From Chloroflexota bacterium (GTDB lineage Bacteria > Chloroflexota > Anaerolineae > B4-G1 > DUEL01): a stretch of DNA of 64,000 nt. Location of the stretch: assembly GCA_014874475.1 (NCBI GenBank), contig JADBJJ010000012.1, positions 1 to 64,000 on the forward strand. The letters are read 5' to 3'. Positions 1-64,000 of this stretch are shown piece after piece. The notes beneath the pieces are model-generated. The model was not told the DNA's origin. It saw only the letters and a list, made by a program, of their open reading frames with translations, and did no database searches. The position numbers were made by a program, and so were the translations under genes. Positions within the stretch are counted from its first letter, which is position 1, and the number at the start of each line of letters is the position of its first letter.

Positions 1-771
1 CAGGCCGATGTGAAAGACATCCACGACAAGGGGACTCTGGGGACACTTCGCACCACCCATCTGCGCCGCCATCACCTGCCCCGATATCAATGGACGGCCT
101 GCGACGGGCGCACCCGCCTGCGCTTTCTGGCCTTCAGTTACGCCCTGAACAGCACCTGTGGACTGGCTTTCCTGATCCTGGTGTTGAGCTGGCTGCGGGC
201 CTTTGGGGTGGAGCAAAAGGTGACCTTCCAGACCGATTGGGGGCAGGAGTTTGGGGGAGACAACCCCCACCGGGTGCAAGCATTGAGCGAGCGCTTCCTG
301 GCTTCTCTGGGCGGGGCCTTGCGGCGCTACCCTCCAGGACGCAAGGGCTACAACGGCCGGGTGGAGCGCAGCCACCGCACCGACGACGAAGAATTCTACC
401 TGCCCTATTTGCTGAAGGTGCAGGATGTGACGCAGTTCCTGCGCCTCAGTGCCCGTTGGGTGGATGTGTACAACCGGCTGCGCCCCCACACCGGAAAAGG
501 GATGGACAATCAGCCTCCACTGGCCGTACTGCGGCGCCTGGGCTATAATGGGGATGATCGGATTGCCCTCTTCCCACCGGTGATTCTGGACGAGATCAGC
601 GCTGATCTGCTCCTCTCCTGTGACCCAGAGACTGGTAACGATCTATTGGCCCATTACACGCGCGGGGAGAAGACGAAGCGCCCCACTGATCACTTGCCAC
701 TAAATGCTTCTATGATATACTTTGTATCGGAAGGCCATGATGGATTCATCGCTGCAACTGCTGAACCCTGA
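1..771 (+). CDS. DDE transposase/integrase core, 5' partial
   Basis: The reading frame is open from base 1, so the true start lies outside the window; the first in-frame GTG at 10 falls inside the catalytic domain. The DDE triad of the rve/IS481-type integrase fold is visible: the first Asp in DVKDI near base 7, the second in FQTDWGQEF near base 234, and the Glu in NGRVERSHR near base 365. The family cuts and rejoins DNA to move an insertion sequence. The stretch through LGYNGDDRIALFPP matches the usual end of such proteins. The last 30 or so residues look unconserved and run over the promoter and start of the next gene, so the element end probably lies near 600-700. No terminal inverted repeat could be found because the left end is missing. 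It could be active or a remnant. Confidence 0.82.
   Translation, partial: QADVKDIHDKGTLGTLRTTHLRRHHLPRYQWTACDGRTRLRFLAFSYALNSTCGLAFLILVLSWLRAFGVEQKVTFQTDWGQEFGGDNPHRVQALSERFLASLGGALRRYPPGRKGYNGRVERSHRTDDEEFYLPYLLKVQDVTQFLRLSARWVDVYNRLRPHTGKGMDNQPPLAVLRRLGYNGDDRIALFPPVILDEISADLLLSCDPETGNDLLAHYTRGEKTKRPTDHLPLNASMIYFVSEGHDGFIAATAEP
694..721 (+). promoter_or_regulatory. Promoter for the 140-aa unknown gene
   Basis: A -35 box TTGCCA (694-699) and a -10 box TATACT (716-721) are 16 bp apart. The start of transcription would fall near 728, right at the GGAAGG ribosome site (729-734), giving a very short leader. The promoter lies inside the 3' end of the transposase reading frame. Confidence 0.55.
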
Positions 772-1159
772 TCGCGCCCGGCAACTGGTGGAACTGGCCG
801 AGCAAGCCCGGCGGCAACTGGAACGGTTCGCCGACCAGCCGGTTCAGTACGACGCTACCGCGCTGCAGTTACTGGACGAATGGATTGAGCGGACCCCATC
901 GCCGACAAAGCCGCTCCAGATTCTCTGGACCGCCTTCCTCGGTGAGGTCTTCCGAAGACGCCACCACGGGGAGTGGGCCATCTACCAGGGCGATGGTGGG
1001 CAACTGACCGTCGTTTGCCCGACCGAACGGGGTAGACTCTACCCGGTGGACGTGGCCGCGCAGGTGAGCCGCCGCATCGCCAGCGGCATCGCCGAATCCC
1101 TGGCCCTCTATTACGTCCGCCAGAGCATCCTCCTGCGAGAGCATGAGGATATCGCCTGA
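737..1159 (+). CDS. Unknown 140-aa protein
   Basis: I do not recognise this protein. It is soluble, with no signal peptide or membrane segment. The N-terminal half is rich in Arg/Glu/Gln/Leu and probably helical (LVELAEQARRQLERF). The second half has a beta-rich stretch around GEWAIYQGDGGQLTVVCP and ends in another helix. The start was chosen at the ATG pair 737/740 because GGAAGG (729-734) precedes it; a TTG at 722 in the same frame has no such support. It overlaps the transposase frame by 35 bases. Its own promoter sits just upstream, so it is probably expressed independently of the insertion sequence. Confidence 0.6.
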   Translation: MMDSSLQLLNPDRARQLVELAEQARRQLERFADQPVQYDATALQLLDEWIERTPSPTKPLQILWTAFLGEVFRRRHHGEWAIYQGDGGQLTVVCPTERGRLYPVDVAAQVSRRIASGIAESLALYYVRQSILLREHEDIA

Positions 1160-1335
1160 AGACAACAGACGATAGACCACGAACCCCAGACGATGGACAA
1201 TGGGCCTGCGCCCCGGAGTCCCAACGGTAGCCCGGCGGCAAGTGTAACGGAGCGCCGTCCTCCGCGACATGCGCCCCGCGCTTTGTGCCCTGCAACCCGT
1301 GACCCGCGACCTGCTCCCTGCGACCTGCCAGCCCT
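1160..1335 (+). repeat. Degenerate short-word repeats at gene junction
   Basis: Between the two genes, words of the type AGACGATAGACCACGA repeat (1160-1203). Further on, 1285-1330 carries tandem variants of CCTGCAACCYGTGACC and GCGACCTGC. The second block is translated as the proline/arginine-rich N-terminus of the next gene, which looks non-native. Similar words recur at 59313-59342 and 61538-61612. Confidence 0.5.
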
Positions 1336-3742
1336 CTTCATCCTCTCCACGGCTTGCCTGGCCTTTGAAGTCAACCTTACCCGCCTCTTCTCCGTCGCCC
1401 AGTTCTACCACTTCGCCTTTATGACGGTTAGCCTGGCGCTGCTGGGCTTCGGCGCCAGCGGGACGTTCCTCAGCCTGGCCGGGGGATGGATTCGCCGCCC
1501 GGAGCGGGCGCTGGCACTTCTGGCCTGGGGCTTCGCATTGGGCGCGGTCGGTTCCTATGGGCTCACACAGGCGCTCCCCTTTGACTCCTTCCGCGTCGCC
1601 CTGGACGGCCGACAGTGGGGTATCCTGGCTCTGCACTATGTGGCCCTATCTCTTCCCTTCTTCTGCGTGGGGGCAGCGACGGGGTTGCTCCTCTCCCTTC
1701 AGCGGGGCCGGGTGGGACGGACCTACGCAGCCAATCTGACCGGTTCGGCGCTGGGGTGCCTGCTGGCGGTGGTCGCACCGTCTCGCACCGGCGCCGAGGG
1801 CATGGTGCTCCTGACCGCCGCACTGGGCGGACTTTCGGCCCTCCTTTTCTCCCGTTCCCGAGGGCCTGCCGCTCTCCTCCAGTCAGTCCTTGTCGGGGGA
1901 TTGCTGCTGATGGCTTTCCGACCTCCGCCCGTCCTGGAAATTCGCCTCTCCCCCTACAGGGGCCTTTCCTACGCCCTCCAGTATCCGGATAGCCGTCTCC
2001 TTCTTCGGGCCTGGAACGGCGTCTCGCGGGTGGACGTGGTAGAGTCCTCCCTCATCCGCAGTCTCCCCGGGCAGGGCATTGCCTGCCGTGGACAGCCGCC
2101 ACCGCAGCGAGCGCTCTTCGTGGACGGAGACGACCTCAGCCCCATCACCCATGTCTCCGACCCGGCGGAACTGGCCCCTCTGACCGATTGTCTGCTGACG
2201 GCGCTCCCATACCGCCTGCGGCCGGGGGCCCGGACATTGGTCCTGGACCCGCGCGGCGGCTGGGACCTCTGGGTCGCGCTGGCGGAGGGGGCGGGGTCAG
2301 TGACGGCAGTGGAGCCCAACCCTCTGGTCGTCGCCGCCGTCCGCGCGCAGGGGGCCTGGGCAGGGGACCTCTACGACCGCCCCGAAGTGGACCTCTTTGT
2401 GGAGGACGGGCGGGCCTTCCTGGCCCGCGCAGGCCCGGAGTACGAAGTCATCCTTATGGCCCTCTCGGCCCCGTACCACCCCGTCACCTCCGGCGCCTAC
2501 AGTCTGGCGGAGAACTACCGCTACACCGTGGAGGGCTTTGTCGCCGCAATGCGCCGCCTGACCGATAGCGGCCTGCTGGCGGTGGTCCGCTGGGCCCAGT
2601 CGCCGCCTTCGGAGGAGGTGCGGGCTTTCGCGCTGGCGCTGGAGGCAGTGGAGCGGACCGGCGGCGATCCAGCGCAGAGCCTGGTCGCCCTGCGCAGTTA
2701 CAACCAGGTGCTCATTCTGGCCCGCCGGGGCCCTTTCACCGCGCCGGAACTGGCCGCGATTCGGGAATTCGCCGCCGCCCGCTCCCTGGACCTGGCTTAT
2801 GCTCCAGACATCCGGCCCGAGGAGGCCAACCGCTACAACATCATGCCTACCCCGGAGCACTATCTGGCCTTCGTCGGGCTGATGGAGGCCGAAGACCGCG
2901 CCCGTTGGCTGGCCGATTATCCCTTTGACGTTGCCCCACCCACCGACGACTGCCCGTTCTTCGGTCACTTCTTCCGCTGGCGGCAAATGCCGGAGGTGCT
3001 GGCAATGGCTGGCCACATCTGGCAGCCGTTCGGCGGGGCGGGATATCTGGTGCTGCTGGCACTATTGGGGATCGCCGTCGTCGCGGCGGTTGTCCTGATT
3101 CTCCTGCCGCTATCAGGGCGGAAAACGGTGCGGGCAGGCCCCGCGCCCGTCCCAGGAGGGCAACCGCAAAGGTTGCCCCTCCAGTTGGCCCCCTTCGGCT
3201 TCCTGGGGCTGGCCTTTATGCTGGTGGAAATCCCTCTGCTCCAGCGGTTCATTCTGTTTCTGGGGCATCCGGCCTATGCGATGGCGGGGGTTCTGGGGGC
3301 GCTGTTGCTCTCTTCGGGACTGGGAAGCCTGTTATCGGAGCGCGTCCCCCTACACCGGGCGCTGGGAGGGGTGGTGGGGATGGTGGTCCTCTACGGCCTG
3401 GGGATGCCCCTGCTCTCGGGGCCGCTATTGGGGCTTCCCTTTTGGGCGCGTGCAGCGGCAACGGCTCTGGGCCTGGCCCCGCTGGGGATCGCGATGGGTA
3501 TGCCCTTCCCACGCTTATTGGGGGCCCTCCAGGAGCGGGAACCGGCGCTGGTGCCCTGGGCATGGGGCGTCAACGGGGCGCTCTCCGTCGTCGCCTCCGT
3601 CCTGGCGGCCCTGATGGCCCTCTCCTGGGGCTTCCGGGCCGTCCTCATCGCCGGCGCGGCGGCCTATCTGGGGGCGTGGCTCACTTCGGCCTGGGCGTGG
3701 CGGTCTCCTGCATCCGGTGCTGCTGGACCCCTGGCCCGGTGA
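1193..3742 (+). CDS. Membrane-embedded spermidine-synthase-like protein
   Basis: The 849-residue frame has hydrophobic segments at both ends (about residues 44-250 and 615-840) around a soluble Rossmann domain (about 300-600) of the spermidine synthase/methyltransferase type. The nucleotide-binding turn reads LVLDPRGGWDLWVALAEGAG and is followed by an acidic strand end, VEPNP. The position where aminopropyltransferases keep a catalytic Asp after the YDVI strand reads YEVILMALSAPY, so spermidine synthesis is unlikely. The family is usually labelled fused MFS/spermidine synthase and its role is not established. The first 43 residues are low-complexity and coincide with short-word repeats, so the true start may be later, for example the TTG at 1283. 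A palindromic repeat (3154-3182) lies in frame in the linker before the last membrane block. The 3' end overlaps the opposing gene by 62 bp. Confidence 0.7.
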   Translation: MDNGPAPRSPNGSPAASVTERRPPRHAPRALCPATRDPRPAPCDLPALFILSTACLAFEVNLTRLFSVAQFYHFAFMTVSLALLGFGASGTFLSLAGGWIRRPERALALLAWGFALGAVGSYGLTQALPFDSFRVALDGRQWGILALHYVALSLPFFCVGAATGLLLSLQRGRVGRTYAANLTGSALGCLLAVVAPSRTGAEGMVLLTAALGGLSALLFSRSRGPAALLQSVLVGGLLLMAFRPPPVLEIRLSPYRGLSYALQYPDSRLLLRAWNGVSRVDVVESSLIRSLPGQGIACRGQPPPQRALFVDGDDLSPITHVSDPAELAPLTDCLLTALPYRLRPGARTLVLDPRGGWDLWVALAEGAGSVTAVEPNPLVVAAVRAQGAWAGDLYDRPEVDLFVEDGRAFLARAGPEYEVILMALSAPYHPVTSGAYSLAENYRYTVEGFVAAMRRLTDSGLLAVVRWAQSPPSEEVRAFALALEAVERTGGDPAQSLVALRSYNQVLILARRGPFTAPELAAIREFAAARSLDLAYAPDIRPEEANRYNIMPTPEHYLAFVGLMEAEDRARWLADYPFDVAPPTDDCPFFGHFFRWRQMPEVLAMAGHIWQPFGGAGYLVLLALLGIAVVAAVVLILLPLSGRKTVRAGPAPVPGGQPQRLPLQLAPFGFLGLAFMLVEIPLLQRFILFLGHPAYAMAGVLGALLLSSGLGSLLSERVPLHRALGGVVGMVVLYGLGMPLLSGPLLGLPFWARAAATALGLAPLGIAMGMPFPRLLGALQEREPALVPWAWGVNGALSVVASVLAALMALSWGFRAVLIAGAAAYLGAWLTSAWAWRSPASGAAGPLAR
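3154..3182 (-). repeat. REP-like palindrome inside a coding sequence
   Basis: GGGCAACC (3158-3165) pairs with GGTTGCCC (3171-3178) around a GCAAA loop, with flanking GGA/TCC adding to the stem. Read on the minus strand it resembles the GTAGGGGCAACCCTTGCGGT family found at 47894-47920 and 59966-59988. Here it is translated in frame as part of the linker of the membrane protein. Confidence 0.6.
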
Positions 3743-4463
3743 GGGGAACGAAGGCCACACCGCCGTAATTGTAGGCCTTCAACTCCCCATCCGGTTGTTT
3801 GACCAGTTTCCAGAGCACCTGATACCCGCCCGGCGGCCCCACCGGGATGACCATCCGCCCGCCCACGGCCAGTTGCTCCACCAGCGGCGGAGGGATATGG
3901 TCCGGCGCGGCGGTGACGATGATGGCGTCAAAGGGAGCGTACTCCGGCCAGCCGTAGTAGCCGTCCCCCTGCCTGCAGGTCACCTTGTATCCCAACTCCC
4001 TCAGCCGTTCCTCCGCGCTGCGGGCCAGTTCGGGGATGATTTCTATGGAGTAGACCTCCACCCCGGGGATGGAGGCCAAGACAGCGGCCTGATAGCCGGA
4101 ACCGGTTCCGATTTCCAGCACCCGGTCGCCGGTTTTCAGGTCCAGGAGTTCCGTCATCAGCGCAACGATGTACGGCTGGGAGATCGTCTGGCCGAAGCCG
4201 ATCGGCAGCGGGTAGTCACCATAGGCCTGGGGGCGCTCCTCCTCCGGCACGAAGAGGTGGCGAGGGACGGTCCGCATCGCCTCCAGCACCCGTTCGTCTC
4301 GGATTCCCCTGGCTTGGATGGTCTCAATCACCATTCGCTCCCTCATCTGGACGTAGCGGGTGTCGTCCACCGGCACGGCCGTCGGCGGCGGAGTGGGCGT
4401 GCCCACCGGCCGACACGCGACGGCCAGCAACAGAAAACAGGCAAAAAGCGCTTTCCGTATCAT
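3681..4463 (-). CDS. pcm: Lipoprotein protein-L-isoaspartate O-methyltransferase
   Basis: PCMT enzymes use S-adenosylmethionine to methylate isoaspartyl residues in damaged proteins. Family marks are clear: TISQPYIVALMTELL, the SAM-binding EIGTGSGYQAAVLA (about residues 137-150), and the downstream DAIIVTAAPDHIP. The first 17 residues form a hydrophobic signal ending in AVAC, a lipobox, followed by a Thr/Pro linker (GTPTPPPTAVP). This predicts a lipid-anchored, exported enzyme, which is odd because SAM is cytoplasmic. GGGGA lies upstream of the ATG. It is the last gene of the minus-strand run plsX-fabF-NERD-like-pcm, separated from the preceding gene by 120 bp containing hairpins. Its 3' end overlaps the converging membrane protein gene. 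Confidence 0.88.
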   Translation of the reverse strand: MIRKALFACFLLLAVACRPVGTPTPPPTAVPVDDTRYVQMRERMVIETIQARGIRDERVLEAMRTVPRHLFVPEEERPQAYGDYPLPIGFGQTISQPYIVALMTELLDLKTGDRVLEIGTGSGYQAAVLASIPGVEVYSIEIIPELARSAEERLRELGYKVTCRQGDGYYGWPEYAPFDAIIVTAAPDHIPPPLVEQLAVGGRMVIPVGPPGGYQVLWKLVKQPDGELKAYNYGGVAFVPLTGPGVQQHRMQETATPRPK

Positions 4464-4493
4464 CTTCGCAGAAGTCCCCTTCGGGGGCTAAAT

Positions 4494-4537
4494 GGCTCAA
4501 AGGCTTCGTCCTTTTGAGCCCGGACGTAAACGTCCGG
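4494..4537 (-). other. Two adjacent hairpins in the leader of pcm
   Basis: GGCTCAAAGG and CCTTTTGAGCC (4494-4520) form a stem with one bulge. Directly next to it CCGGACG-TAAA-CGTCCGG (4520-4537) forms a perfect 7-bp stem. A shorter CCCC-TTC-GGGG stem is at 4476-4486. There is no T-run, so these may be intercistronic stability or pausing structures rather than terminators. Confidence 0.45.
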
Positions 4538-4583
4538 ACGGAATAGGCAGTGTGGCGGCGACTTTTAACGGGAGAGATGGGCC

Positions 4584-5288
4584 TCATCGGCCTTCCCTTG
4601 GCAGCGCCTCTTCCAGTTGTCGGCGTGCGGCGGCGGGCATCGCTTTCGCAGTGCCAGGGCCTCGCAGCCAATCCTTGAATTTGCGCGCCAGCAGGGTGGG
4701 AACCGGCGGGTTTTCGACTTCCAGTTTGACATTCGGGTGGGTGAACAGAACGACCCCCCGCATCGGGACCGAAACGTCGGGCAGAATTTTGCCCAGGTAG
4801 CGGGCCATCCGCCGCAGTTCGTAATCCACATCCGCTTCCGGCACGCCCAGCCCCTCCTGCCCGGCCAGCGAGCGCAGGAATTTGAACCGCTGCCGCCACT
4901 TCCAGCGGCCGTTCTCATAGGTTACCTCACCGGGGATGGAGCGGACTACCAGCACTGTCAGGCCGTCCGGCCCCAGAAGAACGTGCGGGGAGGGAAGGAC
5001 GTGCTGATAGAGGGTGTAGCGGTTATCCAGCCCCTTCAGCGCCTCCCGGACGCTCCGGTAGTGGGCGCGCGGCCCCTCAAACCGCTCAGCATAGTAGCCG
5101 CCAACAATGGAAAGTCCGACACCGATGAGCAACGCCAGCCACATCCCCAGCGGAATCAGGGCCGACTCGCTCGTCCAGAAGATGGAAAGGATGAACGATA
5201 CCAGCAGGACCAGAAGCCCGGCGATACTGGCATAGCGCCCAATAAAAGCGCGGCGGCGAATGTATTTTTCGTTGGCAATAATGCGCAT
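4584..5288 (-). CDS. Two-TM protein with NERD-like domain
   Basis: The 234-residue protein begins with a basic stretch, then two hydrophobic helices (about residues 20-38 and 46-65). The cytoplasmic part contains HVLLGPDGLTVLVVRSIPGEV (about 106-126), which resembles the strand-turn-strand core of nuclease-related (NERD) domains. The C-terminal third ends in a charged helix. A NERD assignment would suggest DNA or RNA cleavage, but I could not identify the full active site, so the function is open. The start is supported by CAGGAGGA before the ATG. The gene lies 21 bp after fabF and is probably cotranscribed with it. Confidence 0.55.
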   Translation of the reverse strand: MRIIANEKYIRRRAFIGRYASIAGLLVLLVSFILSIFWTSESALIPLGMWLALLIGVGLSIVGGYYAERFEGPRAHYRSVREALKGLDNRYTLYQHVLPSPHVLLGPDGLTVLVVRSIPGEVTYENGRWKWRQRFKFLRSLAGQEGLGVPEADVDYELRRMARYLGKILPDVSVPMRGVVLFTHPNVKLEVENPPVPTLLARKFKDWLRGPGTAKAMPAAARRQLEEALPREGR

Positions 5289-5309
5289 CTGTCCTCCTGA
5301 CCGTGGTTT

Positions 5310-6548
5310 CTACCCCTCCCAGGCCCTGAGAATCACACAGGCGTTCTGTCCCCCCAGCCCAAAGGAGTTGGAGAGCACTACCCGCACCCAGGTCCGGCGG
5401 GCCTGCCCGGGGACGTAATCCAGGTCGCACTCCGGGTCTGGCTCCTCCAGGTTGACGGTTGGATGGATGACCCGATCCCGCAGAGTCAGCACGCAGACTA
5501 CCGCCTCTATGGCTCCCGACCCGCCCATCGCGTGGCCGGTCATAGACTTGGTCGCGTTGATCGGGACTCGGTAGGCATGGGAGCCGAAGACCCCCTTAAT
5601 GGCTCGCGTCTCCACGACGTCATTGAGGGGGGTCGCCGTGCCGTGGGCGTTGATGTAATCCACTTCTTCTGGGGCTATCCCCGCGTCCGCCAGCGCCCAG
5701 CGCATCGCCCGCATCGCTCCTTGCCCTTCCGGGTCCGGCTGGGCCACGTGGAACCCGTCCGACGATGTAGCCCACCCCAGCACCTCTGCCAGGATGGGCG
5801 CGCCGCGCGCTCGCGCGTGCTCCAGACTTTCCAGGACCAGGATGCCCGCCCCTTCCGCCAGCACAAACCCGTCCCGCTGCGCGTCAAAGGGACGGCTGGC
5901 CCGCTCCGGTTCGTCGTTGCGGGTAGAGATAGCCCGCATAGCCGCGAAGCCCGCGATGGCGACCTCATGGACGAACCCTTCCACCCCTCCGGCAACCACC
6001 ACCTCGGCGGCGCCGCGCCGGATGACCTCCGCCCCCTCCCCCACCGCCTGGGTCCCGGCCGCGCACGCGGTGACAGGGGTCAGAATCGGACCCAGTGCCT
6101 GTGCCCACTGACTGATGTGATGGGAGGGCATATTCGCCAACGAGGCCGTGATGGCGAACGGGCTGACTCGCTCCCATCCCCGCTCCCAGAGCAAGCGCGC
6201 CTGGGCGAAGGCCCATTCCAGACCACCGATACCGGTGCCGACGACCACTCCGGCCCGCTCCCCCAGCGGTGGAGTCAGTCCTGCCATTGCCAGCGCTTCC
6301 TGCGCCGCTGCCAGGGCCAGTTGAGAGGCGCGGGACACGCGCCGCGCTTCTTTAAAGGGCATATATCGGGCCGGATCAAAACCTTTGACTTCCCCAGCGA
6401 TGCGCACCGGCAGGTGAGAAGGGTCAAACTGAGTGATGGGGCCGATGCCGGAGCGGCCCGCCAGCAGCCCCTGCCAGGTCTCCTCAGCGGTCAGGCCCAG
6501 CGGAGTGACCGCGCCCACGCCGGTGACGACAACACGGGGACGGCTCAT
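5310..6548 (-). CDS. fabF: 3-oxoacyl-ACP synthase II
   Basis: FabF condenses malonyl-ACP with a growing acyl-ACP in fatty acid elongation. The 412-residue length is typical. The Cys-His-His catalytic triad is present: Cys in VTACAAGTQAVGEG (about residue 163), His in NAHGTATPLND (about 304) and His in MTGHAMGGSGAIEAV (about 339). The ATG overlaps the plsX stop as ATGA, with GAGGAGGA just upstream inside plsX, so the two are translationally coupled. Pairing a condensing enzyme with PlsX links acyl chain synthesis to phospholipid synthesis. Confidence 0.95.
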   Translation of the reverse strand: MSRPRVVVTGVGAVTPLGLTAEETWQGLLAGRSGIGPITQFDPSHLPVRIAGEVKGFDPARYMPFKEARRVSRASQLALAAAQEALAMAGLTPPLGERAGVVVGTGIGGLEWAFAQARLLWERGWERVSPFAITASLANMPSHHISQWAQALGPILTPVTACAAGTQAVGEGAEVIRRGAAEVVVAGGVEGFVHEVAIAGFAAMRAISTRNDEPERASRPFDAQRDGFVLAEGAGILVLESLEHARARGAPILAEVLGWATSSDGFHVAQPDPEGQGAMRAMRWALADAGIAPEEVDYINAHGTATPLNDVVETRAIKGVFGSHAYRVPINATKSMTGHAMGGSGAIEAVVCVLTLRDRVIHPTVNLEEPDPECDLDYVPGQARRTWVRVVLSNSFGLGGQNACVILRAWEG

Positions 6549-7591
6549 TCCTCCTCCTCGGAGACGGCCTGCGCAGCCCCTGCGCGCACCACATTCAGGA
6601 CGTTGCCCATAATGGCCCGCCGGGCCTGCCCGACGGCGTTCTTCACTGCTTTGGCGTTGGAGCGCCCGTGCCCGATGACGACCACTCCGTTCACTCCCAT
6701 CAGGAGCGCGCCGCCGTATTCGGCGTAGTCCAGCCGTTTGGCCACCCGCCGCAGGGAAGGCACCAGCAGCGCCAGCCCGGGCAACATCGCCACCAGTCCC
6801 GGCAGCAGCAGCACCAGCGCGACTTTGTTCAGCGGGCCTCCCATCAACTCCCGCCGCAGGAAACGGAAGAGGAACGATGCGATGGCCTCTGTCGTCTTCA
6901 ACATCACGTTGCCGGTGAAGCCATCGGTGAGGACCACGTCGGCGACGCCCCGGGTGACCTCTTTGGGCTCCACGTTGCCCACGAAGTTGAGGCCGCTCTG
7001 GGCCAGCAGGGCGTATGTATCCCGCACCAGCATGTTCCCCTTATCCGGCTCCTCACCGTTGGAGACCAGTCCCACCCGGGGATTGGGAACCCCCCAGACT
7101 CGCTCCACGTAGGCGATGCCCATTCGGGCGAACTGGAGGAGGTATTCGGGCTTGCAATCGGCCGTAGCGCCGTTATCCAGGAGGAGGACAGGGTTCGGGG
7201 CGACCGGGTAAATCGTCGCCAGGGCGGGCCGTTTGATGCCGCGAATGCGGCCCAGGTCAAAGATAGCGGAAGCCAGCACAGCGGCGGTGTTCCCGGCGGA
7301 GACGAAGGCATCGGCCTGGCCGTCCCGGACCAAGCGCATGCCGACGCGGATGGATGCATCCCGTTTCCGCTTTACCGCGTCGGTATGTTCGTGCATATCA
7401 ATGACTTCGGGGGCGTGGACGACGGTGATGGATAAGCCCTTGGTATCATGCTTTGCCAGTTCGGCCTGCACCACATCCTCGGGGCCCACCAGGATGATTT
7501 CGTCGCCCCATTCCCGCGCCGCCATGACCCCTCCGGCGACATCCGGCACCGGCCGGCCATCCGAGCCCATCGCGTCCAGAACGATGCGCAT
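6545..7591 (-). CDS. plsX: Phosphate acyltransferase PlsX
   Basis: PlsX converts acyl-ACP to acyl-phosphate, the substrate of PlsY in the first step of phosphatidic acid synthesis. The N-terminus MRIVLDAMGSDGRP, the internal SAGNTAAVLASAIFDLGRI, and the LTDGFTGNVMLKTTE segment are family hallmarks, and the 348-residue length fits. AAGGAGGAA precedes the ATG. It is the first gene of the lipid operon and is transcribed from a promoter whose -35 box overlaps that of the divergent L,D-transpeptidase gene. The leader is about 185 nt. Confidence 0.95.
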   Translation of the reverse strand: MRIVLDAMGSDGRPVPDVAGGVMAAREWGDEIILVGPEDVVQAELAKHDTKGLSITVVHAPEVIDMHEHTDAVKRKRDASIRVGMRLVRDGQADAFVSAGNTAAVLASAIFDLGRIRGIKRPALATIYPVAPNPVLLLDNGATADCKPEYLLQFARMGIAYVERVWGVPNPRVGLVSNGEEPDKGNMLVRDTYALLAQSGLNFVGNVEPKEVTRGVADVVLTDGFTGNVMLKTTEAIASFLFRFLRRELMGGPLNKVALVLLLPGLVAMLPGLALLVPSLRRVAKRLDYAEYGGALLMGVNGVVVIGHGRSNAKAVKNAVGQARRAIMGNVLNVVRAGAAQAVSEEEE

Positions 7592-7782
7592 ATTTGTTCC
7601 TCCTTAACCTGAGGTACGCCTTCTCCCCTTCTCATCCCCGTCGCGGGAAGGGCGAAAGGGTTGAGGGACAAAGAGAGGGAATCGCTGCCCGCCGTGACAC
7701 CAGGCGATTCCAGTTGCCCGTGGCACAAGTTACGCGCCGCCATTCCGCTGCGCTTCGCGGCCGAATTGCAAGTCTGAATACG

Positions 7783-7811
7783 ATGATACTTCCAAACTCG
7801 TCATTTGACAA
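7783..7811 (-). promoter_or_regulatory. Promoter of the plsX-fabF operon
   Basis: On the minus strand TTGTCA (7806-7811) and TATCAT (7783-7788) are 17 bp apart. The -35 hexamer covers almost the same bases as the plus-strand TTGACA (7805-7810), so the two operons share one core recognition site. The leader between here and plsX (7592-7776) holds no gene that I can support. Confidence 0.6.
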
Positions 7812-7833
7812 GTGGAGAAAGTCAACTTATACT
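7805..7833 (+). promoter_or_regulatory. Promoter of the L,D-transpeptidase gene
   Basis: A consensus TTGACA (7805-7810) is followed after 17 bp by TATACT (7828-7833). Transcription would begin near 7840. This excludes the upstream part of the long open frame that begins at 7594 as coding. Confidence 0.75.
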
Positions 7834-7863
7834 TCAGGGAGCAGGGATATGAGGGTGGGGAGT

Positions 7864-9075
7864 ATGAGGGCAAAGCGCAGTATTTTCTGCATCGGGTTTC
7901 TCATCCTGTGGCTCTTCCTGCCAGGGACGGCAGGAGCGCGGGATATGCCCGCCAGCGCGGCCTCGGACCTTCTGGCGGAGGAGGAGACTCGCCTGCTTTC
8001 CCCCTCCATCCCTGGCACCGGGGTCAGTGATATTGTCTGTACACCGGGGCGGCTCTGGCGCTGGCGGTCGTCCTGCCCGGACTACGGCCCCAGCGCCACC
8101 GCCTTCCGGGTCGTCCATATCCGTCTTCCCAATCCCCTCCCTCAACTGCCGGTGGTGGAACTGAAGCCTGACCCCGAGGAGGAGGTGGTCCCGTACACTT
8201 ATGCCTACGTCCATCGTCTCCCGTTAGAAATCTACCGTCATCCAATGGAGGCTGCGCTGGGCCTGCCGCCGGTGCGGATCCTCTATTCCGGCAACCAGTG
8301 GGTCAGTGTGGTGGGCCGGGTGGAGTATCAGGGGCAGACGTGGATTCAGATTAATGCCAACGAGTTCGTCCTCGCCGACGCGCTGACATTCGGGCGCCCT
8401 TCTCGCTTCCAGGGGATCTATCTCTCCGGACAGCCCGAATACCCCTTCGGCTGGATCAACCGCCCCGTGCGCCCCTCCCGTGTCCCCCAGGGAGCGCCAA
8501 ACCCGGCTGCGCCGCTGTATCGGCGTTACCAGGTGGTCACCATCTACGCCCAGGAGTTCCGGGCACCGGACGAACTGTGGTATCTCATCGGCCCCGACCA
8601 GTGGGTGGAGCAGAAGTACATTTCCAAAGTGACGGTGGATCCGCCGCCCGCTGGGGTGGCGCCGGGCGTGCGGTGGATAGAGGTAGACCTGTTTGAGCAG
8701 ACGCTGGCGGCGTATGAGGGGGAGCGGATGGTCTATGCTACGATGATCTCCAGCGGCCGACCCGGCTCCACCTGGACGCCGTCCGGGTTGTTCCGTATCT
8801 GGGGCAAGTTTGCTGCTGCCAAAATGAGCAACCCCGACACAACGGATGGAAGTCCCATCTGGTACTACCTGGAGGACGTGCCATGGACGATGTATTTTCA
8901 CAAGACGTACGCGCTCCACGGCGCCTACTGGCACGATTCCTTCGGGTTTACCCGTAGTTATGGGTGCGTGAACCTGCCCCCCCGGGATGCCCGCTGGCTT
9001 TACGATTGGGCCGAGGTGGGTATGCCGGTCTGGGTTCACTTCACGTCTCCCTTTCCTCAAGACGCAGACCGATGA
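7864..9075 (+). CDS. Exported L,D-transpeptidase (YkuD)
   Basis: YkuD enzymes crosslink peptidoglycan or attach proteins to it through a catalytic cysteine. The C-terminal domain (about residues 260-395) begins VRWIEVDLFEQTLAAYEG and contains the conserved His in YALHGAYWHDSFG and the nucleophile in RSYGCVNLPPRDA (Cys about 368). The N-terminus has a signal peptide, basic then hydrophobic (FCIGFLILWLFLPGTAGA). The middle part has beta-rich segments like SH3 repeats (PLEIYRHP, VVTIYAQEF) and may bind the wall. The start at 7864 has GGTGGGGAG in front; an ATG at 7849 is the alternative. Both lie downstream of the predicted transcription start. Confidence 0.88.
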   Translation: MRAKRSIFCIGFLILWLFLPGTAGARDMPASAASDLLAEEETRLLSPSIPGTGVSDIVCTPGRLWRWRSSCPDYGPSATAFRVVHIRLPNPLPQLPVVELKPDPEEEVVPYTYAYVHRLPLEIYRHPMEAALGLPPVRILYSGNQWVSVVGRVEYQGQTWIQINANEFVLADALTFGRPSRFQGIYLSGQPEYPFGWINRPVRPSRVPQGAPNPAAPLYRRYQVVTIYAQEFRAPDELWYLIGPDQWVEQKYISKVTVDPPPAGVAPGVRWIEVDLFEQTLAAYEGERMVYATMISSGRPGSTWTPSGLFRIWGKFAAAKMSNPDTTDGSPIWYYLEDVPWTMYFHKTYALHGAYWHDSFGFTRSYGCVNLPPRDARWLYDWAEVGMPVWVHFTSPFPQDADR

Positions 9076-9125
9076 TGCTGCAATGCTGCCGCAACGTCCC
9101 CATCTCTTTGGGCTGAGGAGGGCCC

Positions 9126-10361
9126 ATGAATTCTTTAGAAAAACGGTTGCGGCAACTGGAGCGCATCCTGGAAGTCAATCTGGAACTGGTCTCTACAGTG
9201 GAGATAGAGCCTTTGCTGGACCGCATCGTCTCCATCGCTGCCGAACTGACTGACAGTGAAGGGGCATCCATTCTCCTGCTGGATGAGCAGAGCGGCGATC
9301 TACGCTTCTGTACGGCGGCCGACCCGCAAATAAGCGCCCGCCTGAAGGAGATTCCCGTGCCTGTACACGGCTCCATCGCGGGCAGGGTGTTGACCGATCG
9401 ACAGCCCATGATTGTGGCCAACGCGACAACCGACCCCAGCCACTTCCGTCAGATTGGCGCGCAGATCGGCTTTCTAACCCGCTCCCTTCTGGCAGTCCCG
9501 CTTCAGGCCAGGGATCGGTGCATCGGGGTGCTGGAAGCCGTCAACAAACGGGACCCCAGCGGTTTCACCCAGGAAGACCTGGAGATTCTGACGGCGCTGG
9601 CCGCCCAGGCGACCGTCGCCATTGAGAATGCCCGCCTGGTGGAGGCGCTGCGGGCCGCCTACCGGAAGTTAGGGGAACTGGACCGGATGAAGTCGGATTT
9701 CATCGCCATCGCGTCCCACGAACTCCGGACGCCGCTCAGTCTGGTCCTGGGCTACGCCTCTCTGCTCCAGCAACAGGGCACTGGAGGTCGGGAACTGGAA
9801 GGGGTCCTGCGCGCGGCAACCCGTCTAAAAAATATCATTGAGACAATGCTGAATTTGCGCTATCTGGAAACCGGGGAGATGGTGCTCTCCCGAGAGGTGT
9901 TTGACCTGCGGGAGGAGGTGGCTCTGGCCTGTGAGACTTACCGCTCCCTGGCGGAATCCAGCGCGCTGACCATAGAATGCATTCTTCCAGAGACGCCGCT
10001 CATTGTCCGGGCGGACCGGGAGAAGATTCGTCTGGTGCTGGACAATCTGCTCTCCAATGCGGTGAAGTTCAATTCTCCTGGGGGGCGGGTAAAGGTACGC
10101 GCCATTCACCGGCCCGAGATGGCTGAAATCGTCGTCGCCGATACGGGGATAGGCATCCCGCCAGAAGCGCTCCCACGCATATTTGAACGGTTCTACCAGG
10201 CAGAGGACCCGATGACCCGGCGCTATGGGGGACTGGGGCTGGGGCTTTCCATTGTCAGAGAAATGGTGGAACGGCACGGAGGGCGGGTGTGGGCAGAGAG
10301 CACGCCGGGCGAGGGCAGCCGCTTCTACGTCCGGCTCCCGCTCTCCACACCAGACCGGTAG
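9126..10361 (+). CDS. GAF-domain histidine kinase
   Basis: This is a soluble sensor kinase of 411 residues. A short coiled start is followed by a GAF domain (about 25-170, ending in the typical LEILTALAAQATVAIENARL), a HisKA dimerisation helix with the phospho-accepting His in IASHELRTPLS (about 198), and a HATPase domain with N box LVLDNLLSNAVKF, G1 VADTGIGIPP and G2 GGLGLGLSIV. No membrane segment is present, so it probably senses an internal signal. No response regulator lies next to it. GAGGAGG (9115-9121) places the start. A rho-independent terminator follows directly. Confidence 0.93.
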   Translation: MNSLEKRLRQLERILEVNLELVSTVEIEPLLDRIVSIAAELTDSEGASILLLDEQSGDLRFCTAADPQISARLKEIPVPVHGSIAGRVLTDRQPMIVANATTDPSHFRQIGAQIGFLTRSLLAVPLQARDRCIGVLEAVNKRDPSGFTQEDLEILTALAAQATVAIENARLVEALRAAYRKLGELDRMKSDFIAIASHELRTPLSLVLGYASLLQQQGTGGRELEGVLRAATRLKNIIETMLNLRYLETGEMVLSREVFDLREEVALACETYRSLAESSALTIECILPETPLIVRADREKIRLVLDNLLSNAVKFNSPGGRVKVRAIHRPEMAEIVVADTGIGIPPEALPRIFERFYQAEDPMTRRYGGLGLGLSIVREMVERHGGRVWAESTPGEGSRFYVRLPLSTPDR

Positions 10362-10366
10362 GAGAA

Positions 10367-10419
10367 GAGGCGGGGTTGGGGGATAGCAGTGCAACGGCCA
10401 CCCCCAACCCCCTCTTTTT
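10367..10419 (+). terminator. Rho-independent terminator
   Basis: GGGGTTGGGGG (10372-10382) pairs perfectly with CCCCCAACCCC (10401-10411) over 11 bp, followed by CTCTTTTT. It ends the transcript of the GAF kinase. Confidence 0.85.
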
Positions 10420-10471
10420 ACCCCTACCAGGGGGGTGAAAACAGCCAATCTTGCCTGGCGAAGGAGCCAAT

Positions 10472-11614
10472 ATGGAATTTGAACTCTCTGAAGAACACCG
10501 TATGATTCAACGCACGGTGCGAGAGTTCGCCGAAAAGGAGATCGCTCCTCGCGCCGAGGAGATAGATGAGACAGACCGGTTCCCCGAAGACCTTTTCCGT
10601 CGGATGGGAGAACTGGGCATCCTGGGATTGCCGTTCCCGGAGGAGTACGGCGGCTCCGGCGGCGACTACATCGCCCTGGTCCTGGCTCTGGAGGAAATCG
10701 CCCGCGTCTCCGGCACTATGGCGATTATACTGGACGCCCATACATCCCTCTGCTGCGAGCCCATTTACCTCTTCGGCACCGAGGAACAGAGGCGGAAGTA
10801 CCTGGTACCCCTGGCGCGCGGGGAGAAAATCGGTGCCTTCGGCCTGACGGAGCCACAGGCCGGCTCCGATGCGGGCGCCACCCGCACCCGCGCGGTCCGC
10901 GAGGGCGACCACTGGGTCATCAACGGGCAGAAGTGTTTTATCACCAACGGCTCCGTCGCCGATGTGGTGGTCCTCACTGCCAAGACGGACCCCGAAGCGG
11001 GCACCCGGGGCATTTCCGCCTTCATCGTGGAGAAGGGAACGCCGGGGTTCCGCCCCGGACGGGACGAGAAGAAGATGGGGCTAAAGGGCTCCGTCACCTC
11101 TGAACTGTTCTTTGAGGACTGCCGCATTCCGGCGGAGAACTTGCTGGGGAAAGAAAATGAGGGGTTTAAGCAGTTCCTGACCACCCTGGACGCCGGTCGG
11201 GTGGCGATTGCCGCGATGGCGCTGGGGCTGGCTCAGGGAGCCTTTGAGCGCTCCGTGGCCTATGCCAAGCAGCGAGTCCAGTTTGGCCAGCCCATCGCCA
11301 ACTTCCAGGCCATCCAGTGGATGATTGCCGAAATGGCGACAGAGATTGAAGCGGCCCGTCTGATGGTCTACCGGGCCGCCCTGATGCGGACGAAGGGGGT
11401 GCGCTTTACCAAAGAGGCCGCTATGGCCAAACTCTTCACCACCGAGATGTCGGAGCGGGTCTGTCGGAAGGCCATCCAGATTCACGGCGGCTACGGCTAC
11501 ATTCGGGAGTACGCAGTGGAGCGGATGTACCGGGACCAGCGTCTATGTGCCATCGGTGAGGGGACCAACGAAATCCAGCGCCTGGTCATCGCCCGCCATG
11601 TGCTGCACGACTGA
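10472..11614 (+). CDS. Acyl-CoA dehydrogenase
   Basis: This FAD enzyme oxidises acyl-CoA to enoyl-CoA in beta-oxidation or related catabolism. The 380-residue length and motifs fit the short/medium-chain group: IGAFGLTEPQAGSDAG near residue 125, the ITNGSVADV segment, QVQFGQPIANFQ-type FAD contacts, IQIHGGYGYIREYAVERMYRD, and the catalytic Glu in GEGTNEIQR near the C-terminus. The ATG at 10472 has GAAGGAG six bases upstream; an in-frame TTG at 10451 is less likely. It may form a unit with the Nudix gene that overlaps its end; the Nudix type degrades CoA and its esters. Confidence 0.95.
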   Translation: MEFELSEEHRMIQRTVREFAEKEIAPRAEEIDETDRFPEDLFRRMGELGILGLPFPEEYGGSGGDYIALVLALEEIARVSGTMAIILDAHTSLCCEPIYLFGTEEQRRKYLVPLARGEKIGAFGLTEPQAGSDAGATRTRAVREGDHWVINGQKCFITNGSVADVVVLTAKTDPEAGTRGISAFIVEKGTPGFRPGRDEKKMGLKGSVTSELFFEDCRIPAENLLGKENEGFKQFLTTLDAGRVAIAAMALGLAQGAFERSVAYAKQRVQFGQPIANFQAIQWMIAEMATEIEAARLMVYRAALMRTKGVRFTKEAAMAKLFTTEMSERVCRKAIQIHGGYGYIREYAVERMYRDQRLCAIGEGTNEIQRLVIARHVLHD

Positions 11615-12236
11615 AAGCGAGTGGAGTGAGGCGGACATTCGCGCTGCGATGCGGCGCCCCCTGCCAGGGATAACAGCGCAGGTCACCATGGCCCCGCGCC
11701 CCCGCCCCTTCCGCCCTCCGGACGGGTCCACGCCCCGCCAGGCCGGAGTGCTGGTTCTCCTCTATCCGGTTGGGGGCCGGTTGCATCTGGTCTTTACCGT
11801 CCGCCCGACCAACCTGGACCATCATGCCGGACAGGTCTCCTTTCCGGGCGGCGGTTGGGAAGAGGGAGACACCTCTCTGATGGAAACGGCGCTCCGGGAG
11901 ACGCGCGAGGAACTGGGCATCCCCACCGGGGAGATAGAGGTGCTGGGCCCGTTGACCCCCCTTTACATCCCGGCCAGCCACAACATGGTTCATCCGTTCG
12001 TCGCCCTGGCTCCGCACCGCCCAGCCTTTCAGCCCGACCCGCTGGAAGTGGCGGAACTGCTGGAAGTCCCCCTGGCGACATTTCGGGACCTCGCCGTCCG
12101 CAGGGAGGACCGGGTGGAGCGGGACGGACTGGAGATGGTGATTCCGTACTACGCAGTGGGCAGCCACAAAATCTGGGGGGCAACGGCTGTCATCCTGGCG
12201 GAGTTTCTGGCCCTGCTGGAGGAGGGGCCTCTGTGA
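11598..12236 (+). CDS. Nudix hydrolase, CoA pyrophosphatase type
   Basis: The family hydrolyses CoA or acyl-CoA to phosphopantetheine and 3',5'-ADP. The Nudix box covers GGGWEEGDTSLMETALRETR with EELGI after it. The CoA-specific pre-motif is seen as LVFTVRPTNLDHHAGQVSFP. The C-terminal half carries hydrophobic segments usual for this group. The start is uncertain: the ATG at 11598 overlaps the acyl-CoA dehydrogenase end by 17 bases and keeps the conserved helix ADIRAAMRRPLPG; the ATG at 11649 would cut it. There is no strong ribosome site, so coupling to the upstream gene is likely. Confidence 0.88.
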   Translation: MCCTTESEWSEADIRAAMRRPLPGITAQVTMAPRPRPFRPPDGSTPRQAGVLVLLYPVGGRLHLVFTVRPTNLDHHAGQVSFPGGGWEEGDTSLMETALRETREELGIPTGEIEVLGPLTPLYIPASHNMVHPFVALAPHRPAFQPDPLEVAELLEVPLATFRDLAVRREDRVERDGLEMVIPYYAVGSHKIWGATAVILAEFLALLEEGPL

Positions 12237-12267
12237 GAAAAGGGAATCCACCTCCCTGTGCCCGCGC

Positions 12268-12295
12268 TGGACAAATTTGCAAAATCGTGTATTAT
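12268..12295 (+). promoter_or_regulatory. Candidate promoter of the M42 peptidase gene
   Basis: TGGACA (12268-12273) and TATTAT (12290-12295) are 16 bp apart in an AT-rich patch. A leader of about 130 nt would precede the ATG. I see no recognisable riboswitch in that leader. Confidence 0.4.
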
Positions 12296-12431
12296 TGAAT
12301 AAGTAGCCCGGGGAATTGGGGTTTGATGCCGTCGCTCAAGCCAGATATCTGTGGGAGGGGTTAACCCTGTGAATCCTCCTCGCGCTTTTGCTTTTATGCG
12401 AAATTTTTCCGGTGTCCCATCAGGAGGCAAA

Positions 12432-13502
12432 ATGGACCCTACACTGGAACTCCTATGCACACTCACTGAAGCCCACGGTGTCCCTGGATATGAACACGAA
12501 GTACGCGCCCTGGTACGCAGTTATCTGGAACCGCTGGGCTCTATAGAGCAGGACCGCATCGGCAGTCTCATCTGTCGTCAGGGAGAAGAGGGCCCTCGGG
12601 TAATGCTGGCCGGTCATATGGACGAAATTGGATTTATGGTCCATCATATCACCAAAGAGGGATTCCTGAAGTTTATCCCTATGGGCGGATGGTGGGATCA
12701 GGTCCTCCTGGGCCAACGGGTCATCGTCAAAACGCATAAGGGTGATATCCCCGGCGTCATCGGTGCCAAGCCACCTCACCTCCTGCCTCAAGAGGAGCGC
12801 AACAAGGTAGTGGAGAAGAAGGATATGTACATTGACATCGGCGCCACCTCCCAGGAGGAGGTGGAAGCCGCCGGAGTCCGGTTGGGCGACCCGGTGGTGC
12901 CGGCAGCGCTGTTCCAGGTAATGGCCAACGGAAAAGCATACCTGGGCAAGGCGTTTGACGACCGGGTCGGGGTAGCGCTGATGGTGGATGCGCTGCGTCA
13001 CTTTGCCCGGGCACCTCACCCCAATATCCTCTACGGCGTCGCCACGGTGATGGAGGAGGTGGGGACGCGGGGTGCCAAGACCAGTGCGGAGGTCGTCAAT
13101 CCCGATGTGGCCATCATCCTGGAATCCGACATCTGCGGGGATGTGCCCGGCATCAAACCGGAAGAGTCGGCGGTGAAACTGGGCGGTGGCCCCACCCTGG
13201 TGTTGGTGGACGCGCGCATGATCCCCAACCTCCGCCTGCGAGACCTGGTGATAGAGACGGCGAAAGCGCTGGATATTCCCCTCCAGTTCTCCGCCCTCAC
13301 CGGTGGCGCAACGGATGGCGCGATGATTCACCTTCACGGTACTGGCGTTCCTACCGTGGTCCTGGGCGTCCCGGCCCGCCACATCCACAGCCACTCTGCC
13401 ATTATCCACCGGGACGACTATGACCGGGCCCTCCGTCTGCTCATCGGCGTTGTGGAACGTCTGGACGCGGACACTGTCCAGCGACTGACTACTGACCGTT
13501 GA
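12432..13502 (+). CDS. M42 family metallopeptidase
   Basis: These are cytoplasmic dinuclear-metal aminopeptidases (often labelled endoglucanase M or FrvX) that trim peptides. The metal ligands can be followed: His in LAGHMDEIGF, Asp in KAFDDRVGV, the Glu pair in VMEEVGTRGA, Asp in LESDICGD, and His in RHIHSHSAIIH. The length of 356 residues is normal. The start at 12432 follows AGGAGG; the longer frame from 12351 lacks a site. The last codons and the following 30 bp contain the short-word repeat ACTGACTACTGACCGTTGAT. Confidence 0.93.
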   Translation: MDPTLELLCTLTEAHGVPGYEHEVRALVRSYLEPLGSIEQDRIGSLICRQGEEGPRVMLAGHMDEIGFMVHHITKEGFLKFIPMGGWWDQVLLGQRVIVKTHKGDIPGVIGAKPPHLLPQEERNKVVEKKDMYIDIGATSQEEVEAAGVRLGDPVVPAALFQVMANGKAYLGKAFDDRVGVALMVDALRHFARAPHPNILYGVATVMEEVGTRGAKTSAEVVNPDVAIILESDICGDVPGIKPEESAVKLGGGPTLVLVDARMIPNLRLRDLVIETAKALDIPLQFSALTGGATDGAMIHLHGTGVPTVVLGVPARHIHSHSAIIHRDDYDRALRLLIGVVERLDADTVQRLTTDR

Positions 13503-13530
13503 TGGCTACCGGCTAACGACTAACGGCTCC
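13480..13530 (+). repeat. Short-word repeat between peptidase and MutL-like genes
   Basis: Degenerate tandem copies of GACTAACGGCT-type words (CGACTGACTACTGACC, GGCTACCGGCTAACGACTAA) fill the junction up to the next start codon. There is no Shine-Dalgarno sequence in the stretch. A related block with AGACCACGGACGACAAC is at 16360-16385. Confidence 0.45.
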
Positions 13531-13531
13531 T

Positions 13532-15286
13532 ATGGCTCGCGAACAGCGAATCGGCTCCATACTGGCTCTGGATTGCGGCACTGTCCTGACCAAAGCCATC
13601 CTGCTGGATCAAGTGGAAGGCTCCTTCCATTTTGTCGCCCGGGGTGCCGCCCTGACGACAACGGGCTCTCCGTGGCGGGATGTCGCCCTGGGAATCCAGC
13701 ACGCCATAGAGCAGGTGGAAGACATCACCGGGAGGGTGCTGCTGGATGACGCCCGCCGCCTGATTATCCTCCAGCGGGAGGGAACTGTGGGGGTGGATGC
13801 CTGCGTGGCCGTCAGCAGCGCTGCTACCCCGTTGCGGGTGGTACTGGCTGGATTGGTGCCTGAACTGAGCCTCTCCGTTGCCCAGCGCGCCGTATCCGGC
13901 ACTTACGCGCTGGTGGAGGACCTGATCGTCCAGGACCCCCGGCGCAAGATGAGCGAGGAGGAGCAGATTCGCGTTGTGTTGCAGCGCCGGCCCGATGTGC
14001 TCTGTGTAGTGGGCGGCACCGACGGCGGAGCCGTACTGCCAGTCCTGGAACTGGTGGAGACACTGGCGCTGGCCTGCTCTATGCTGCCGGAGGGGGAACG
14101 CCCGCAGATGCTCTTTGCGGGCAACACCGCGCTTCGCCAGAAGGTGGTGGACCTGGTGGGCGGACAGGCCTCCGTCCGTTCGGTGGATAACGTCCTCCCC
14201 TCCCCGACCCTGGAAAATCCGATCGGCCTGCAGAGCGAACTGGAGAATCTCTATCGCCAGAAGCAACTGGCCCAACTGCCAGGCGGGGAAATTCTCCAAC
14301 GCTGGTTGAACGTCCCCCTGATGCCCGTCAGTGAGTCCTTTGCCCGGTATATCCAGTATATCTGGTACCTGGACGAATCCCCCAAGGGGACGCTAGGAAT
14401 AGAAGTGGGGGCGGCCCATACTCTGGTAACGGCTGTCTTCGGCGGGGAGCCAGCGATAACGGTGCGGGCCGGGCTGGGCTCCATATACGGAGTGGAGCGC
14501 CTGGTAGAGCAACAAGGGGCAGAGACGTTTCTGCGCTGGATGCCCGTCCCCTTCAAACCCGAACAACTGCGATCCGTTTTGCACTACCGTTCCCTCTGGC
14601 CGGCCAGCGTCCCTCAAGAGGCGGAGGAAGTCTGGCTGGAGCAGAGCATCGTGCGGGAAGTTCTCCGGGAAGCCCTTCGGTCCGCCCGCCCGGCCTGGCG
14701 CCCCGGAAAAGCCCTACCGTACCCCCGGTTATCCCCCCTCTTTGATCCCATTCTGGTCGGCGGAGGCGCGCTGGCCTCAGTCCCCCGCCCCGGCCAACTG
14801 GCCCTGATGGTCCTGGACGCGGTGGAACCGATCGGAATTTCCACCCTCCTACTGGATGCTCACGGCATAGCGCCAGTGCTGGGAGCAGTGGCTATACTGA
14901 AGCCGATAGCGGCGGTGGAAGTAGTGGATAACGGCGGTCTGGTCAACCTGGCGACCGTCATTGCCCCGGTGGGCACGGCCCGGAAGGGGGATATCATTCT
15001 GCGGATCCGGGTTCATTACGAAAAAGGCGGCACTCTGGACGCGGAGGTTCCGTACGGCTCCTTGGAGGTCCTCCCCCTTTCGCCTGGAGAGGAGGCCGTG
15101 CTGGAACTTCGGCCGCGCGGCCGGATAGACGTGGGGTTGGGACCGGGGCGCGGCGGCAAACGGCGGGTCTGTGGCGGTCTGGTGGGACTGATCGTGGACG
15201 CTCGCGGCCGTCCGCTCCAACTGCCCGCCGACCCGTACGCCCGAATGGCCCAGGTCCAGCAGTGGCTCTGGGACGTGGGAGGATGA
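13532..15286 (+). CDS. MutL/GlmL-like ATPase, no mutase nearby
   Basis: The N-terminus ILALDCGTVLTKAILLD is the phosphate-1 loop of an actin/Hsp70-fold ATPase. The overall pattern (VVGGTDGGAVLPVLELVE, QMLFAGNTALRQ, IEVGAAHTLVTAVF, ILVGGGALASVPRPGQ) matches the glutamate mutase accessory protein MutL/GlmL. In known systems that protein sits beside the mutase subunits GlmS/GlmE and serves the B12 enzyme. Here no B12-binding or mutase gene is present in the window. At 584 residues it is longer than clostridial MutL (around 460); the extra part is at the C-terminus (about 480-584). It overlaps the next gene by the ATGA arrangement. No ribosome site is visible before the ATG. Confidence 0.8.
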   Translation: MAREQRIGSILALDCGTVLTKAILLDQVEGSFHFVARGAALTTTGSPWRDVALGIQHAIEQVEDITGRVLLDDARRLIILQREGTVGVDACVAVSSAATPLRVVLAGLVPELSLSVAQRAVSGTYALVEDLIVQDPRRKMSEEEQIRVVLQRRPDVLCVVGGTDGGAVLPVLELVETLALACSMLPEGERPQMLFAGNTALRQKVVDLVGGQASVRSVDNVLPSPTLENPIGLQSELENLYRQKQLAQLPGGEILQRWLNVPLMPVSESFARYIQYIWYLDESPKGTLGIEVGAAHTLVTAVFGGEPAITVRAGLGSIYGVERLVEQQGAETFLRWMPVPFKPEQLRSVLHYRSLWPASVPQEAEEVWLEQSIVREVLREALRSARPAWRPGKALPYPRLSPLFDPILVGGGALASVPRPGQLALMVLDAVEPIGISTLLLDAHGIAPVLGAVAILKPIAAVEVVDNGGLVNLATVIAPVGTARKGDIILRIRVHYEKGGTLDAEVPYGSLEVLPLSPGEEAVLELRPRGRIDVGLGPGRGGKRRVCGGLVGLIVDARGRPLQLPADPYARMAQVQQWLWDVGG

Positions 15287-15291
15287 GGAAT

Positions 15292-16359
15292 ATGCGCTTC
15301 TATCTTCCTCAGACAGTCATCTCGCCCCTGACCATTATCCGGAAGGAACGGCTACTTCCCGGCGAGGGGGAGATTCTGGTGCGCGAGGGAGACCGGGTAG
15401 AACCCGTGCAGGTCATTGGACAAGCCGCCGTGCCCGGGGAGTTCCGGATCGTCAACCTGGCCCAAATACTGGGCGTGCCTCGTCGGGCCGTCCGCCGCTA
15501 CCTCAAGGTGAAGCCCGGACAGGAGGTCCGGCAGGGGGATGTCCTCGCTGCCCGGGGGGGGCTAACCCAGCGGGTTTGTCGGGCGCCCATCACCGGGACA
15601 GTGACGGGCATCGGCGGCGGACGACTCATCCTTGAGGCCCCTCCGCAGATTGTAGAGGTCCGTGCGGGCTATCCCGGCGTCGTGAGACGAGTCATCCGGG
15701 GGAAAAGTGTGACGATTCAGGTAGCCGGCGCCCTCATCCAGTGCGCCTGGGGCAATCAGCAGGAAGGGTTCGGAGTCCTGCGCGTCCTGACGGATTCCCG
15801 GGAGAAGCCCCTACGGGTGCGGATGATAGATGCTTCATGCCGAGGGACGATTCTGATCGGCGGCACCCTGGCAGATGGGGACGCCCTGGATCAAGCCATA
15901 GAGATGCAAGTGCGGGGGATTGTCGTAGGGGGACTGGCGCCAGAGTTGCTGGAGAAAGCGCACCAGGCTCCCTTTCCTGTGTTGGCCACTGAGGGGCCGG
16001 GGAATGTCCCCATGTCCCCCCGATGTTTCCAGTTGCTGTCCACCTACAACGGACGAGAAGCGGTGTTAGATGGACGTTGTGCTGGCGGGCGCTCTGTCCT
16101 TCGCCCCGAAATTATCGTGCCTCTCCCTGCGGAGCCGGGGACTGGCCCCCTGGAACTGCCCGACATAGCGCTCAGTGTGGGGGACATGGTCCGGGTTATC
16201 CGGGCTCCGTACGCGGGTCAAACCGGCACCGTGGTCGCTTTTATCAACGCAGGACGTCCGACCACGGGAAACCACCTGCCGGTCGCTAAAATTGCGGTAT
16301 TAGGGGAAGAGTCCCCTTTGATCGTGCCGGTCTTCAACCTGGAAGTCATCCGATCCTGA
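15292..16359 (+). CDS. Unrecognised barrel/KOW-like partner of MutL-like protein
   Basis: I do not recognise the family. Residues 10-140 contain repeated GEGEILVREGDRVEPVQVIG and VKPGQEVRQGDVLAARGG stretches followed by APITGTVTGIGGGRLILEAP. This is a pattern like barrel-sandwich (biotinyl/lipoyl or RnfC-type) domains, but with no lipoyl Lys motif. The middle (about 180-275) looks like an alpha/beta unit (GTILIGGTLADGDALDQAIE, RGIVVGGLAPELLEKA). The C-terminus has a KOW-like SH3 segment, GDMVRVIRAPYAGQTGTVVA. The start at 15292 has GGAGG nine bases upstream; ATG 15283 overlaps the previous stop. Tight coupling suggests the protein works with the MutL-like ATPase, as a scaffold or substrate adaptor. 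Confidence 0.7.
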   Translation: MRFYLPQTVISPLTIIRKERLLPGEGEILVREGDRVEPVQVIGQAAVPGEFRIVNLAQILGVPRRAVRRYLKVKPGQEVRQGDVLAARGGLTQRVCRAPITGTVTGIGGGRLILEAPPQIVEVRAGYPGVVRRVIRGKSVTIQVAGALIQCAWGNQQEGFGVLRVLTDSREKPLRVRMIDASCRGTILIGGTLADGDALDQAIEMQVRGIVVGGLAPELLEKAHQAPFPVLATEGPGNVPMSPRCFQLLSTYNGREAVLDGRCAGGRSVLRPEIIVPLPAEPGTGPLELPDIALSVGDMVRVIRAPYAGQTGTVVAFINAGRPTTGNHLPVAKIAVLGEESPLIVPVFNLEVIRS

Positions 16360-16430
16360 CGACAGACCACGGACGACAACGTTGGTCAGCGGCCAGTCAT
16401 CTGTGGTCCAATGGCCAAAAGGAGCGAAGT

Positions 16431-17006
16431 ATGCTAGAAGATATAGACCTGGAACTGGAGGAACCGGTGGAGGCGGAGGCCGAAGAAGCCGGTGAGCGAC
16501 AGAACCGGACCTTCATCATCCTGGTCGCTGTGATGGGAGGCCTGCTTCTGATCGGCATCATCGCCTTCTGCGTCTGGCTGTTCACTGTTGGCCGGGGGGT
16601 CATATTCGGCGGACAGGCAGCGATTCCGCCCACCGCCACCCCTGAGGAGATGATCGTCGGGATGGCCGAGACGGCCACTGCCGAAGCAGCCCTGGCTCAG
16701 GCCTACCCCGAGCCAACGGCAACGCCGGAACCTTCCCCGACGCCGGTTCCGCCCACACCGACCCTGCCGCCCACCATTGCGGCACCGCAGGCAACGCCGA
16801 CCCCCCGGGTGACCCCCACCGCGACGGCCACGCGTGCGGTGACGGCAGGTGCAGGGACAACCTCGGGCGCGGCCACACCAACCCCCACCGCCGTCCGCCC
16901 ACCAGCCCAAACCGGTATCGGGGCCTACACCGCGCTCATCCTGGCCGCCGGGCTCATTATTCTACTGGTTATCTCCCGTCGCCTGCGGACTGCTCACGGT
17001 CGGTGA
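16431..17006 (+). CDS. Two-TM protein with Thr/Pro linker
   Basis: A very acidic N-terminus (LEDIDLELEEPVEAEAEEAG) is followed by a membrane helix (about residues 28-52) and a long outside linker rich in Thr, Pro and Ala (about 65-155). A second hydrophobic helix then precedes a basic tail (SRRLRTAHGR). The sequence just before the second helix, PPAQTGIG, resembles a sortase LPXTG-type sorting signal but lacks the leading Leu. AAAGGAGCG before the ATG sets the start. It lies between the MutL-like pair and the exported repeat protein. Function unknown; an envelope scaffold is a guess. Confidence 0.65.
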   Translation: MLEDIDLELEEPVEAEAEEAGERQNRTFIILVAVMGGLLLIGIIAFCVWLFTVGRGVIFGGQAAIPPTATPEEMIVGMAETATAEAALAQAYPEPTATPEPSPTPVPPTPTLPPTIAAPQATPTPRVTPTATATRAVTAGAGTTSGAATPTPTAVRPPAQTGIGAYTALILAAGLIILLVISRRLRTAHGR

Positions 17007-17017
17007 AGTTGCTACAG

Positions 17018-17118
17018 GAACCACGGATGGCGCAGATTGCGCCGATTTTAAGGAAAAAATCCGCATCATCCATATAATCTGTGTAATCCGTGGTAATCCG
17101 TGGTTTCATCCGTGGTCC
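17018..17118 (+). repeat. ATCCGTGG word repeat with inverted copy
   Basis: The gap between genes holds ACCACGGAT (17020-17028) and then, in the opposite orientation, several ATCCGTGG words (TGTAATCCGTGGTAATCCGT and ATCCGTGGTCC up to 17117). The outer parts can pair. The same word family occurs at 43084-43190 and, more degenerate, at 25863-25896. There are no spacers of uniform size, so this is not a CRISPR array. Confidence 0.6.
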
Positions 17119-17141
17119 TTCTTGTAGCAGAAAGGAGGCGC

Positions 17142-20100
17142 ATGCTCTCCTTCCGCCTCTGCTGGATAAGCGTCCTGCTTGGGCTCTTGGGGGCGCTGGT
17201 GGGAGTCGCCCTCTCCCGCTCCTCAACCGACGCTTCCCCCCTCCCTTCTCCCTCTGCTATGGAAATCACTGGCGGAGGAGAGCCCTCCTCTCCCGACCCC
17301 CACTGGCTGGAAGTGATTCGCACCCGTGACGCCTCCGGAGTCCGCCTCCAGGTCACTTTCCCCTCCCTCCACGTCCATCTCACAGACTGGATTGTCGCCG
17401 GGCGGATCCCCTCCCCGGCCCCCGTCTTCGTCCGGGTGAGCCGGGGGGAGGCGACCCTCCGCAGCGCAACCGTCCAGCCCGTTCCCGAGGGCGATGGCTA
17501 TCTGTACATCGCCGCATTTTCCTTGGCAGGATATGGATACTGCGTTGACCCCTTCCTTCCCGGTGATGTCGTCTGGGTCGTTCAGGGCAGCACCGTCCTT
17601 AGCCTCACCGTCCCGCCGCTCTCCGCGCAGGCCGACCCCGATGCGGAGGTCATCTCTGGCACCGCTCCGCCCTCGGACACCCTGGCCCTTTACCTCTACC
17701 CCCGCGCCGCCCCTGAGCAGGTCCTGACCCAGACCGTTGTTGCCGCTCCGGAGGGGACCTATCAGGTCGGGTGGGCCGACCTACGCCCCGGCGATACCGG
17801 CTTCGTCGTCTGGAACGAGGCCCCCCATCGGGCCGCCTACCTGCGCTTCGTTGCGCCGCTCCTTCAGGTCCAGGTGAATGGTCCGGAAGTGATGGGGATG
17901 GCTTCTCCGTGCTCCGCAGTTACCCTGGATGTGACCGATGCGGCGGGGAGATTGCTCGAAGCCTGGGCCTGGGCCGGACAGGATGGCCACTTTCAGGACT
18001 GGCTCTGGTGGTCGGAGAAATGGGAGGGCCTCCCGCAGTTGCTCCCCGGCTATCAGGTCCGGGCCCACGCCGCTGGCCAAACCTTTTCCACCACCGTTCT
18101 CCCGGTGACCGCTTGGACTGACCGGGCGGGAGGCCAGGTCCTGGGGGAAGCCCCGGCAAGTACGCCGGTATGGGTGCAGGTCTTCCGCGGGCCTCTGGAA
18201 TGGTCTTATGAATCCATCCGGCAACGGGAACCTTATGCCTCGGTCCGGGTCACTGCGACGGCCCAGGGCCGCTACACTGCGACAGTTCCCCTCGCCTCCG
18301 CTGACTTCGGCGCCGCCTTCGCGCAGGGCCCCGACGGCCACGAAACCTTCGCCCGCTTCGCCGTCCCCTACCTCCGGGTCTTGCTGGGCCGGGAACGGTT
18401 CTGGTACGGCTCCCGCTTCCAGGGACAGGTGGACGGGACGAACATTCCGCTCACCGTCACTATCCAGGGGCCAGCGGGCGCACTGAAAGATGTCCGCCTT
18501 CTCCGTTCATCAGGCATCGCGTTCTTTGCGGACCTGAGCCAGGAGACTGACCCAGTCCTGGAGAGCGGGGATATCCTCACGGTGGAGACGCCGCGCGGCG
18601 TCCAGGCCGCGCTGACCCTTCCCAACCTGACCGCGCAGGTGGACGTCCTCTCCGATACCGTCTCCGGGGAGGCGCCGCTAGGGGCCCAGTTGACCCTGCG
18701 CGTCTGGGCAGAGGCCGGGATGGCTGGTCTCTTCGCTGGCGGGTTGCCGGGCGGAGCCTCCGCTATGGGCGGCGGGGACCCTTCTCCTCCCCCGCCTCTC
18801 GTCTGGGTCTCCCAGGTCGTTACCGCCGGAGCCGATGGGACCTACGTTGCCGACTTCCGGGGGCTGGCGGACCTCACCCACCGCAGTGCCGGAGAGGTCT
18901 CCCTGACCACTTCGGAGGGACACACCGTCCTGCGGCCCTTCCGGACCCATTATTGCCGGCCCGTCCTCACCTCCGTCTTTGTCGGCGGTAACTACTTGAG
19001 CGGCATCTCCGGCCAGGGCTGTCCTTCCGCTACCATCCGGTTGGTGGACCCCGCCGGACTGATCAAAGCCCAGGCCTATGCTGACTTTTCCTGGAACGAC
19101 ACCTTCTGGTTGTACTTATACCTCCACGAAGTCTGCCCCTGGCCGGGGGGATGCGATAGCCGATCCATCCCCATCTTCATTTTTCCCGGCGACCGGGTGG
19201 TGATAGAGAGCGGCGGGGCCGTCTACACTACGACGGTGCCTACCCTGACGCTGTCGGTGGACCGGGAGATGCCCGCCCTCTTCGGCCAGGCCCCAGCGGG
19301 GGAGACGTTGCGAGGGGAGATCGGTCGTGATGACGAACTCCGTCACTCCTTCACGGCGACCGTCACCTCCCAGGGTCGCTACACCATTTCCCTGACCGGC
19401 ATCTACACGCCGACGGCGGGCGACCATATCGCCGTCTGGTGGCAATCTGAGGGGACCAATTTCTACGTGTACGATGTCCTCCCCCGCCTGGAAGCCGGAC
19501 TTTTCAACAACTATCTCTACGGCATTCTGCATCCGCTGACCTCCTACACCGTCATCCCTGGTTTCGCCTCGGGTTATGCCGGGCCGGAAGGACATTTCAG
19601 CGCCGCGATGGGGAACCCCTTGCGCCCTGGTGATACGGTGACCGTCACCACCGCGCGGGAAGAAATCACCCTGACCATCCCCTGGCTGACGGCGCGGATA
19701 GACCGGGCGACAGCGACCGTCTCCGGGCAGGCGCCGCCGAATAGCCCTCTGGAGGTTTCTATCAACGCCCACCCCTTCTACCTCTCCCGCCAGGTGACGG
19801 CGACGGCAGCCGGGACTTACACCGTCTCCTTCCCGGAGGCAACGATCTCCGCGGATATGTGGGGGACCGTCCGATACACCAACCCTCAGGGGCATTGGGT
19901 CTTCCTGCAATTTGGCGCGCGGGCCTGGTTCGTCACTCTGGGGGAACCATGCGCCAGCGGCTATGCCGGCATGACCAGTGCGCCCTTCACCGCCACCCTC
20001 CAGGCCGCCGACGGGTCCACGGAGAGCCTTACCGGGACGGCCTCATCGTACAATGCTTACTTCTCCGTCTGCTTCTCCCGTCCGATCGGGGCCGGCGATC

Positions 20101-20432
20101 GGTTGGTGCTGGTCCAGGTCGGCGAGGAAGCAGAATGGGTTGTTCCTCGCCTGACCGCCAGCCACGACTGGGCGGCGCAGATACTGGAGGGAGAGGCACC
20201 GCCTGGCAGTCTGGTAGAAGTGACGTTCCCCCGGGGGTGGACTTCGGTCTCCCGCCGGACGGTGGCGGACGGGTCGGGCCGCTATCGGCTGGATACGCGC
20301 GACCTGGGCCTGCGGGTGGGGGATTCGGGGGTCGTCTCGGTGGCCGACGCCGTGGGGAACACGACCCGGCTGGCATTCCAGGTCCAGGGGTATCGGGTGT
20401 ATCTACCTCTGTGCAGAAGGGCGACTCCGTAG
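17142..20432 (+). CDS. Large exported repeat protein with VYLPL tail
   Basis: The 1096-residue protein starts with a signal sequence (FRLCWISVLLGLLGALVGVAL). The body is built of beta-rich units. Six are marked by a T(V/I)PxLTAxxD...VxGxAPP pattern, for example near LTVPPLSAQADPD, VLPVTAWTDRAG, LTLPNLTAQVD, TVPTLTLSVDRE, LTIPWLTARIDRA and VVPRLTASHDWA. Between them are GTYTVSF/GRYTATV strands like Ig- or carboxypeptidase-regulatory-type folds. It ends in GYRVYLPLCRRATP, a short tail of the kind seen on many exported Chloroflexi proteins. No catalytic motif was found, so a structural or adhesive surface role is inferred. AAAGGAGG sets the start at 17142; the open frame upstream is repeat DNA. 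Confidence 0.75.
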   Translation: MLSFRLCWISVLLGLLGALVGVALSRSSTDASPLPSPSAMEITGGGEPSSPDPHWLEVIRTRDASGVRLQVTFPSLHVHLTDWIVAGRIPSPAPVFVRVSRGEATLRSATVQPVPEGDGYLYIAAFSLAGYGYCVDPFLPGDVVWVVQGSTVLSLTVPPLSAQADPDAEVISGTAPPSDTLALYLYPRAAPEQVLTQTVVAAPEGTYQVGWADLRPGDTGFVVWNEAPHRAAYLRFVAPLLQVQVNGPEVMGMASPCSAVTLDVTDAAGRLLEAWAWAGQDGHFQDWLWWSEKWEGLPQLLPGYQVRAHAAGQTFSTTVLPVTAWTDRAGGQVLGEAPASTPVWVQVFRGPLEWSYESIRQREPYASVRVTATAQGRYTATVPLASADFGAAFAQGPDGHETFARFAVPYLRVLLGRERFWYGSRFQGQVDGTNIPLTVTIQGPAGALKDVRLLRSSGIAFFADLSQETDPVLESGDILTVETPRGVQAALTLPNLTAQVDVLSDTVSGEAPLGAQLTLRVWAEAGMAGLFAGGLPGGASAMGGGDPSPPPPLVWVSQVVTAGADGTYVADFRGLADLTHRSAGEVSLTTSEGHTVLRPFRTHYCRPVLTSVFVGGNYLSGISGQGCPSATIRLVDPAGLIKAQAYADFSWNDTFWLYLYLHEVCPWPGGCDSRSIPIFIFPGDRVVIESGGAVYTTTVPTLTLSVDREMPALFGQAPAGETLRGEIGRDDELRHSFTATVTSQGRYTISLTGIYTPTAGDHIAVWWQSEGTNFYVYDVLPRLEAGLFNNYLYGILHPLTSYTVIPGFASGYAGPEGHFSAAMGNPLRPGDTVTVTTAREEITLTIPWLTARIDRATATVSGQAPPNSPLEVSINAHPFYLSRQVTATAAGTYTVSFPEATISADMWGTVRYTNPQGHWVFLQFGARAWFVTLGEPCASGYAGMTSAPFTATLQAADGSTESLTGTASSYNAYFSVCFSRPIGAGDRLVLVQVGEEAEWVVPRLTASHDWAAQILEGEAPPGSLVEVTFPRGWTSVSRRTVADGSGRYRLDTRDLGLRVGDSGVVSVADAVGNTTRLAFQVQGYRVYLPLCRRATP

Positions 20433-20446
20433 GAGTTGTCCTGGGG

Positions 20447-20475
20447 TTGACAAAATGGCCGCCTGAGGGTACAAT
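20447..20475 (+). promoter_or_regulatory. Consensus promoter, probably leaderless
   Basis: TTGACA (20447-20452) and TACAAT (20470-20475) are exactly 17 bp apart. The ATG follows at 20487, about 5 bases after the expected start of transcription. No Shine-Dalgarno sequence lies between, so the message is probably leaderless or nearly so. Confidence 0.7.
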
Positions 20476-20486
20476 TTGCCCCGTTA

Positions 20487-21317
20487 ATGGCGGAACGCAT
20501 TCCCCGATTGAATCGGGACCGGCTGTCGGTACTGATCGCGCTGATCCTGTTGACCAGCGTGCTTTTCCGTTTCGTCCAGTTGCCCCAGGTCACCCGGCGG
20601 TTTCACCTGCTGGGCTCTCCCCTGGAGGTGAACCTGACGGGTCAAGGGCTTCTGGTTGTCCTGGTCGCAGGCCTGGTGACTATGGGGACCCGCTATATCC
20701 TGGCGGCCCACCCCGATGCCCCCGACCGTTTGCCGCGCCCCCTCTATTTCTCCTGGGTGCTCCCGGGCCTCCTGGGCGGAATGGTGGCCTATCTGGTGGA
20801 ACTTGCGCCCACCGAGATCGTCTGGGCCGGGGGACTTCTCCTTTCCACGATCGTCATTGGCCTGGCCGTAGAAGCCGAATTCGCCGCGCTTTCCCCCCGC
20901 CATCCTGCCGCCACCCGGGCTCGCCTGGGCCTGAACATCCTGGCCTATTTGCTGGCCCTGCTCTTCTTCTACCTGATTTACCGCACCCGGGCCCGCAGCC
21001 TGATCACCGCGACGGAAGTGACGCTGGTGGCATTTCTCATCGCGCTGGACTTGCTGGGAGTGGCGGAGACCCGCGCGGCGCGGGTGGTCCTCTATTCCGC
21101 CGTCATTGGCCTGCTGGTCGGGGAGATAACCTGGGCGTTGAACTACTGGCGGCTGGATAACTGGACAGCCAGCCTGCTTCTGCTGCTGTCCTTCTATCTG
21201 GCGACGGGTATCGCTCAGCAATATCTGCTGGATCGCCTCAAACCGGCCGTCCTGCTGGAATTCGGTCTGGTTACTGCTGCTGTCCTCACCCTGATATTAG
21301 TGTTGGGAACGAGATAG
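20487..21317 (+). CDS. Multi-pass membrane protein, unknown
   Basis: The 276-residue protein is almost entirely hydrophobic, with about seven or eight predicted helices separated by short basic loops (DRLPRPL, HPAATRARLG, RTRARSL). No transporter or enzyme motif is visible. It resembles uncharacterised membrane proteins of Chloroflexi, and I cannot name a function. It has its own strong promoter and ends 26 bp before glycogen phosphorylase, so the two are probably cotranscribed. Confidence 0.7.
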   Translation: MAERIPRLNRDRLSVLIALILLTSVLFRFVQLPQVTRRFHLLGSPLEVNLTGQGLLVVLVAGLVTMGTRYILAAHPDAPDRLPRPLYFSWVLPGLLGGMVAYLVELAPTEIVWAGGLLLSTIVIGLAVEAEFAALSPRHPAATRARLGLNILAYLLALLFFYLIYRTRARSLITATEVTLVAFLIALDLLGVAETRAARVVLYSAVIGLLVGEITWALNYWRLDNWTASLLLLLSFYLATGIAQQYLLDRLKPAVLLEFGLVTAAVLTLILVLGTR

Positions 21318-21343
21318 GGAATACGGAGCCTGGAGCAGGGAGT

Positions 21344-23491
21344 ATGGGAGAAATTCCGGCTGTCATTCGGGAGAAACTGCCGCCCCGCATAGAGCGGTTG
21401 GTAGACCTGGCCTACAATCTCTGGTGGTCATGGCATCAGGACGCGCGCGACCTCTTCAAGATGTTTGATTACCCCCTCTGGCGCTCCACCGGCCACAACC
21501 CGGTGCGGATGCTGTTGGAGGTCACGCCGGAACGGGTCCAGGAGGTCGCAAAGGACCCGCTGTTTCTGCGCCAGTACGACGCGGTCGTCCTGGCCTTTGA
21601 CCGGGATATGGGCAATGGCCACCTCTGGGGGCGTCGGGTCTATCCGGACTCGCGACCGATTGCCTATTTCTCCGCCGAATTCGGCATCCATTTTTCTCTC
21701 CCCATCTACTCCGGCGGTCTGGGCATCCTGGCAGGCGACCACGCCAAAGAGGCCAGCGACCTGGGCCTGCCACTGGTGGGTGTGGGATTCCTCTATTCGC
21801 AAGGCTACTTCCGCCAGCGTGTCCCTTCTCACGGCTGGCAGGAGGCGCTCTATCAGCCTCTCCGCATAGAAGAAACCCCGCTGCTTCCCATCCGGGATAC
21901 AGAGGGGAACCCGGTCCGCGTTCGGGTCCAACTGGGCAACCGTTCAGTTCAGGTTGCTCTCTGGCAGGTCCAGGTTGGGCGGATCTCCGTCTGTCTGATG
22001 GATACCAACCTGCCGGAGAACGAGCCCTGGGACCGGATGCTTACCTCCCGCCTTTATGGCGGCGACCGGGAGACCCGCATCAGCCAGGAGATTGTGCTGG
22101 GCATCGGCGGCGTACGGGCTGTCCGAGCGCTGGGGGTCAACCCCATCATCTGGCATATGAACGAAGGCCACTGTGCCTTCCTGGTCCTGGAGCGGATTCG
22201 GGAACTGGTTGCCCAGGGATGGGCGTTTGATCAGGCGGCAGAAGCGGTACGGGCAACCACCATCTTCACCACCCACACACCGGTCCCGGCTGGGCACGAC
22301 GTCTTTGACCTGTCGATGGTGGAGAATTACTTCCACGGCTACTGGCAAGAACTGGGACTGAGCCGGGGGGAATTCCTGGAACTGGGCCGGCTGAACGGCC
22401 CGGATGGTCCCCAGTGGAATATGACTGCGCTGGCGATGCGCTTTGCCGATTACCGCAACGGTGTCAGCCGCCTGCACGGCGAGGTCACCCGCCGGATGTG
22501 GCACGTCCTCTGGCCGGACAAGCCCGAAGAGGATGTCCCCATCACCCACATCACCAACGGCGTTCATCTGCCCTCATGGATTCCCGGCCCGCTGAACCGC
22601 CTGTTCCGCAAGTATCTGGGCCGCGACTGGCTGGAGCGATATGATGAACCAGACCTCTGGGAGCGGCTGGACGATATTCCGGACGAAGAACTCTGGGCCT
22701 TGCACGAGGACCAGAAACGGAAGATGATGGCGTTCATCCGGGAGCGGGCCCGCCAGCGGCGCATCTCCGGCGAGATGGACCCCGACCAGGTGCTGATAGC
22801 GGGGGCCTTCCTGGACCCGGAGGCGCTGACTATCGGCTTCTCCCGGCGGTTTGCCACCTACAAGCGAGCCAACCTGCTCTTCCACGACCCGGAGCGGCTG
22901 AAACGCATCCTGCACAACCCGTATCGTCCGGTTCAGTTCATTTTTGCCGGGAAAGCCCATCCCGCTGATGATGCCGGTAAATATCTCCTGCAGCAGGTCT
23001 ATACTTTCGCTAAGGACCCGGAAGTCGGCGGACGGATTGCCTTCATTGAAGACTACGATATGCATGTGGCCCGCTATCTGGTGCAGGGCGTGGACGTCTG
23101 GATGAATACGCCCCGCCGTCCGCTGGAAGCCTGCGGTACCAGCGGGCAGAAGGCGGCTATCAACGGGATTCCCCACCTGAGCGTGCTGGATGGCTGGTGG
23201 GATGAGGGGTATAACGGTGTGAACGGGTGGGCCATCACCCCGCTGGAAGACGCCGACCCGACGGCTCAGGATGCCCACGACGCGGCGCAGTTGTACTCCC
23301 TGCTGGAGGAAGAGGTAGCGCCGCTTTTCTACCACCGGGACCCCGATGGTGTCCCCCGAGGATGGGTTCGGGTGATGAAAGAAGCCATCCGTTCGGTGGC
23401 CCCGGCCTTCTGTACCCGCCGGATGCTGAAGGAGTACACGCTCCAGTGTTATGCTCCGGCGGCCCATGCGGCGCAGGAGCGGGGATTGTAA
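21344..23491 (+). CDS. glgP: Alpha-glucan (glycogen) phosphorylase
   Basis: The enzyme releases glucose-1-phosphate from glycogen or maltodextrin using pyridoxal phosphate. It belongs to the shorter bacterial/archaeal group with an N-terminal DUF3417-type region (IERLVDLAYNLWWSWHQDAR, about residues 15-34). The core signatures are AYFSAEFGIHFSLPIYSGGL, HMNEGHCAFL, the THTPVPAGHD loop, ITNGVHLPSW, and the PLP site region GTSGQKAAINGIPHLSVLDG with its Lys near residue 610. The length of 715 residues is typical. A weak AGGGAG precedes the ATG. A GC-rich hairpin at 23525-23553 lies downstream. Confidence 0.93.
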   Translation: MGEIPAVIREKLPPRIERLVDLAYNLWWSWHQDARDLFKMFDYPLWRSTGHNPVRMLLEVTPERVQEVAKDPLFLRQYDAVVLAFDRDMGNGHLWGRRVYPDSRPIAYFSAEFGIHFSLPIYSGGLGILAGDHAKEASDLGLPLVGVGFLYSQGYFRQRVPSHGWQEALYQPLRIEETPLLPIRDTEGNPVRVRVQLGNRSVQVALWQVQVGRISVCLMDTNLPENEPWDRMLTSRLYGGDRETRISQEIVLGIGGVRAVRALGVNPIIWHMNEGHCAFLVLERIRELVAQGWAFDQAAEAVRATTIFTTHTPVPAGHDVFDLSMVENYFHGYWQELGLSRGEFLELGRLNGPDGPQWNMTALAMRFADYRNGVSRLHGEVTRRMWHVLWPDKPEEDVPITHITNGVHLPSWIPGPLNRLFRKYLGRDWLERYDEPDLWERLDDIPDEELWALHEDQKRKMMAFIRERARQRRISGEMDPDQVLIAGAFLDPEALTIGFSRRFATYKRANLLFHDPERLKRILHNPYRPVQFIFAGKAHPADDAGKYLLQQVYTFAKDPEVGGRIAFIEDYDMHVARYLVQGVDVWMNTPRRPLEACGTSGQKAAINGIPHLSVLDGWWDEGYNGVNGWAITPLEDADPTAQDAHDAAQLYSLLEEEVAPLFYHRDPDGVPRGWVRVMKEAIRSVAPAFCTRRMLKEYTLQCYAPAAHAAQERGL

Positions 23492-23524
23492 CACAGCGTC
23501 CTGCAGGCTGTTGGGGAAAAGGAG

Positions 23525-23553
23525 TGGGGGCAGTGGCTTCGTCGCCGCCCCCA
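23525..23553 (+). terminator. Possible terminator hairpin after glgP
   Basis: TGGGGGC (23525-23531) pairs with GCCCCCA (23547-23553), with further weak pairing inside. There is no T-run, so termination is uncertain. The rest of the 231-bp gap before nuoA holds the nuo promoter and nothing else that I can name. Confidence 0.4.
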
Positions 23554-23644
23554 GACCCGGATTCCCCATCTCTCTCCTCTCTTGCTGCCCAATACGCGGC
23601 GAGCCCTTCACCGCGTGGTTGATGGGCCTCGCCTTTGCCGCTGT

Positions 23645-23672
23645 TTGCCATTTCTCCATCTCATGCTATAAT
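23645..23672 (+). promoter_or_regulatory. Promoter of the complex I operon
   Basis: TTGCCA (23645-23650) and a perfect TATAAT (23667-23672) are 16 bp apart. The leader is about 45 nt and ends in AAGGAGG before the TTG start of nuoA. Confidence 0.72.
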
Positions 23673-23722
23673 TTAGGTCGTTTTGAGCCGCAACTCCATA
23701 TGCTCTTGCAAGGAGGCCGTCC

Positions 23723-24079
23723 TTGTTAGAACAATTCACCTTTGTCGGCTTACTCTTCCTTGTGGCTGCGCTCTTAGGCGTTTTACCCCCTGCCCTGGCC
23801 TGGCTCCTTCGGCCCAAAAAGCCTCATCCCCGTAAAAGCGAACCGTACGAATGCGGTATTTACCCCCACGGTGAAGCCTGGGTCCAGTATAAGGCTCAGT
23901 ACTACATCTTTGCCCTGGCCTTTCTGGTCTTTGACGTGGAGGCAATTCTCCTGTTCCCCTGGGCGCTCATCTACAACTGGCTCCCTCTGTATGCTGTGAT
24001 AGAGGGGGTCCTGTTCCTCCTGCTCCTGCTGGGGGCCCTGCTCTACACTTGGAAGAAGGGCGCGCTGGAGTGGGCATAA
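23723..24079 (+). CDS. nuoA: NADH-quinone oxidoreductase subunit A
   Basis: NuoA is a small membrane subunit at the junction of the two arms of complex I. The 118-residue protein has three hydrophobic helices and the family motifs YECGIYPHGEAW and FALAFLVFDVEAILLFPWA. The start is TTG, supported by AAGGAGG seven bases upstream; no ATG fits. It opens the operon nuoA-H-J-K-L-M-M2-N. Subunits B, C, D and I, which usually follow nuoA, are missing here. Confidence 0.93.
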   Translation: MLEQFTFVGLLFLVAALLGVLPPALAWLLRPKKPHPRKSEPYECGIYPHGEAWVQYKAQYYIFALAFLVFDVEAILLFPWALIYNWLPLYAVIEGVLFLLLLLGALLYTWKKGALEWA

Positions 24080-24106
24080 CAGAATACGAGGTACGGAGTG
24101 CGTAAT

Positions 24107-25357
24107 ATGGACTGGCTCACCCGTCTGCTGGCTTTTCTCTCCAACGCCATCGTCAACATCGGCGACTGGCTCCAGGGGGTGCTGATGGGGTGGGGGCTTC
24201 CCGAGGCCTCGGCGCTTCTGGTCGTCCGGGCCGTCGGCGCGCTGGTGGTGGGTTTCTTCCCCCTCATCGTCGTCATATTTCTCATCTGGGCCTACCGGAA
24301 AATTGCCGCCCGCATCCAGGGGCGGCTGGGTCCCAACAGTTCCGGCACCTGGGCCGGCCCCTGGGGCATCTTCCAGACCTTCGCCGATGCCATCAAGATG
24401 ATCGTCAAAGAGGACATCCGCCCGCAAGGCATTGACCCCATCCCTTACAACCTGGCCCCGATGCTGGTGGTCTTTGCGTCGGTGATGCTCTGGGCGGTTA
24501 TCCCCTTCGGCCCCGGTAGATCCCTCATCGGCACCGACCTGAGCATTGGCATCTTCTACATCCTGGCCTTCTCCTCCGCCGCGCTTTTCGTCTTCCTGAT
24601 GGCCGGCTGGTCGTCCAACAACAAGTACGCCACCGTCGGAGCGTTCCGCGCGGTGGCCCAACTGGTGGGCTACGAAATCCCCCAGTTGCTGGCCGTCCTG
24701 ACGGTGGTGGCTGTCGCCGGGACGATGAAGATGCAGGGCATCGTGGACGCGCAGAACGTAATTTTCCTGGCTGCAATGCCGCTCACCGCGTTCATCTTCT
24801 ACATGGCCAGTCTGGCCGAAATCAACGCCCGTCCCTTTGAGTTGCTGGAGGCGGAGTCGGAACTGGTCTGCGGCTACTTCACTGAGTACAGCGGGATGAA
24901 GTTCGGGATGTTCTACCTGGCCGAGTTTATGAACTCGGTGGCTGTTGCGGCCATCTTCACTACCCTCTTCCTGGGCGGCTGGCGGGGGCCATGGGTGGAC
25001 CAGGCCCCGATTCTGGGGACCCTCTGGTTCTTCATTAAGATGGGGCTGGTCATCCTGACCTGGATGTTCATCCAGCTCACGCTCCCCCGGCTGCGAATTG
25101 ACCAGATGCTGAATTTCAACTGGAAGTTCCTGACCCCGCTGGCGATCGCCAACCTCTGTGTGACGGTACTGGTGAACAAGGGGATTACGGAGGCCTTCCC
25201 CGGCGGCGCACCGGTCTGGACCCGGGCGGGGATTCTCCTGCTCTCCAACGTCCTGCTGGTGCTGGCGGTCTGGGGCGTGAGTGCGCTGGGCCGGCGGCAG
25301 GAGACGCGGCGGGCCTGGCGGGCAGCCCAGGCCACCGAACTGGAGGTGACCGCATGA
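24107..25357 (+). CDS. nuoH: NADH-quinone oxidoreductase subunit H
   Basis: NuoH forms the quinone-access chamber of complex I and binds the peripheral arm. Recognisable stretches are YRKIAARIQGRLGPN, EDIRPQGIDP, GYEIPQLLAVL, EINARPFELLEAESELVCGYFTEYSGMKF and WMFIQLTLPRLRIDQML. The length of 416 residues is normal. ATG 24107 was preferred over GTG 24098 because GGAG lies at a workable distance. The junction with nuoA contains an AGAATACGAGGTACGGAGTG word repeat. Confidence 0.95.
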   Translation: MDWLTRLLAFLSNAIVNIGDWLQGVLMGWGLPEASALLVVRAVGALVVGFFPLIVVIFLIWAYRKIAARIQGRLGPNSSGTWAGPWGIFQTFADAIKMIVKEDIRPQGIDPIPYNLAPMLVVFASVMLWAVIPFGPGRSLIGTDLSIGIFYILAFSSAALFVFLMAGWSSNNKYATVGAFRAVAQLVGYEIPQLLAVLTVVAVAGTMKMQGIVDAQNVIFLAAMPLTAFIFYMASLAEINARPFELLEAESELVCGYFTEYSGMKFGMFYLAEFMNSVAVAAIFTTLFLGGWRGPWVDQAPILGTLWFFIKMGLVILTWMFIQLTLPRLRIDQMLNFNWKFLTPLAIANLCVTVLVNKGITEAFPGGAPVWTRAGILLLSNVLLVLAVWGVSALGRRQETRRAWRAAQATELEVTA

Positions 25358-25860
25358 CTATCACGCTCTCCCATATTCTCTTCGCCCTCTTCGGCCTGAT
25401 GGTGCTGGGCGGGGCGATCGCCGTCGTCACCGTCCGCAACCTTTTCCACGCCGCATTGTGGCTGATGCTGGTCCTCTTTGGGATGGCCGGCCTCTACGTT
25501 CTGTTAGAGGCCCCGTTTTTTGCGGCGGCGCAGTTGTTCATCTACATGGGCGCCATCGGCATCCTGATTATCTTTGCGATTATGCTCACCCGCGCCTTTA
25601 TGCGCCAGCCGATGCCGCGCGCCAACGAGCAGTGGTGGCTGGCAGCCCTGCTGGCGGCGGTGCTCCTGGGCGTGATCGTTTTCCTGATCCTGCAGAACAT
25701 CCGCCCCAACATCGTGGCGGAAGCAGTCCCGGAGAGCACCATCCATATCCTGGGAGTGACGCTGGTGGACCCCACAGGGTATGCCCTTCCCTTTGAGGTC
25801 GCCTCGGTCCTTTTAGTAATGGCCCTCATCGGCGCGGTGACCATCGTGCGGGAAAGGTAG
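25354..25860 (+). CDS. nuoJ: NADH-quinone oxidoreductase subunit J
   Basis: NuoJ is a five-helix membrane subunit next to NuoK. The 168-residue frame includes the conserved third helix FFAAAQLFIYMGAIGILIIFAIML with its pi-bulge region. Its ATG overlaps the nuoH stop by four bases, indicating coupling. A 354-bp gap with a broken small gene separates it from nuoK. Confidence 0.93.
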   Translation: MTITLSHILFALFGLMVLGGAIAVVTVRNLFHAALWLMLVLFGMAGLYVLLEAPFFAAAQLFIYMGAIGILIIFAIMLTRAFMRQPMPRANEQWWLAALLAAVLLGVIVFLILQNIRPNIVAEAVPESTIHILGVTLVDPTGYALPFEVASVLLVMALIGAVTIVRER

Positions 25861-25862
25861 CG

Positions 25863-25896
25863 GCACGCGGATACGCGCGGATTCAGAAATCTGCGT
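25863..25896 (+). repeat. Degenerate CGGAT/ATCTGCG repeat
   Basis: GCACGCGGATACGCGCGGAT followed by TCAGAAATCTGCG is a degenerate member of the ATCCGTGG family seen at 17018-17118 and 43084-43190. Confidence 0.35.
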
Positions 25897-25931
25897 TTTT
25901 CCTGGGCCGCTCTGGGCGTTCTAATGGTTGG

Positions 25932-26194
25932 ATGAGCAGGAAGAAGTGGTCGGTTATATTCAAGGTCTTGTTGGCCCTGGTCTGCCTCTACCTGCTGCTG
26001 GGGTTGGGATTCCCCATCGGCGGGAAGAGACGCGGGAGTCCTATCAAGCCCAGATAGCCGCTTGCGGCGAGTTTCTGGAGCCGGAGGTGTTCTGGGGCCC
26101 GCTGACTCTGGCCTTTGACCTGACCGGGTGGCCCATCTACGCCTGGGCAAACTATCACGACGGCACTATTTTTGCAACGCCGTGTACGCATTGA
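25932..26194 (+). pseudogene. Frameshifted small membrane protein between nuoJ and nuoK
   Basis: Two overlapping frames look like halves of one gene. From the ATG at 25932, one frame gives a basic start and a membrane helix (KVLLALVCLYLLLGLGFPI), then hits a stop near 26056. The frame shifted by -1 is open throughout and continues as YQAQIAACGEFLEPEVFWGP and ends FDLTGWPIYAWANYHDGTIF plus a few residues at 26194. Joined, they would give a protein of about 86 residues with one N-terminal anchor. The product is not recognised. The break could be real decay, a sequencing error or programmed shifting. The first 70 bp of this gap (25861-25930) are ACGCGGAT-type repeat DNA. Confidence 0.4.
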
Positions 26195-26214
26195 ACTGAG
26201 GAGGAACGCTCGCG

Positions 26215-26523
26215 ATGATTCCCCTATCCTGGTATCTCATCCTGGCGGCTGCTCTTTTTTGCATCGGCATCTATGGCGTGCTGGCGCGGCGGAATGCCAT
26301 CGCCATCCTGATGGGCGTGGAACTGATGCTCAACGCCGTCATCCTCAACCTGCTGGCTTTCTGGCGATACGGTGAGCCGACGACGGCCGTCGGACAGGCT
26401 TTCGCAGCCTTCGTCTACGCCGTCGCGGCGGCGGAGGTCGCCGTCGGTCTGGCTCTCATTGTCGTCATCTACCGCAGCCGCCGGACCACCGACATAGACC
26501 AGATCAACCTGCTGAAGTGGTAG
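26215..26523 (+). CDS. nuoK: NADH-quinone oxidoreductase subunit K
   Basis: NuoK is a three-helix proton-channel subunit homologous to MrpC. Both conserved membrane glutamates are present, in AILMGVELMLNAVILNL (about residue 35) and YAVAAAEVAVGLALIVVIYR (about 71). The length of 102 residues is standard. GAGGAGGAA precedes the ATG. It lies 10 bp before nuoL. Confidence 0.95.
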   Translation: MIPLSWYLILAAALFCIGIYGVLARRNAIAILMGVELMLNAVILNLLAFWRYGEPTTAVGQAFAAFVYAVAAAEVAVGLALIVVIYRSRRTTDIDQINLLKW

Positions 26524-26533
26524 GAGCAACGAT

Positions 26534-28624
26534 ATGGACCCTCGCCAACTCCTGGAACTCCTGACCGTTCTGATCCCGCTACCGCCGTTCCTGGCCTTTG
26601 CTCTCATCATCCTCTTCCTCAATCGCTGGAAGCGGCTGAGCCACTCGGTTGCTATTGGTGCGATGGCTCTCTCTTTCCTGATGGCCCAGTATGTCTTCTG
26701 GACGGTCGTCGACTGGGGCGGTGAGGCACTCTACGAGCACCCGATTGCCGTGAGCATCCCGTGGCTTCCTTCGGCGAACGTGGCGCTGGAGATGGGGGTC
26801 TTCGTGGACCCGCTGACAGCGATCACCCTCTTCTTCGTCTCCATCACCTGTCTGGCCATCTTCATCTACAGCGTGGGCTATATGCATGGCGACCCCCGCT
26901 ACAGCCGGTTCTTCGCCTACATCAGCCTCTTCGCCACCGGGATGCTGGGGCTCACCGTCTCCGACAACCTGCTGATACTCTTCATATTCTGGGAGATTAT
27001 GGGCCTCTGCTCCTACCTGCTCATCGGCTTCTGGTTTGAGAAGCCGTCGGCCTACCGGGCGGCGATCAAGGCCTTCCTCACCACCCGCATTGGCGACGTC
27101 ATTATGCTCATCGGCATCGCCTACCTCTACACGGAGACAGGCAACCTCAGTTTTGATGCCATCCTGCGGAACAAGGAGGTGCTGCGCGAACTGGCGATCA
27201 CGCCCTCGGTGATTCCCACCCTCTCCGTCGCCGCAGCGGTGGGGCTTCTGATTTTCGCCGGGACGGTGGGGAAATCGGCCCAGTTCCCGCTCCATGTGTG
27301 GTTGCCGGACGCAATGGAGGGCCCCACACCGGTCAGCGCGATGATCCATGCCGCGACAATGGTCTCCGCGGGCGTCTATCTGGTGGTGCGGACGTTCCCG
27401 CTGCTCTCGGTGGGGCTGGAGCACGCCGTCGGGACACCGCCGATGCAAGCGATGGCCCTCATTGGGACTTTCAGCGCGGTCTTCGCGGCCACCATCGCCG
27501 TCGCCCAGAACGACATCAAGCGGGTGCTGGCCTATTCCACCATCAGCCAGTTGGCCTATATGGTCGCGGCGCTGGGCATCGGGGCCTACATCGCCGCTGC
27601 GTTCCACCTGGTCACCCACGCCTTCTTCAAGGCGCTCCTGTTCCTGGGCTCCGGGTCGGTCATCATCGGCACTCATCACGAGCAGGATATGATGAGGATG
27701 GGCGGGCTGGCGAAGCGGATGCCGGTCACGTTCTGGACCTTCCTGGTGGGCGGGCTGGCCCTGGCCGGGTTCCCGATCATCACCGCCGGGTTCTGGAGCA
27801 AAGACGAAATTCTGGCCCACGCCTGGGCCCACAACCCGACGGTCTTCTGGGCACTGGCGGCGGGCGCGCTCCTCACCGCGTTCTACACGATGCGGCAAAT
27901 CTGCCTGACCTTCCTGGGCCATCCGCGCAGCCACCATGCGGAGCATGCCCACGAGACGCCCTGGGTGATGACGGGGCCGCTGGTGGTGCTGGCGCTCTTC
28001 GCCCTCTTCTTCGGCTTCGTGGGTGTGCCGGAGGACTTCCCGGTGCTGGGCGAGGTGGGCAAGGCGCTGTTCCACGGTAACTGGTTCCACCACTTCGTCG
28101 GCGCGACGCTGGGGAAGGCACCGAAGGCGCCGCCGTTCAACCCGGCTCCGGTCGCCATCTCGGTGGGGGCCGCGCTGCTGGGGCTCTTGGGCGGCTGGCT
28201 GGTCTACGGGCGGCGCCCGCTGGCAGAGGGCGAGACCGACCCGCTGGTCCGCTGGCTGGGGCCGGTGCACACCGTCCTGCGCAACAAGTATTACATCGAC
28301 GAATTCTACGGCCTGGTGGTCATCCGGCCCACCCTCTGGCTGGCGAAGGTGGCCTACGAGTGGATAGACCAGGGTATCATAGACGGTATCCTGCACGGTT
28401 TTGCCCGCCTGGGCGAATTTTGGGGTATTCTCAACCGCTGGGTCCACCGCTACGTCATTGACGGCGGGATGGTGGACGGTTCGGCGAAACTGGTCGGCCT
28501 GATCGGTCGCGAATTCCGCCAGGCCCTGCAGACGGGCCAGGTGCAGCACTATCTGGTCTCGGTGCTGTTCTTCCTGTGCACGTTCGCGCTGCTGTATCTG
28601 CTCTATCTGGGGGTGACGCCGTAG
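26534..28624 (+). CDS. nuoL: NADH-quinone oxidoreductase subunit L
   Basis: NuoL is the distal antiporter-like proton pump of complex I and carries the long lateral helix that spans the membrane arm. Motifs include IFWEIMGLCSYLLIGFWFE, LPDAMEGPTPVSAMIHAAT, IAVAQNDIKRVLAYSTISQL and AFFKALLFLGSGSVI. At 696 residues it is longer than the E. coli protein (613). The C-terminal part from about residue 560 is extended, with amphipathic segments (YYIDEFYGLVVIRPTLWLAK, GILNRWVHRYVIDGG). A longer lateral arm would fit a membrane arm with an additional NuoM. Confidence 0.95.
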   Translation: MDPRQLLELLTVLIPLPPFLAFALIILFLNRWKRLSHSVAIGAMALSFLMAQYVFWTVVDWGGEALYEHPIAVSIPWLPSANVALEMGVFVDPLTAITLFFVSITCLAIFIYSVGYMHGDPRYSRFFAYISLFATGMLGLTVSDNLLILFIFWEIMGLCSYLLIGFWFEKPSAYRAAIKAFLTTRIGDVIMLIGIAYLYTETGNLSFDAILRNKEVLRELAITPSVIPTLSVAAAVGLLIFAGTVGKSAQFPLHVWLPDAMEGPTPVSAMIHAATMVSAGVYLVVRTFPLLSVGLEHAVGTPPMQAMALIGTFSAVFAATIAVAQNDIKRVLAYSTISQLAYMVAALGIGAYIAAAFHLVTHAFFKALLFLGSGSVIIGTHHEQDMMRMGGLAKRMPVTFWTFLVGGLALAGFPIITAGFWSKDEILAHAWAHNPTVFWALAAGALLTAFYTMRQICLTFLGHPRSHHAEHAHETPWVMTGPLVVLALFALFFGFVGVPEDFPVLGEVGKALFHGNWFHHFVGATLGKAPKAPPFNPAPVAISVGAALLGLLGGWLVYGRRPLAEGETDPLVRWLGPVHTVLRNKYYIDEFYGLVVIRPTLWLAKVAYEWIDQGIIDGILHGFARLGEFWGILNRWVHRYVIDGGMVDGSAKLVGLIGREFRQALQTGQVQHYLVSVLFFLCTFALLYLLYLGVTP

Positions 28625-28697
28625 TTTCTGGGATATGAGCGGCGGCTTTGCCGTCGCTCACCCCTCTCCGCGATTTTCACGCAACGGAGGTCCGACC

Positions 28698-30257
28698 GTG
28701 GAGTTCTTCTGGCAACATCTGCTCAGCCTGATTCTCTTCGTCCCTCTGGTCGGGGCCGGACTGGTGATGCTCCTGCCGAAGGAGCAGGACCGGCTCATCA
28801 AGTGGGTCTCACTCCTGATCAGCCTGATCCCGCTGGCCATCTCGGTCATCGTGTGGATCAATTTCCAGCCCGGCGCGCCCGGTTTCCAGTTTGAGGAGCG
28901 GGTGGAGTGGTTCCCACAGATCGGTTCTTCGTACCATGTGGGGATTGACGGTATTAGCCTGGTGATGGTACTCCTCACCACCTTCCTCGCGCCGCTGGCG
29001 CTCCTGGTCTCCTTCAGCATCCACGAGGAGGTCCGGTCCTACTTCGCCCTCTTCCTGTTCCTGGAGACGGGAATGCTGGGGGTCTTCTTGGCGCTGGACC
29101 TGCTGATCTTCTTCCTGTTCTGGGAGATTGGGCTGATCCCGATGTTCTTCCTCATCAACCGCTGGGGGAGCGAGCACGGAGAGCGGGAACTGTGGCGCGG
29201 GTACAAAGTCCCAGCACGGACCTACGCGGCTTTTAAGTTCCTGCTCTACACGATGGCGGGGTCGCTGGGACTTCTGCTGGCCATCCAGGTCATCGGCCTG
29301 ACGGCGAAGACCTTTGACATCGTGGAGTTGCAGAAGGTCTGGCCGGCGTTCAGTGGCTCCCTCTTCGGCCTGCCCATCTCGGTCATTAAGACTATCGGGT
29401 TCTGGGCCTTCACCATCGCCTTCGCTATCAAGGTCCCTATCTGGCCCTTCCACACCTGGTTGCCCGATGCCCATACCGAGGCACCGACGGCCGGTTCAAT
29501 GATTCTGGCCGGGGTACTCCTGAAACTGGGGGCCTACGGTTTCCTGCGGCTGGTGCTCCCGCTCTTCCCGGAGCAGTCGGTGCAGTACGCGTGGGTGCTG
29601 GCGCTGCTGGGGCTGGCGGCGGCGGTGGTCGGCGGCTTCTCCGCTCTGGGCCAGGACGACTTCAAGCGGCTGGTGGCCTACTCTTCGGTGGGGCATATGG
29701 GCTTCGTGATCTTGGGGGTTGCGGTGGCGGCGAAGGCGCTGGGCGGCGAGGTGAACGTGCTGGACGCAGCGCTGGCGACCAACGGCGCGGTCCTGCAGAT
29801 GTTCAACCACGGTATCACCGCAGCAGCGATGTTCGCCCTGGTCGGGGTCGTCTATGAGCGGGCCCACACCCGCAATCTGAAGGACTTTGGCGGTCTGGGG
29901 GTGGTGGTGCCGGCCTACGGTGGCATCTTGCTCTTCTGCACCCTGGCCTCGCTGGGGCTGCCGGGGCTGAACGGCTTCGTCAGCGAGTTTATGGTTTTCC
30001 GGGGGGCCTGGGCGGTCTTCCCGGCCATCACCGCTGCTACGACCATTGGGCTGGTGCTGGTGGCGGCCTACCTGCTCTGGACTATCCAGAAGGTCCTTCT
30101 GGGGCCGCTGAACCCGCGCTGGGAGACGATGCCGGAGATCAACGCCCGCGAGGCCATCGCCCTGGCGCCGCTGATGGCGCTGATGTTCATCATTGGTGTG
30201 TGGCCGTCGTGGCTGATCAATCTGTTCAATGCGGCGGTGATGCAGTTGATCGGGTAG
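28698..30257 (+). CDS. nuoM: NADH-quinone oxidoreductase subunit M, first copy
   Basis: This is an antiporter-like proton-pumping subunit. The channel Glu lies in FFLFWEIGLIPMFFLINRWG (about residue 140), and the standard helix-7/8 signature is intact in WLPDAHTEAPTAGSMILAG followed by VLLKLGAYGFLR. The start is GTG at 28698 with ACGGAGG seven bases upstream; the longer frame from 28635 adds an unlikely polar leader. The length of 519 residues is usual. A second, more divergent NuoM follows 39 bp downstream. Confidence 0.94.
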   Translation: MEFFWQHLLSLILFVPLVGAGLVMLLPKEQDRLIKWVSLLISLIPLAISVIVWINFQPGAPGFQFEERVEWFPQIGSSYHVGIDGISLVMVLLTTFLAPLALLVSFSIHEEVRSYFALFLFLETGMLGVFLALDLLIFFLFWEIGLIPMFFLINRWGSEHGERELWRGYKVPARTYAAFKFLLYTMAGSLGLLLAIQVIGLTAKTFDIVELQKVWPAFSGSLFGLPISVIKTIGFWAFTIAFAIKVPIWPFHTWLPDAHTEAPTAGSMILAGVLLKLGAYGFLRLVLPLFPEQSVQYAWVLALLGLAAAVVGGFSALGQDDFKRLVAYSSVGHMGFVILGVAVAAKALGGEVNVLDAALATNGAVLQMFNHGITAAAMFALVGVVYERAHTRNLKDFGGLGVVVPAYGGILLFCTLASLGLPGLNGFVSEFMVFRGAWAVFPAITAATTIGLVLVAAYLLWTIQKVLLGPLNPRWETMPEINAREAIALAPLMALMFIIGVWPSWLINLFNAAVMQLIG

Positions 30258-30296
30258 AGAATACCCGTAATTCGGAAACCACAAGGTGAGGTGACG

Positions 30297-31784
30297 ATGA
30301 ATTTCCCATTCCTCAGCGTCATCATCTTCGCACCGGTGATTGCGGCGGTTCTGATTCTTCTGTTGCCCAAAGACCGGCAGACGGAGCCGAAGGTGCTGGC
30401 GGCAGCCGGTGCCTTCATTTCTCTCTTCATGGCCGTCTGGGTCTTTCTGGCCTACGACCGGGCCCTGGGCGGCTACCAGTTCGTGGAGCAGGTGCCCTGG
30501 CTTCCCGTCATCGGCTCCTCGTACTACGTGGGCGTCAATGGGATGGGGGTGATGCTGGTCCTGCTGAACGCGCTGCTCCTCTTCTGCGCCGTCCTTATCT
30601 CCTGGCATATAGAGGAGCGGCCCCGCGAGTTCTTCGCGCTCCTGCTCCTGATGGGCGTGGGGGTCTTCGGCGCGTTCACGCTCCTGGACCTTCTCCTGCT
30701 GGTCCTCTTTTACGAACTGGTCCTCTTCCCCATCTACTTGCTGATCGTCAACTGGGGCTGGAAGCCGCTGCGGGAGTACGGGGCGATGAAACTGACCCTC
30801 TACCTGCTTCTGGGGAGCCTGGTCGCCGTGGTCGGCATCCTGGCCATTTACTTCACATCCGGCCTGCGGACTTTTGACATGGTCGCGCTGGGCGGGGTGA
30901 AGTTCTCGCCGGAGTTCCAGCGGACGTGGTTCTTGCCCATTTTTGTGGGCTTCGGCGTCTTGGCGAGCCTCTGGCCCTTCTACTCCTGGTCCCCCGACGG
31001 ATACGCCGCCGCGCCCACTGCTGTCTCTATGCTCCACGCGGGCGTGCTGAAGAATGTCGGGGCGTTCACCGCCTTCCGGGTCGCGGTGCTGCTGCTCCCG
31101 GAGGGGGCGAAGTTCTGGATGCCCTACATCGTTTTCTTGATGGTGATGAATGTCGTCTATGCCACGTTCATCGCCCTGGTTCATACCGATTTCAAGTACA
31201 TCATCGGGTTCGCCAGTGTTGCCCACCTGGGGGTGGTGTTGATGGGCTTCGCCGCGATGAACGAACTGGGCTGGAGCGGCGCCGTCACTATGATGTTTGC
31301 GCATGGCATTATCGCCGCTATGTCCTTTGCGATTGTGGGGATGGTGTACGACCGGACTCACATCCGTGAGATCAAAGAACTGGGCGGCATAATCCGGCGG
31401 CTGGCGCCGGCGGCCCTGGGCTTCGCCATTGCGGGTTTCGCCTCTATGGGGATGCCCGGTTTCCTGGCCTTCGTCGCCGAGGTGCAGGTATTCCTGGGAC
31501 TGTGGAAGGCGGCGAGTTTAGCGCCCTGGTATCCGGCCATCGCCATCATCTCGGTGCTGGGGATTATCGGGACGGCGGCTTATATGCTGCGGGCGTTTCA
31601 GTATGTATTTATGGGCGAACTGAAGCCGCAGTTTGCCGACATCCCGCCCGTCGGCCCGCTGGATAAAGTCGCGATCGCATTGATGAGTCTGCCGCTGATT
31701 GCGGGCGGCATCTACCCGCTCCTCGTCCTGCCGGTCATTCAGTCCGGCGTCCAATCCGTTCTGGCTGTCCTGGGAGGTGCATAA
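30297..31784 (+). CDS. nuoM2: NADH-quinone oxidoreductase subunit M, second copy
   Basis: A second NuoM-type subunit of 495 residues. The helix-5 Glu is kept in LVLFYELVLFPIYLLIVNWG. The helix-7/8 signature has diverged to WPFYSWSPDGYAAAPTAVSM with LHAGVLKNVGAF after it, so the usual LPDAHTEAPT histidines are lost while one Lys is kept. It ends with the usual MLRAFQYVFMGEL segment. ATG 30297 is preceded by AGGTGAGGTGA. The stop touches the nuoN start directly. Operons with two NuoM genes are known and have been proposed to pump more protons per electron pair; that is a family-level argument, not seen here. Confidence 0.9.
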   Translation: MNFPFLSVIIFAPVIAAVLILLLPKDRQTEPKVLAAAGAFISLFMAVWVFLAYDRALGGYQFVEQVPWLPVIGSSYYVGVNGMGVMLVLLNALLLFCAVLISWHIEERPREFFALLLLMGVGVFGAFTLLDLLLLVLFYELVLFPIYLLIVNWGWKPLREYGAMKLTLYLLLGSLVAVVGILAIYFTSGLRTFDMVALGGVKFSPEFQRTWFLPIFVGFGVLASLWPFYSWSPDGYAAAPTAVSMLHAGVLKNVGAFTAFRVAVLLLPEGAKFWMPYIVFLMVMNVVYATFIALVHTDFKYIIGFASVAHLGVVLMGFAAMNELGWSGAVTMMFAHGIIAAMSFAIVGMVYDRTHIREIKELGGIIRRLAPAALGFAIAGFASMGMPGFLAFVAEVQVFLGLWKAASLAPWYPAIAIISVLGIIGTAAYMLRAFQYVFMGELKPQFADIPPVGPLDKVAIALMSLPLIAGGIYPLLVLPVIQSGVQSVLAVLGGA

Positions 31785-33224
31785 ATGGGCTTCACAGCCT
31801 TCAATCCGACCTGGCTTCTCTCTATCCTGCCGGAACTTCTCCTTCTCGCCCTGGCGATCGTGGTGCTGGGAGTGGACCTGGCGCTGCCTGCGGAGCGGAA
31901 GCGGACGCTGGGGCTCTGGACGGCGGCGGGGCTCATCGTTGTTCTGCTGGTCACGCTGCTGGTGCCGTTGCCGCAGGGGCCGGCCTTCGGTGGCGTGGTG
32001 CAGATAGACGGCATCGCGGGGGTTTTTCGTGTCATCTTCCTGCTGGGCGGCATCCTGGTGGCGCTGATGTCTATGGACTTCCAGCCACTGCGCCAGGACG
32101 GCCCGTACTATGGCCTGCTCCTTTTCTCGCTCCTGGGGATGTCGCTGATGGCGATCGCCGAAAATCTGGTGATGCTCTATGTGGCGATGGAACTGACGGG
32201 CATCAGCGCCTACGTCCTGGTTGGCTATATGCGGGAAACGCCGCAGTCGGCGGAGGCGGGGCTGAAGTACTTCCTGTTCGGGGCCTTCAGTTCGGCGGTG
32301 ATGCTCTACGGCTTCTCCTGGCTCTACGCCTTCGCAGGTGGGACGGGGTATGCCCAAGTGGCGTCGGCGATAGGGTTTGTGCGCTTCCCGCTGGCCGTGC
32401 TGGCCTTCCTGATGGTACTGGTGGGCTTCGGGTTCAAGGTGGCGATGGTGCCCATGCACTTCTGGGCGCCGGATGTCTACCAGGGTGCGCCGACGCCCAT
32501 CACCGCGTTTCTCTCCGTGGGCTCCAAGGCGGCAGGGTTCGCAGTGCTTCTGCGGGCGCTGCAGTTCCTCTTCCCTGCGCTGGAGATGACCTGGGTGGTG
32601 CTCCTGGTTGCCATCTCTATGGTGACGATGACGCTGGGCAATACCTTTGCGGTCTGGCAAAAGAACATCAAGCGGCTGCTGGCCTACTCCAGCATCGCCC
32701 AGGCCGGGTACGTCCTCATCGGCGGGGCAGCGGCCTCGCAGATGGGGGTGGCGTCTGCGGCTTTCTATCTCATCGTCTACACGGTGATGAACATCGCCGC
32801 GTTCGCCGTGGTGGTGCAGGTCTCCAACCTGACCGGGAGCGAGGAGATAGAGGGTTTCTCCGGGCTGGCGCGGCGGTCGTCGTTTCTGGGGTGGAGTTTG
32901 ATGCTGGCGCTCTTCTCGCTGGGGGGCGTGCCGCCCTTCGGCGGGTTCGTGGGGAAGTTGCTCATCTTCGCCAGCGCAATCCAGAGCGGCCTCATTGCGC
33001 TGACGGTGGTGGGCGTGATCAACGTCATCATCGGCCTGTACTACTACCTGAATGTGGTGAAAGTGGTCTTTGAGCGCCGCTCCGAACAGGAGCAAGAACC
33101 GCTGGAGGTGCCCGCACCGTCCAAATGGGTACTGGGCATCACGATGGCAGCGATCGTCCTGCTGGGTATTCTGGCCTATCCGGTCTATCAGTGGGTGTGG
33201 CAGGCCAGCGCAGGGTGGTTCTGA
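31785..33224 (+). CDS. nuoN: NADH-quinone oxidoreductase subunit N
   Basis: NuoN is the innermost antiporter-like subunit of the membrane arm. Motifs: MLYVAMELTGISAYVLVGYM with its channel Glu (about residue 135), ALKYFLFGAFSSAVMLYG-like QSAEAGLKYFLFGAFSS, FHFWAPDVYQGAPTPITAFL-type HFWAPDVYQGAPTPITAFLS, and KRLLAYSSIAQAGYVLIG. The length is 479 residues. The ATG follows the nuoM2 stop without a gap, with GGGAGGTG inside the previous gene. It closes the complex I operon. Confidence 0.95.
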   Translation: MGFTAFNPTWLLSILPELLLLALAIVVLGVDLALPAERKRTLGLWTAAGLIVVLLVTLLVPLPQGPAFGGVVQIDGIAGVFRVIFLLGGILVALMSMDFQPLRQDGPYYGLLLFSLLGMSLMAIAENLVMLYVAMELTGISAYVLVGYMRETPQSAEAGLKYFLFGAFSSAVMLYGFSWLYAFAGGTGYAQVASAIGFVRFPLAVLAFLMVLVGFGFKVAMVPMHFWAPDVYQGAPTPITAFLSVGSKAAGFAVLLRALQFLFPALEMTWVVLLVAISMVTMTLGNTFAVWQKNIKRLLAYSSIAQAGYVLIGGAAASQMGVASAAFYLIVYTVMNIAAFAVVVQVSNLTGSEEIEGFSGLARRSSFLGWSLMLALFSLGGVPPFGGFVGKLLIFASAIQSGLIALTVVGVINVIIGLYYYLNVVKVVFERRSEQEQEPLEVPAPSKWVLGITMAAIVLLGILAYPVYQWVWQASAGWF

Positions 33225-33229
33225 GAAGT

Positions 33230-33273
33230 TTAACCGCAAGGAACGCAAAGGACGTTTGCGCCCTCTGCGGTTT
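33230..33273 (+). repeat. AACGCAAAGGACG repeat with nested hairpins
   Basis: AACCGCA (33232-33238) pairs with TGCGGTT (33266-33272) and, inside, CGCAAA (33244-33249) pairs with TTTGCG (33255-33260). The left arm is a tandem of CGCAAGGAACGCAAAGGACG words. It lies 7 bp after the nuoN stop and could act as an attenuator or RNA-stabilising structure before the ATP synthase genes. Confidence 0.5.
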
Positions 33274-33339
33274 CAAGGTGGGAGGAAATCGGCTGGCTAA
33301 GGCCTTCATTGAGCGTGTGCCATTGGGGGGGTGAGGTAA

Positions 33340-33612
33340 ATGGGTGAGCGGAAGGGGTTGGGATGGCGGGAGGGGGTGTTTCTGGCGGAGGCGGCTGCGC
33401 AGGTTGGCTGCCTGACGGTCGTGGTCATCCTGCTGGCACTGGGTGCAGGCCTTTGGCTAGATAGCCGTCTGGGGACGAAACCCTGGTTCACCCTGGGGCT
33501 GGTACTGGCAAGCATCCCGGTCAGCCTCTATCTGGTGGTTCGGTTGGCCCTCTCTGCGGCCCGGCGGGCCTATCCGCCTGAGGAGCGAGGGGACGAAGGG
33601 GCGGAAGAGTAA
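33340..33612 (+). CDS. atpZ: AtpI/AtpZ-type ATP synthase accessory protein
   Basis: A 90-residue protein with two membrane helices (about 22-43 and 48-68) joined by GLWLDSRLGTKPWFTLG, the pattern of the ATPase gene 1 (AtpZ/AtpI) family. Members help ion uptake or c-ring assembly of the F0 sector. It is the first gene of the F0 operon, 44 bp before atpB. GGGGGGGTGAGG before the ATG could serve as the ribosome site. Confidence 0.85.
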   Translation: MGERKGLGWREGVFLAEAAAQVGCLTVVVILLALGAGLWLDSRLGTKPWFTLGLVLASIPVSLYLVVRLALSAARRAYPPEERGDEGAEE

Positions 33613-33656
33613 AAAATCTGCGATCATCTGCATCCGCCCATTTTCCGGAGGTGGAG

Positions 33657-34592
33657 ATGAAGCGAGTAGGCACGGTTCTGGCGATTATTGTTCTGATTGG
33701 GTTGTGTGCGTTTTCGTGCGTCATCGGCCCGCTGGGAAATAAATGGGTTGTGCAGCCACATATTCAGATGGCAGCGGAGACCTTCCCGGTGGGACCGGTA
33801 CGGGTGCCGAACACGCTGCTGGGCCTGCTCATCGCCGACCTGGTACTCATCGGCCTCTTTCTGGCCGGTACCCGACATATCCGCGCCGGACGCCCCGAGG
33901 CGATGGTGCCGCGAGGGCTGCAGAACCTGGTGGAGGCCGTCTACGAATTCCTTTCCAACTTCCTGCGCGGCATCCTGGGTGAGCGGGCGGAGAAGATGCT
34001 CCCACTGCTCGTCACCTTCTTTCTGTTCATCCTGGTCGCCAACTGGATTGAACTCTTTCCGGGCTTTGACACCGTCGGCCTGATAGAGCATGTCTACAAA
34101 GGGGAAGGGCATGCGGTCCGGCAGGTGGGGCCGCTTCTCCTTTTGACCCACGAGAAAGGGGAGTACACGCTGGTCCCCTTCCTGCGGGCAGCCAACACAG
34201 ACCTGAACGTCCCGCTGGCGCTGGCGCTCATTTCGGTCTTTATGACCCAGGTCTACGGCGTGCAGGCGCTGGGATGGGGATACTTTCTCCGCTTCATCAA
34301 CATCAAAGCGCTGACCAGCGGCGGCCTGATGGGGGTAATGAACTTCCTGGTGGGTCTGCTGGAGATGCTAAGCGAGTTCACCAAGATTATTTCCTTCGGC
34401 TTCCGGTTGTTTGGCAATATTTTTGCTGGGATGGTCCTGTTGCTGGTCATCTCGTCTCTGGTGCCCTTCGTGGCTCCGGTGGCCTTCTACATCCTGGAGT
34501 TATTTGTGGGCGCGGTCCAGGCGCTGGTCTTTATGATGCTGACAGCGGCTTTCACAGCCGTGGCAACTGCGGGCCACGGAGAGCAACACTAA
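33657..34592 (+). CDS. atpB: ATP synthase F0 subunit a
   Basis: Subunit a forms the proton half-channels facing the c-ring. The essential Arg lies in LSEFTKIISFGFRLFGNIFAG (about residue 255), and the preceding NWIELFPGFDTVG and the last-helix region are typical. The N-terminus has an extra hydrophobic segment and FPVGPVRVPNTLLGLLIADL. The 311-residue length is at the long end because of a loop around GLIEHVYKGEGHAVRQVG. ATG 33657 has GGAGG five bases upstream. Confidence 0.94.
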   Translation: MKRVGTVLAIIVLIGLCAFSCVIGPLGNKWVVQPHIQMAAETFPVGPVRVPNTLLGLLIADLVLIGLFLAGTRHIRAGRPEAMVPRGLQNLVEAVYEFLSNFLRGILGERAEKMLPLLVTFFLFILVANWIELFPGFDTVGLIEHVYKGEGHAVRQVGPLLLLTHEKGEYTLVPFLRAANTDLNVPLALALISVFMTQVYGVQALGWGYFLRFINIKALTSGGLMGVMNFLVGLLEMLSEFTKIISFGFRLFGNIFAGMVLLLVISSLVPFVAPVAFYILELFVGAVQALVFMMLTAAFTAVATAGHGEQH

Positions 34593-34599
34593 TTCAGCA

Positions 34600-34897
<298 letters not shown>

Positions 34898-34910
34898 TGA
34901 GGAGGCCAGC

Positions 34911-35654
34911 ATGGAAGGTCTGGGAATTAATCCCTGGATGCTGCTGGCTCAGATTGTCTCGTTTCTCCTGCTGCTCTTCATCTTGAACGCCGTCGGGTAT
35001 AAGCCCATCCAGCGCATTCTGCAGGAGCGACAGGCGCGCATCCAGAAGGGGATGGAAGAGGCGCGAGCGGCGGAGGAGGCGCGGGACCGAATAGAGGCGG
35101 AGCGGGAGAAAATCCTGGCTCAGGCCCGCGCAGAAGCGGAAGGGCTGATCGCTGAGGCCCAACGGAGGGCTCAGGAGGAGCGGGAGAAACTCCTGGCCCA
35201 GGCGCGGGAGGAGGCAGAACGGATCCGCACGACAGTCCACCAGGAGGCGGAGGCGGAACGGGCACAACTGCTGGGCCAGATGCGAGAGCAGATCGTCGCG
35301 TTGGCGATGGCGGCGGCCCACAAATTGGTGGGCGAGGCGCTGGATGAGCAACGTCAGCGCGCGCTGGTGGCGGAATTCTTCAGCGGGGTGCGTGCAGGCC
35401 GGGTGGAGATTCTGCCCGAGGGGATGGAGCCCGCCGAGGGGCCGGTGGTGGTCACCACCGCGGTCCCGCTGACGGAGGCGGAGGCCGCCGTCGTACGGCG
35501 CGAACTGGCCGCGCGGCTGGGCGAAGAACCCGAGGTCGCCTTCCAGGTGGACCCAGCCGTGCTGGGTGGGCTGGTGGTCCGCATCGGCGACCGGATTGTG
35601 GATGCCAGTTTCGCCGGGCAACTGGAGCAGATCCGTCGTGCTCTGATGGAATAA
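34911..35654 (+). CDS. atpF: ATP synthase b subunit fused to C-terminal delta domain
   Basis: Residues 1-30 form the membrane helix of subunit b (WMLLAQIVSFLLLLFILNAV) and 31-145 a long charged coiled coil ending AAAHKLVGEALDEQRQRAL. The rest (about 160-247) matches the C-terminal part of subunit delta/OSCP: VVTTAVPLTEAEAAVVRREL, then FQVDPAVLGGLVVRIGDRIV and a final helix. The N-terminal six-helix bundle of delta, which normally grips the tips of the alpha subunits, is missing, and no separate atpH is in the window. Mycobacterial b-delta fusions keep that bundle, so this architecture differs. It is the last F0 gene and is followed by a strong terminator. Confidence 0.85.
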   Translation: MEGLGINPWMLLAQIVSFLLLLFILNAVGYKPIQRILQERQARIQKGMEEARAAEEARDRIEAEREKILAQARAEAEGLIAEAQRRAQEEREKLLAQAREEAERIRTTVHQEAEAERAQLLGQMREQIVALAMAAAHKLVGEALDEQRQRALVAEFFSGVRAGRVEILPEGMEPAEGPVVVTTAVPLTEAEAAVVRRELAARLGEEPEVAFQVDPAVLGGLVVRIGDRIVDASFAGQLEQIRRALME

Positions 35655-35684
35655 TAGCGGCATTCTGTGTCACCTCACGGATTG

Positions 35685-35718
35685 CGGGGGGCAACCGTCC
35701 GTCGTTGCCCCCCGTTTG
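35685..35718 (+). terminator. Rho-independent terminator of the F0 operon
   Basis: CGGGGGGCAAC (35685-35695) pairs perfectly with GTTGCCCCCCG (35704-35714), 11 bp, followed by TTTGTGTT. It closes the operon of nuo/F0 genes. Confidence 0.85.
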
Positions 35719-35753
35719 TGTTCACAGGCAGTGAAGATGGTACCTCTGGCCTA

Positions 35754-35782
35754 TTGAAAGGAACCCGTTGGAGGTGTATTAT
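35754..35782 (+). promoter_or_regulatory. Promoter of the flp pilin gene
   Basis: TTGAAA (35754-35759) and TATTAT (35777-35782) are 17 bp apart. The pilin ATG is about 65 nt downstream of the expected start of transcription. Confidence 0.6.
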
Positions 35783-35853
35783 AAAATAAGCCCATGTTGT
35801 CGGTGGCTCGGCAGGCGGATTGTTCTTTGTCGGGGAGAAAGGAGGTGAGTATT

Positions 35854-36012
35854 ATGGTATATATTCCCCAAGAGGATGGGCAGGGCCTGGTAGAGTATGG
35901 GTTAATTCTTGTTCTCGTGGCGATTGTCGTTGTTATCGTTCTCACTCTGGTAGGCACCCAAATCAGCCAGGTGTTCTCAAGAGTTGCCGATAGTATACCG
36001 GGTGGGGGGTAA
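35854..36012 (+). CDS. flp: Flp/Fap-type pilin
   Basis: A 52-residue class III (Flp) prepilin. After a short polar leader comes GQGLVEYGLILVLVAIVVVI; cleavage is expected after the Gly, with the Glu at position +5 and Tyr at +6 of the mature protein, as in Tad pilins. Perfect AAAGGAGGTGA sits before the ATG at 35854. No Tad secretion or prepilin peptidase gene is in the window, so it stands alone between the F0 and F1 operons, with its own promoter and a hairpin behind it. Confidence 0.85.
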   Translation: MVYIPQEDGQGLVEYGLILVLVAIVVVIVLTLVGTQISQVFSRVADSIPGGG

Positions 36013-36112
36013 CCCGGAATCCCAACCTGCCATCCTCAAGTGTAGAGGCATCTCACAGCCACCATAGACAGCAAGGAAGGGTGAAACCCCAGAGGGCGCG
36101 GGCGGGGAAAGC

Positions 36113-36145
36113 AGGGACGGGCGGCGCAAGGCCGCCCGCCCCTAC
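36113..36145 (-). repeat. REP-like palindrome between convergent genes
   Basis: CGGGCGGC (36118-36125) pairs with GCCGCCCG (36131-36138) around GCAAG. On the minus strand it reads GTAGGGGCGGGCGGCCTTGC and onwards, sharing the GTAGGGGC start and CCTTGCG centre of the other palindromes at 47894 and 59966. It may also serve as a two-way terminator for flp and mreB. Confidence 0.6.
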
Positions 36146-36168
36146 TTTGTGGTATGGGGTGTGAGACC

Positions 36169-37179
36169 CTATGCGTCCATATCCGGCACGCTGCGCCGGA
36201 GAGTCTCGTATTGCTCCAGGGCCTTTCCGGCCCCTATTGCCACACAGGCCATCGGCGCTTCTGCCACCCAGGCCGGCACCCCGGTCTCCCGGGTGACCAG
36301 TTCATCTATTTTCCGCAACAGAGCCGTTCCACCCACCAGCGCGATACCTCGCTCAATGATATCCGATGCCAGTTCCGGCGGGGTGCGCTCCAGCACTCCT
36401 TTGATGACCCCCATCATCGCCATCAGCGGCTCGTTGATGGCCTCCACCACTTCATCCGAACTCAGGGTCACAATGCGCGGAAGCCCTGTCACCTGGTCCC
36501 GCCCCTGGACTTCCATTTTGAGAGGAGGGTCCAACGGGAGCGCGCTGCCGATGCGGATTTTGACCTCTTCCGCCGTCGGCTGGCCAATGAGCAGGTTGTA
36601 CTTGCGGCGGACGTAGGCGATGATAGCGTCATCCAGTCGCAGTCCACCGACACGTACCGAGTTGGCGGCGACAATGCCATTCATCGCAACGACGGCGGCC
36701 TCGCTGGCCCCACCACCCAAGTCCACCACCATGTTCCCCGACGGAGTGTCCACCGGTAAACCGGCGCCGATCGCTGCAGCCAGAGGTTCGGGGATCAGGT
36801 GGGCCCGACCTGCACCCGCATCCAGCGCGGCCTCCCGGACCGCCCTCCGCTCCACACTGGTCACCCCATAGGGGACGCTGATCATCACCCGGGGGCGGAA
36901 AAGCCGGGACGCGCCGCCCGCCTTGCGGATGAAGTAGCGGAGCATCCGTTCAGTGACGGTGTAATTGGCGATAACGCCGTCTCTCAGAGGGCGGACGACC
37001 TCCAGGGTGACTGGAGTACGGCCCAGCATCGCCCGGGCCTCCTCGCCCACCGAAATGATTTTGCGCTCATGCACCGATACCGCTACAACTGACGGTTCCT
37101 GCAGAACCACACCCTGGCCCCGCACATAGACTAAGACGTTGACGGTGCCCAGGTCAATGCCCATTTCTTTGCCTGGCAA
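36169..37179 (-). CDS. mreB: Rod shape-determining actin homologue MreB
   Basis: MreB filaments guide lateral cell wall synthesis. The actin-fold motifs are present: phosphate 1 [18 protein letters not shown], the connecting segment [36 protein letters not shown], phosphate 2 [17 protein letters not shown] (about residue 160) and the adenosine motif [13 protein letters not shown]. The length of 336 residues is normal. It follows atpC by 48 bp of GTGAAAAGTGAAG repeat DNA and so is probably the last gene of the F1 operon. No mreC/mreD is adjacent. Confidence 0.92.
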
Positions 37180-37190
37180 GTTGGCCTCCT

Positions 37191-37222
37191 AAAGTGAGAA
37201 CATGAAAAGTGAAGTGCGAAGC
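37191..37222 (-). repeat. GTGAAAAGTGAAG word repeat
   Basis: AAAGTGAGAACATGAAAAGT and GAAGTGCGAAG are degenerate copies of the words at 34600-34646 and 56200-56250. It fills the junction between atpC and mreB. Confidence 0.45.
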
Positions 37223-37227
37223 GCGGG

Positions 37228-37656
37228 TTAGGGGTTTTCCTCGGTGGGACGGCGAAGACGATGACGATGGGTAACCCGCAGTCGCAGTTGGGCCTTCCGT
37301 AGAGCCATCATCGCCTCAGCCCGTAACTCCGGCGGCGGCTCCTTCTTGAGGAGTTCCTCCGCCTCCTGACGGGCTCGTTCCGCCTGCTCAGCATCCACCT
37401 CATCGGCCCGCTCCCCTACGTCGGCCAGCACGATCACCCGGTCCGGAAGGACCTGGATGAAGCCGCCATAAATGACAAAAGAGAGTTCTTCCTCCCCCCG
37501 CCGCGCAAGCAGTTCCCCCATCGTCAGGGTGGACATCAGAGGCGCGTGGTGAGGCAGAATGCCCAGTTGCCCTTCTGCCCCGGGGGCCAAAACCGAATCC
37601 ACTTCGCCACTGAAAAGTTGTCTCTCAGGTGTTACCACTTCCAATCGGAAGCCCAT
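37228..37656 (-). CDS. atpC: ATP synthase F1 subunit epsilon
   Basis: Epsilon sits in the central stalk and can inhibit ATP hydrolysis. The N-terminal beta sandwich shows RLEVVTPERQLFSGEVDSVL, GAEGQLGILPHHAPLM and IYGGFIQVLPDRVIVLAD. The C-terminal helices contain EQAERARQEAEELLKKE and a basic end RVTHRHRLRR. The start at 37656 (MGFRLEV) has GTGGAGAAG in front; the longer frame to 37722 is unlikely. It is the fourth F1 gene, after atpD. Confidence 0.93.
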   Translation of the reverse strand: MGFRLEVVTPERQLFSGEVDSVLAPGAEGQLGILPHHAPLMSTLTMGELLARRGEEELSFVIYGGFIQVLPDRVIVLADVGERADEVDAEQAERARQEAEELLKKEPPPELRAEAMMALRKAQLRLRVTHRHRLRRPTEENP

Positions 37657-37724
37657 ATGTCTTCTCCACTTGGTGCAGAAAAAGGTGGGTTGGGGAGACG
37701 GCAGTGAAGCCGCCGCCCTCAAAC

Positions 37725-39246
<1,522 letters not shown>

Positions 39247-39250
<4 letters not shown>

Positions 39251-40155
39251 CCGGTTTCCTGCAGTTGCCGCAGGGCCTCGGCGCCGCCGGCGATATCCAG
39301 CAACTCTTTGGTGATGGCGTGCTGGCGGGCCTTGTTGCGGATGATGGTCAGGTCCCGGATGAGTTCTTCGGCGTTGTCGGTGGCGTTGCGCATCGCCGCC
39401 CGACGGGCCGCATGCTCGCTGGCTGCCGCCTCCAGCGCCGTCTGGTAGACCTGCAATTCAGTGAAGCGGGGCAGGACGACATCCAGCAGCGCTTCCGGCG
39501 ACGGCTCATAAATGTAATCCGCCACCCCTGCAGGTCGCATATCCACCACGTACTCACAAACGACCTGGTCCTCCAGACATGTGGGCCGCAGCGGCAGCAG
39601 CCGCTTCACCACCGGCCGTTGGCGAAGTAGATTAATGAAGTCGGTGTAGGCCAGAAAGACCGCATCCACTTGACCAGAAAGGAACTCATCCATTGCCAAT
39701 CGGGCAATGGCGGTAACATCCGGAAGGCGGGGGACAGCGGGCAGGCCGGAGAAGTGAGCGATCAGCGGCGCGCGCAGCCGCCAGAGGATGTTTCGCCCTC
39801 GCTTGCCCACTGCAACATAGCGCACCGGCACACCCAGCAACCGGGCATAGTCGGTGGCTGCGCGGACCACGTTGTGATTGTAGGCGCCGCAGAGTCCCCG
39901 GTCGCTGGAGAAGACGATGATGAGGGCCGAACGGACCGGCTCCCGGATGGTCAGAAGCGGGTGCAGGGGGATGCCCCGCACGGTGGAGAGATTGACGATG
40001 ACCTCCCAGGCCCGATGGGCGTAGTAGCGGGTCGCCAGGACTGCCGCCTGGGCCTTCTGCACCTTAGAGGCAGAGATGGCCTCCATTGCGCGGGTCATCT
40101 GGGCCAGGTTCTGGACGCTGCGGATACGTCGGCGGATTTCCCTCAGAGTTTCCAT
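39247..40155 (-). CDS. atpG: ATP synthase F1 subunit gamma
   Basis: Gamma is the rotating shaft. The N-terminal helix ETLREIRRRIRSVQNLAQMT and AMEAISASKVQKAQ, the SSDRGLCGAYNHNVVR strand and the C-terminal AMRNATDNAEELIRDLTIIR-like helix are characteristic. The length is 302 residues. It lies 42 bp after atpA on the same strand. Confidence 0.95.
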
Positions 40156-40197
40156 ACGGTCGGACTCCTCGGCAAAGGGTGCGGGATGAATCCCGCG

Positions 40198-41850
40198 CTA
40201 TCTCAGCCATTGCTGGTTAAACTCTTCCAGCGCGGCCTTCAGGGCCTCCTCAGTCTGAGGGGTGATGACCTTGCGGGCGGCGATATCTGCTCCCACCTCC
40301 GGGTGCATCGTCCGCATAAAGTTCAGGAACGCGCGCTCGTACTCCCGGACTCTCGCCACCGGCACGCGGTCCAGGTAGCCCTTGGTGCCCGCGTAGATGA
40401 TCATCACCTGCTCTTCCAGCGGGACCGGCTCGTACTGGGGTTGCTTGAGGATTTCCGTCAGGCGACGGCCCCGATCCAGTTTCCGCTGGGTGGCCTCGTC
40501 CAGTTCTGAGCCCAACTGGGCGAAGGCCGCCAGTTCCTGGTAACTGGCCATATCCAGCCGCAGGCCGCCCGCGACCTGCTTCATAGCCTTCGTCTGGGCG
40601 TCGCCGCCGACACGGGAGACGGAAATGCCCACGTTGATCGCGGGGCGGACGCCCGCATTGAAGAGGTCCGTCTCCAGATAAATCTGCCCGTCGGTGATGG
40701 AGATGACGTTGGTGGGGATGTAGGCGGTGACGTCGCCCAGCAAGGTCTCCACGATGGGGAGCGCGGTCAAACTGCCGCCGGTTCCGGGGACTTTGCGGAT
40801 TTCGTAACCGTCGCCCAGTTCCTTCAGCCGTTCTTCCGCCCGCTCCCAGCCCAGCGGGCCGACGTAGACCTGACCGTCCACCCCCTCCCGGACGTCCGCC
40901 GGAGCGTCCTTCGGGGCAATGATATAGTGGTTGGCCAGACGGGCCGCGCGCTCCAGCAAGCGGGAGTGGAGATAGAAGATGTCGCCGGGATAGGCCTCCC
41001 GGCCCGGCGGACGGCGCAGGAGCAGACTGACCTGGCGGTAGGCCCAGGCGTGCTTGGAAAGATCGTCGTAGACGACCAGGGCGTCCTTCCCGCTCTCCAT
41101 AAACTCCTCGCCCATCGCGCAGCCTGCATACGGGGCAATGTACTGAAGCGCCGCAGGCTCCGAGGCAGAGGCCACCACAACAATGGTATGCTCCATCGCG
41201 CCGTACCGCTCCAGCGTCGCCACAACCTGGCGAATCTGGGCCCGCTTTTGCCCGATAGCGACGTAGATGCAGTAGAGGTCTTTCCCTTTCTGATTGATGA
41301 TGGTATCTATAGCGATGGCGGTCTTGCCCGTCTGCCGGTCGCCGATGATGAGTTCCCGCTGGCCCCGACCGATGGGGATCATAGCGTCTATCGCCTTGAT
41401 GCCGGTCTGGACCGGGGTATCCACGTTCTGACGCCTGACAACGCCCGGCGCAATGCGCTCAATAGGGCGGTACCGGTCGGTGCGGATGGGGCCTTTGCCG
41501 TCCACGGGGCGGCCCAGTGCATCCACGACGCGGCCCAGCAGGGCCTCCCCCACCGGCACGGAGACGATGCGCCCGGTGCGGCGGACCAGGTCGCCTTCCC
41601 GGATGCCGGTATAATCGCCCATAATGATAATGCCGACGTTGTCCACTTCCAGGTTGAAGGCCATTCCCATAGTGCCGTCCGGGAAGGTGACCAATTCGCT
41701 CATCTGGACGGTGGAAAGTCCGGAGACGCGGGCGATGCCGTCCCCGACCTCCACAACGGTGCCGACATCTTCGGTGACGACGACAGGCTGGAATTGCTGC
41801 AGGCGCTCCAGCAGGGTAGTGGCGATGGATTCCATTGAGTTCGTGGTCAT
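40198..41850 (-). CDS. atpA: ATP synthase F1 subunit alpha
   Basis: Alpha is the non-catalytic nucleotide-binding subunit. Walker A is in [20 protein letters not shown] (about residue 172). The family segments [45 protein letters not shown] and the VDGQVY region are present. The length is 550 residues. The start at 41850 follows AGAGGAGAGGTGAG; the longer frame to 41871 contains that site and is unlikely. First gene of atpA-G-D-C-mreB. Its N-terminus, usually bound by the delta bundle, is present although that bundle is missing from the b-delta fusion. Confidence 0.97.
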
Positions 41851-41980
41851 TCTCACCTCTCCTCTGGACAAACGAATTCCAGAATCGTATCTCGCAGAAA
41901 TGCATAGGCGTTAAGGCAGCACCCTCTCCTTAACCCACATTGTACCCGGACTGTCTGCCGGAGAACCTTCTCGTGGTCAC

Positions 41981-42009
41981 ATTTTACCCCACTTCGTGCC
42001 ATTTGCCAA
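41981..42009 (-). promoter_or_regulatory. Promoter of the F1 operon
   Basis: On the minus strand TTGGCA (42004-42009) and TAAAAT (41981-41986) are 17 bp apart. The leader to atpA is about 120 nt. Confidence 0.65.
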
Positions 42010-42021
42010 CACCGCTGCCCA

Positions 42022-43038
42022 CTACCGGCTTCCCGCTATCAATTCCGGTACCCTGCTCTTCAAATCCCGCCATGCCGGCAGCCCTCCGGCTCCCTCAGCG
42101 GTCTTCGCCGCGCAGACGATGGCCTGAGCGACGACCTCCGCCGCATAGGCGCCGATCAGGTTCACCTCGGCGGGATGCTCCCCCGTTGCCAGGGCGAAGA
42201 TGGTGTCGCCATCGTAAAGGGTATGGGCCGGTCGGATGGCGCGGGCGACCCCGTTCTGCGCCATCTGCGCCACTTTATTGGCCTGCTCCTTGGTCAGCCG
42301 GGCGTTGGTGGCTACCACGCCGATGACGGTGTTGGTGGGACGGGCAAAAGGGGATGCGGCCTGGCTCAAGAGCGTCCGCATCAGGACCAGCGTATCGGCC
42401 GGTTCGTCGGAATCGGGGCGGCGCGCGCCGGCCAGAATCGCGCCCGTGGTCGGGTCCACTACATCGCCCAGGGGATTGACAGCCATCAGCGCGGCCACAA
42501 TCAGCCCGTTCCCTAAATCCACCGCCGCTGTGCCGGTGCCGGTCTTCATCGCCCGTGCGATGCCCAGGATTTTCCCGGCGGTAGCACCGGCGCCTGCTCC
42601 CACGTTCCCTTCGGCCACCGGGCTGTCGGTGGCGGCCTGGCAAGCAGCGTACCCCATCGCCGCATCGGGGCGGGCGCGGGGGTCACCGATGTTCAGGTCA
42701 AAGAGAATCGCGGCCGGGACGATGGGTACTCGGGCAAAACCGGTGTCGTAACCGATGCCGCGTTCCTCCAGATACTGCACCACACCGTCGGCAGCGGCCA
42801 GACCGAAAGCCGAACCGCCGGACAGCAAGATGGCGTGAACCTTCTCCACCAGGTGCATAGGGCGCAAGAGGTCCGTTTCGCGGGTGCCCGGCGCCCCACC
42901 TCGCTGGTCCACCCCGCCCACGGCTCCCTCTTCGCACAGCACCACGGTACATCCCGTCAGCCCGACCGGGTCGGTGGCGTGACCAACGCGGATACCCGAT
43001 ACAGCAGTCAGTCCCCAGGATTCACTTCGCTCGCTCAT
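42022..43038 (-). CDS. P1/DmpA-family peptidase (S58)
   Basis: The family contains self-processing N-terminal nucleophile aminopeptidases and D-esterases. Matching stretches are [20 protein letters not shown] at the N-terminus, [35 protein letters not shown] and [20 protein letters not shown]. The length is 338 residues. The start at 43038 follows GGCGGAGG; the frame to 43071 is a poor extension. It lies after polA across a 30-bp tandem repeat. Confidence 0.88.
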
Positions 43039-43083
43039 ATCCTCCGCCTTAATCAGAGAGTTTAGCCACAAACCTCAAACTGA

Positions 43084-43190
43084 TAATCTGTGCAATCCGT
43101 GTAATCCGTGGTGCAATCCGTGCAATCCGTGTAATCCGTGGTGCAATCCGTGCAATCCGTGTAATCCGTGGTGCAATCCGTGGTTCAATC
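43084..43190 (-). repeat. Tandem 30-bp repeat of ATCCGTG words
   Basis: Two perfect 30-bp units (43111-43140 and 43141-43170) are flanked by partial copies. Each unit is made of nine-base words TGCAATCCG, TGCAATCCG and TGTAATCCG plus a TGG-type joint. The block starts about 45 bp upstream of the P1 peptidase gene and runs to the stop codon of polA at 43185-43187. Confidence 0.8.
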
Positions 43191-45950
43191 CACCGAACCC
43201 ATCTCCTCCCAGTTCGGCCCCACGCTCAGGTCCACCTTGAGAGGCACGCGCAGGGGATAGACGGACTCCATCACCTCTCGCACCAGTGGAGCCACAATGG
43301 GAAGTTCTTCTTTCGGCACCTCTAGAACCAGTTCATCGTGGACCTGCAGGATCATTTGAGTGGCCTGGTGGCGCTCCCGCAGCGCACGATGCAGACGAAG
43401 CATCGCCAGTTTGAGCAGGTCGGCAGCGGAGCCCTGAATGGGGGTGTTCACTGCTTCCCGCTCCGCGCGCCTCCTGGCCTGCTCTTGCCCCGGCGCCACG
43501 CTCTGGAGAACGGGGAAATACCGTCGTCGGCCCAGGATCGTCTCCACGTATCCCTGATTCTTGGCCTGCGCCAGGGTCCGCTCCAGGTACTCCCGTACCT
43601 TCGGGAAACGCCCGAAGTACTGGGCGACGAAGTTCTCCGCCTCGCCGAGGGGGATCCCGGCATCGCGGGCCAGACGCTGGATGCTCATCCCGTAGATGAG
43701 ACCGAAGTTGACCTGCTTAGCGAACCGGCGCTGTTCTGGGGTGACCTGGTCTATAGGAACATCAAAGATCGCTGCTGCGGTGGAGGCATGGATATCCTCT
43801 CCCCGCTGGAAGGCGGCGACCAGGCCAGGATCGCCGGAGATGTGGGCCGCGACGCGCAGTTCCACCTGTGAATAGTCGGCGCTCAACAGAACCCAGCCCG
43901 GCCGAGCGATGAATGCCCGCCGCACCTGTCGCCCCAACGGGGAGCGGATGGGGATGTTCTGCAAGTTCGGGTCGCTGGAGGAAATGCGCCCCGTCACCGT
44001 GCCGGTCTGGTGATAAGAAGTGTGCAGCCGCCCGGTGTCCGGGTTCACCAGAGCAGGGAGCGCGTCCAGATAGGTGGACTTCAGTTTCGCCAGTTCCCGG
44101 TGTTCCAGAATGAGGTCTACGATGGGGTGGGCTCCTCGCAGGGATTCCAGGACTCCCGCCGTCAGCGAATAGCGACCCGTGGAGGTCTTGGGGACGCCCT
44201 TCGTCGGCAGTCGCAGGATGCCGAAGAGGATTTCTGCCAGTTGCGGACCGGAGTTAATGTTGAAGGGCATCCCGACTATCCTGTGAATTCGCTCCTCCAG
44301 TTCCGCCATCTGCGCGCCCAGTTCGGCGGACATCCGCTCCAGGAAGCCCACATCCAGCGCCACCCCCGTCATTTCCATTTCCATCAGGACCTCCACCAGC
44401 GGGAGTTCCATCTCCACGAAGAGGTCCCAGTGGCCCTTCTGGCGCAGTTCCGGCGCCAGGACCTGAACCAGCCGGTGGGTCATATCCACGTCGGCGGCGG
44501 CGTAGGCGGCGGCATCCCCTATCTCCACTTCGGCCATCGTCACCTGCTTACGCCCGGAGCCGATGAGGTCCTGGATGGGGCTCATCTCCACACCCAGACG
44601 GATGAAGGCCAAACTCTTCAGGCCCAGGTTGTGGCTGGCGGGGTCACAGAGCCATTCGGCAATCATCGTATCAAAGGCCAGACCCCGGACGTGGATGCCA
44701 TGGCGGGCCAGGATGGTCATATCGTACTTGGCGTGGTGGGCCTGCTTGGGAAGACGGGGGTCCTCCAGAATGGGCCGGACGGCCTTTAGGACGTATTCCA
44801 GCGGGAGTTGACGGCCCCGGCGGTGGCCGACGGGGATGTACCAGCCCTCCCCCTCCCGGTCGGTGAACGCCAGGCCCACGAGATGGGCCCGCATAGGGTC
44901 TTCGGAGGTGGTCTCGGTGTCAAAAGTGACAGCGGGCGCACGGGCCAGCCGCCCGACCAGCGCGGTCAATTCCTCCGGTTCTTGCACGATGTGGGGGACG
45001 GTCGGGACGGCTCGGCGGGTGGGCTTCCTGGCGGACACATCAAAAAGGGAGAGTTGGGTGGGACGGGAGGGGCCGGAAGTGCCAGATACTTCCGGCAGGC
45101 GGCCCAGGAGGGAACGGAATTCCAGTTGGCGGAAGAGTTCGGTCACCCGTGCCCGGTCGTAGTTGCGGACAGTGCACTCCTCCAGATTCAGTTGGACCGG
45201 CAGGTTAGTGCGGATGGTCGCCAGCCGCTGGCTCAGGAAGGCGACGTCCCGACCTTTCTCCAGCGCCTCGCGGTAGCGGGGCGGGGTCACCTCATCCAGG
45301 TGGCTGTAAATTTCCTCCAGAGAGCCGTACTTCCGGAGGAGTTCGGTGGCAGTCTTCTCGCCGACACCGTTCACGCCGGGGATGTGATCCGATTTGTCGC
45401 CGACCAGAGCCTTATAGTCCCGGAGTTGGGCCGGGGAGAGGCCGCCGTAGCGAGTGCGGACGGTCTCCTCGTCGTAAACGGTTCCATCGGAGAGGTGGCG
45501 ACCGGCCAGGAAGACCTTGACGCCCGGCGCGACCAGTTGCAGGAGGTCCTTATCGCCGGTGACGATGATGGTCTCCAGGTCCTGGGCGGCGGCCTGCTGG
45601 GCCAGCGCGCCCATCAGGTCGTCGGCCTCTACGCCGGGAATCTCAAAGATGGGAATGCCGAAGGCCTGGACAATCTGACGGATGCGGTCCATCTGGATCC
45701 GCATCTCATCGGGCATGCGGTCCCGGTGGGCCTTGTATCCGGGGTATATCTCATTCCGCCCGGAGTGGCCCGCGTCAAAGCAGACGGCGATGTAGTCGGG
45801 TTTCAGTTCCTGGAGGATGTAGAGGAGGGTAGAGGTGAAACCGTAGGTGGCGTTGGTCGGTTCGCCGCCACGCGTAGCGAAGCCTTCCAGCGGCAGGGCA
45901 TGGAAGGCCCGGTAGGCCAGAGCGTGACCGTCTATCAGAACCAGTCGCAT
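43185..45950 (-). CDS. polA: DNA polymerase I
   Basis: Repair and Okazaki-fragment polymerase of 921 residues with three domains. The 5' nuclease (about 1-290) has [27 protein letters not shown] and [14 protein letters not shown]. The 3'-5' exonuclease domain keeps its metal ligands in [22 protein letters not shown] and [11 protein letters not shown], so proofreading is probably active, unlike Taq polymerase. The polymerase domain has motif [21 protein letters not shown], motif [17 protein letters not shown] and motif [13 protein letters not shown]. No Shine-Dalgarno sequence is visible before the ATG. Its stop codon touches the tandem repeat. Confidence 0.97.
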
Positions 45951-46010
45951 AGCGTGGGAGCAGGGCGCAAGATCAAAGGCTTTCTGGCTCTTTGGGAATT
46001 CGCAGATGCG

Positions 46011-46028
46011 CTGCCCGTTTACGGGCAG
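46011..46028 (-). other. Hairpin between thioesterase gene and polA
   Basis: CTGCCCG (46011-46017) and CGGGCAG (46022-46028) form a perfect 7-bp stem with a TTTA/TAAA loop, two bases after the thioesterase stop. There is no T-run. Confidence 0.4.
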
Positions 46029-46029
46029 T

Positions 46030-46491
46030 CTATTCCACTTTCCAATAGGGGCGCTCCGCTTCCCAGCGGGCGCGGAATTCCTCGGGGGCCACTGTCAGCA
46101 GGGCCTCTCCCTCGGCGGTGACGGTGCCATCGGGCAGGCGAATCTGTCCGGCTACTTTGGCGCCCGCCCCGCCGATTTGCTCCACCCATCCCACTGCGAC
46201 CAGGGGCGTGCCCGTCGGAGTGGGACGGCGATAGCGGATTGTCAGGCGGAGAGTCGCCATAAAGGTCTCCGGGGAGTTGTACAGCATGACTGCCCGCCCG
46301 GAGACCTCGTCCAGGATGGCGGCGATCACGCCGCCGTGGGCGATGCCCGGATAGCCCTGGTAGGCCTCCGAAAGGGTGAACTCTGCTCGCACGACCCGGT
46401 TCTCCGGGTCTTCGTAGCACTTCAGTTTCAGGCCGAAGGGGTTTTCGCGACCGCAGACGAAGCACATTCGGGACGTGGGTTGGGGACGCAT
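46030..46491 (-). CDS. PaaI-type hotdog thioesterase
   Basis: A 153-residue hotdog-fold protein. The N-terminal CFVCGRENPFGLKLKCY carries a Cys pair typical of one subgroup. The catalytic-loop motif is GIAHGGVIAAILDEVSG, and RYRRPTPTGTPLVAVG is the usual following strand. These enzymes hydrolyse acyl-CoA thioesters; the substrate is not visible. ATG 46491 has AAGAGG upstream; the ORF could begin at GTG 46497. It lies 14 bp after the receiver-kinase gene and may be cotranscribed. Confidence 0.85.
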   Translation of the reverse strand: MRPQPTSRMCFVCGRENPFGLKLKCYEDPENRVVRAEFTLSEAYQGYPGIAHGGVIAAILDEVSGRAVMLYNSPETFMATLRLTIRYRRPTPTGTPLVAVGWVEQIGGAGAKVAGQIRLPDGTVTAEGEALLTVAPEEFRARWEAERPYWKVE

Positions 46492-46505
46492 AGACACCTC
46501 TTTGT

Positions 46506-47753
46506 TTAAGATTCCGGCAGAGGCAACAGGATGTGGACGGTCGTTCCGGGCAGGCGCACCTCATCCCGCCCTTCGCTTTCTATCCAGATTCTCCCTTTGT
46601 GGGCCTCAATAATCCCCCGCGCCAGGCTGAGCCCCAGGCCCAACCCGCCCCCCGTGAAGGCCGTCTTGCGAGAATGGTGGAGCATTGTATCCTCCACCAC
46701 GCAAAATCGGTCAAAGATGCGTTCCCGGTCGGCCGGGTCAATCCCGATACCGGTATCCCGGACGCTCAGGTGGACGGTGCGCTCCACCACCCGCCCGGTA
46801 ATCCGGATGGTGCCGCCGTCAGGTGTGTATTTGACGGAGTTGCTGACGACATGCCAGAGGGCCTGGAAAAGCCGTTGGGAGTCCCCTGTAATCATTGGAA
46901 GGGTCTCCAGTCCCTCAAACTCAAAGGTCAACTGTCGTTCCGGGCCCAGATTGCGGATATTGCGCACCACGCTCTGGATGAGGGAATGCAGGAAAACGGG
47001 CCCCATACTCAGTTCCAGTTTGTTCGCCTCAATGAGGAACACGTTCAGGATGTCATCCACTACCTGATTCAGGCGACGGGTAGCCTGTACGACCTGATGC
47101 AGCAGATGGCGGGGGCTTCCTTCTGCCTCTGGATCGCCAGGGACGTCGGGCATAGAAAGGAGAATCTGGCTGTAGCCGTAGATGGCAGAGAGGGGAGTAC
47201 GCAATTCGTGACCGGCCAGGATAATGAAGTCCGTCTTCATTTTATCCAACCGCTGGAGTTCCGCGTGGGCCTTCTCCAGTTCGTGGATTTTCTCCTCCAG
47301 CCGCTCCACCAGGCGGCGGCTGTATTCCACCAGATAATCCGCCTTTTCCTGGGGGGATTCTATACGTTCCCGCAGGCCCTCTAGGAACGCCTCCACCTGC
47401 TGAGGGAAGCGGTCCACGTCAATGGGTTTGGGGATGTAGCCATCGCATCCGGCGATGAGCGCTCGCTCCCGGTCCCCGCGCAACGTGGCGGCAGTCACGG
47501 CGACGATGGGGATGTCCTTCAGTTCTTCCAGCGCGCGCAGGCGGGTGGTGACCTCATAGCCATCCAGGCCACTGATATTGATGTCCATCAGAATGAGGTC
47601 AGGCTGGAGTTGTCGGGCGGCCTCCAGGGCGGCGATCCCATCGGTGGCGATACGCACGTCAAAGCCTTCGGCTTCCAGAACCCGCTGCACCAGCCGGGCG
47701 CTGGAGGGGTCGTCCTCCACATAGAGGATGCGGGCCCGCGATGTCCGATGCAT
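46506..47753 (-). CDS. Receiver-histidine kinase hybrid
   Basis: A soluble protein of 415 residues with the receiver domain first: acidic pocket LYVEDDPSSARL, phospho-acceptor Asp in LILMDINISGLDG (about 54), and VTAATLRGDRERA with the KP of YIPKPI. A coiled coil follows (about 140-170), then HisKA with His in LAGHELRTPLSAI (about 182) and a HATPase domain ending GGGLGLGLSLARGI. The start at 47753 follows AAGGAGAGGGA. It lies 163 bp after the threonine-synthase/receiver fusion and shares its strand, so the two may belong to one signalling route. Confidence 0.92.
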   Translation of the reverse strand: MHRTSRARILYVEDDPSSARLVQRVLEAEGFDVRIATDGIAALEAARQLQPDLILMDINISGLDGYEVTTRLRALEELKDIPIVAVTAATLRGDRERALIAGCDGYIPKPIDVDRFPQQVEAFLEGLRERIESPQEKADYLVEYSRRLVERLEEKIHELEKAHAELQRLDKMKTDFIILAGHELRTPLSAIYGYSQILLSMPDVPGDPEAEGSPRHLLHQVVQATRRLNQVVDDILNVFLIEANKLELSMGPVFLHSLIQSVVRNIRNLGPERQLTFEFEGLETLPMITGDSQRLFQALWHVVSNSVKYTPDGGTIRITGRVVERTVHLSVRDTGIGIDPADRERIFDRFCVVEDTMLHHSRKTAFTGGGLGLGLSLARGIIEAHKGRIWIESEGRDEVRLPGTTVHILLPLPES

Positions 47754-47812
47754 ATTCCCTCTCCTTGCAACTTTATCGCTGTGCCTTGTTGGGATTGACA
47801 TTCCTCGGCGGC

Positions 47813-47834
47813 GAGAGCGGGCAAAACCGCTCTC
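47813..47834 (-). other. Intercistronic hairpin upstream of receiver-kinase gene
   Basis: GAGAGCGG (47813-47820) and CCGCTCTC (47827-47834) form a perfect 8-bp stem with loop GCAAAA. No T-run follows on either strand. It may set the relative expression of the two signalling genes. Confidence 0.4.
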
Positions 47835-47893
47835 TGCCCACCCGGAACCAGGGCGATGCAAAACCTGCCTCTCTCACGGACGCCTGCCGGGAT

Positions 47894-47920
47894 GGGGGCA
47901 ACCGCAAGGGTTGTCCCTAC
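47894..47920 (-). repeat. REP-like palindrome providing a stop codon
   Basis: On the minus strand this reads GTAGGGACAACCCTTGCGGT and then TGCCCCC. The TAG inside GTAGGG is the stop codon of the threonine-synthase/receiver gene (47917-47919). The stem is GGGACAACC with GGTTGCCCC. Confidence 0.7.
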
Positions 47921-49581
47921 AGGCTTTCTGTTGCCCCGCTGATTTCACGGAGCAGTTCCTCATCGGTGAAGGCGCCTTTCTGAAGCAGCGCCTGGATGTG
48001 GCCATTCAGCCGGACCCGCTCATCAGGCGTCAGTTCTTTGGCAGTGACGACGATGACCGGAATATTATACAATTCCTCGTCGGCCTGGAGCACTTCCAGC
48101 ACCCCGAAGCCATCCAACTCGGGCATCATCAGGTCCAGCAGAATGAGGTCGGGGCGTTCCCGGCGGATGAGTTCCAGGCCCTCCCGACCGTTCTCCGCCT
48201 CCAGAATATGATAGGGGCCCCGGGCCTGGAGAATACGCCGGAGGAGGCGGCGGGCACCAGGGTCGTCTTCCAGAATGGCCACCCGACGGACATTCCGGCC
48301 CAGCAATTCCAGCGATGCCAGCAAACCCTCTTCGGGAGCCGGCGCGCGGGCGGGGGCTTCCACCGTCTGTACCCAGTCTTCCCCCAACAGGTGTTTCTCT
48401 ACCGGGAAGGTGTGGCCGGAGCAGTTGACGACGACCACTTCGTCCCGCCGGATGACTCCCTTACTGAGCAGTTTAAAGAGGCCGGCGAAAGCGACGCCTG
48501 CCGCCGGCTCCATAGAGATGCCCTCCAGTTTTGCCAGGACATGGATGGCGCGAAAGGCTTCTTCGTCGCTGACCATCTCAAAGGCGCCGCCGTGCTCCCG
48601 GATCACCCGCACCAGGAAGGTGTAGGCCGGGCCAGGGTCTCCGGTGGCAACGGTAATGATGCGGGTGCGGGGGTTGAGGATCGGTTCTGCCTTCTCCAAC
48701 CCCTTCTCAAAAGAGTGGACCATCGGAGCACACCCTTCAGCCTGGATGCAGGCCAGGCGGGGCATCCGGTCTATCAAGCCCATCCGCATCAGTTCCTCAA
48801 ACCCTTTCCAGACCCCCACCGGCCCCAGTCCGCCGCTGACGGCCTGAATGTACCAGTCCGGTGCGCGCCAGGGGGTGGGACCCGGACCCAGGTGGGCGGC
48901 CAGTTGCTCAGCAATCTCAAAGGCCACTGTCTTCATACTCTCCCGCGCGGCGATAGAGCGGACGCCCCGGTCCAGATAGAGCCCGCGCCGCTTCGCGAAA
49001 TCCGCTGCCACCTGCTTGGTCTGGTCGTAGGTGCCGGTGACTTTAATCACTTTGGCCCCATAGATGGCGACCTCGCGCATCTTCTCCGCCGGGACCAGGC
49101 TGGTGAGGAAGGCCCAGATTTTGATGCCCGCCAGAGCGGAGTAGGCAGCGTAGGAGATGGCGACATTGCCGGTGGAGGCCAGAACCGCCTCAGTAATCCC
49201 CAGTTCCTTCATCACAGAGATAGCCAGGGCAGCCTGTCGGTCTTTAAAAGAGCCGGTCGGCCCCTGTCGTTCGTCCTTGATGTAGAGATGGGAGCAGCTC
49301 AGCATCATCCCCAGATTGACGGCCCGCAGGAGAGGGGTACCGCCCTCGCCCATGCTGAGCCGGTGAGCATCATCCCGGAGGGGAAGAAGTTCCCGGTAGC
49401 GCCACATCGTCTGGGGGCGGCGAGGTAATTCCCGTTGCCAGATACGGGCCACGCGCGGGTAATCGTAGAGAACATCCAGCCAGTCCCCGTCGCACTGAGG
49501 GCAGCGCTCCAGGGGACGGGTAAAGGACTCGCTGTAGCCACAGCGAGCACACTGCAGGCGGGGATAATCGTTTGTATTCAT
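47917..49581 (-). CDS. Threonine-synthase-like PLP enzyme fused to receiver domain
   Basis: The 554-residue protein begins with a zinc-ribbon-like pair (LQCARCGYS and ERCPQCDGDW, about residues 11-33). A fold-type II PLP domain follows (about 60-415) with the lysine in QGPTGSFKDRQAA (about 113), ASTGNVAISYAAYSALAG and the late SGGLGP loop, matching threonine synthase. After a Pro/Ala linker (APARAPAPEE) a complete response-regulator receiver domain occupies about 428-545: acidic pair in VAILEDDPGARR, phospho-acceptor Asp in LILLDLMMPELDG (about 482) and the VTAK Thr/Lys. Threonine synthase makes threonine from phosphohomoserine; here its activity may be set by phosphorylation. Start 49581 follows AAAGAGG. 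It lies between two histidine kinase genes. Confidence 0.88.
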   Translation of the reverse strand: MNTNDYPRLQCARCGYSESFTRPLERCPQCDGDWLDVLYDYPRVARIWQRELPRRPQTMWRYRELLPLRDDAHRLSMGEGGTPLLRAVNLGMMLSCSHLYIKDERQGPTGSFKDRQAALAISVMKELGITEAVLASTGNVAISYAAYSALAGIKIWAFLTSLVPAEKMREVAIYGAKVIKVTGTYDQTKQVAADFAKRRGLYLDRGVRSIAARESMKTVAFEIAEQLAAHLGPGPTPWRAPDWYIQAVSGGLGPVGVWKGFEELMRMGLIDRMPRLACIQAEGCAPMVHSFEKGLEKAEPILNPRTRIITVATGDPGPAYTFLVRVIREHGGAFEMVSDEEAFRAIHVLAKLEGISMEPAAGVAFAGLFKLLSKGVIRRDEVVVVNCSGHTFPVEKHLLGEDWVQTVEAPARAPAPEEGLLASLELLGRNVRRVAILEDDPGARRLLRRILQARGPYHILEAENGREGLELIRRERPDLILLDLMMPELDGFGVLEVLQADEELYNIPVIVVTAKELTPDERVRLNGHIQALLQKGAFTDEELLREISGATESL

Positions 49582-49637
49582 TGAATTCAGCCTCTTTGCC
49601 AATGAGAACGGTCGTTTCAGCCTTCGTCGTAGCTAAA

Positions 49638-49674
49638 ATTCATTGATGAATAGATGGGATGATTCATTCGGCAA
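49638..49674 (-). promoter_or_regulatory. Promoter with ATTCAT palindrome
   Basis: On the minus strand TTGCCG (49669-49674) and TATTCA (49647-49652) are 16 bp apart. The perfect inverted repeat ATTCAT-TG-ATGAAT (49638-49651) covers the -10 box, and a third ATTCAT lies at 49662-49667. This would be a fitting operator for a repressor of the fusion gene. Confidence 0.4.
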
Positions 49675-49788
49675 AAGTGTCACCCGTTGAACTATCCTAC
49701 CATCATCGGTCAAAATTTGCCACTCCCAAAGAAAAAGTCTTTTCCCCTTCGGAGCAATGAGAAGGTCAAGCCGGTCGCCCCAATGCAC

Positions 49789-52700
49789 TCATCCGCCTTC
49801 AGATGGAGGCCTCTCCTCCGACACCGGCAGCCAGACGGTGAAGCGGGTACCTTTTCCCTCATCGCTCTCTACCTGAATCCGCCCACCGTGGCGGTCCACA
49901 ATCTCTTTGACGATGGAGAGGCCCAGGCCAGTGCCAGGAATTTGCATCTGGCGCGGCCGCTCTCCCCGGAAGAAACGGTCAAAAATATAAGGCAGTTCGT
50001 CTTTGGGGATGCCGATACCGGTATCGGCGACAGCGATCGTGGCCCAGCGATGCCCGTCCAGTTCTTCCTCTCCAGTGCTCACCTCCACCCGCCCGCCCGG
50101 AGGGGTGTACTGAAGGGCATTCCGTACCAGGTTGATCAGTACCATACGGAGCGCGTCGGGGTCGGCCCGGGCGACAGGTTCTACTTCCGCCAGATGGCAC
50201 TCCAGCACCAGCCCCTGGGCCAGCGCCAGGGGCCGCTGGGCATCCACCACCTCCGTAACCACCGTGTTAAGACCCACCGGGCCGAATTGCATCAGGAAGG
50301 CGCCCGAGTCCAGCCGGGAAACTTGCAGCACATCCTCCACCAGGCGGGCCTGCCAGTCCGCTTCCCGCTCCAGAATATCCAGGTACTCGGGAAGCAGTTC
50401 GGGCATCTCCCGCAGGAGGTGAAGGTACGTCTTAATAGTGGTGAGGGGGGTCCGCAGTTCGTGGGAGATATTGGAGATAAAGCGGGCGCGCAGCCGCTCC
50501 AGCGTTTTGTACTGGGTCACGTCATGGAGGACGATGACGGCCGCTGTCTCCCCATCGGGCCCCTCAACAGGGGATGCCCGGACCTCCAGGTCCAATCCCG
50601 ATAACTCCACCACCTCTTCGGGCCGCTCCCGGGCCCGCCGGGCTACCCGCTGGACCGCCTCCCGTAATTGCCGGGCATCATCCGGTGCCAGGTCCCGGGT
50701 CAGCCAGCCCTGAGCAACGGGGTTGGCCTGGAGAATCTCCCCTTGGACATCAGCAAGAATGATCCCGTCGGCCGTACTGCGCAGAATGGCCTCCCGTTGA
50801 GTGTACTGGGCCGCCAGTTGCGCAGTGCGCTCCCGCACCTGCTCCTCCAGCGTCGCGGCGTATTGGCGTAGTTCGGCGTAGAGTTGGGCGTTCTCCAGCG
50901 CGATGGCCACCTGATCGGCGAAGGCCTTCAAACGGGCAGCATCGGCGGGGCCGAACTGGTGGGGGCGGGTGCCGTCCACATTCAAAAACCCCACCGTGAT
51001 GCCCCGGATCACAATGGGCGCGGCGACATAGGAGCGAATCCACTCCAGGCCCTCCATCCGGGTCCAGTGGAGGTCGGCGTGGGTATCGGGGATGAGGACC
51101 GGCTCGCCAGTCCGCACCATCTCCCACAGGTTGGGCACATCGGCGATGGAGAGCGCCAGCGCTGCGACCCTCTCCTCTGTCCCGAACTGTTCATATCCCC
51201 GCCAGCGGATGATGCGGGCGGTGCCGTTTTCCACCAGCATCACGTTGAACGCGTCGCCGGGCACCACCCGGGCAACCTGTCCCAGAACCTGCTCCAGCAT
51301 TTGGGTCGGGTCCAGCGTGCGGGTGATAACGGCAGCGGCCTCCGCCAGCGCCTGGGCCAGTTCCCGCTGATCCCGCTCCGCCTGGTAGAGCCGCTCGTTC
51401 TCCATCGCCACTGCCAGCGCGTCGGCGACCCGCTGGAGGAGGGGAACCTGCGACTGGCGGAAGTGGTGCTCCTGACGGCTGACAAGGTGGAGCGCGCCGA
51501 AGACCCACCCACCCACCCGTAGCGGCAGGCTGATGTAGGAGCGGAACCCCGCCTCGTAGAGGGCCTGGATGGCTGCGTATTTCAATTCGGCGCTCATATC
51601 GGGGCAGAGGTAGGGCCGGCCCTCCAGGAGATCGCCCCAGACCGGGGTAGTGGAGAGGGGCAGAACAGTACCCTCTTCCAGAACGGGGACAGGGGTCTCC
51701 AGGACGTTGATGCGGAAATGGCTCCCGTCCTCCAACAGTGCCACGGCAACCCGGTCGCAGCCGGTGAGGGTGTGCAGGCCGTGGAAAAGGATGCGAAAGG
51801 CCCGGCGGACTTCCAGGGTGTTCAGCGCGGTGGCGATGAACGCCAGTGTCTCCTCTTCCTGCGCCCGACGCCGCTCCTCCTCGTAGAGGCGCGCGTTCTC
51901 CAGCGCAATCGCCACCTGGTCCGCCAGCGCACGCAGGAACTCCATATCTACATTCCGGAACGCGTCCACTTGCGGGCTCTGGAGGTCCAGGTTGCCCAAA
52001 ATCCGGTCGCCCCGCAGAAGCGGGATGACCAGTTCGGAGCGGGTAGTGGGGAGCAGTGGGAAATAGTCCGGGTCGTGCCGGACGTCGGGGACGTAGTAGG
52101 CCAGATGAGTACGGTAGGCGCGGGAATTGATCCCCTTCGTCAGGCTGAGGGGCCGGGCGAGGGCTCGTTCCCGCTCCTGAGGGGAGTAACCCTGCAAGGA
52201 GCGGCGCTCAAAGACGCCCCGCTCCGGGTCAGGCACCAGGACCGAGCCGTGAGTGGCGCCGGTGGCCCGCATCGCCTCCACCGTCAGCCGATTCATAATC
52301 GCCTCCGCATCCAAGGTGGAGTTGACAATCTGGCCGATGCGGTAGAGGGCCTCCTGGCGCTCCCGAGCGGCCCGCTCCTGTTGGTAGAGACGGGCATTCT
52401 CCACCGCTGCGGCGACGTGGCCCGCCAGAGTCTCCAGCGTCGCCACATCCAGCGGGGTGAAGGCGTTCAGCCGGGCGCTCTGGAGAGTCAGCACACCCAC
52501 CAGCCGCCCATGGTACTTCAGGGGGACATCCAGTTCGGCGCGGGTCTCGGTCAGATATGGGGCGATGTAGCGGGGCTCCAGGGTCACGTCATTGGCCAGG
52601 AGCGTCTCACCCGTCCGGGCCACCCATCCGATCATTCCCTCGCCCACCTTCTGGCGGAAGCCTGGCGGGGTGAGGCCAGCCCAGATTCCCGCTCCGGCGA

Positions 52701-55700
52701 CGAATTCCAGTTCCCCCGCCACCTCGTCCAGGAGCATCAGACCGACGTAATCGTACCCGAGGGCGCGGGCGATGCCTTCTACCGCCTCCTGCCAGACCGC
52801 CTCCGGCTCCAGGATGGCCGCCAGGCGTTCCCCCAGTTCGGCCACGGCGGCCATCCGGCGGGCTCGCTCCTGTTCGGTCTCGTAGAGGCGGGCGTTAAGG
52901 AGGGCACCCGCCAGGACGGCCCCAGCGGCCTCCAGGAGGCGGGCATGGTCGGCAGTAAAGGCGGCCTGCCGTATGCTCCCCAGCGACATAACGCCCACCA
53001 GTTCCTCTCCAAACAGGAGAGGCACACTGACGGCGGATCGGACGTGTTCGTCCATCCCCTGGACCACAAGCCAGCGTTCGTCCTGAAGCACGTTGTCCAC
53101 CACAGCGGTCTGCCGGTGAAGGGCGACCCAACCGGCCAGCCCTCGCCCAACGGTCAGTTGCAGGCGACGGTCCAATTCCTCTGCTCCGGAATCTCTATGT
53201 CCGAAGGCGGCGACTAACCGTAGGCGGGAAGTCTCCGGTTCCAACACGTAAACGACCCCCTGCTGGGCTTCCATCATCGCGCAGAGAGTCTCCAAGGCCT
53301 CTCGGGAAACGGCCCGCACGTCCACCGTGCCGGTTAGACGTTGGCTCAGTTGGTACAGGAACTCCAGCCGTTCCCGTTTCTGCTCCACCGCGGAATAAAG
53401 GCGGGCATTGATGATGGCGACGGCGGCCTGAGAGGCGAAAAGGGTCAGCAAGTCGGCATCTTCCTGAGAGAACGTGCGAGGTGGGTCGGCCAGCACAATC
53501 AGAACGCCCAGCATCTCCCCCCGCCAGCGCACCGGCACACCAATGACGGCCGTCCAGGGATAACCGGCATATTTGGCCGCGCGGCCCTCCCGGTGCAGAT
53601 AATCGTCCACCCAGAAAGGCTCACGGGTTTCCCAAACCCGGCGGCCGATTCCCCCATCCTCCGGTCGCAGGACGGTTCCCACCGGAGGTAGGTGGGGGCC
53701 TACGGAAACCATCCATTCCAGTACATCGTCTTCCGGACGGTAGAAGTAGAGACCCCCCGCGTTCCCGCCCACCAACCCAACGGCCCGCTCCACAATGGTG
53801 CGAAGCAGTGTCTCCAGGTCCCGCTGGGCGACCAGTTCCATCCCAATCTGGCGGAGGATTTCCCGCTGTTCTGCCTGGCGCTGGATGGCCTCCTCGGCTC
53901 GCCTCCGTTCGGTGACATCCAGCACGGTGCCCAGAATGGCGGGCCGTCCCTGGTAGTCCACCCGTGTTCCTAACACCTTGCAATCAAACGTGGAGCCGTC
54001 TTTGCGCAGGCCACGAACGTAATAATGGGCGCTTTCCACTTCGCCGACCATCCGCCGCCGGATCTGCTCCCGGACTATCTCCCGATCCTCTGGGACGACA
54101 ACGTCCAGAGGGCTCAGACGGTCTACGAGTTCCTCCGGTGTATAGCCGAACATCCGGGCCCCGGCGGGATTGACATACCGAAGCAGGCCATCCTGGATCA
54201 GATAGACACCGACCAGGGCGTGCTCGGTCAGGAGACGGAAGAGCACTTCGGCCGCCCTTCGTTGCTCTTCTTGCTCCAGGGCGTGAAAGGCAAAGGCCAG
54301 GTCGCCAGATACTTCGGTCAAAAGGTGCTGTTCTTCAGGGGCAGGAGCGATGCCCGGCGGCATCGCGACGCGGAGGACGCCGTAGGTCCGGTCGCCGTGG
54401 GCTATGCGGATGGCCAGCGCGGTAGTGCCCCGGTAGGCCAGATGGATGGGACAATCCGTGCAGGCTCCCGGCTCAGGAATGATGAGCGGGTCGGATATGG
54501 CCAGTGCCTGGCAGGCGCAGAAGGGGAGTTGCCCCGCCTTCCAGGCCTCCAGCAGCGCGGTAAAGTCCTCCGCACTGACCCCAATAGCGGCCCCGGTTTC
54601 AGGCCGACCGTCTGAGCCGATGAGGACAGCCCAGGCCCCGGCGTACCCGCGCGTCTGGACCAGTTCGTCGCAGGCGACCTGCAGAAGGCGCTGCCGGTCC
54701 TTCTCGCGGGTGATGGCCTGATTGATGTTGCGGATGGCTCGCAGGAGAGCATTGAGGTGGGTCAGTTCCTCCCCCACTCGCTTCTGCTCGGTGATATCGC
54801 GGGCGATGCCCTCTACGACGATGGCCTGGCCCGTTTCGTTGTAGAGGACGATGTGGCGATGTTCAGCCCAGACCGTCTCGCCGTTCCGATTGACCCAGCG
54901 CAGGATCAGAGGCCTCTCTGGCGGCACATCCTTATGCAGGGCGGCTCGCAGGGACGGCAGGTCTTCCGGATGAACGATATGGAAGAGGAAACGCCAGTTC
55001 TCGTAAAAGGCCTCCGGCGGATAGCCCAGGATGCGGATTACTGCCGGGGAGACGTATTCCACGCGGAAGGGAGAAAGCCGGAGGCGATAAAGGACGTCCG
55101 GGGAGTTTTCGGCCAGGCGAAGGAGTTGGGCTTCCCGCTCCTCCCGCTCCCGCCGGGCCTGCTCCAGAGCAGCCAGCGTCTCGTTGAAGGCCCGGGCCAG
55201 GTCGGCCAGTTCGTCCCGGCCAGGCAGGGCGACCTGGCCGTGGGGCTCTCCCTTCGCACCGATGGCCCGGACCTGCGCGGCCAGCGACGCCATCCGGGCC
55301 AGGACGTCCCGGTCCAGGAGCAAGATGGCCGCCAGGGTGACCAGTAGGGCCACCGCAACAGTGGTGCTAACGGAGTAGCGGAGGGCCAGCAGACCCTGCT
55401 GGTAGATATCCCGGGGGCCCTCAGTGCGCAGGATTAGCGCCGGGCGGCCGTAGAGATCCATTATCAGGCCATATCCGGCGACGATGGTCTCACCCAGCGG
55501 CTGGGCCAGGACCGGGGACTCAGGGGAGAGGTGGGGATAGATAGCCCGCAGGTCATCGGGCCACTCCTCGGGGCGGTCGGCCCGGTGGGCGGTGACGGAG
55601 AGGTTCAGGTGCTGGCCGATCCAGTCCAGAAAGTCGGCGTTCAGGTAGCGCCCGAAGATAAGAGTGCCGCGCGCGGGGCCCTGGTCCTCGGAGGTCAGAA

Positions 55701-56190
55701 TAGGGCGCGCCGTTACCAGCAGGACTCCTTCGGGCAGCAAGAGCAGGCCGCGCAGTCCCTCTTCGGTGGCGCGGGTCAGGACCGGCAGCGCGTCGGAAAT
55801 GCCCTGGGGGACAGGTACCTCCTCCCCGGTTTCCAGGTCGTACGCGCGGGCCAAAACGACCCGGCCGGAGGTGTGAATAAAGAGCATCAGGTTGAGATAG
55901 GTGTTGAGAAACGTCTGATCGGTAATGTTGGAGCGAATGTAGGCCGGGTTAGCGTCCTCTATAAAGGCGTAAGTGTCATCCCAGGAGGCCCAGTCGTGGT
56001 TGAGGATGTCTATGGCCCGCAGTTCGTCCTCCAGGAAGACTCGCGCGTGGCCGACGTCCGCCTCCACATTCCGGAGTTCGGCCTCCGAGAAGGCGCGCAG
56101 GAGAGTCTGGGAGAGGAGAAGGCCGATCAGCGCTGTCAGCAGGACCGCTGTCAGACCAATGGTCAATAAAGTTCGGATTCGCAGGGACAT
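49789..56190 (-). CDS. Giant membrane sensor histidine kinase (6 GAF, 3 PAS)
   Basis: At 2133 residues this is an exceptionally long kinase. In order: membrane helix (8-30), a CHASE4-like external domain (HDWASWDDTYAFIED, 35-265), a second membrane helix (270-295), HAMP (295-345), PAS (360-475), a Cys-containing GAF-like domain (490-640; FCACQA and CTDCP), PAS (655-770), and six GAF domains centred near 817, 983, 1153, 1320, 1487 and 1653. Then come a further PAS (1800-1885), HisKA with His in ISNISHELRTPLTTIKTYL (about 1910) and HATPase (ADTGIGIPKDELPYIFDRFF, GTGLGLSIVKEI). The even spacing of about 166 residues suggests GAF duplication. It lies upstream of the PLP/receiver fusion and ends without its own receiver. 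Confidence 0.93.
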   Translation of the reverse strand: MSLRIRTLLTIGLTAVLLTALIGLLLSQTLLRAFSEAELRNVEADVGHARVFLEDELRAIDILNHDWASWDDTYAFIEDANPAYIRSNITDQTFLNTYLNLMLFIHTSGRVVLARAYDLETGEEVPVPQGISDALPVLTRATEEGLRGLLLLPEGVLLVTARPILTSEDQGPARGTLIFGRYLNADFLDWIGQHLNLSVTAHRADRPEEWPDDLRAIYPHLSPESPVLAQPLGETIVAGYGLIMDLYGRPALILRTEGPRDIYQQGLLALRYSVSTTVAVALLVTLAAILLLDRDVLARMASLAAQVRAIGAKGEPHGQVALPGRDELADLARAFNETLAALEQARREREEREAQLLRLAENSPDVLYRLRLSPFRVEYVSPAVIRILGYPPEAFYENWRFLFHIVHPEDLPSLRAALHKDVPPERPLILRWVNRNGETVWAEHRHIVLYNETGQAIVVEGIARDITEQKRVGEELTHLNALLRAIRNINQAITREKDRQRLLQVACDELVQTRGYAGAWAVLIGSDGRPETGAAIGVSAEDFTALLEAWKAGQLPFCACQALAISDPLIIPEPGACTDCPIHLAYRGTTALAIRIAHGDRTYGVLRVAMPPGIAPAPEEQHLLTEVSGDLAFAFHALEQEEQRRAAEVLFRLLTEHALVGVYLIQDGLLRYVNPAGARMFGYTPEELVDRLSPLDVVVPEDREIVREQIRRRMVGEVESAHYYVRGLRKDGSTFDCKVLGTRVDYQGRPAILGTVLDVTERRRAEEAIQRQAEQREILRQIGMELVAQRDLETLLRTIVERAVGLVGGNAGGLYFYRPEDDVLEWMVSVGPHLPPVGTVLRPEDGGIGRRVWETREPFWVDDYLHREGRAAKYAGYPWTAVIGVPVRWRGEMLGVLIVLADPPRTFSQEDADLLTLFASQAAVAIINARLYSAVEQKRERLEFLYQLSQRLTGTVDVRAVSREALETLCAMMEAQQGVVYVLEPETSRLRLVAAFGHRDSGAEELDRRLQLTVGRGLAGWVALHRQTAVVDNVLQDERWLVVQGMDEHVRSAVSVPLLFGEELVGVMSLGSIRQAAFTADHARLLEAAGAVLAGALLNARLYETEQERARRMAAVAELGERLAAILEPEAVWQEAVEGIARALGYDYVGLMLLDEVAGELEFVAGAGIWAGLTPPGFRQKVGEGMIGWVARTGETLLANDVTLEPRYIAPYLTETRAELDVPLKYHGRLVGVLTLQSARLNAFTPLDVATLETLAGHVAAAVENARLYQQERAARERQEALYRIGQIVNSTLDAEAIMNRLTVEAMRATGATHGSVLVPDPERGVFERRSLQGYSPQERERALARPLSLTKGINSRAYRTHLAYYVPDVRHDPDYFPLLPTTRSELVIPLLRGDRILGNLDLQSPQVDAFRNVDMEFLRALADQVAIALENARLYEEERRRAQEEETLAFIATALNTLEVRRAFRILFHGLHTLTGCDRVAVALLEDGSHFRINVLETPVPVLEEGTVLPLSTTPVWGDLLEGRPYLCPDMSAELKYAAIQALYEAGFRSYISLPLRVGGWVFGALHLVSRQEHHFRQSQVPLLQRVADALAVAMENERLYQAERDQRELAQALAEAAAVITRTLDPTQMLEQVLGQVARVVPGDAFNVMLVENGTARIIRWRGYEQFGTEERVAALALSIADVPNLWEMVRTGEPVLIPDTHADLHWTRMEGLEWIRSYVAAPIVIRGITVGFLNVDGTRPHQFGPADAARLKAFADQVAIALENAQLYAELRQYAATLEEQVRERTAQLAAQYTQREAILRSTADGIILADVQGEILQANPVAQGWLTRDLAPDDARQLREAVQRVARRARERPEEVVELSGLDLEVRASPVEGPDGETAAVIVLHDVTQYKTLERLRARFISNISHELRTPLTTIKTYLHLLREMPELLPEYLDILEREADWQARLVEDVLQVSRLDSGAFLMQFGPVGLNTVVTEVVDAQRPLALAQGLVLECHLAEVEPVARADPDALRMVLINLVRNALQYTPPGGRVEVSTGEEELDGHRWATIAVADTGIGIPKDELPYIFDRFFRGERPRQMQIPGTGLGLSIVKEIVDRHGGRIQVESDEGKGTRFTVWLPVSEERPPSEGG

Positions 56191-56199
56191 ATTTCAGAA

Positions 56200-56250
56200 A
56201 TTGTGAAGGCGTGAAGACGTAAAAACGTGAAAGTGTGAAGACGTGAATCG
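56200..56250 (-). repeat. GTGAAGACGT word repeat
   Basis: On the plus strand GTGAAGGCGTGAAGACGTAA and AACGTGAAAGTGTGAAGACG form degenerate tandem words. It lies between dtd and the giant kinase gene and belongs with 34600-34646 and 37191-37222. Confidence 0.55.
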
Positions 56251-56273
56251 GTGTCCTTTGCAGGGAAAAACGG

Positions 56274-56711
56274 CTACCGTTCCAGCAGGATGGTGACTGG
56301 GCCATCGTTGTAGATTTCCACCAGCATGTGGGCGCCGAAGACGCCGGTCTGAACGGGAACGCCGGCGGCAGCCAGTTCGTCGGCGAAGCGGCGCACCAGG
56401 GGCTCCGCCACCTCCGGCGGGGCGGCATCAGTGAAGGAGGGGCGGCGGCCCCTGCGCGCGTCGGCGTAGAGGGTGAACTGGGAGACGACCAGCGCCTGAC
56501 CGCCCACGTCCAGAAGGCCGGCGTTCATTTTGCCGTCGGCATCCTCAAAGATGCGCAGGCCGGCCACTTTCTGGGCCAGCCAGCGGGCTGCCTCATCGTT
56601 GTCGTTGTGGGTTACCCCCACCAGCACCACCACCCCCGGGCCGATGGCAGCGACGGTCTCCCCGCCCACCAGCACCTTTGCTTCCTGAACTCGTTGTACG
56701 ACCACCCGCAT
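56274..56711 (-). CDS. dtd: D-aminoacyl-tRNA deacylase
   Basis: DTD removes D-amino acids wrongly attached to tRNA. The N-terminus [18 protein letters not shown], the active-site motif [17 protein letters not shown] and the C-terminal cross-subunit motif [10 protein letters not shown] are diagnostic. The length of 145 residues is normal. No strong ribosome site is present. It lies 28 bp after trpS, which makes a tRNA-quality pair. Confidence 0.95.
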
Positions 56712-56739
56712 GGCTTTTTCCCAACCTCGCGCGTTCTCC

Positions 56740-57726
56740 CTACGGCAACCCCACCGCCGCCTTAACCTCAGCGATGGTCTGAGCAGCGATGGCAGAGGCG
56801 CGCCGGGCTCCCTCGGCCAGAATTTCCCATATCGTGTTCGGATTGGCGGCCAGCGCGGCCCGCCGCTCCCGGAACGGAGCGAAATATTCGGTCAGGTTGC
56901 GGGCGAAAATTCGCTTGCAGTCCACGCAGCCGATGCGGGCGGTCCGGCAATCAGCGTCAATCTGGGCCAATTCGTTTGGGGAGAAAAACCGGTGCAGGGA
57001 GAAAACATTGCAGAATTCGGGCCGTCCGGGGATGTGGCGATGCGTCCGCTGTGGGTCGGTGACCATCTGCATCACCCGCTCCCGTATCTCCTCCGGCGAG
57101 GCGGCAATTTCAATATGGTTGTTCAGGGACTTGCTCATTTTCTGCTGGCCGTCAATGCCCAGAACTTTGGGAAAGTCGGTGTGTTTGGCCTGCGGCTCCA
57201 CCAGAACGGGGCCGAAGTGGGCGTTGAACCGCCGGACAATCTCCCGGGTAAACTCTAAATGGGGCGCCTGGTCCACGCCGACGGGGACCGTATCGGCCTT
57301 GTAGAGGGTGATATCTGCTGCCATCAACACCGGATAGCCCACCAGGCCGTAGTTGACATTGTCGGGCTGCTGGCGTACTTTCTCCTTGAACGTGGGCAGG
57401 CGGGTCAGCCACCCCAAGGGGGTGACCATAGAGAGGATGGTGTGCAGTTCTGTCACCTGCGGGACATGGGACTGGATAAAGATGATAGTCCCCCGATCCG
57501 GGTCCAATCCTGCTGCCAGCCAGTCCAGGACCATTTCATATGTCCACTCCCGCAGGTATTCGGTGTCCTTCAGAGTCGTCAGCGCGTGGAAGTCCACGAC
57601 GCAGTAAATACAATCGTAGTCATCCTGGAGGGCGACATAGTTGCGGATGGCGCCCAGGTAGTTACCCAGGTGCTGGCGGCCCGTCGGTCGGGCACCCGAA
57701 AAGACACGGCCCTTCTTTTCGCTCAT
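56740..57726 (-). CDS. trpS: Tryptophanyl-tRNA synthetase
   Basis: A class I synthetase of 328 residues that charges tRNA-Trp. The HIGH signature appears as [17 protein letters not shown] and the KMSKS loop as [19 protein letters not shown] lies before the ATG. The C-terminal helices carry [16 protein letters not shown]. No T-box or Trp-rich leader peptide was seen upstream. Confidence 0.96.
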
Positions 57727-57890
57727 TCTTCGGCCTCCTGACCAATCTTACAGAGGGTTACTAAAAAGTTTACCACACAAAAAGGAAAACACAAAATGCC
57801 TGATATTCCCCGTTCACTGGACCAGGATGAACTGGGCCAGTTCCCGCATCTCCTGCCCTGTCGGCGCGGTGTTCTGCATCATCGGACGGC

Positions 57891-57920
57891 AGTATAGCAT
57901 CCGGTAACATTTTACGTGAA
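57891..57920 (-). promoter_or_regulatory. Candidate promoter of trpS-dtd
   Basis: On the minus strand TTCACG (57915-57920) and TATACT (57891-57896) are 18 bp apart. The -10 box is good, the -35 box weak. Confidence 0.45.
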
Positions 57921-57933
57921 GAACGCCGCCCGG

Positions 57934-57962
57934 TGGCGAATGCTTCATTTTTGTGGTAAAAT
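57934..57962 (+). promoter_or_regulatory. Candidate promoter of the glycosidase-like gene
   Basis: TGGCGA (57934-57939) and TAAAAT (57957-57962) are 17 bp apart, with TG one base before the -10 box region (TGGTAAAAT). The leader is about 75 nt. Confidence 0.45.
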
Positions 57963-58046
57963 TACATCCAACGCGGTAAAACGCAGAGGCAATTTTGCGG
58001 GAACCCACTCCTGTTTTCAACCCGCCACCCCAGAAAGGAGGCCGCT

Positions 58047-59315
58047 GTGTCGGACGGAACCTGGCCGTACCCCGTCGTAGAACGAGGCAGCAAACTGGGC
58101 GTACATACCATCGCCCCGGGCCCTACCATCTCTTATCTGCGGCAATTGCTGACCAGTGGTACCCGCTTCCCGCTTGTCAAGGCGGTGGACAATCTAAGTG
58201 TGTTGGCCGAAGTGAAAACCCTGGCCCCCGACGTCATCACGGTGGGGCGGATCACATCGGCCATAGAGGCCGCCCCGAACATCATGGGCGCCGACCTCAA
58301 TCAACTGGCCACTTCGCTGGTGCAGTTGATTGTGAATAAAATCGCAGTAAGCCCCGAACTTCAGGGCGGGAGAATGGTGGACTACTGGGAAATCTGTAAC
58401 GAACCTGCTCCTCCCGGGGTGGCCGGTTATCGCCGCCTGGCGGAACTGATGATTATCTGTATGGAAAAGGCCGAACGGCACGGCCTGAAACTGGGCATCT
58501 TCGCCTTCAATGCTGGCACTCCGGAATGGGCCGAGATGCAAGCCATGGTGGAGACGGGCGTCTTCGGGCGCGCCCGTCGGGGTGGCCACATCCTCACCCT
58601 ACATGAAGGCACTTTTCACGATTGGCCCGTTGACCAGTGGTGGGGCCATCAGATTCCCGGGTCGCCCATCGTCGCGGGAGCCGGCGCCCTCTGCTTTCGC
58701 TACCGCTACCTCTATCACCTTCTAAAGATGCGCGGCGAGGTGATTCCGCTGGTGGTCAGTGAATTCTACCCGGTACGGGCCGGTGGCCCCTATACGGGTT
58801 TCTCCGCCGAGGAGGTTGCCCGCCGGGTAGCGTGGTACGATGCGGAGGCCAGCAAGGACTATTACCATTGGGCCTTCTGTCCCTTTACGATTGGCCCATC
58901 CCCAGGCTGGGAGGGCTCCAACTACGAGTTCGCCTATCCCCGCTTGCTGGAACATATGATTTCTGTTCGGGATCAGCGGAACGCCCGTCCGGAGCCGGAG
59001 ATTCCGCTTGGGCTTCCCAGGGACCAATACGCGCGCACTTACGTCCTTCTGCACCCCGGAGCAGACCGGGAGTGGGTGGAGGCCATTCTCTCCAGCGGCG
59101 CCTGGGATCGCTACCGCTGGACCATTGGCGGGAGCGCCGACGATGCCGGGATCGGCGCGCTGGACGCCCGCACCGTCATTGCCATCAACCCCGACCAATG
59201 GCCCGGGGACCTGGCCGCCTTCTTCCAGACCTACTACCCCGGCATCCGCTATATCCCAGTACAAGCGGCAACGCCGCAGGAGCTGATCCAGCAGTTGAGC
59301 ACGCTGAGCCTGTAG
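58047..59315 (+). CDS. Clan GH-A-like glycosidase, cytoplasmic
   Basis: The 422-residue protein has the (beta/alpha)8 pattern. WEICNEPAPPG (about residue 114) matches the acid/base Asn-Glu-Pro motif of clan GH-A glycosidases, and VIPLVVSEFYPVRAGG (about 235) fits the strand with the nucleophile Glu. There is no signal peptide. The C-terminal 100 residues form an extra alpha/beta part (TYVLLHPGADREWVEAIL). The substrate cannot be read from the sequence. The start is GTG with AAAGGAGG six bases upstream. Confidence 0.7.
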   Translation: MSDGTWPYPVVERGSKLGVHTIAPGPTISYLRQLLTSGTRFPLVKAVDNLSVLAEVKTLAPDVITVGRITSAIEAAPNIMGADLNQLATSLVQLIVNKIAVSPELQGGRMVDYWEICNEPAPPGVAGYRRLAELMIICMEKAERHGLKLGIFAFNAGTPEWAEMQAMVETGVFGRARRGGHILTLHEGTFHDWPVDQWWGHQIPGSPIVAGAGALCFRYRYLYHLLKMRGEVIPLVVSEFYPVRAGGPYTGFSAEEVARRVAWYDAEASKDYYHWAFCPFTIGPSPGWEGSNYEFAYPRLLEHMISVRDQRNARPEPEIPLGLPRDQYARTYVLLHPGADREWVEAILSSGAWDRYRWTIGGSADDAGIGALDARTVIAINPDQWPGDLAAFFQTYYPGIRYIPVQAATPQELIQQLSTLSL

Positions 59316-59342
59316 CCTGCGACGGGCAACTTGCGAATGGCG
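59313..59342 (+). repeat. CCTGCGAC word repeat
   Basis: The gap before the phosphatase gene reads TAGCCTGCGACGGGCAACTT then GCGAATGGC, a degenerate form of the CCTGCGACC words at 1285-1330. Confidence 0.35.
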
Positions 59343-59345
59343 ACT

Positions 59346-59969
59346 ATGAAAACCACCATTATTCTCGTCCGTCATGGCCAGACGGCCTGGAACGAACCCG
59401 GCGAACGCATTCGCGGCCAGAGCGATGTCCCCTTAAGCGAGGAGGGAATCGCTCAGGCCCGGGCCACTGCCCGCTACATCGCCGCCCGCTGGCCCCTCAC
59501 CGCCGTCTACTCCAGCCCCCTCTCCCGGGCCGTGGAGACCGCCCGCGCCATTGCTGAGGCCCAGGGACTGGAAGTCCGCCCGCTGCCCGGGCTCCTGGAC
59601 CTGGGTTTCGGCGATTGGGAGGGGCTGACCATCTCCGAAGTCCAGGCCCGCTATCCCGACTTCTGGCGGGCCTGGCAGGAGGCGCCCCACACCCTCCACT
59701 TTCCCGGCGGTGAGAGCCTGGATACCGTCCGGGAGCGCGCTATGGCCGCCCTGGAAGAGGCTGTCCGCCGCCACCCCGGCGAGACGGTTGCGATGGTTGC
59801 CCACCGGGTGGTCAATCAGGTGCTTCTCTGTGCTATCTTGGACCTGGGCAACGACCATTTCTGGCACGTGGCCCAGAACACCTGCGCGGTCAATCAGATT
59901 GAATGGAACGGGAGATTCTACCGCCTGGTACTGATGAACGACACCAGCCACCTCTGGCGGCCGCTGTAG
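59346..59969 (+). CDS. Histidine phosphatase (phosphoglycerate mutase-like)
   Basis: The catalytic His lies in IILVRHGQTAWNEPG near the N-terminus, with Arg in SSPLSRAVETARA, Glu in DLGFGDWEGLT and the second His in VAMVAHRVVNQVLL. This is the cobC/gpmB branch of the superfamily; the actual substrate is unknown. The length is 207 residues. The start at ATG 59346 has no clear ribosome site; ATG 59337 is possible. The stop codon TAG lies inside a REP-like repeat. Confidence 0.9.
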   Translation: MKTTIILVRHGQTAWNEPGERIRGQSDVPLSEEGIAQARATARYIAARWPLTAVYSSPLSRAVETARAIAEAQGLEVRPLPGLLDLGFGDWEGLTISEVQARYPDFWRAWQEAPHTLHFPGGESLDTVRERAMAALEEAVRRHPGETVAMVAHRVVNQVLLCAILDLGNDHFWHVAQNTCAVNQIEWNGRFYRLVLMNDTSHLWRPL

Positions 59970-59988
59970 GGGCAACCCTTGCGGTGGC
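59966..59988 (+). repeat. REP-like repeat at stop/start junction
   Basis: GTAGGGGCAACCCTTGCGGT plus GGC matches the minus-strand element at 47894-47920. Its TAG ends the phosphatase gene and its GTG (59984-59986) is the likely start of the Elp3 gene. Only the left part of the palindrome is well kept. Confidence 0.6.
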
Positions 59989-61582
59989 ATCCGATGCTGC
60001 GGCCTGTGTGCGCGCCCTGGCCGCCTCGGCCGCGCGCCTGACGCCGAAGCGGGTAGAAGCCATCATCCGCCAGTACCCCCGTCCCGGCGGTGGCCTCTAC
60101 TCTCGTGACCAACTCCTGAGTGTTTACCGCCGCCTCTGCGCGATGGGCGAACTGACCCCCGACCCGCGCCTGGAGCAGGCCCTGAGCCGCAAACCCACCC
60201 GCACCATCTCCGGCGTCGCCCCCGTCTCCGTGCTGACCCCGCCGCACCCATGCCGGGGCCGCTGCTTGTACTGCCCGTCCGTCCCCGAAGCCCCCAAGTC
60301 CTACCTGCCCGACGAGCCGGGAGTTCAGCGAGCCATCCGCTTCAGTTATGATCCCTTCGCCCAGACGGCGGGCCGCCTGCAGGCGCTGGAGAACATCGGC
60401 CATCCCACCGATAAGGTAGAACTGCTCATCCTGGGCGGCACCTGGTCCGACTATCCCCCCGACTATCAGGAATGGTTCGTCCGCCGCTGCCTGGACGCGC
60501 TGAACGAACAGGACTCGCCGACCCTGGCAGAGGCTCAGGCCCGAAACGAGACTGCGCCCCACCGCAACGTCGGGCTGGTGGTGGAGACCCGGCCCGACTG
60601 TATCACTCCCGAAGAAGTCCGACGGTTGCGCGCCCTGGGCGTGACCAAAGTCCAATTGGGCGTCCAGAGTTTGGACGACGAGATTCTGGCCCTCAACCGG
60701 CGCGGACACACCGTCGCCGAGACCCGGGCCGCCGTCCGGCGGCTCCGCCTGGCCGGCTTCAAAATCGTCCTGCACTGGATGCCCAATCTCTACGGCGCCA
60801 CGCCGGAGCGGGACCTGGAGGACTTCCGGCGGTTGTGGGACGACCCAGCGCTCCGTCCCGACGAACTGAAAATCTACCCCTGTCTTTTGCTGGAGGGCAC
60901 CGGTCTCTACGACCTCTGGCAGGAGGGGAAATATCAGCCCTACGACGAGGAGACGCTGGTCCGGTTGCTGATGGCCTGCAAGGTGACTGTCCCCCCGTAC
61001 GTCCGCATCAACCGGCTGATGCGGGATATTCCCGCCCCTGATATCGTCGCCGGGGTGACTCGCTCCAATCTGCGGGAGGTGGTGCAGGAGGAGATGGCGC
61101 GCGCAGGCCTGCGGTGTCGGTGCATCCGTTGCCGGGAGGTGCGCGGTCGGATGGTGGACCCGTCGTCCTTGACCCTCACCGCCATCTCCTACGAGACTGA
61201 CGCCACGACCGAGTACTTCCTGGCGGGCGAGACCTCAGATGGGCACCTGGCGGGCTTCCTGCGGCTCTCTTTCCCCCGCATGGAGCCGGAGTTGGAGGAA
61301 CTGCGCGGGAGCGCGGTGGTGCGGGAGTTGCACATATACGGACCGATGATGGAATTGAGCCAGCGGCGGGACGGGCGGGCCCAGCATACCGGGCTGGGCA
61401 CCCGCCTCCTGGAGCGGGCAGCGGATATAGCCCGGGAGGCCGGATACCGGCGGCTGGCAGTGATCGCCGCCGTCGGCACCCGCCCCTACTACCGGGCGCG
61501 CGGCTTTGAACTGGAAGGAACGTATATGGTCCGACCCCTGCGACCTGCAAGCACGCAGAGCGTCGGGCAGGCTGGCGGGTAG
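59984..61582 (+). CDS. elp3: Bacterial Elp3, tRNA uridine-34 modification enzyme
   Basis: Elp3 joins a radical-SAM domain and a GNAT acetyltransferase domain and makes cm5U at tRNA wobble uridine. The iron-sulfur motif is HPCRGRCLYCPSVPEAPKSY. The radical-SAM core continues with ELLILGGTWSDYP, VETRPDCITPEEV and VQLGVQSLDDEIL. The Zn-binding RCRCIRCREVRGR region leads into the GNAT domain (about 390-525) with QHTGLGTRLLERAADIA as the acetyl-CoA loop. The start is set at GTG 59984; the open frame to 59903 overlaps the phosphatase. The structure of a Chloroflexi (Dehalococcoides) Elp3 is known, which agrees with the taxonomic guess. Confidence 0.93.
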   Translation: MASDAAACVRALAASAARLTPKRVEAIIRQYPRPGGGLYSRDQLLSVYRRLCAMGELTPDPRLEQALSRKPTRTISGVAPVSVLTPPHPCRGRCLYCPSVPEAPKSYLPDEPGVQRAIRFSYDPFAQTAGRLQALENIGHPTDKVELLILGGTWSDYPPDYQEWFVRRCLDALNEQDSPTLAEAQARNETAPHRNVGLVVETRPDCITPEEVRRLRALGVTKVQLGVQSLDDEILALNRRGHTVAETRAAVRRLRLAGFKIVLHWMPNLYGATPERDLEDFRRLWDDPALRPDELKIYPCLLLEGTGLYDLWQEGKYQPYDEETLVRLLMACKVTVPPYVRINRLMRDIPAPDIVAGVTRSNLREVVQEEMARAGLRCRCIRCREVRGRMVDPSSLTLTAISYETDATTEYFLAGETSDGHLAGFLRLSFPRMEPELEELRGSAVVRELHIYGPMMELSQRRDGRAQHTGLGTRLLERAADIAREAGYRRLAVIAAVGTRPYYRARGFELEGTYMVRPLRPASTQSVGQAGG

Positions 61583-61612
61583 CCTGCATTCCAGGCCCGG
61601 CAGCCTGTGCCC
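61538..61612 (+). repeat. CCTGC word repeat after elp3
   Basis: The last codons of elp3 and the bases after it repeat CCTGCGACCTGCAAGC, AGCCTGCATTCCAGG and AGCCTGTGCCCCGC-type words. The rest of the gap to 61745 shows nothing that I can name. Confidence 0.35.
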
Positions 61613-61745
61613 CGCAAGCGATTGTCGTTTCCGGCCTGCTGAAATGTGCCCCGCGCGATGGGATACTCGTCGTTGAGCCACGAAGCCTCGCAAGGGAGCA
61701 TTTGCGCCCTGTCCTTTGAACCTTTTCAGCCTGCAAACCGTATTA

Positions 61746-61751
61746 TATAAT
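61746..61751 (+). promoter_or_regulatory. -10 element of the solute-binding protein gene
   Basis: A perfect TATAAT sits in an AT-rich patch (TATTATATAATGG). No good -35 hexamer is at 16-18 bp; TTTCAG (61724-61729) is the closest. The leader of about 125 nt contains AAAGGAGGTG (61778-61787) directly before an in-frame ATG. Confidence 0.45.
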
Positions 61752-61880
61752 GGAGTGTAAGCGTCTTCATCGGTGCGAAAGGAGGTGATGCCTGGGAGGA
61801 GAAGCCGAATCCGCCCCGCTCAGCAGATGCCTACTATATATCTACCAATCTATCAATGTGCTAAACCAGGAGGAGAGACG

Positions 61881-64000
61881 ATGAAACGCGGACTGTTAGC
61901 CGTAACGCTGTTGGTGATCGTCGGGCTGATGCTGGCGGCCTGCAGGCCGACCCCGACGCCGACGACCCCACCGCCGGCCAAGCCGACGGAACCGCCGACC
62001 CCGGTGCCGCCGACGCCCACGCCAGCCCCTCGCTACGGTGCCTGGCTGGATGAGGTTGTCTTCATCGGTATCGGTGGCGATGAGAATGCGCTGCCCCGGC
62101 TGGAAGGTGGAGACATTGACCTCTACGGCCACGGGATCGGCGGCCCCGAGAACCTGGCTAAGGTGAAGGCAAACCCGGATCTGACCTATACTATGGCCTT
62201 CGGGTCGTACAACGAAATCACCTTCAACCCGATTCTGAAGTTCAAAGATGGCCGCCTCAACCCCTTCGGTGACCCCCAGATTCGCGAGGCTATGAACTGG
62301 GCGGTGGACCGGAACTACATCGTCCAGGAAATCTTCGGCGGTTTGGCGACCTCCAAACTCCTGCCTCTGGTCTCCGCCTTCCCGGACTATGTCCGCTACA
62401 TCGACGTCGTGCGGGCCCTGGAGGCCAAGTACGCCTACAACCTTGATAGAGCCAAGGAGGTCATCTCCCAGCGAATGACCGAACTGGGCGCCGAACTGGG
62501 GCCAGACGGGAAGTGGACCTACGAAGGGGAAACCATCACCCTCGTCTTCATTATCCGGACCGAGGACCAGCGGAAAATCATCGGCGACTACGTCTCCAAC
62601 CAACTGGAGGCTCTGGGCTTTGCGGTGGACCGCCAGTATAAGACCCGGACGGAAGCCTCCCCCATCTGGGTCGGGTCGGATCCGGCGGAGGGTCTGTGGC
62701 ATTTGTACACTGGCGGGTGGATCACCACTGTGGTAGAGCGGGATGCAGGCAGTAACTTCGCCTTCTTCTATACGAACCTGTTATACCCTATCCCGCTACA
62801 TCAGGCCTACACGCCCAGCGAGGAGTTCTTTAATGTCGCCCAGCGGCTCGCCAACAACGACTTCAAGTCTATGGCAGAGCGGGACGAACTCTTCCGGAAA
62901 GCGTTGGAACTGGCTATGCAGGACTCGGTCCGGGTCTGGCTGGTGGACCAGTTCTCCTTCACGCCGCGCCTGGCGAAACTGGAAGTGGCGGCCGACCTAG
63001 CAGGTGGGGTGGAGGGCTCCCAGTTGTGGCCGATGACCCTGCGCTGGAAGGATCAGGTGGGCGGCAGGGTCCGCTGGGGTCAGCCAGACGTGCTAATTGA
63101 CCCCTGGAACCCCATCGGTGGCTCCAACTGGGTCTACGACACCGATGTCCAGCGGGCTCTCGGCGAGTACGCAGTGGTCTCCGATCCCTACACCGGTCTG
63201 TTCCTGCCGAACCGCATTGAGAAGGCCGAGGTGGTGGTCAAGGAAGGGCTGCCGGTCGCCAAGACGCTGGACTGGGTGAGCCTCCAATTCGCCCCGGAGA
63301 TCCAAGTGCCGGCCGACGCCTGGGTGGACTGGGATGCGGCCAATCAGAAGTTCATCACTGCCGGCGAGAAATTCACCGAGACCCAGACCGCCAACGTCAA
63401 GGTAACGGTCTACTATCCGGCGGACCTCTTCCAGAAGGTCAAGTGGCACGACGGGAGCCCGTTGACCATCGGGGACTTCCTCATGACGATGATTATGACC
63501 TTTGACCCCGGCAAGGAGGAGAGCCCCATCTTTGACGAGGCTCAGAAGAGCGCCCTGGACAACTTCCTGACCCACTTCAAGGGTGTCCGCATCGTCTCCA
63601 CCGACCCGTTGGTCATTGAGACGTACGATGACCTCTTCTACCTGGACGCCGAAAACAACGTCACTGCCGCCACCACCTGGTGGCCGTACTACTCCTACGG
63701 TCAGGCGCCGTGGCACGCCTTGGCTATGGGCTATCTGGCCGAGGCCAATAAGGAACTGGCCTTCACCAGCGACAAGGCGACCGCTCTGGAGGTGGAGTGG
63801 ATGTCCTTCGTCGCCGGGCCGAGCCTGGATATCCTGAAGAAGTATCTGGACCAGGCGGCGGCGGAGAAGTTCATCCCCTACGCGCCCACGCTGGGCCAGT
63901 TCGTGACGGCCGAAGAGGCAGCAGCCCGCTACGCCAATATGGCCAAGTGGTATGACCAGTACAAGCACTTCTGGGTCGGTACCGGGCCCTTCTATTTGGC
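61881..64000 (+). CDS. ABC transporter solute-binding lipoprotein, family 5 (3' partial)
   Basis: The frame is open from the ATG at 61881 to the end of the window (706 codons) and continues beyond. The signal reads LLAVTLLVIVGLMLAAC, a lipobox, followed by a Pro/Thr linker (PTPTPTTPPPAKPTEPPTPV). The mature part fits the oligopeptide/nickel-binding SBP_bac_5 family: EITFNPILKFKDGRLNPFG, QIREAMNWAVDRNYIVQEIF and WHDGSPLTIGDFLMT. It would capture peptides or sugars at the cell surface for an ABC importer whose permease genes should lie to the right. GGAGGAGAG before ATG 61881 sets the start; an in-frame ATG at 61788 would add 31 residues in front of the signal and is unlikely. Confidence 0.9.
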   Translation, partial: MKRGLLAVTLLVIVGLMLAACRPTPTPTTPPPAKPTEPPTPVPPTPTPAPRYGAWLDEVVFIGIGGDENALPRLEGGDIDLYGHGIGGPENLAKVKANPDLTYTMAFGSYNEITFNPILKFKDGRLNPFGDPQIREAMNWAVDRNYIVQEIFGGLATSKLLPLVSAFPDYVRYIDVVRALEAKYAYNLDRAKEVISQRMTELGAELGPDGKWTYEGETITLVFIIRTEDQRKIIGDYVSNQLEALGFAVDRQYKTRTEASPIWVGSDPAEGLWHLYTGGWITTVVERDAGSNFAFFYTNLLYPIPLHQAYTPSEEFFNVAQRLANNDFKSMAERDELFRKALELAMQDSVRVWLVDQFSFTPRLAKLEVAADLAGGVEGSQLWPMTLRWKDQVGGRVRWGQPDVLIDPWNPIGGSNWVYDTDVQRALGEYAVVSDPYTGLFLPNRIEKAEVVVKEGLPVAKTLDWVSLQFAPEIQVPADAWVDWDAANQKFITAGEKFTETQTANVKVTVYYPADLFQKVKWHDGSPLTIGDFLMTMIMTFDPGKEESPIFDEAQKSALDNFLTHFKGVRIVSTDPLVIETYDDLFYLDAENNVTAATTWWPYYSYGQAPWHALAMGYLAEANKELAFTSDKATALEVEWMSFVAGPSLDILKKYLDQAAAEKFIPYAPTLGQFVTAEEAAARYANMAKWYDQYKHFWVGTGPFYL

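Follow-up and report, generated by a model that had tools for sequence, protein, structure and literature searches.

The locus described here raises the question of what a MutL/GlmL-type ATPase does in a genome in which no glutamate mutase is found, and what it does together with the protein encoded directly 3' of it. Both genes lie in the window, a stretch of 64,000 nucleotides from a Chloroflexota bacterium. We propose that the ATPase, although annotated as a helper of a vitamin B12 enzyme, makes up, together with this unnamed neighbour, the ATP-using half of a membrane-bound system that has not been described before. The coupling, fusions, co-occurrence, shared operons, partner folds and motif enrichment reported below were established computationally. 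The features of the window are as follows.

12351..13502, forward strand: M42 aminopeptidase gene (PF05343, E=5e-99), upstream of MutL
13532..15286, forward strand: MutL/GlmL-type ASKHA ATPase, 584 aa (PF13941, E=1e-53, 183 bits)
about 13559-14929, forward strand: ATPase part of the MutL-type protein, by the PF13941 family match
14930..15283, forward strand: C-terminal extension of the ATPase, residues 467-584, with the motif G-G-x-x-G-L-I-x-D-A-R-G-R-P
15292..16359, forward strand: partner protein with barrel-sandwich (BSH), swivelling and KOW/SH3 domains, from orthologue alignments (12 and 52), start context and an AF2 model
16431..17006, forward strand: membrane anchor (c4), third gene of the Chloroflexota cassette, kept 3' of the partner in 43 Chloroflexota loci
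17100-20432, 3' of the anchor: large exported protein, which adjoins the pair in close relatives only

The MutL-type ATPase and glutamate mutase

Both open reading frames of the pair are genuine. In the Pfam scan the window MutL matched the PF13941 profile along its whole length, and by this family assignment it is an ATPase with a domain of the Hsp70/actin type. Its scores fall far under the NCBIfam cut-offs for GlmL (67.7 bits, cut-off 475) and for the GlmL family (54.7 bits, cut-off 204), and a Fermentibacterota orthologue reaches 221.8 bits against the GlmL cut-off of 475. Orthologues within its family share 53-91% identity with it. In the C-terminal extension, residues G548, G552, D556, R558, G559, R560, P561 and W578 are kept in 21/21 system members. 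The ATPase motifs are canonical in system members outside Chloroflexota and somewhat decayed in Chloroflexota (GIEVGAAHT versus GVDIGGATT), which suggests that hydrolysis may be weak or absent in the latter. Some members have weak relatives of the hydantoinase/BcrAD type in Pfam; among the 25 members scanned, weak hydantoinase matches were obtained for nine, along with three weak MreB-like matches. No PilM/GspL/FtsA-type Pfam match was found for the window protein or for these 25 members, and the MutL profile had no solved-structure relatives by sequence.

The ATPase had been predicted to be an orphan, which agrees with the gene content of the source genome. The window MutL is its only PF13941 protein, and glutamate mutase (PF06368) was not found in this genome, which is about 98% complete. 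A mutase operon without its own mutL, the counter-case named beforehand, was not seen there either. Among 400 Chloroflexota genomes the partner profile was positive in 211 and glutamate mutase scored over the cut-off in only 5, showing that the pair is kept without the mutase across the phylum, and a link to glutamate mutase was rejected. One genome (G185) contains a canonical GlmL beside its mutase, at about 1.242-1.245 Mb, and a second, system-type MutL with the partner and the membrane genes c3, c5 and DUF6754 (see below) at 0.757-0.764 Mb. Both functions are present side by side in this organism.

These results bear on the possibility that the ATPase is a chaperone that, like GlmL, reactivates a soluble enzyme, B12-dependent or other, with a membrane link that is secondary. 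Such a role would fit the PF13941 membership, the swivelling domain of the partner, which is of the kind found in dehydratase reactivase, and the several proteins with B12-binding domains in the source genome. In addition, methylmalonyl-CoA mutase genes were observed in the vicinity of one fusion gene of ATPase and partner, but they occupy the opposite strand. However, the scarcity of glutamate mutase, the separate presence of both systems in G185 and the lack of any recurrent B12 enzyme adjoining the pair argue against it, and we consider this explanation distinctly unlikely.

The partner protein and its fold

The partner frame is open up to position 16359. A start at GTG 15262 is probably over-extended by ten codons. 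We favour ATG 15292, because a Shine-Dalgarno-like GGGAGG that spans the MutL stop codon precedes it and because close relatives without the upstream extension start at the equivalent codon. A further candidate, the ATG at 15283, shares bases with the stop codon of MutL. The partner is 49-86% identical to its family orthologues (12/13 genomes). No family matched the whole protein; in Pfam, only the KOW motif scored over its cut-off (E=7.6e-6, 26 bits versus 22.3), and matches to RnfC_N (23.6 bits versus 25.6) and NQRA_N (16 versus 25) remained below theirs. By sequence, the solved-structure relatives of the partner profile were limited to KOW and BSH fragments.

An AF2 model of the partner, built with 52 orthologues (pLDDT 91.9, pTM 0.83), was compared with known folds using VIA-align and Foldseek. 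It contains three regions.

15340..15723, forward strand: barrel-sandwich (BSH)/lipoyl-like region, residues 27-154, VIA-align Z about 8
15730..16125, forward strand: swivelling beta/beta/alpha-like domain, residues 157-288, from VIA-align
16168..16356, forward strand: KOW/SH3-like C-terminal domain, residues 303-365, from Pfam KOW and the Spt5 KOW fold

In VIA-align, the BSH region resembled DUF2118 (3d4r; Z 8.6, 59 aligned, rmsd 1.5), biotin carboxyl carrier protein (2ejf; Z 8.3, 57 aligned, rmsd 1.6) and RnfC (8ahx; Z 8.2, 62 aligned, rmsd 1.9). The swivelling domain matched UPF0107 (2hi6; Z 10.9, 112 aligned, rmsd 2.5 A), the phosphohistidine domain of rifampin phosphotransferase (Z 10.8), the C-terminal part of pyruvate kinase (Z 10.6), aconitase X (7cnr; Z 9.9) and RraA (Z 9.7). 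The KOW domain matched that of Spt5 (Z 8.6, 52 aligned, rmsd 1.3). No dehydratase reactivase chain was present among the 50 structural matches listed for the partner, which by itself excludes no relationship. The model and its matches in the PDB thus support the predicted layout of BSH-like segments, an alpha/beta middle and a KOW-like end. The view that the partner is unrecognised stands for the protein as a whole, but its middle part is a recognisable swivelling beta/beta/alpha domain.

For the whole model, the top Foldseek match was Thermotoga NusG (2xhc, E=1.4e-6). Together with the resemblance of the KOW domain to that of Spt5 and of the swivelling domain to RraA, an RNase E inhibitor, this could indicate a transcription or translation factor, in which a KOW protein of the NusG/Spt5 kind has acquired BSH inserts and uses MutL as a cofactor. 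However, the NusG match has a TM-score of 0.17 and an rmsd of 18.7, so only separate barrels are matched and the architecture is not shared. Moreover, Pfam detected no NGN domain in the partner, the KOW domain is lost in the natural fusions, and the conserved linkage is to membrane proteins. We regard this explanation as highly improbable, and the translation task suggested in the original prediction found no positive indication beyond the KOW/SH3 fold.

Conservation, natural fusions and membrane neighbours

The partner is present in 12 of 13 family genomes and adjoins MutL at every locus examined. A scan of GTDB with one genome per species gave 80 partner loci, distributed among Chloroflexota, Cloacimonadota, Fermentibacterota, Wallbacteria, Planctomycetota and Acidobacteriota, with one locus labelled Bacteroidota. 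In 69 of the 80 loci, MutL is located immediately 5' of the partner on the same strand, and the median gap is -1 nt when the longest partner ORF is used. The pair is tightly coupled, as had been noted. Most of the loci without an upstream MutL belong to Chloroflexales, in which MutL lies beside membrane genes and the partner before an ATP synthase operon. A branch with full support sets the Chloroflexota apart in the partner tree, so the spread among phyla can be explained without recent transfer. The conservation of the pair is far above chance, and the pair is old and spread over at least six bacterial phyla.

Extra paralogues were found in 7 of the 13 non-Chloroflexota genomes searched, and nine of them are longer than 750 aa. 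Eight single-chain fusions of the ATPase and the partner (916-1055 aa) were identified in six Cloacimonadota and Fermentibacterota genomes, with the ASKHA domain (E 1e-90 to 1e-125) followed by a degenerate linker, two BSH matches and the swivelling domain. Because paralogues of the two proteins occur in one chain, the MutL ATPase and the partner very probably constitute one machine, and the fusions are the strongest evidence for this. The KOW domain is missing from all eight, as is the DARGRP motif of the ATPase C-terminus, a domain that is absent or represented by weak fragments only. This hints that these two elements go together when the ATPase and the partner are separate proteins. Two or three DUF6754 genes are present in several genomes of Cloacimonadota and Fermentibacterota, each of which has one full partner, plus fused or partial paralogues.

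Clustering of the neighbouring genes revealed the recurrent order c8/9 - c6 - c5 - c3 - c2 - MutL - partner - c4. The c6 protein belongs to DUF6754 (PF20539, E to 6.5e-121), with a predicted layout of an outside FN3 domain or nothing, a TM, a cytoplasmic Rossmann-like domain and a second TM. Proteins c5 and c2 have about 200 aa and about six or seven TMs each, and match no family. The c3 protein has the layout TM - alpha/beta - TM, with a Zn-ribbon tail in Chloroflexota. For c2, c3, c5 and the small c8/c9 protein, NCBIfam provided no names and Pfam only the Zn ribbon; by sequence, neither the DUF6754 nor the c3 profile had solved-structure relatives. A fold search with the DUF6754 protein returned a list filled by FN3. 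Its cytoplasmic domain resembles Sir2 (1ma3; Z 11.0, 143 aligned, rmsd 3.6) and MthK RCK (Z 9.7), and since these are generic Rossmann folds, no function was read from them.

At the locus of a sister genus, c9-c6-c5-c3-c2-MutL-partner-anchor are contiguous. In the source genome, c6-c5-c3-c2 are adjacent on one strand of contig C7, and MutL-partner-c4 are in the window. Near-identical orders were observed across Chloroflexota, in a planctomycete and in an acidobacterium, and a related order in Fermentibacterota. Among the 90 of 400 Chloroflexota genomes that have DUF6754, the partner was identified in 87 and MutL in 88, in counts uncorrected for relatedness. Conversely, DUF6754 is present in 17 of 19 genomes taken from pair loci in Chloroflexota and other phyla. 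A tailored profile did not find DUF6754 in 39 of 42 mostly pair-only genomes, showing that the pair also occurs where the membrane set is missing and that DUF6754 cannot be its sole client.

The acidic membrane anchor noted after the pair is conserved in the 43 Chloroflexota loci. It consists of an acidic N-terminal tail of 27 residues, a TM, a Thr/Pro-rich segment and a second TM, and the median net charge of the tails across these loci is -7. The large exported protein does not belong to the set as predicted, being found with the pair in close relatives only. Upstream, the M42 gene is probably co-transcribed with the pair in the source genome; it was observed 5' of MutL in 4 loci, all from close relatives, and its linkage is at the genus level only. 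Both were therefore dropped as parts of the system. An envelope-side role, as suggested originally, remains plausible, but the main link is to the DUF6754 operon and not to the exported protein. A role in anti-phage defence was also considered and rejected: PADLOC gave no match for the seven proteins scanned.

All 32 Chloroflexota c3 proteins longer than 500 aa contain 5-21 copies of P-x-W-[LMIV] in the predicted cytoplasmic tail, usually in the form phi-P-[DES]-W-[LM]-x-x-L, as compared to none of 617 other ORFs longer than 250 aa with at least four copies of PxW[LMIV]. With a stricter pattern, 11 copies were counted in c3 of the source genome versus 0.31 in shuffles. Outside Chloroflexota, c3 has no such tail. 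In five of eight loci that lack the membrane set (L169, L170, L171, L172 and L177), the gene before MutL has 3-10 copies of the stricter motif and encodes a low-complexity protein that has a Zn ribbon and a C-terminus that is short, basic and hydrophobic; the other three pair-only loci (L173, L174 and L179) have no such gene. The likeness seen between this Zn-ribbon protein and c3 is in the ribbon and the motif, and calls for caution because the c3 profile itself includes the repeats. Based on its occurrence in both contexts, the PxWL motif is the best candidate for a docking site of the pair, in Chloroflexota only.

The membrane context could alternatively reflect a cytoskeletal or pilus-like scaffold, in which MutL is a largely structural ASKHA platform that, as PilM, GspL or FtsA, binds short cytoplasmic tails and organises envelope assembly. 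The short acidic tail of the anchor ahead of its TM, the repeated motif in the c3 tail, the polytopic partners and the Thr/Pro-rich outer part are consistent with this, and the decay of the phosphate motifs in Chloroflexota would be compatible with a structural role. A distant fold relation to PilM, GspL and FtsA is expected of all ASKHA proteins. However, the Pfam assignment of the ATPase is to MutL, with only weak matches to hydantoinase and MreB-like proteins, the motifs are canonical in other phyla, and the conserved neighbours include no pilin, secretion ATPase or secretin. We find the scaffold unlikely.

Another explanation is an ion- or electron-translocating complex with the logic of Rnf or Nqr, in which the BSH protein is a peripheral subunit and the polytopic proteins are the pump. 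It would account for the RnfC/NqrA-like BSH region and for the two proteins of about 200 aa with 6-7 TMs. Gene neighbourhoods were observed that would also fit: ATP synthase operons adjoin the KOW gene or the pair in Chloroflexales and Ktedonobacteria, and in one genome of Wallbacteria a V-type ATPase operon adjoins DUF6754. These neighbours may, however, be due to chance. Furthermore, the RnfC_N match is below the cut-off, no flavin, NADH or Fe-S family was found in the subunits scanned, and the ATPase is left unexplained, making a pump of this type very unlikely.

Proposed mechanism and comparison with known systems

The explanation that we tentatively prefer, at somewhat less than an even chance, is that the pair is an ATP-driven clamp, similar to a reactivase, which grips and releases on the inner face of the membrane complex. 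The alpha subunit of glycerol dehydratase reactivase consists of an Hsp70-like ATPase, a linker, an insert and a swiveling domain, and the latter holds an exchangeable beta subunit that is released upon ATP hydrolysis (PMC7674605). The combination of an Hsp70-like ATPase and a swivelling domain is common to the reactivase and the pair, which favours the grip-and-release reading.

According to this proposal, the MutL ASKHA ATPase and the partner, with its swivelling domain on a barrel-sandwich arm and its KOW/SH3 domain, would form one ATP-driven module. The module would act at the cytoplasmic face of a complex of the DUF6754 protein, the polytopic c5 and c2, and the TM-alpha/beta-TM protein c3, where copies of it may be gathered by binding to the phi-P-x-W-L repeats on the c3 tail. 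In genomes without the membrane set, the Zn-ribbon scaffold with its basic hydrophobic C-terminus could gather the copies instead. Binding and hydrolysis of ATP in MutL would reposition the swivelling domain, assuming an ATP cycle and a domain orientation that we infer, and this domain would grip and then free a client protein, in the way that the diol/glycerol dehydratase reactivase handles its beta subunit. The client may be DUF6754 or a neighbour.

The linkage of DUF6754 to MutL and the partner is new, and the system as a whole is unmatched in the open-access literature: no open-access papers were found on DUF6754, on glutamate mutase L in Chloroflexi or on the GlmL mechanism. The ATPase itself is a variant of the known MutL type. 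It is possible, with confidence that stays short of even, that the system represents a new ATPase-driven membrane machine, with an exchangeable cytoplasmic MutL-partner motor and multivalent PxWL recruitment to a transmembrane DUF6754 complex with outward-facing domains, and that this machine occurs in six or more phyla and was rewired independently, in Ktedonobacteria-like lineages, to a Zn-ribbon scaffold that is soluble. If so, many proteins of mutase-free bacteria that are annotated as "glutamate mutase L" or GlmL would belong to a membrane-associated system and need a new assignment, and this would be a second context, besides the reactivation of B12 enzymes, in which an ATPase of the Hsp70/actin type is paired with a swivelling domain. 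PF13941, DUF6754 and several nameless families are joined as one unit, and the natural fusion fixes the two-protein core. Genetics or proteomics is feasible, as Longilinea and Chloroflexus relatives have members of the system.

In comparison with known systems, the first membrane gene belongs to DUF6754, a named unknown. The partner resembles NusG/Spt5 in its C-terminal KOW/SH3 barrel, but differs in having no NGN domain by the Pfam scan and a KOW domain that is dispensable in the fusions. It shares the N-terminal barrel-sandwich fold with RnfC/NqrA, although the pair has no redox-cofactor domain in the Pfam and NCBIfam scans and has the MutL ATPase in its place. With GlmL/MutL (PF13941, NF040745), the ATPase shares the ASKHA family over residues 10-466 of the window protein, and the canonical motifs are retained in non-Chloroflexota members. 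However, the system ATPase has 584-637 aa and a conserved extra C-terminal domain, as compared to about 460 aa in GlmL, and its partner is the BSH-swivel-KOW protein, whereas that of GlmL is the mutase. The likeness to the diol/glycerol dehydratase reactivase (DdrAB/GdrAB), in the Hsp70-like ATPase and swivelling domain that are also found in one chain in the fusions, is one of domain type; by sequence, Pfam gave no match to a reactivase family at E<=1. To this combination, the module adds the BSH and KOW parts and the membrane context.

Bioenergetic neighbours

An F-type ATP synthase operon adjoins the partner gene, or the MutL-partner pair, in Chloroflexales and Ktedonobacteria, and in one Wallbacteria genome a V-type ATPase operon adjoins the gene for the DUF6754 membrane protein. 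This adjacency of partner, pair or DUF6754 gene may be a bioenergetic hint or may reflect chance. Loci with such neighbours:

L176, 0-9.4 kb
L063, L068, L069, L072, L074, L079
L170
L177
L164

Fusion genes and variant membrane proteins

Both methylmalonyl-CoA mutase subunits, the sole B12 enzyme seen close to any copy, are encoded a few genes from a MutL-BSH-swivel fusion, on the opposite strand (L189:5947-14906). A Fermentibacterota MutL-partner fusion gene has a solo DUF6754 gene nearby (L156, 4821-5999 and 9559-12333), which suggests a reduced, second version of the system in this phylum.

Cloacimonadota carry second DUF6754 proteins that exceed 950 aa and whose long N-terminal part is probably extracellular (L152, L153, L154, L144); each gene is followed, contig permitting, by its own c5 (polytopic) and c3 (TM-alpha/beta-TM) genes. 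One Chloroflexales genome (G127, L175:8397-12836) may be unusual in both c3, which has 1,480 aa and 48 copies of PxW[LMIV], and MutL, where a crude hydropathy scan displayed four TM-like segments.

The anchor and downstream genes

Downstream of the acidic-tailed membrane anchor, the window encodes:

17100-20432, exported protein of 1,110 aa with Ig-like (Big_6, CopC-like) repeats
20487-21317, membrane protein of DUF5656, a family of unknown function (E=4.9e-55)

The exported protein neighbours the pair in close relatives only, and the DUF5656 gene lies outside the conserved cassette. PAQTG, a hydrophobic segment and an Arg-rich tail make up the end of the anchor itself (16900-17006), an arrangement similar to a sortase (LAxTG/LPxTG) sorting signal.

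Follow-up and report, generated by a model that had tools for sequence, protein, structure and literature searches.

The window, by which we mean the whole 64,000-nucleotide stretch of DNA that was analysed, carries the genes of an F1Fo ATP synthase in two operons that lie on opposite strands and converge, with the gene orders I-a-c-b and alpha-gamma-beta-epsilon, respectively. The Fo operon, on the forward strand, begins with an AtpI-like small membrane protein (33340–33612; PF09527 ATPase_gene1, E 5.7e-11) and continues with subunit a (33651–34592, 313 aa; PF00119, E 2.8e-42), subunit c (34661–34897, 78 aa; PF00137, E 6.9e-18) and, as its last gene, the unusual b subunit considered here (34911–35654, 247 aa). 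The F1 operon, on the reverse strand, starts with subunit alpha (40198–41850, about 550 aa; TIGR00962, 787 bits, cut-off 484), followed by gamma (39247–40155; TIGR01146, 275 bits, cut-off 194), beta (37725–39122; TIGR01039, 761 bits, cut-off 463) and epsilon (37228–37722; TIGR01216, 113 bits, cut-off 67), the true start of which is probably internal to the listed open reading frame. Subunits a and c also exceed the cut-offs of their F-type models (TIGR01131 and TIGR01260), and neither operon contains any gene besides those named. Inspection by eye located the catalytic motifs, the essential glutamate of c and the stator arginine region of a, while the Na+ ligand signature, also sought by eye, was absent from subunit c.

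Immediately 5' of the Fo operon lie two NuoM/NuoN-like genes for proton-channel subunits of NADH-quinone oxidoreductase (PF00361; 30291–33224, +). Between the converging operons there are an open reading frame for a 72-aa Flp/Fap pilin-like protein (PF04964; 35794–36012, +) and, about 50 bp behind atpC, an mreB gene (PF06723; 36169–37179, -).

A b subunit that ends in the C-terminal domain of delta

The last gene of the Fo operon has an ATG start preceded by an AGGAGG site, and its product consists of three parts. The b part (34911–35393) carries the membrane helix and coiled coil, and the ATP-synt_B domain (PF00430) covers residues 11–140 (E 1.6e-24). The delta/OSCP C-terminal domain (CTD) occupies residues 179–247 (35445–35651), of which residues 179–245 match positions 105–172 of the 172-position OSCP profile (PF00213, E 1.3e-18); the first 104 profile positions, corresponding to the N-terminal domain (NTD), have no counterpart in the 247-aa protein. 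Between the two lies a linker of residues 162–178 (35394–35444), at the place that the delta NTD would occupy.

An AlphaFold prediction of the chain, based on 24 homologues and with a mean pLDDT of 82.6, yields a single helix over residues 8–142, a short helix at 146–161, coil at 162–178, and then the elements E179–183, H189–203, E209–213, E221–225, E228–231 and H234–246, giving the order E-H-E-E-E-H for the CTD. The best Foldseek matches of the predicted chain are mycobacterial b-delta and OSCP/delta chains. The Pfam domains and the predicted fold thus bear out the first-pass annotation, which had described a b subunit fused to the C-terminal part of delta, and no bundle is predicted within residues 100–165, where it considered that one might have been overlooked; a helical bundle hidden between b and the CTD is ruled out by the prediction together with the NTD profile described below. 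A tblastn search of GTDB genomes confirmed 516 relatives, and the best 80 of these 516 match nearly the whole query; because so many relatives exist, a chance origin of the fusion can be excluded.

The source genome is a draft of 3.0 Mb in 32 contigs and is 97.7% complete. Its sole PF00213 match is the b-deltaCTD gene, and it contains one ATP-synt_B match, one subunit a and one F-type alpha/beta pair together with one more distant ATPase. For a more sensitive view of the missing part, a class-specific delta-NTD profile was built from 16 full-length deltas; it recovered all six of the in-class full-delta genomes lying outside the profile (79–106 bits), gave no match in a genome of another class (G334), and is insensitive to very divergent NTDs. 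With this profile, no delta NTD was found in the source genome at E<=10. The earlier observations that the six-helix NTD is absent and that the window has no separate atpH therefore extend to the genome as a whole, in which neither PF00213 nor the NTD profile located a separate atpH or an NTD-only gene, and a complete delta, with NTD and CTD, is not encoded in the genome searched. Judged from its genes, the enzyme is an F-type ATP synthase with a reduced delta and not a canonical one.

An unrelated protein encoded elsewhere could in principle fill the place of the NTD and, since such a substitute need not be homologous, a sequence search could miss it. However, the two operons offer no extra gene and the NTD profile lacks a match in the genome, and we consider this explanation improbable.

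Delta architectures and their history in the Anaerolineae

Of 199 genomes surveyed in the class, 187 gave an OSCP match. Full-length deltas account for 86 of these (94–143 bits) and weaker matches, to the CTD only or with a spurious extension into b, for the remaining 101, such that about half of the 199 genomes carry the delta CTD alone, either as part of b or as an independent protein of about 80 aa. In the order to which the source genome belongs, all matches that exceed the cut-off are confined to the CTD, none extending into the NTD. The architecture that was suggested for checking in other Chloroflexota is, accordingly, widespread in the class, and the NTD-less delta is a lineage trait.

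Reading of the open reading frames at more than 100 loci revealed four architectures. The first is a full delta in a canonical operon, and the second a separate CTD-only delta, of 81–86 aa at L042–L045 and with longer N-terminal tails at L047–L051. In the third, which includes the source genome, a b-deltaCTD fusion belongs to an F-type enzyme with its Fo genes (I-a-c-b) placed apart from alpha-gamma-beta-epsilon; and in the fourth the fusion lies in N-type loci, ordered beta-epsilon-..-a-c-b-alpha-gamma. All seed full deltas score above 83 bits with the NTD profile and three additional full deltas, taken from other parts of the phylum, score 22–60 bits, whereas NTD-profile matches are absent from the other three architectures, save for a broken gene (L052) and chance-level matches at L006 and L050. 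Detachment of the Fo genes from the F1 genes was seen in all fused F-type loci that could be read far enough, and 16 fused F-type genomes carry, like the source genome, a single b gene each. Carriers of the fusion include the cultured Longilinea arvoryzae KOME-1 (L167), metagenome-assembled genomes under the names Anaerolinea, Brevefilum and Thermanaerothrix, and a record titled 'Candidatus Thermoflexus japonica'.

The survey also uncovered several unusual arrangements. Genome G073 has two Fo operons (L028 and L029), with a, c and b-delta 91%, 99% and 85% identical, respectively, and a single alpha gene was found there. In G060, gamma is fused in frame to a delta CTD (L077:8710–9924, -; PF00231 at residues 25–302 and PF00213 at residues 331–400), which places a stator domain on a rotor subunit, and a complete delta gene adjoins it. 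N-type ATPase loci occur in several genomes of the source genome's order (L006, L010, L015, L016, L018 and L019); G210 and G211 carry an N-type locus together with a fused F-type enzyme, and G202 and G230 carry two N-type loci each.

N-ATPases, the alternate F1Fo enzymes, are already known to carry a b-deltaCTD fusion (TIGR03321; PMC11738941), as is also seen at the N-ATPase loci L198–L202, and the source enzyme resembles them in having a b of about 250 aa fused to the delta CTD and no separate atpH. Moreover, TIGR03321 aligns with the b-deltaCTD protein over its whole length. Nevertheless, that alignment reaches 95 bits where the cut-off is 224.7, compared with 213–283 bits in N-ATPases of other phyla and in G290, and TIGR03305 (609 bits, cut-off 752) and TIGR03324 (623 bits, cut-off 750.5) also fall short, while all F1 subunits score better with ordinary F models. 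The N-type gene order beta-epsilon-X-X-a-c-b-alpha-gamma is not present, and in the N-types the N-terminus of alpha has diverged. Trees of alpha plus beta, and of alpha, beta and gamma, separate N-types from F-types (support 100) and place the source enzyme inside the Chloroflexota F-types, outside the N clade. For the F1 genes, an N-ATPase assignment is ruled out by scores, gene order and tree, and we regard it as very improbable that the locus is an N-ATPase; the enzyme is, moreover, the only F-type ATP synthase of the cell.

Whether the fusion itself has a common source is a separate question. A clade uniting the F1 of fused F-types and N-types is rejected when F-types of E. coli, Clostridia and Sphingomonas are added (p 0.014) but not when these other-phyla sequences are left out (p 0.06–0.40), and the tree of the short b-deltaCTD region favours a common clade with the N-ATPases (p 0.86). 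A single fusion event shared with N-ATPases is thus rejected by the F1 trees with outgroups but not by the short b-delta tree, and the b-delta gene may have been exchanged between fused F-type and N-type enzymes.

Within the F-types, a single clade of all NTD-less enzymes is rejected by the AU test on the F1 trees (p 6e-5 and 2e-4), and therefore the NTD was lost repeatedly. The fused F-type lineages taken as one clade are compatible with the F1 trees (p 0.38–0.46), and in the tree of b plus deltaCTD they form one clade (support 98), beside which G116 is placed with modest support (83). G116 (L045) has a split operon with an 81-aa CTD-only delta starting 14 nt behind the b stop codon, an arrangement that is plausible as the step before fusion. 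By what we consider the likely route, the Fo operon would have parted from the F1 operon, delta would then have been trimmed to its CTD directly behind b, and finally the CTD-only delta would have become fused to b.

Holding F1 without the delta NTD

Solved structures show the delta NTD on the axis of F1, where it binds two of the alpha N-termini; the remaining one is held close to b and the delta CTD (PMC8617483, PMC12229609). Thus b, b' and the last delta helix together hold alpha1 in Mycobacterium smegmatis (PMC8617483), in Bacillus PS3 one alpha is bound to the C-terminal region of delta (PMC12229609), and the E. coli stalk makes three different interfaces, one per alpha (PMC5214741).

We consider it likely that the stalk subunit of this cell's only F-type ATP synthase has lost the delta NTD, that the delta CTD now serves as the C-terminal domain of b, and that F1 is gripped through contacts between alpha, b and the delta CTD. 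The stalk would be a (b-deltaCTD) homodimer, with two CTDs expected because the b gene is single, in contrast to one CTD in stalks of known structure. The covalent joint between b and the CTD would replace the usual non-covalent b-delta joint, the alpha N-terminal helix would, by analogy, pack on the C-terminal region of b and the delta CTD, and the position on the F1 axis normally held by the NTD would stay vacant.

The evidence for this grip comes from alpha, which retains its N-terminal helix (41776–41850, -). Relative to the alpha core, identity of this helix is 0.51 in full-delta enzymes, 0.52 in fused F-types, 0.61 in those with a separate CTD and 0.32 in N-types; loss of the helix together with the NTD was considered and is seen only in the N-types and not in the F-type lineages. 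Since alpha N-termini without a partner should decay, and the helix has not decayed, the alpha-b-deltaCTD contact is the probable grip. The first-pass annotation had argued that F1 must be held by the stalk in some other manner, and this stands in so far as the NTD contacts are gone; the alpha/b/deltaCTD contact of the standard kind, however, is probably kept, so that the NTD contacts alone would be missing.

An insert of about 50 aa occurs in alpha just before the motif GGSLTALP (40780–40932 of the window, -). Considered as a compensating anchor, it shows no simple link to NTD loss; although present in most fused lineages, it is absent from six of those sampled, namely G048, G074, G129, G198, G200 and G205, and it also occurs in G125, a full-delta genome.

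Comparison with other enzymes places the reduction in context. Like the F-type enzymes of E. coli and Bacillus PS3 (b2 plus delta), the source enzyme has ordinary a, c, b, alpha, beta, gamma and epsilon subunits and an alpha N-terminal helix, but it lacks the delta NTD, carries the CTD covalently on b and is encoded in split Fo and F1 operons. Mycobacterial b-delta (7JG5, 7NJK) likewise joins b and delta in one chain, of 445–448 aa, but retains a complete delta and a duplicated linking domain and has a b' partner (PMC8617483), whereas the 247-aa chain has neither bundle nor NTD, there is no b' and b is encoded once; the contrast drawn earlier with Mycobacterium was therefore correct. The engineered PS3 deltaDeltaN-alpha FoF1 (9JC1) and the Acidaminococcus deltaCTD-alpha fusion are also NTD-less with the CTD covalently attached to a neighbour, although that neighbour is alpha rather than b. 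Natural deltaCTD-alpha fusions have been noted (PMC12229609), Acidaminococcus being cited by Ueno et al. 2025, and the designers of the PS3 deletion, who were concerned that deltaDeltaN might by itself fail to hold F1, fused it to alpha (PMC12229609). The solved enzyme from the same phylum, that of Chloroflexus aurantiacus (9ITJ series), provides the nearest solved a and b, but it has two stalks, and its delta is a protein of its own (157 aa) whose N-terminal part is shortened.

How many stalks such an enzyme would carry admits two readings, which may be set beside this grip. One possibility, which we find conceivable though less likely than not, is that of a single stalk using both of its CTDs, such that (b-deltaCTD)2 places one on each of two neighbouring alpha N-termini and the second CTD does the work of the lost NTD. 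The single b gene in the source genome and in the 16 other fused F-type genomes implies two CTDs if the stalk is dimeric, and M. smegmatis, where two similar delta domains bind two alpha N-termini, provides a precedent. On the other hand, the linker of about 17 residues may not reach a second alpha, and a doubled CTD is not required in lineages where the CTD is a separate protein.

The other reading extends the preferred explanation. Freed of the NTD, F1 would keep its pseudo-threefold symmetry and could be joined by two or three (b-deltaCTD)2 stalks, with one a subunit per stalk, which would provide more protons per ATP and permit synthesis at low proton-motive force; we take this to be conceivable, while leaning somewhat against it. 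Absence of the NTD is the structural precondition, and the precedent comes from PS3 FoF1, in which removal of the delta NTD and tying of the CTD to alpha yielded up to three stalks and a subunits with an H+/ATP ratio of 5.8, the NTD limiting the number of stalks to one (Ueno et al. 2025). In the fused F-type loci, uncoupling of the Fo and F1 operons would permit an excess of Fo, and G073 has two Fo operons for one alpha. The C. aurantiacus enzyme contains four b, two a and two delta subunits per entry (18 entries together comprise 72 b and 36 a chains, and six comprise 12 delta chains), and among solved structures its a is, by a wide margin, the nearest relative of the source a (E 5e-45). Paired stalks and two a subunits are reportedly described in its structure paper. 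Nevertheless, C. aurantiacus keeps a shortened NTD region, its CTD starting at residue 83 of 157, so that its two stalks arise otherwise; furthermore, the CTD in the source enzyme is tied to b and not to alpha, and stoichiometry is not readable from sequence.

Significance of a natural NTD-less ATP synthase

The b-deltaCTD architecture is not unique, given the N-ATPase fusion and the natural deltaCTD-alpha fusions already known. In the open-access literature we found neither an account of b-deltaCTD in Anaerolineae F-type enzymes nor one of recurrent loss of the delta NTD; absence of the F1 delta from the Chloroflexi genome RBG-9 was remarked on in passing in 2013, with no explanation (PMC3971608).

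Many free-living bacteria, including the cultured L. arvoryzae, naturally lack the NTD in their one F-type ATP synthase, and the loss is recurrent. By the usual view, the stator cannot grip F1 without the delta NTD. These natural enzymes allow one to test how far delta can be reduced while F1 is still held, and whether ATP synthases with several stalks and a high H+/ATP ratio exist as an adaptation to low energy, for which the NTD-less Anaerolineae are, by their gene content, candidates. That a large part of the Anaerolineae in fact uses natural multi-stalk ATP synthases, arising through NTD loss and b-deltaCTD fusion, with a higher H+/ATP ratio and growth at low proton-motive force, is a possibility that we consider on balance doubtful; if true, they would constitute a natural, b-linked counterpart of the engineered PS3 multi-stalk enzyme.
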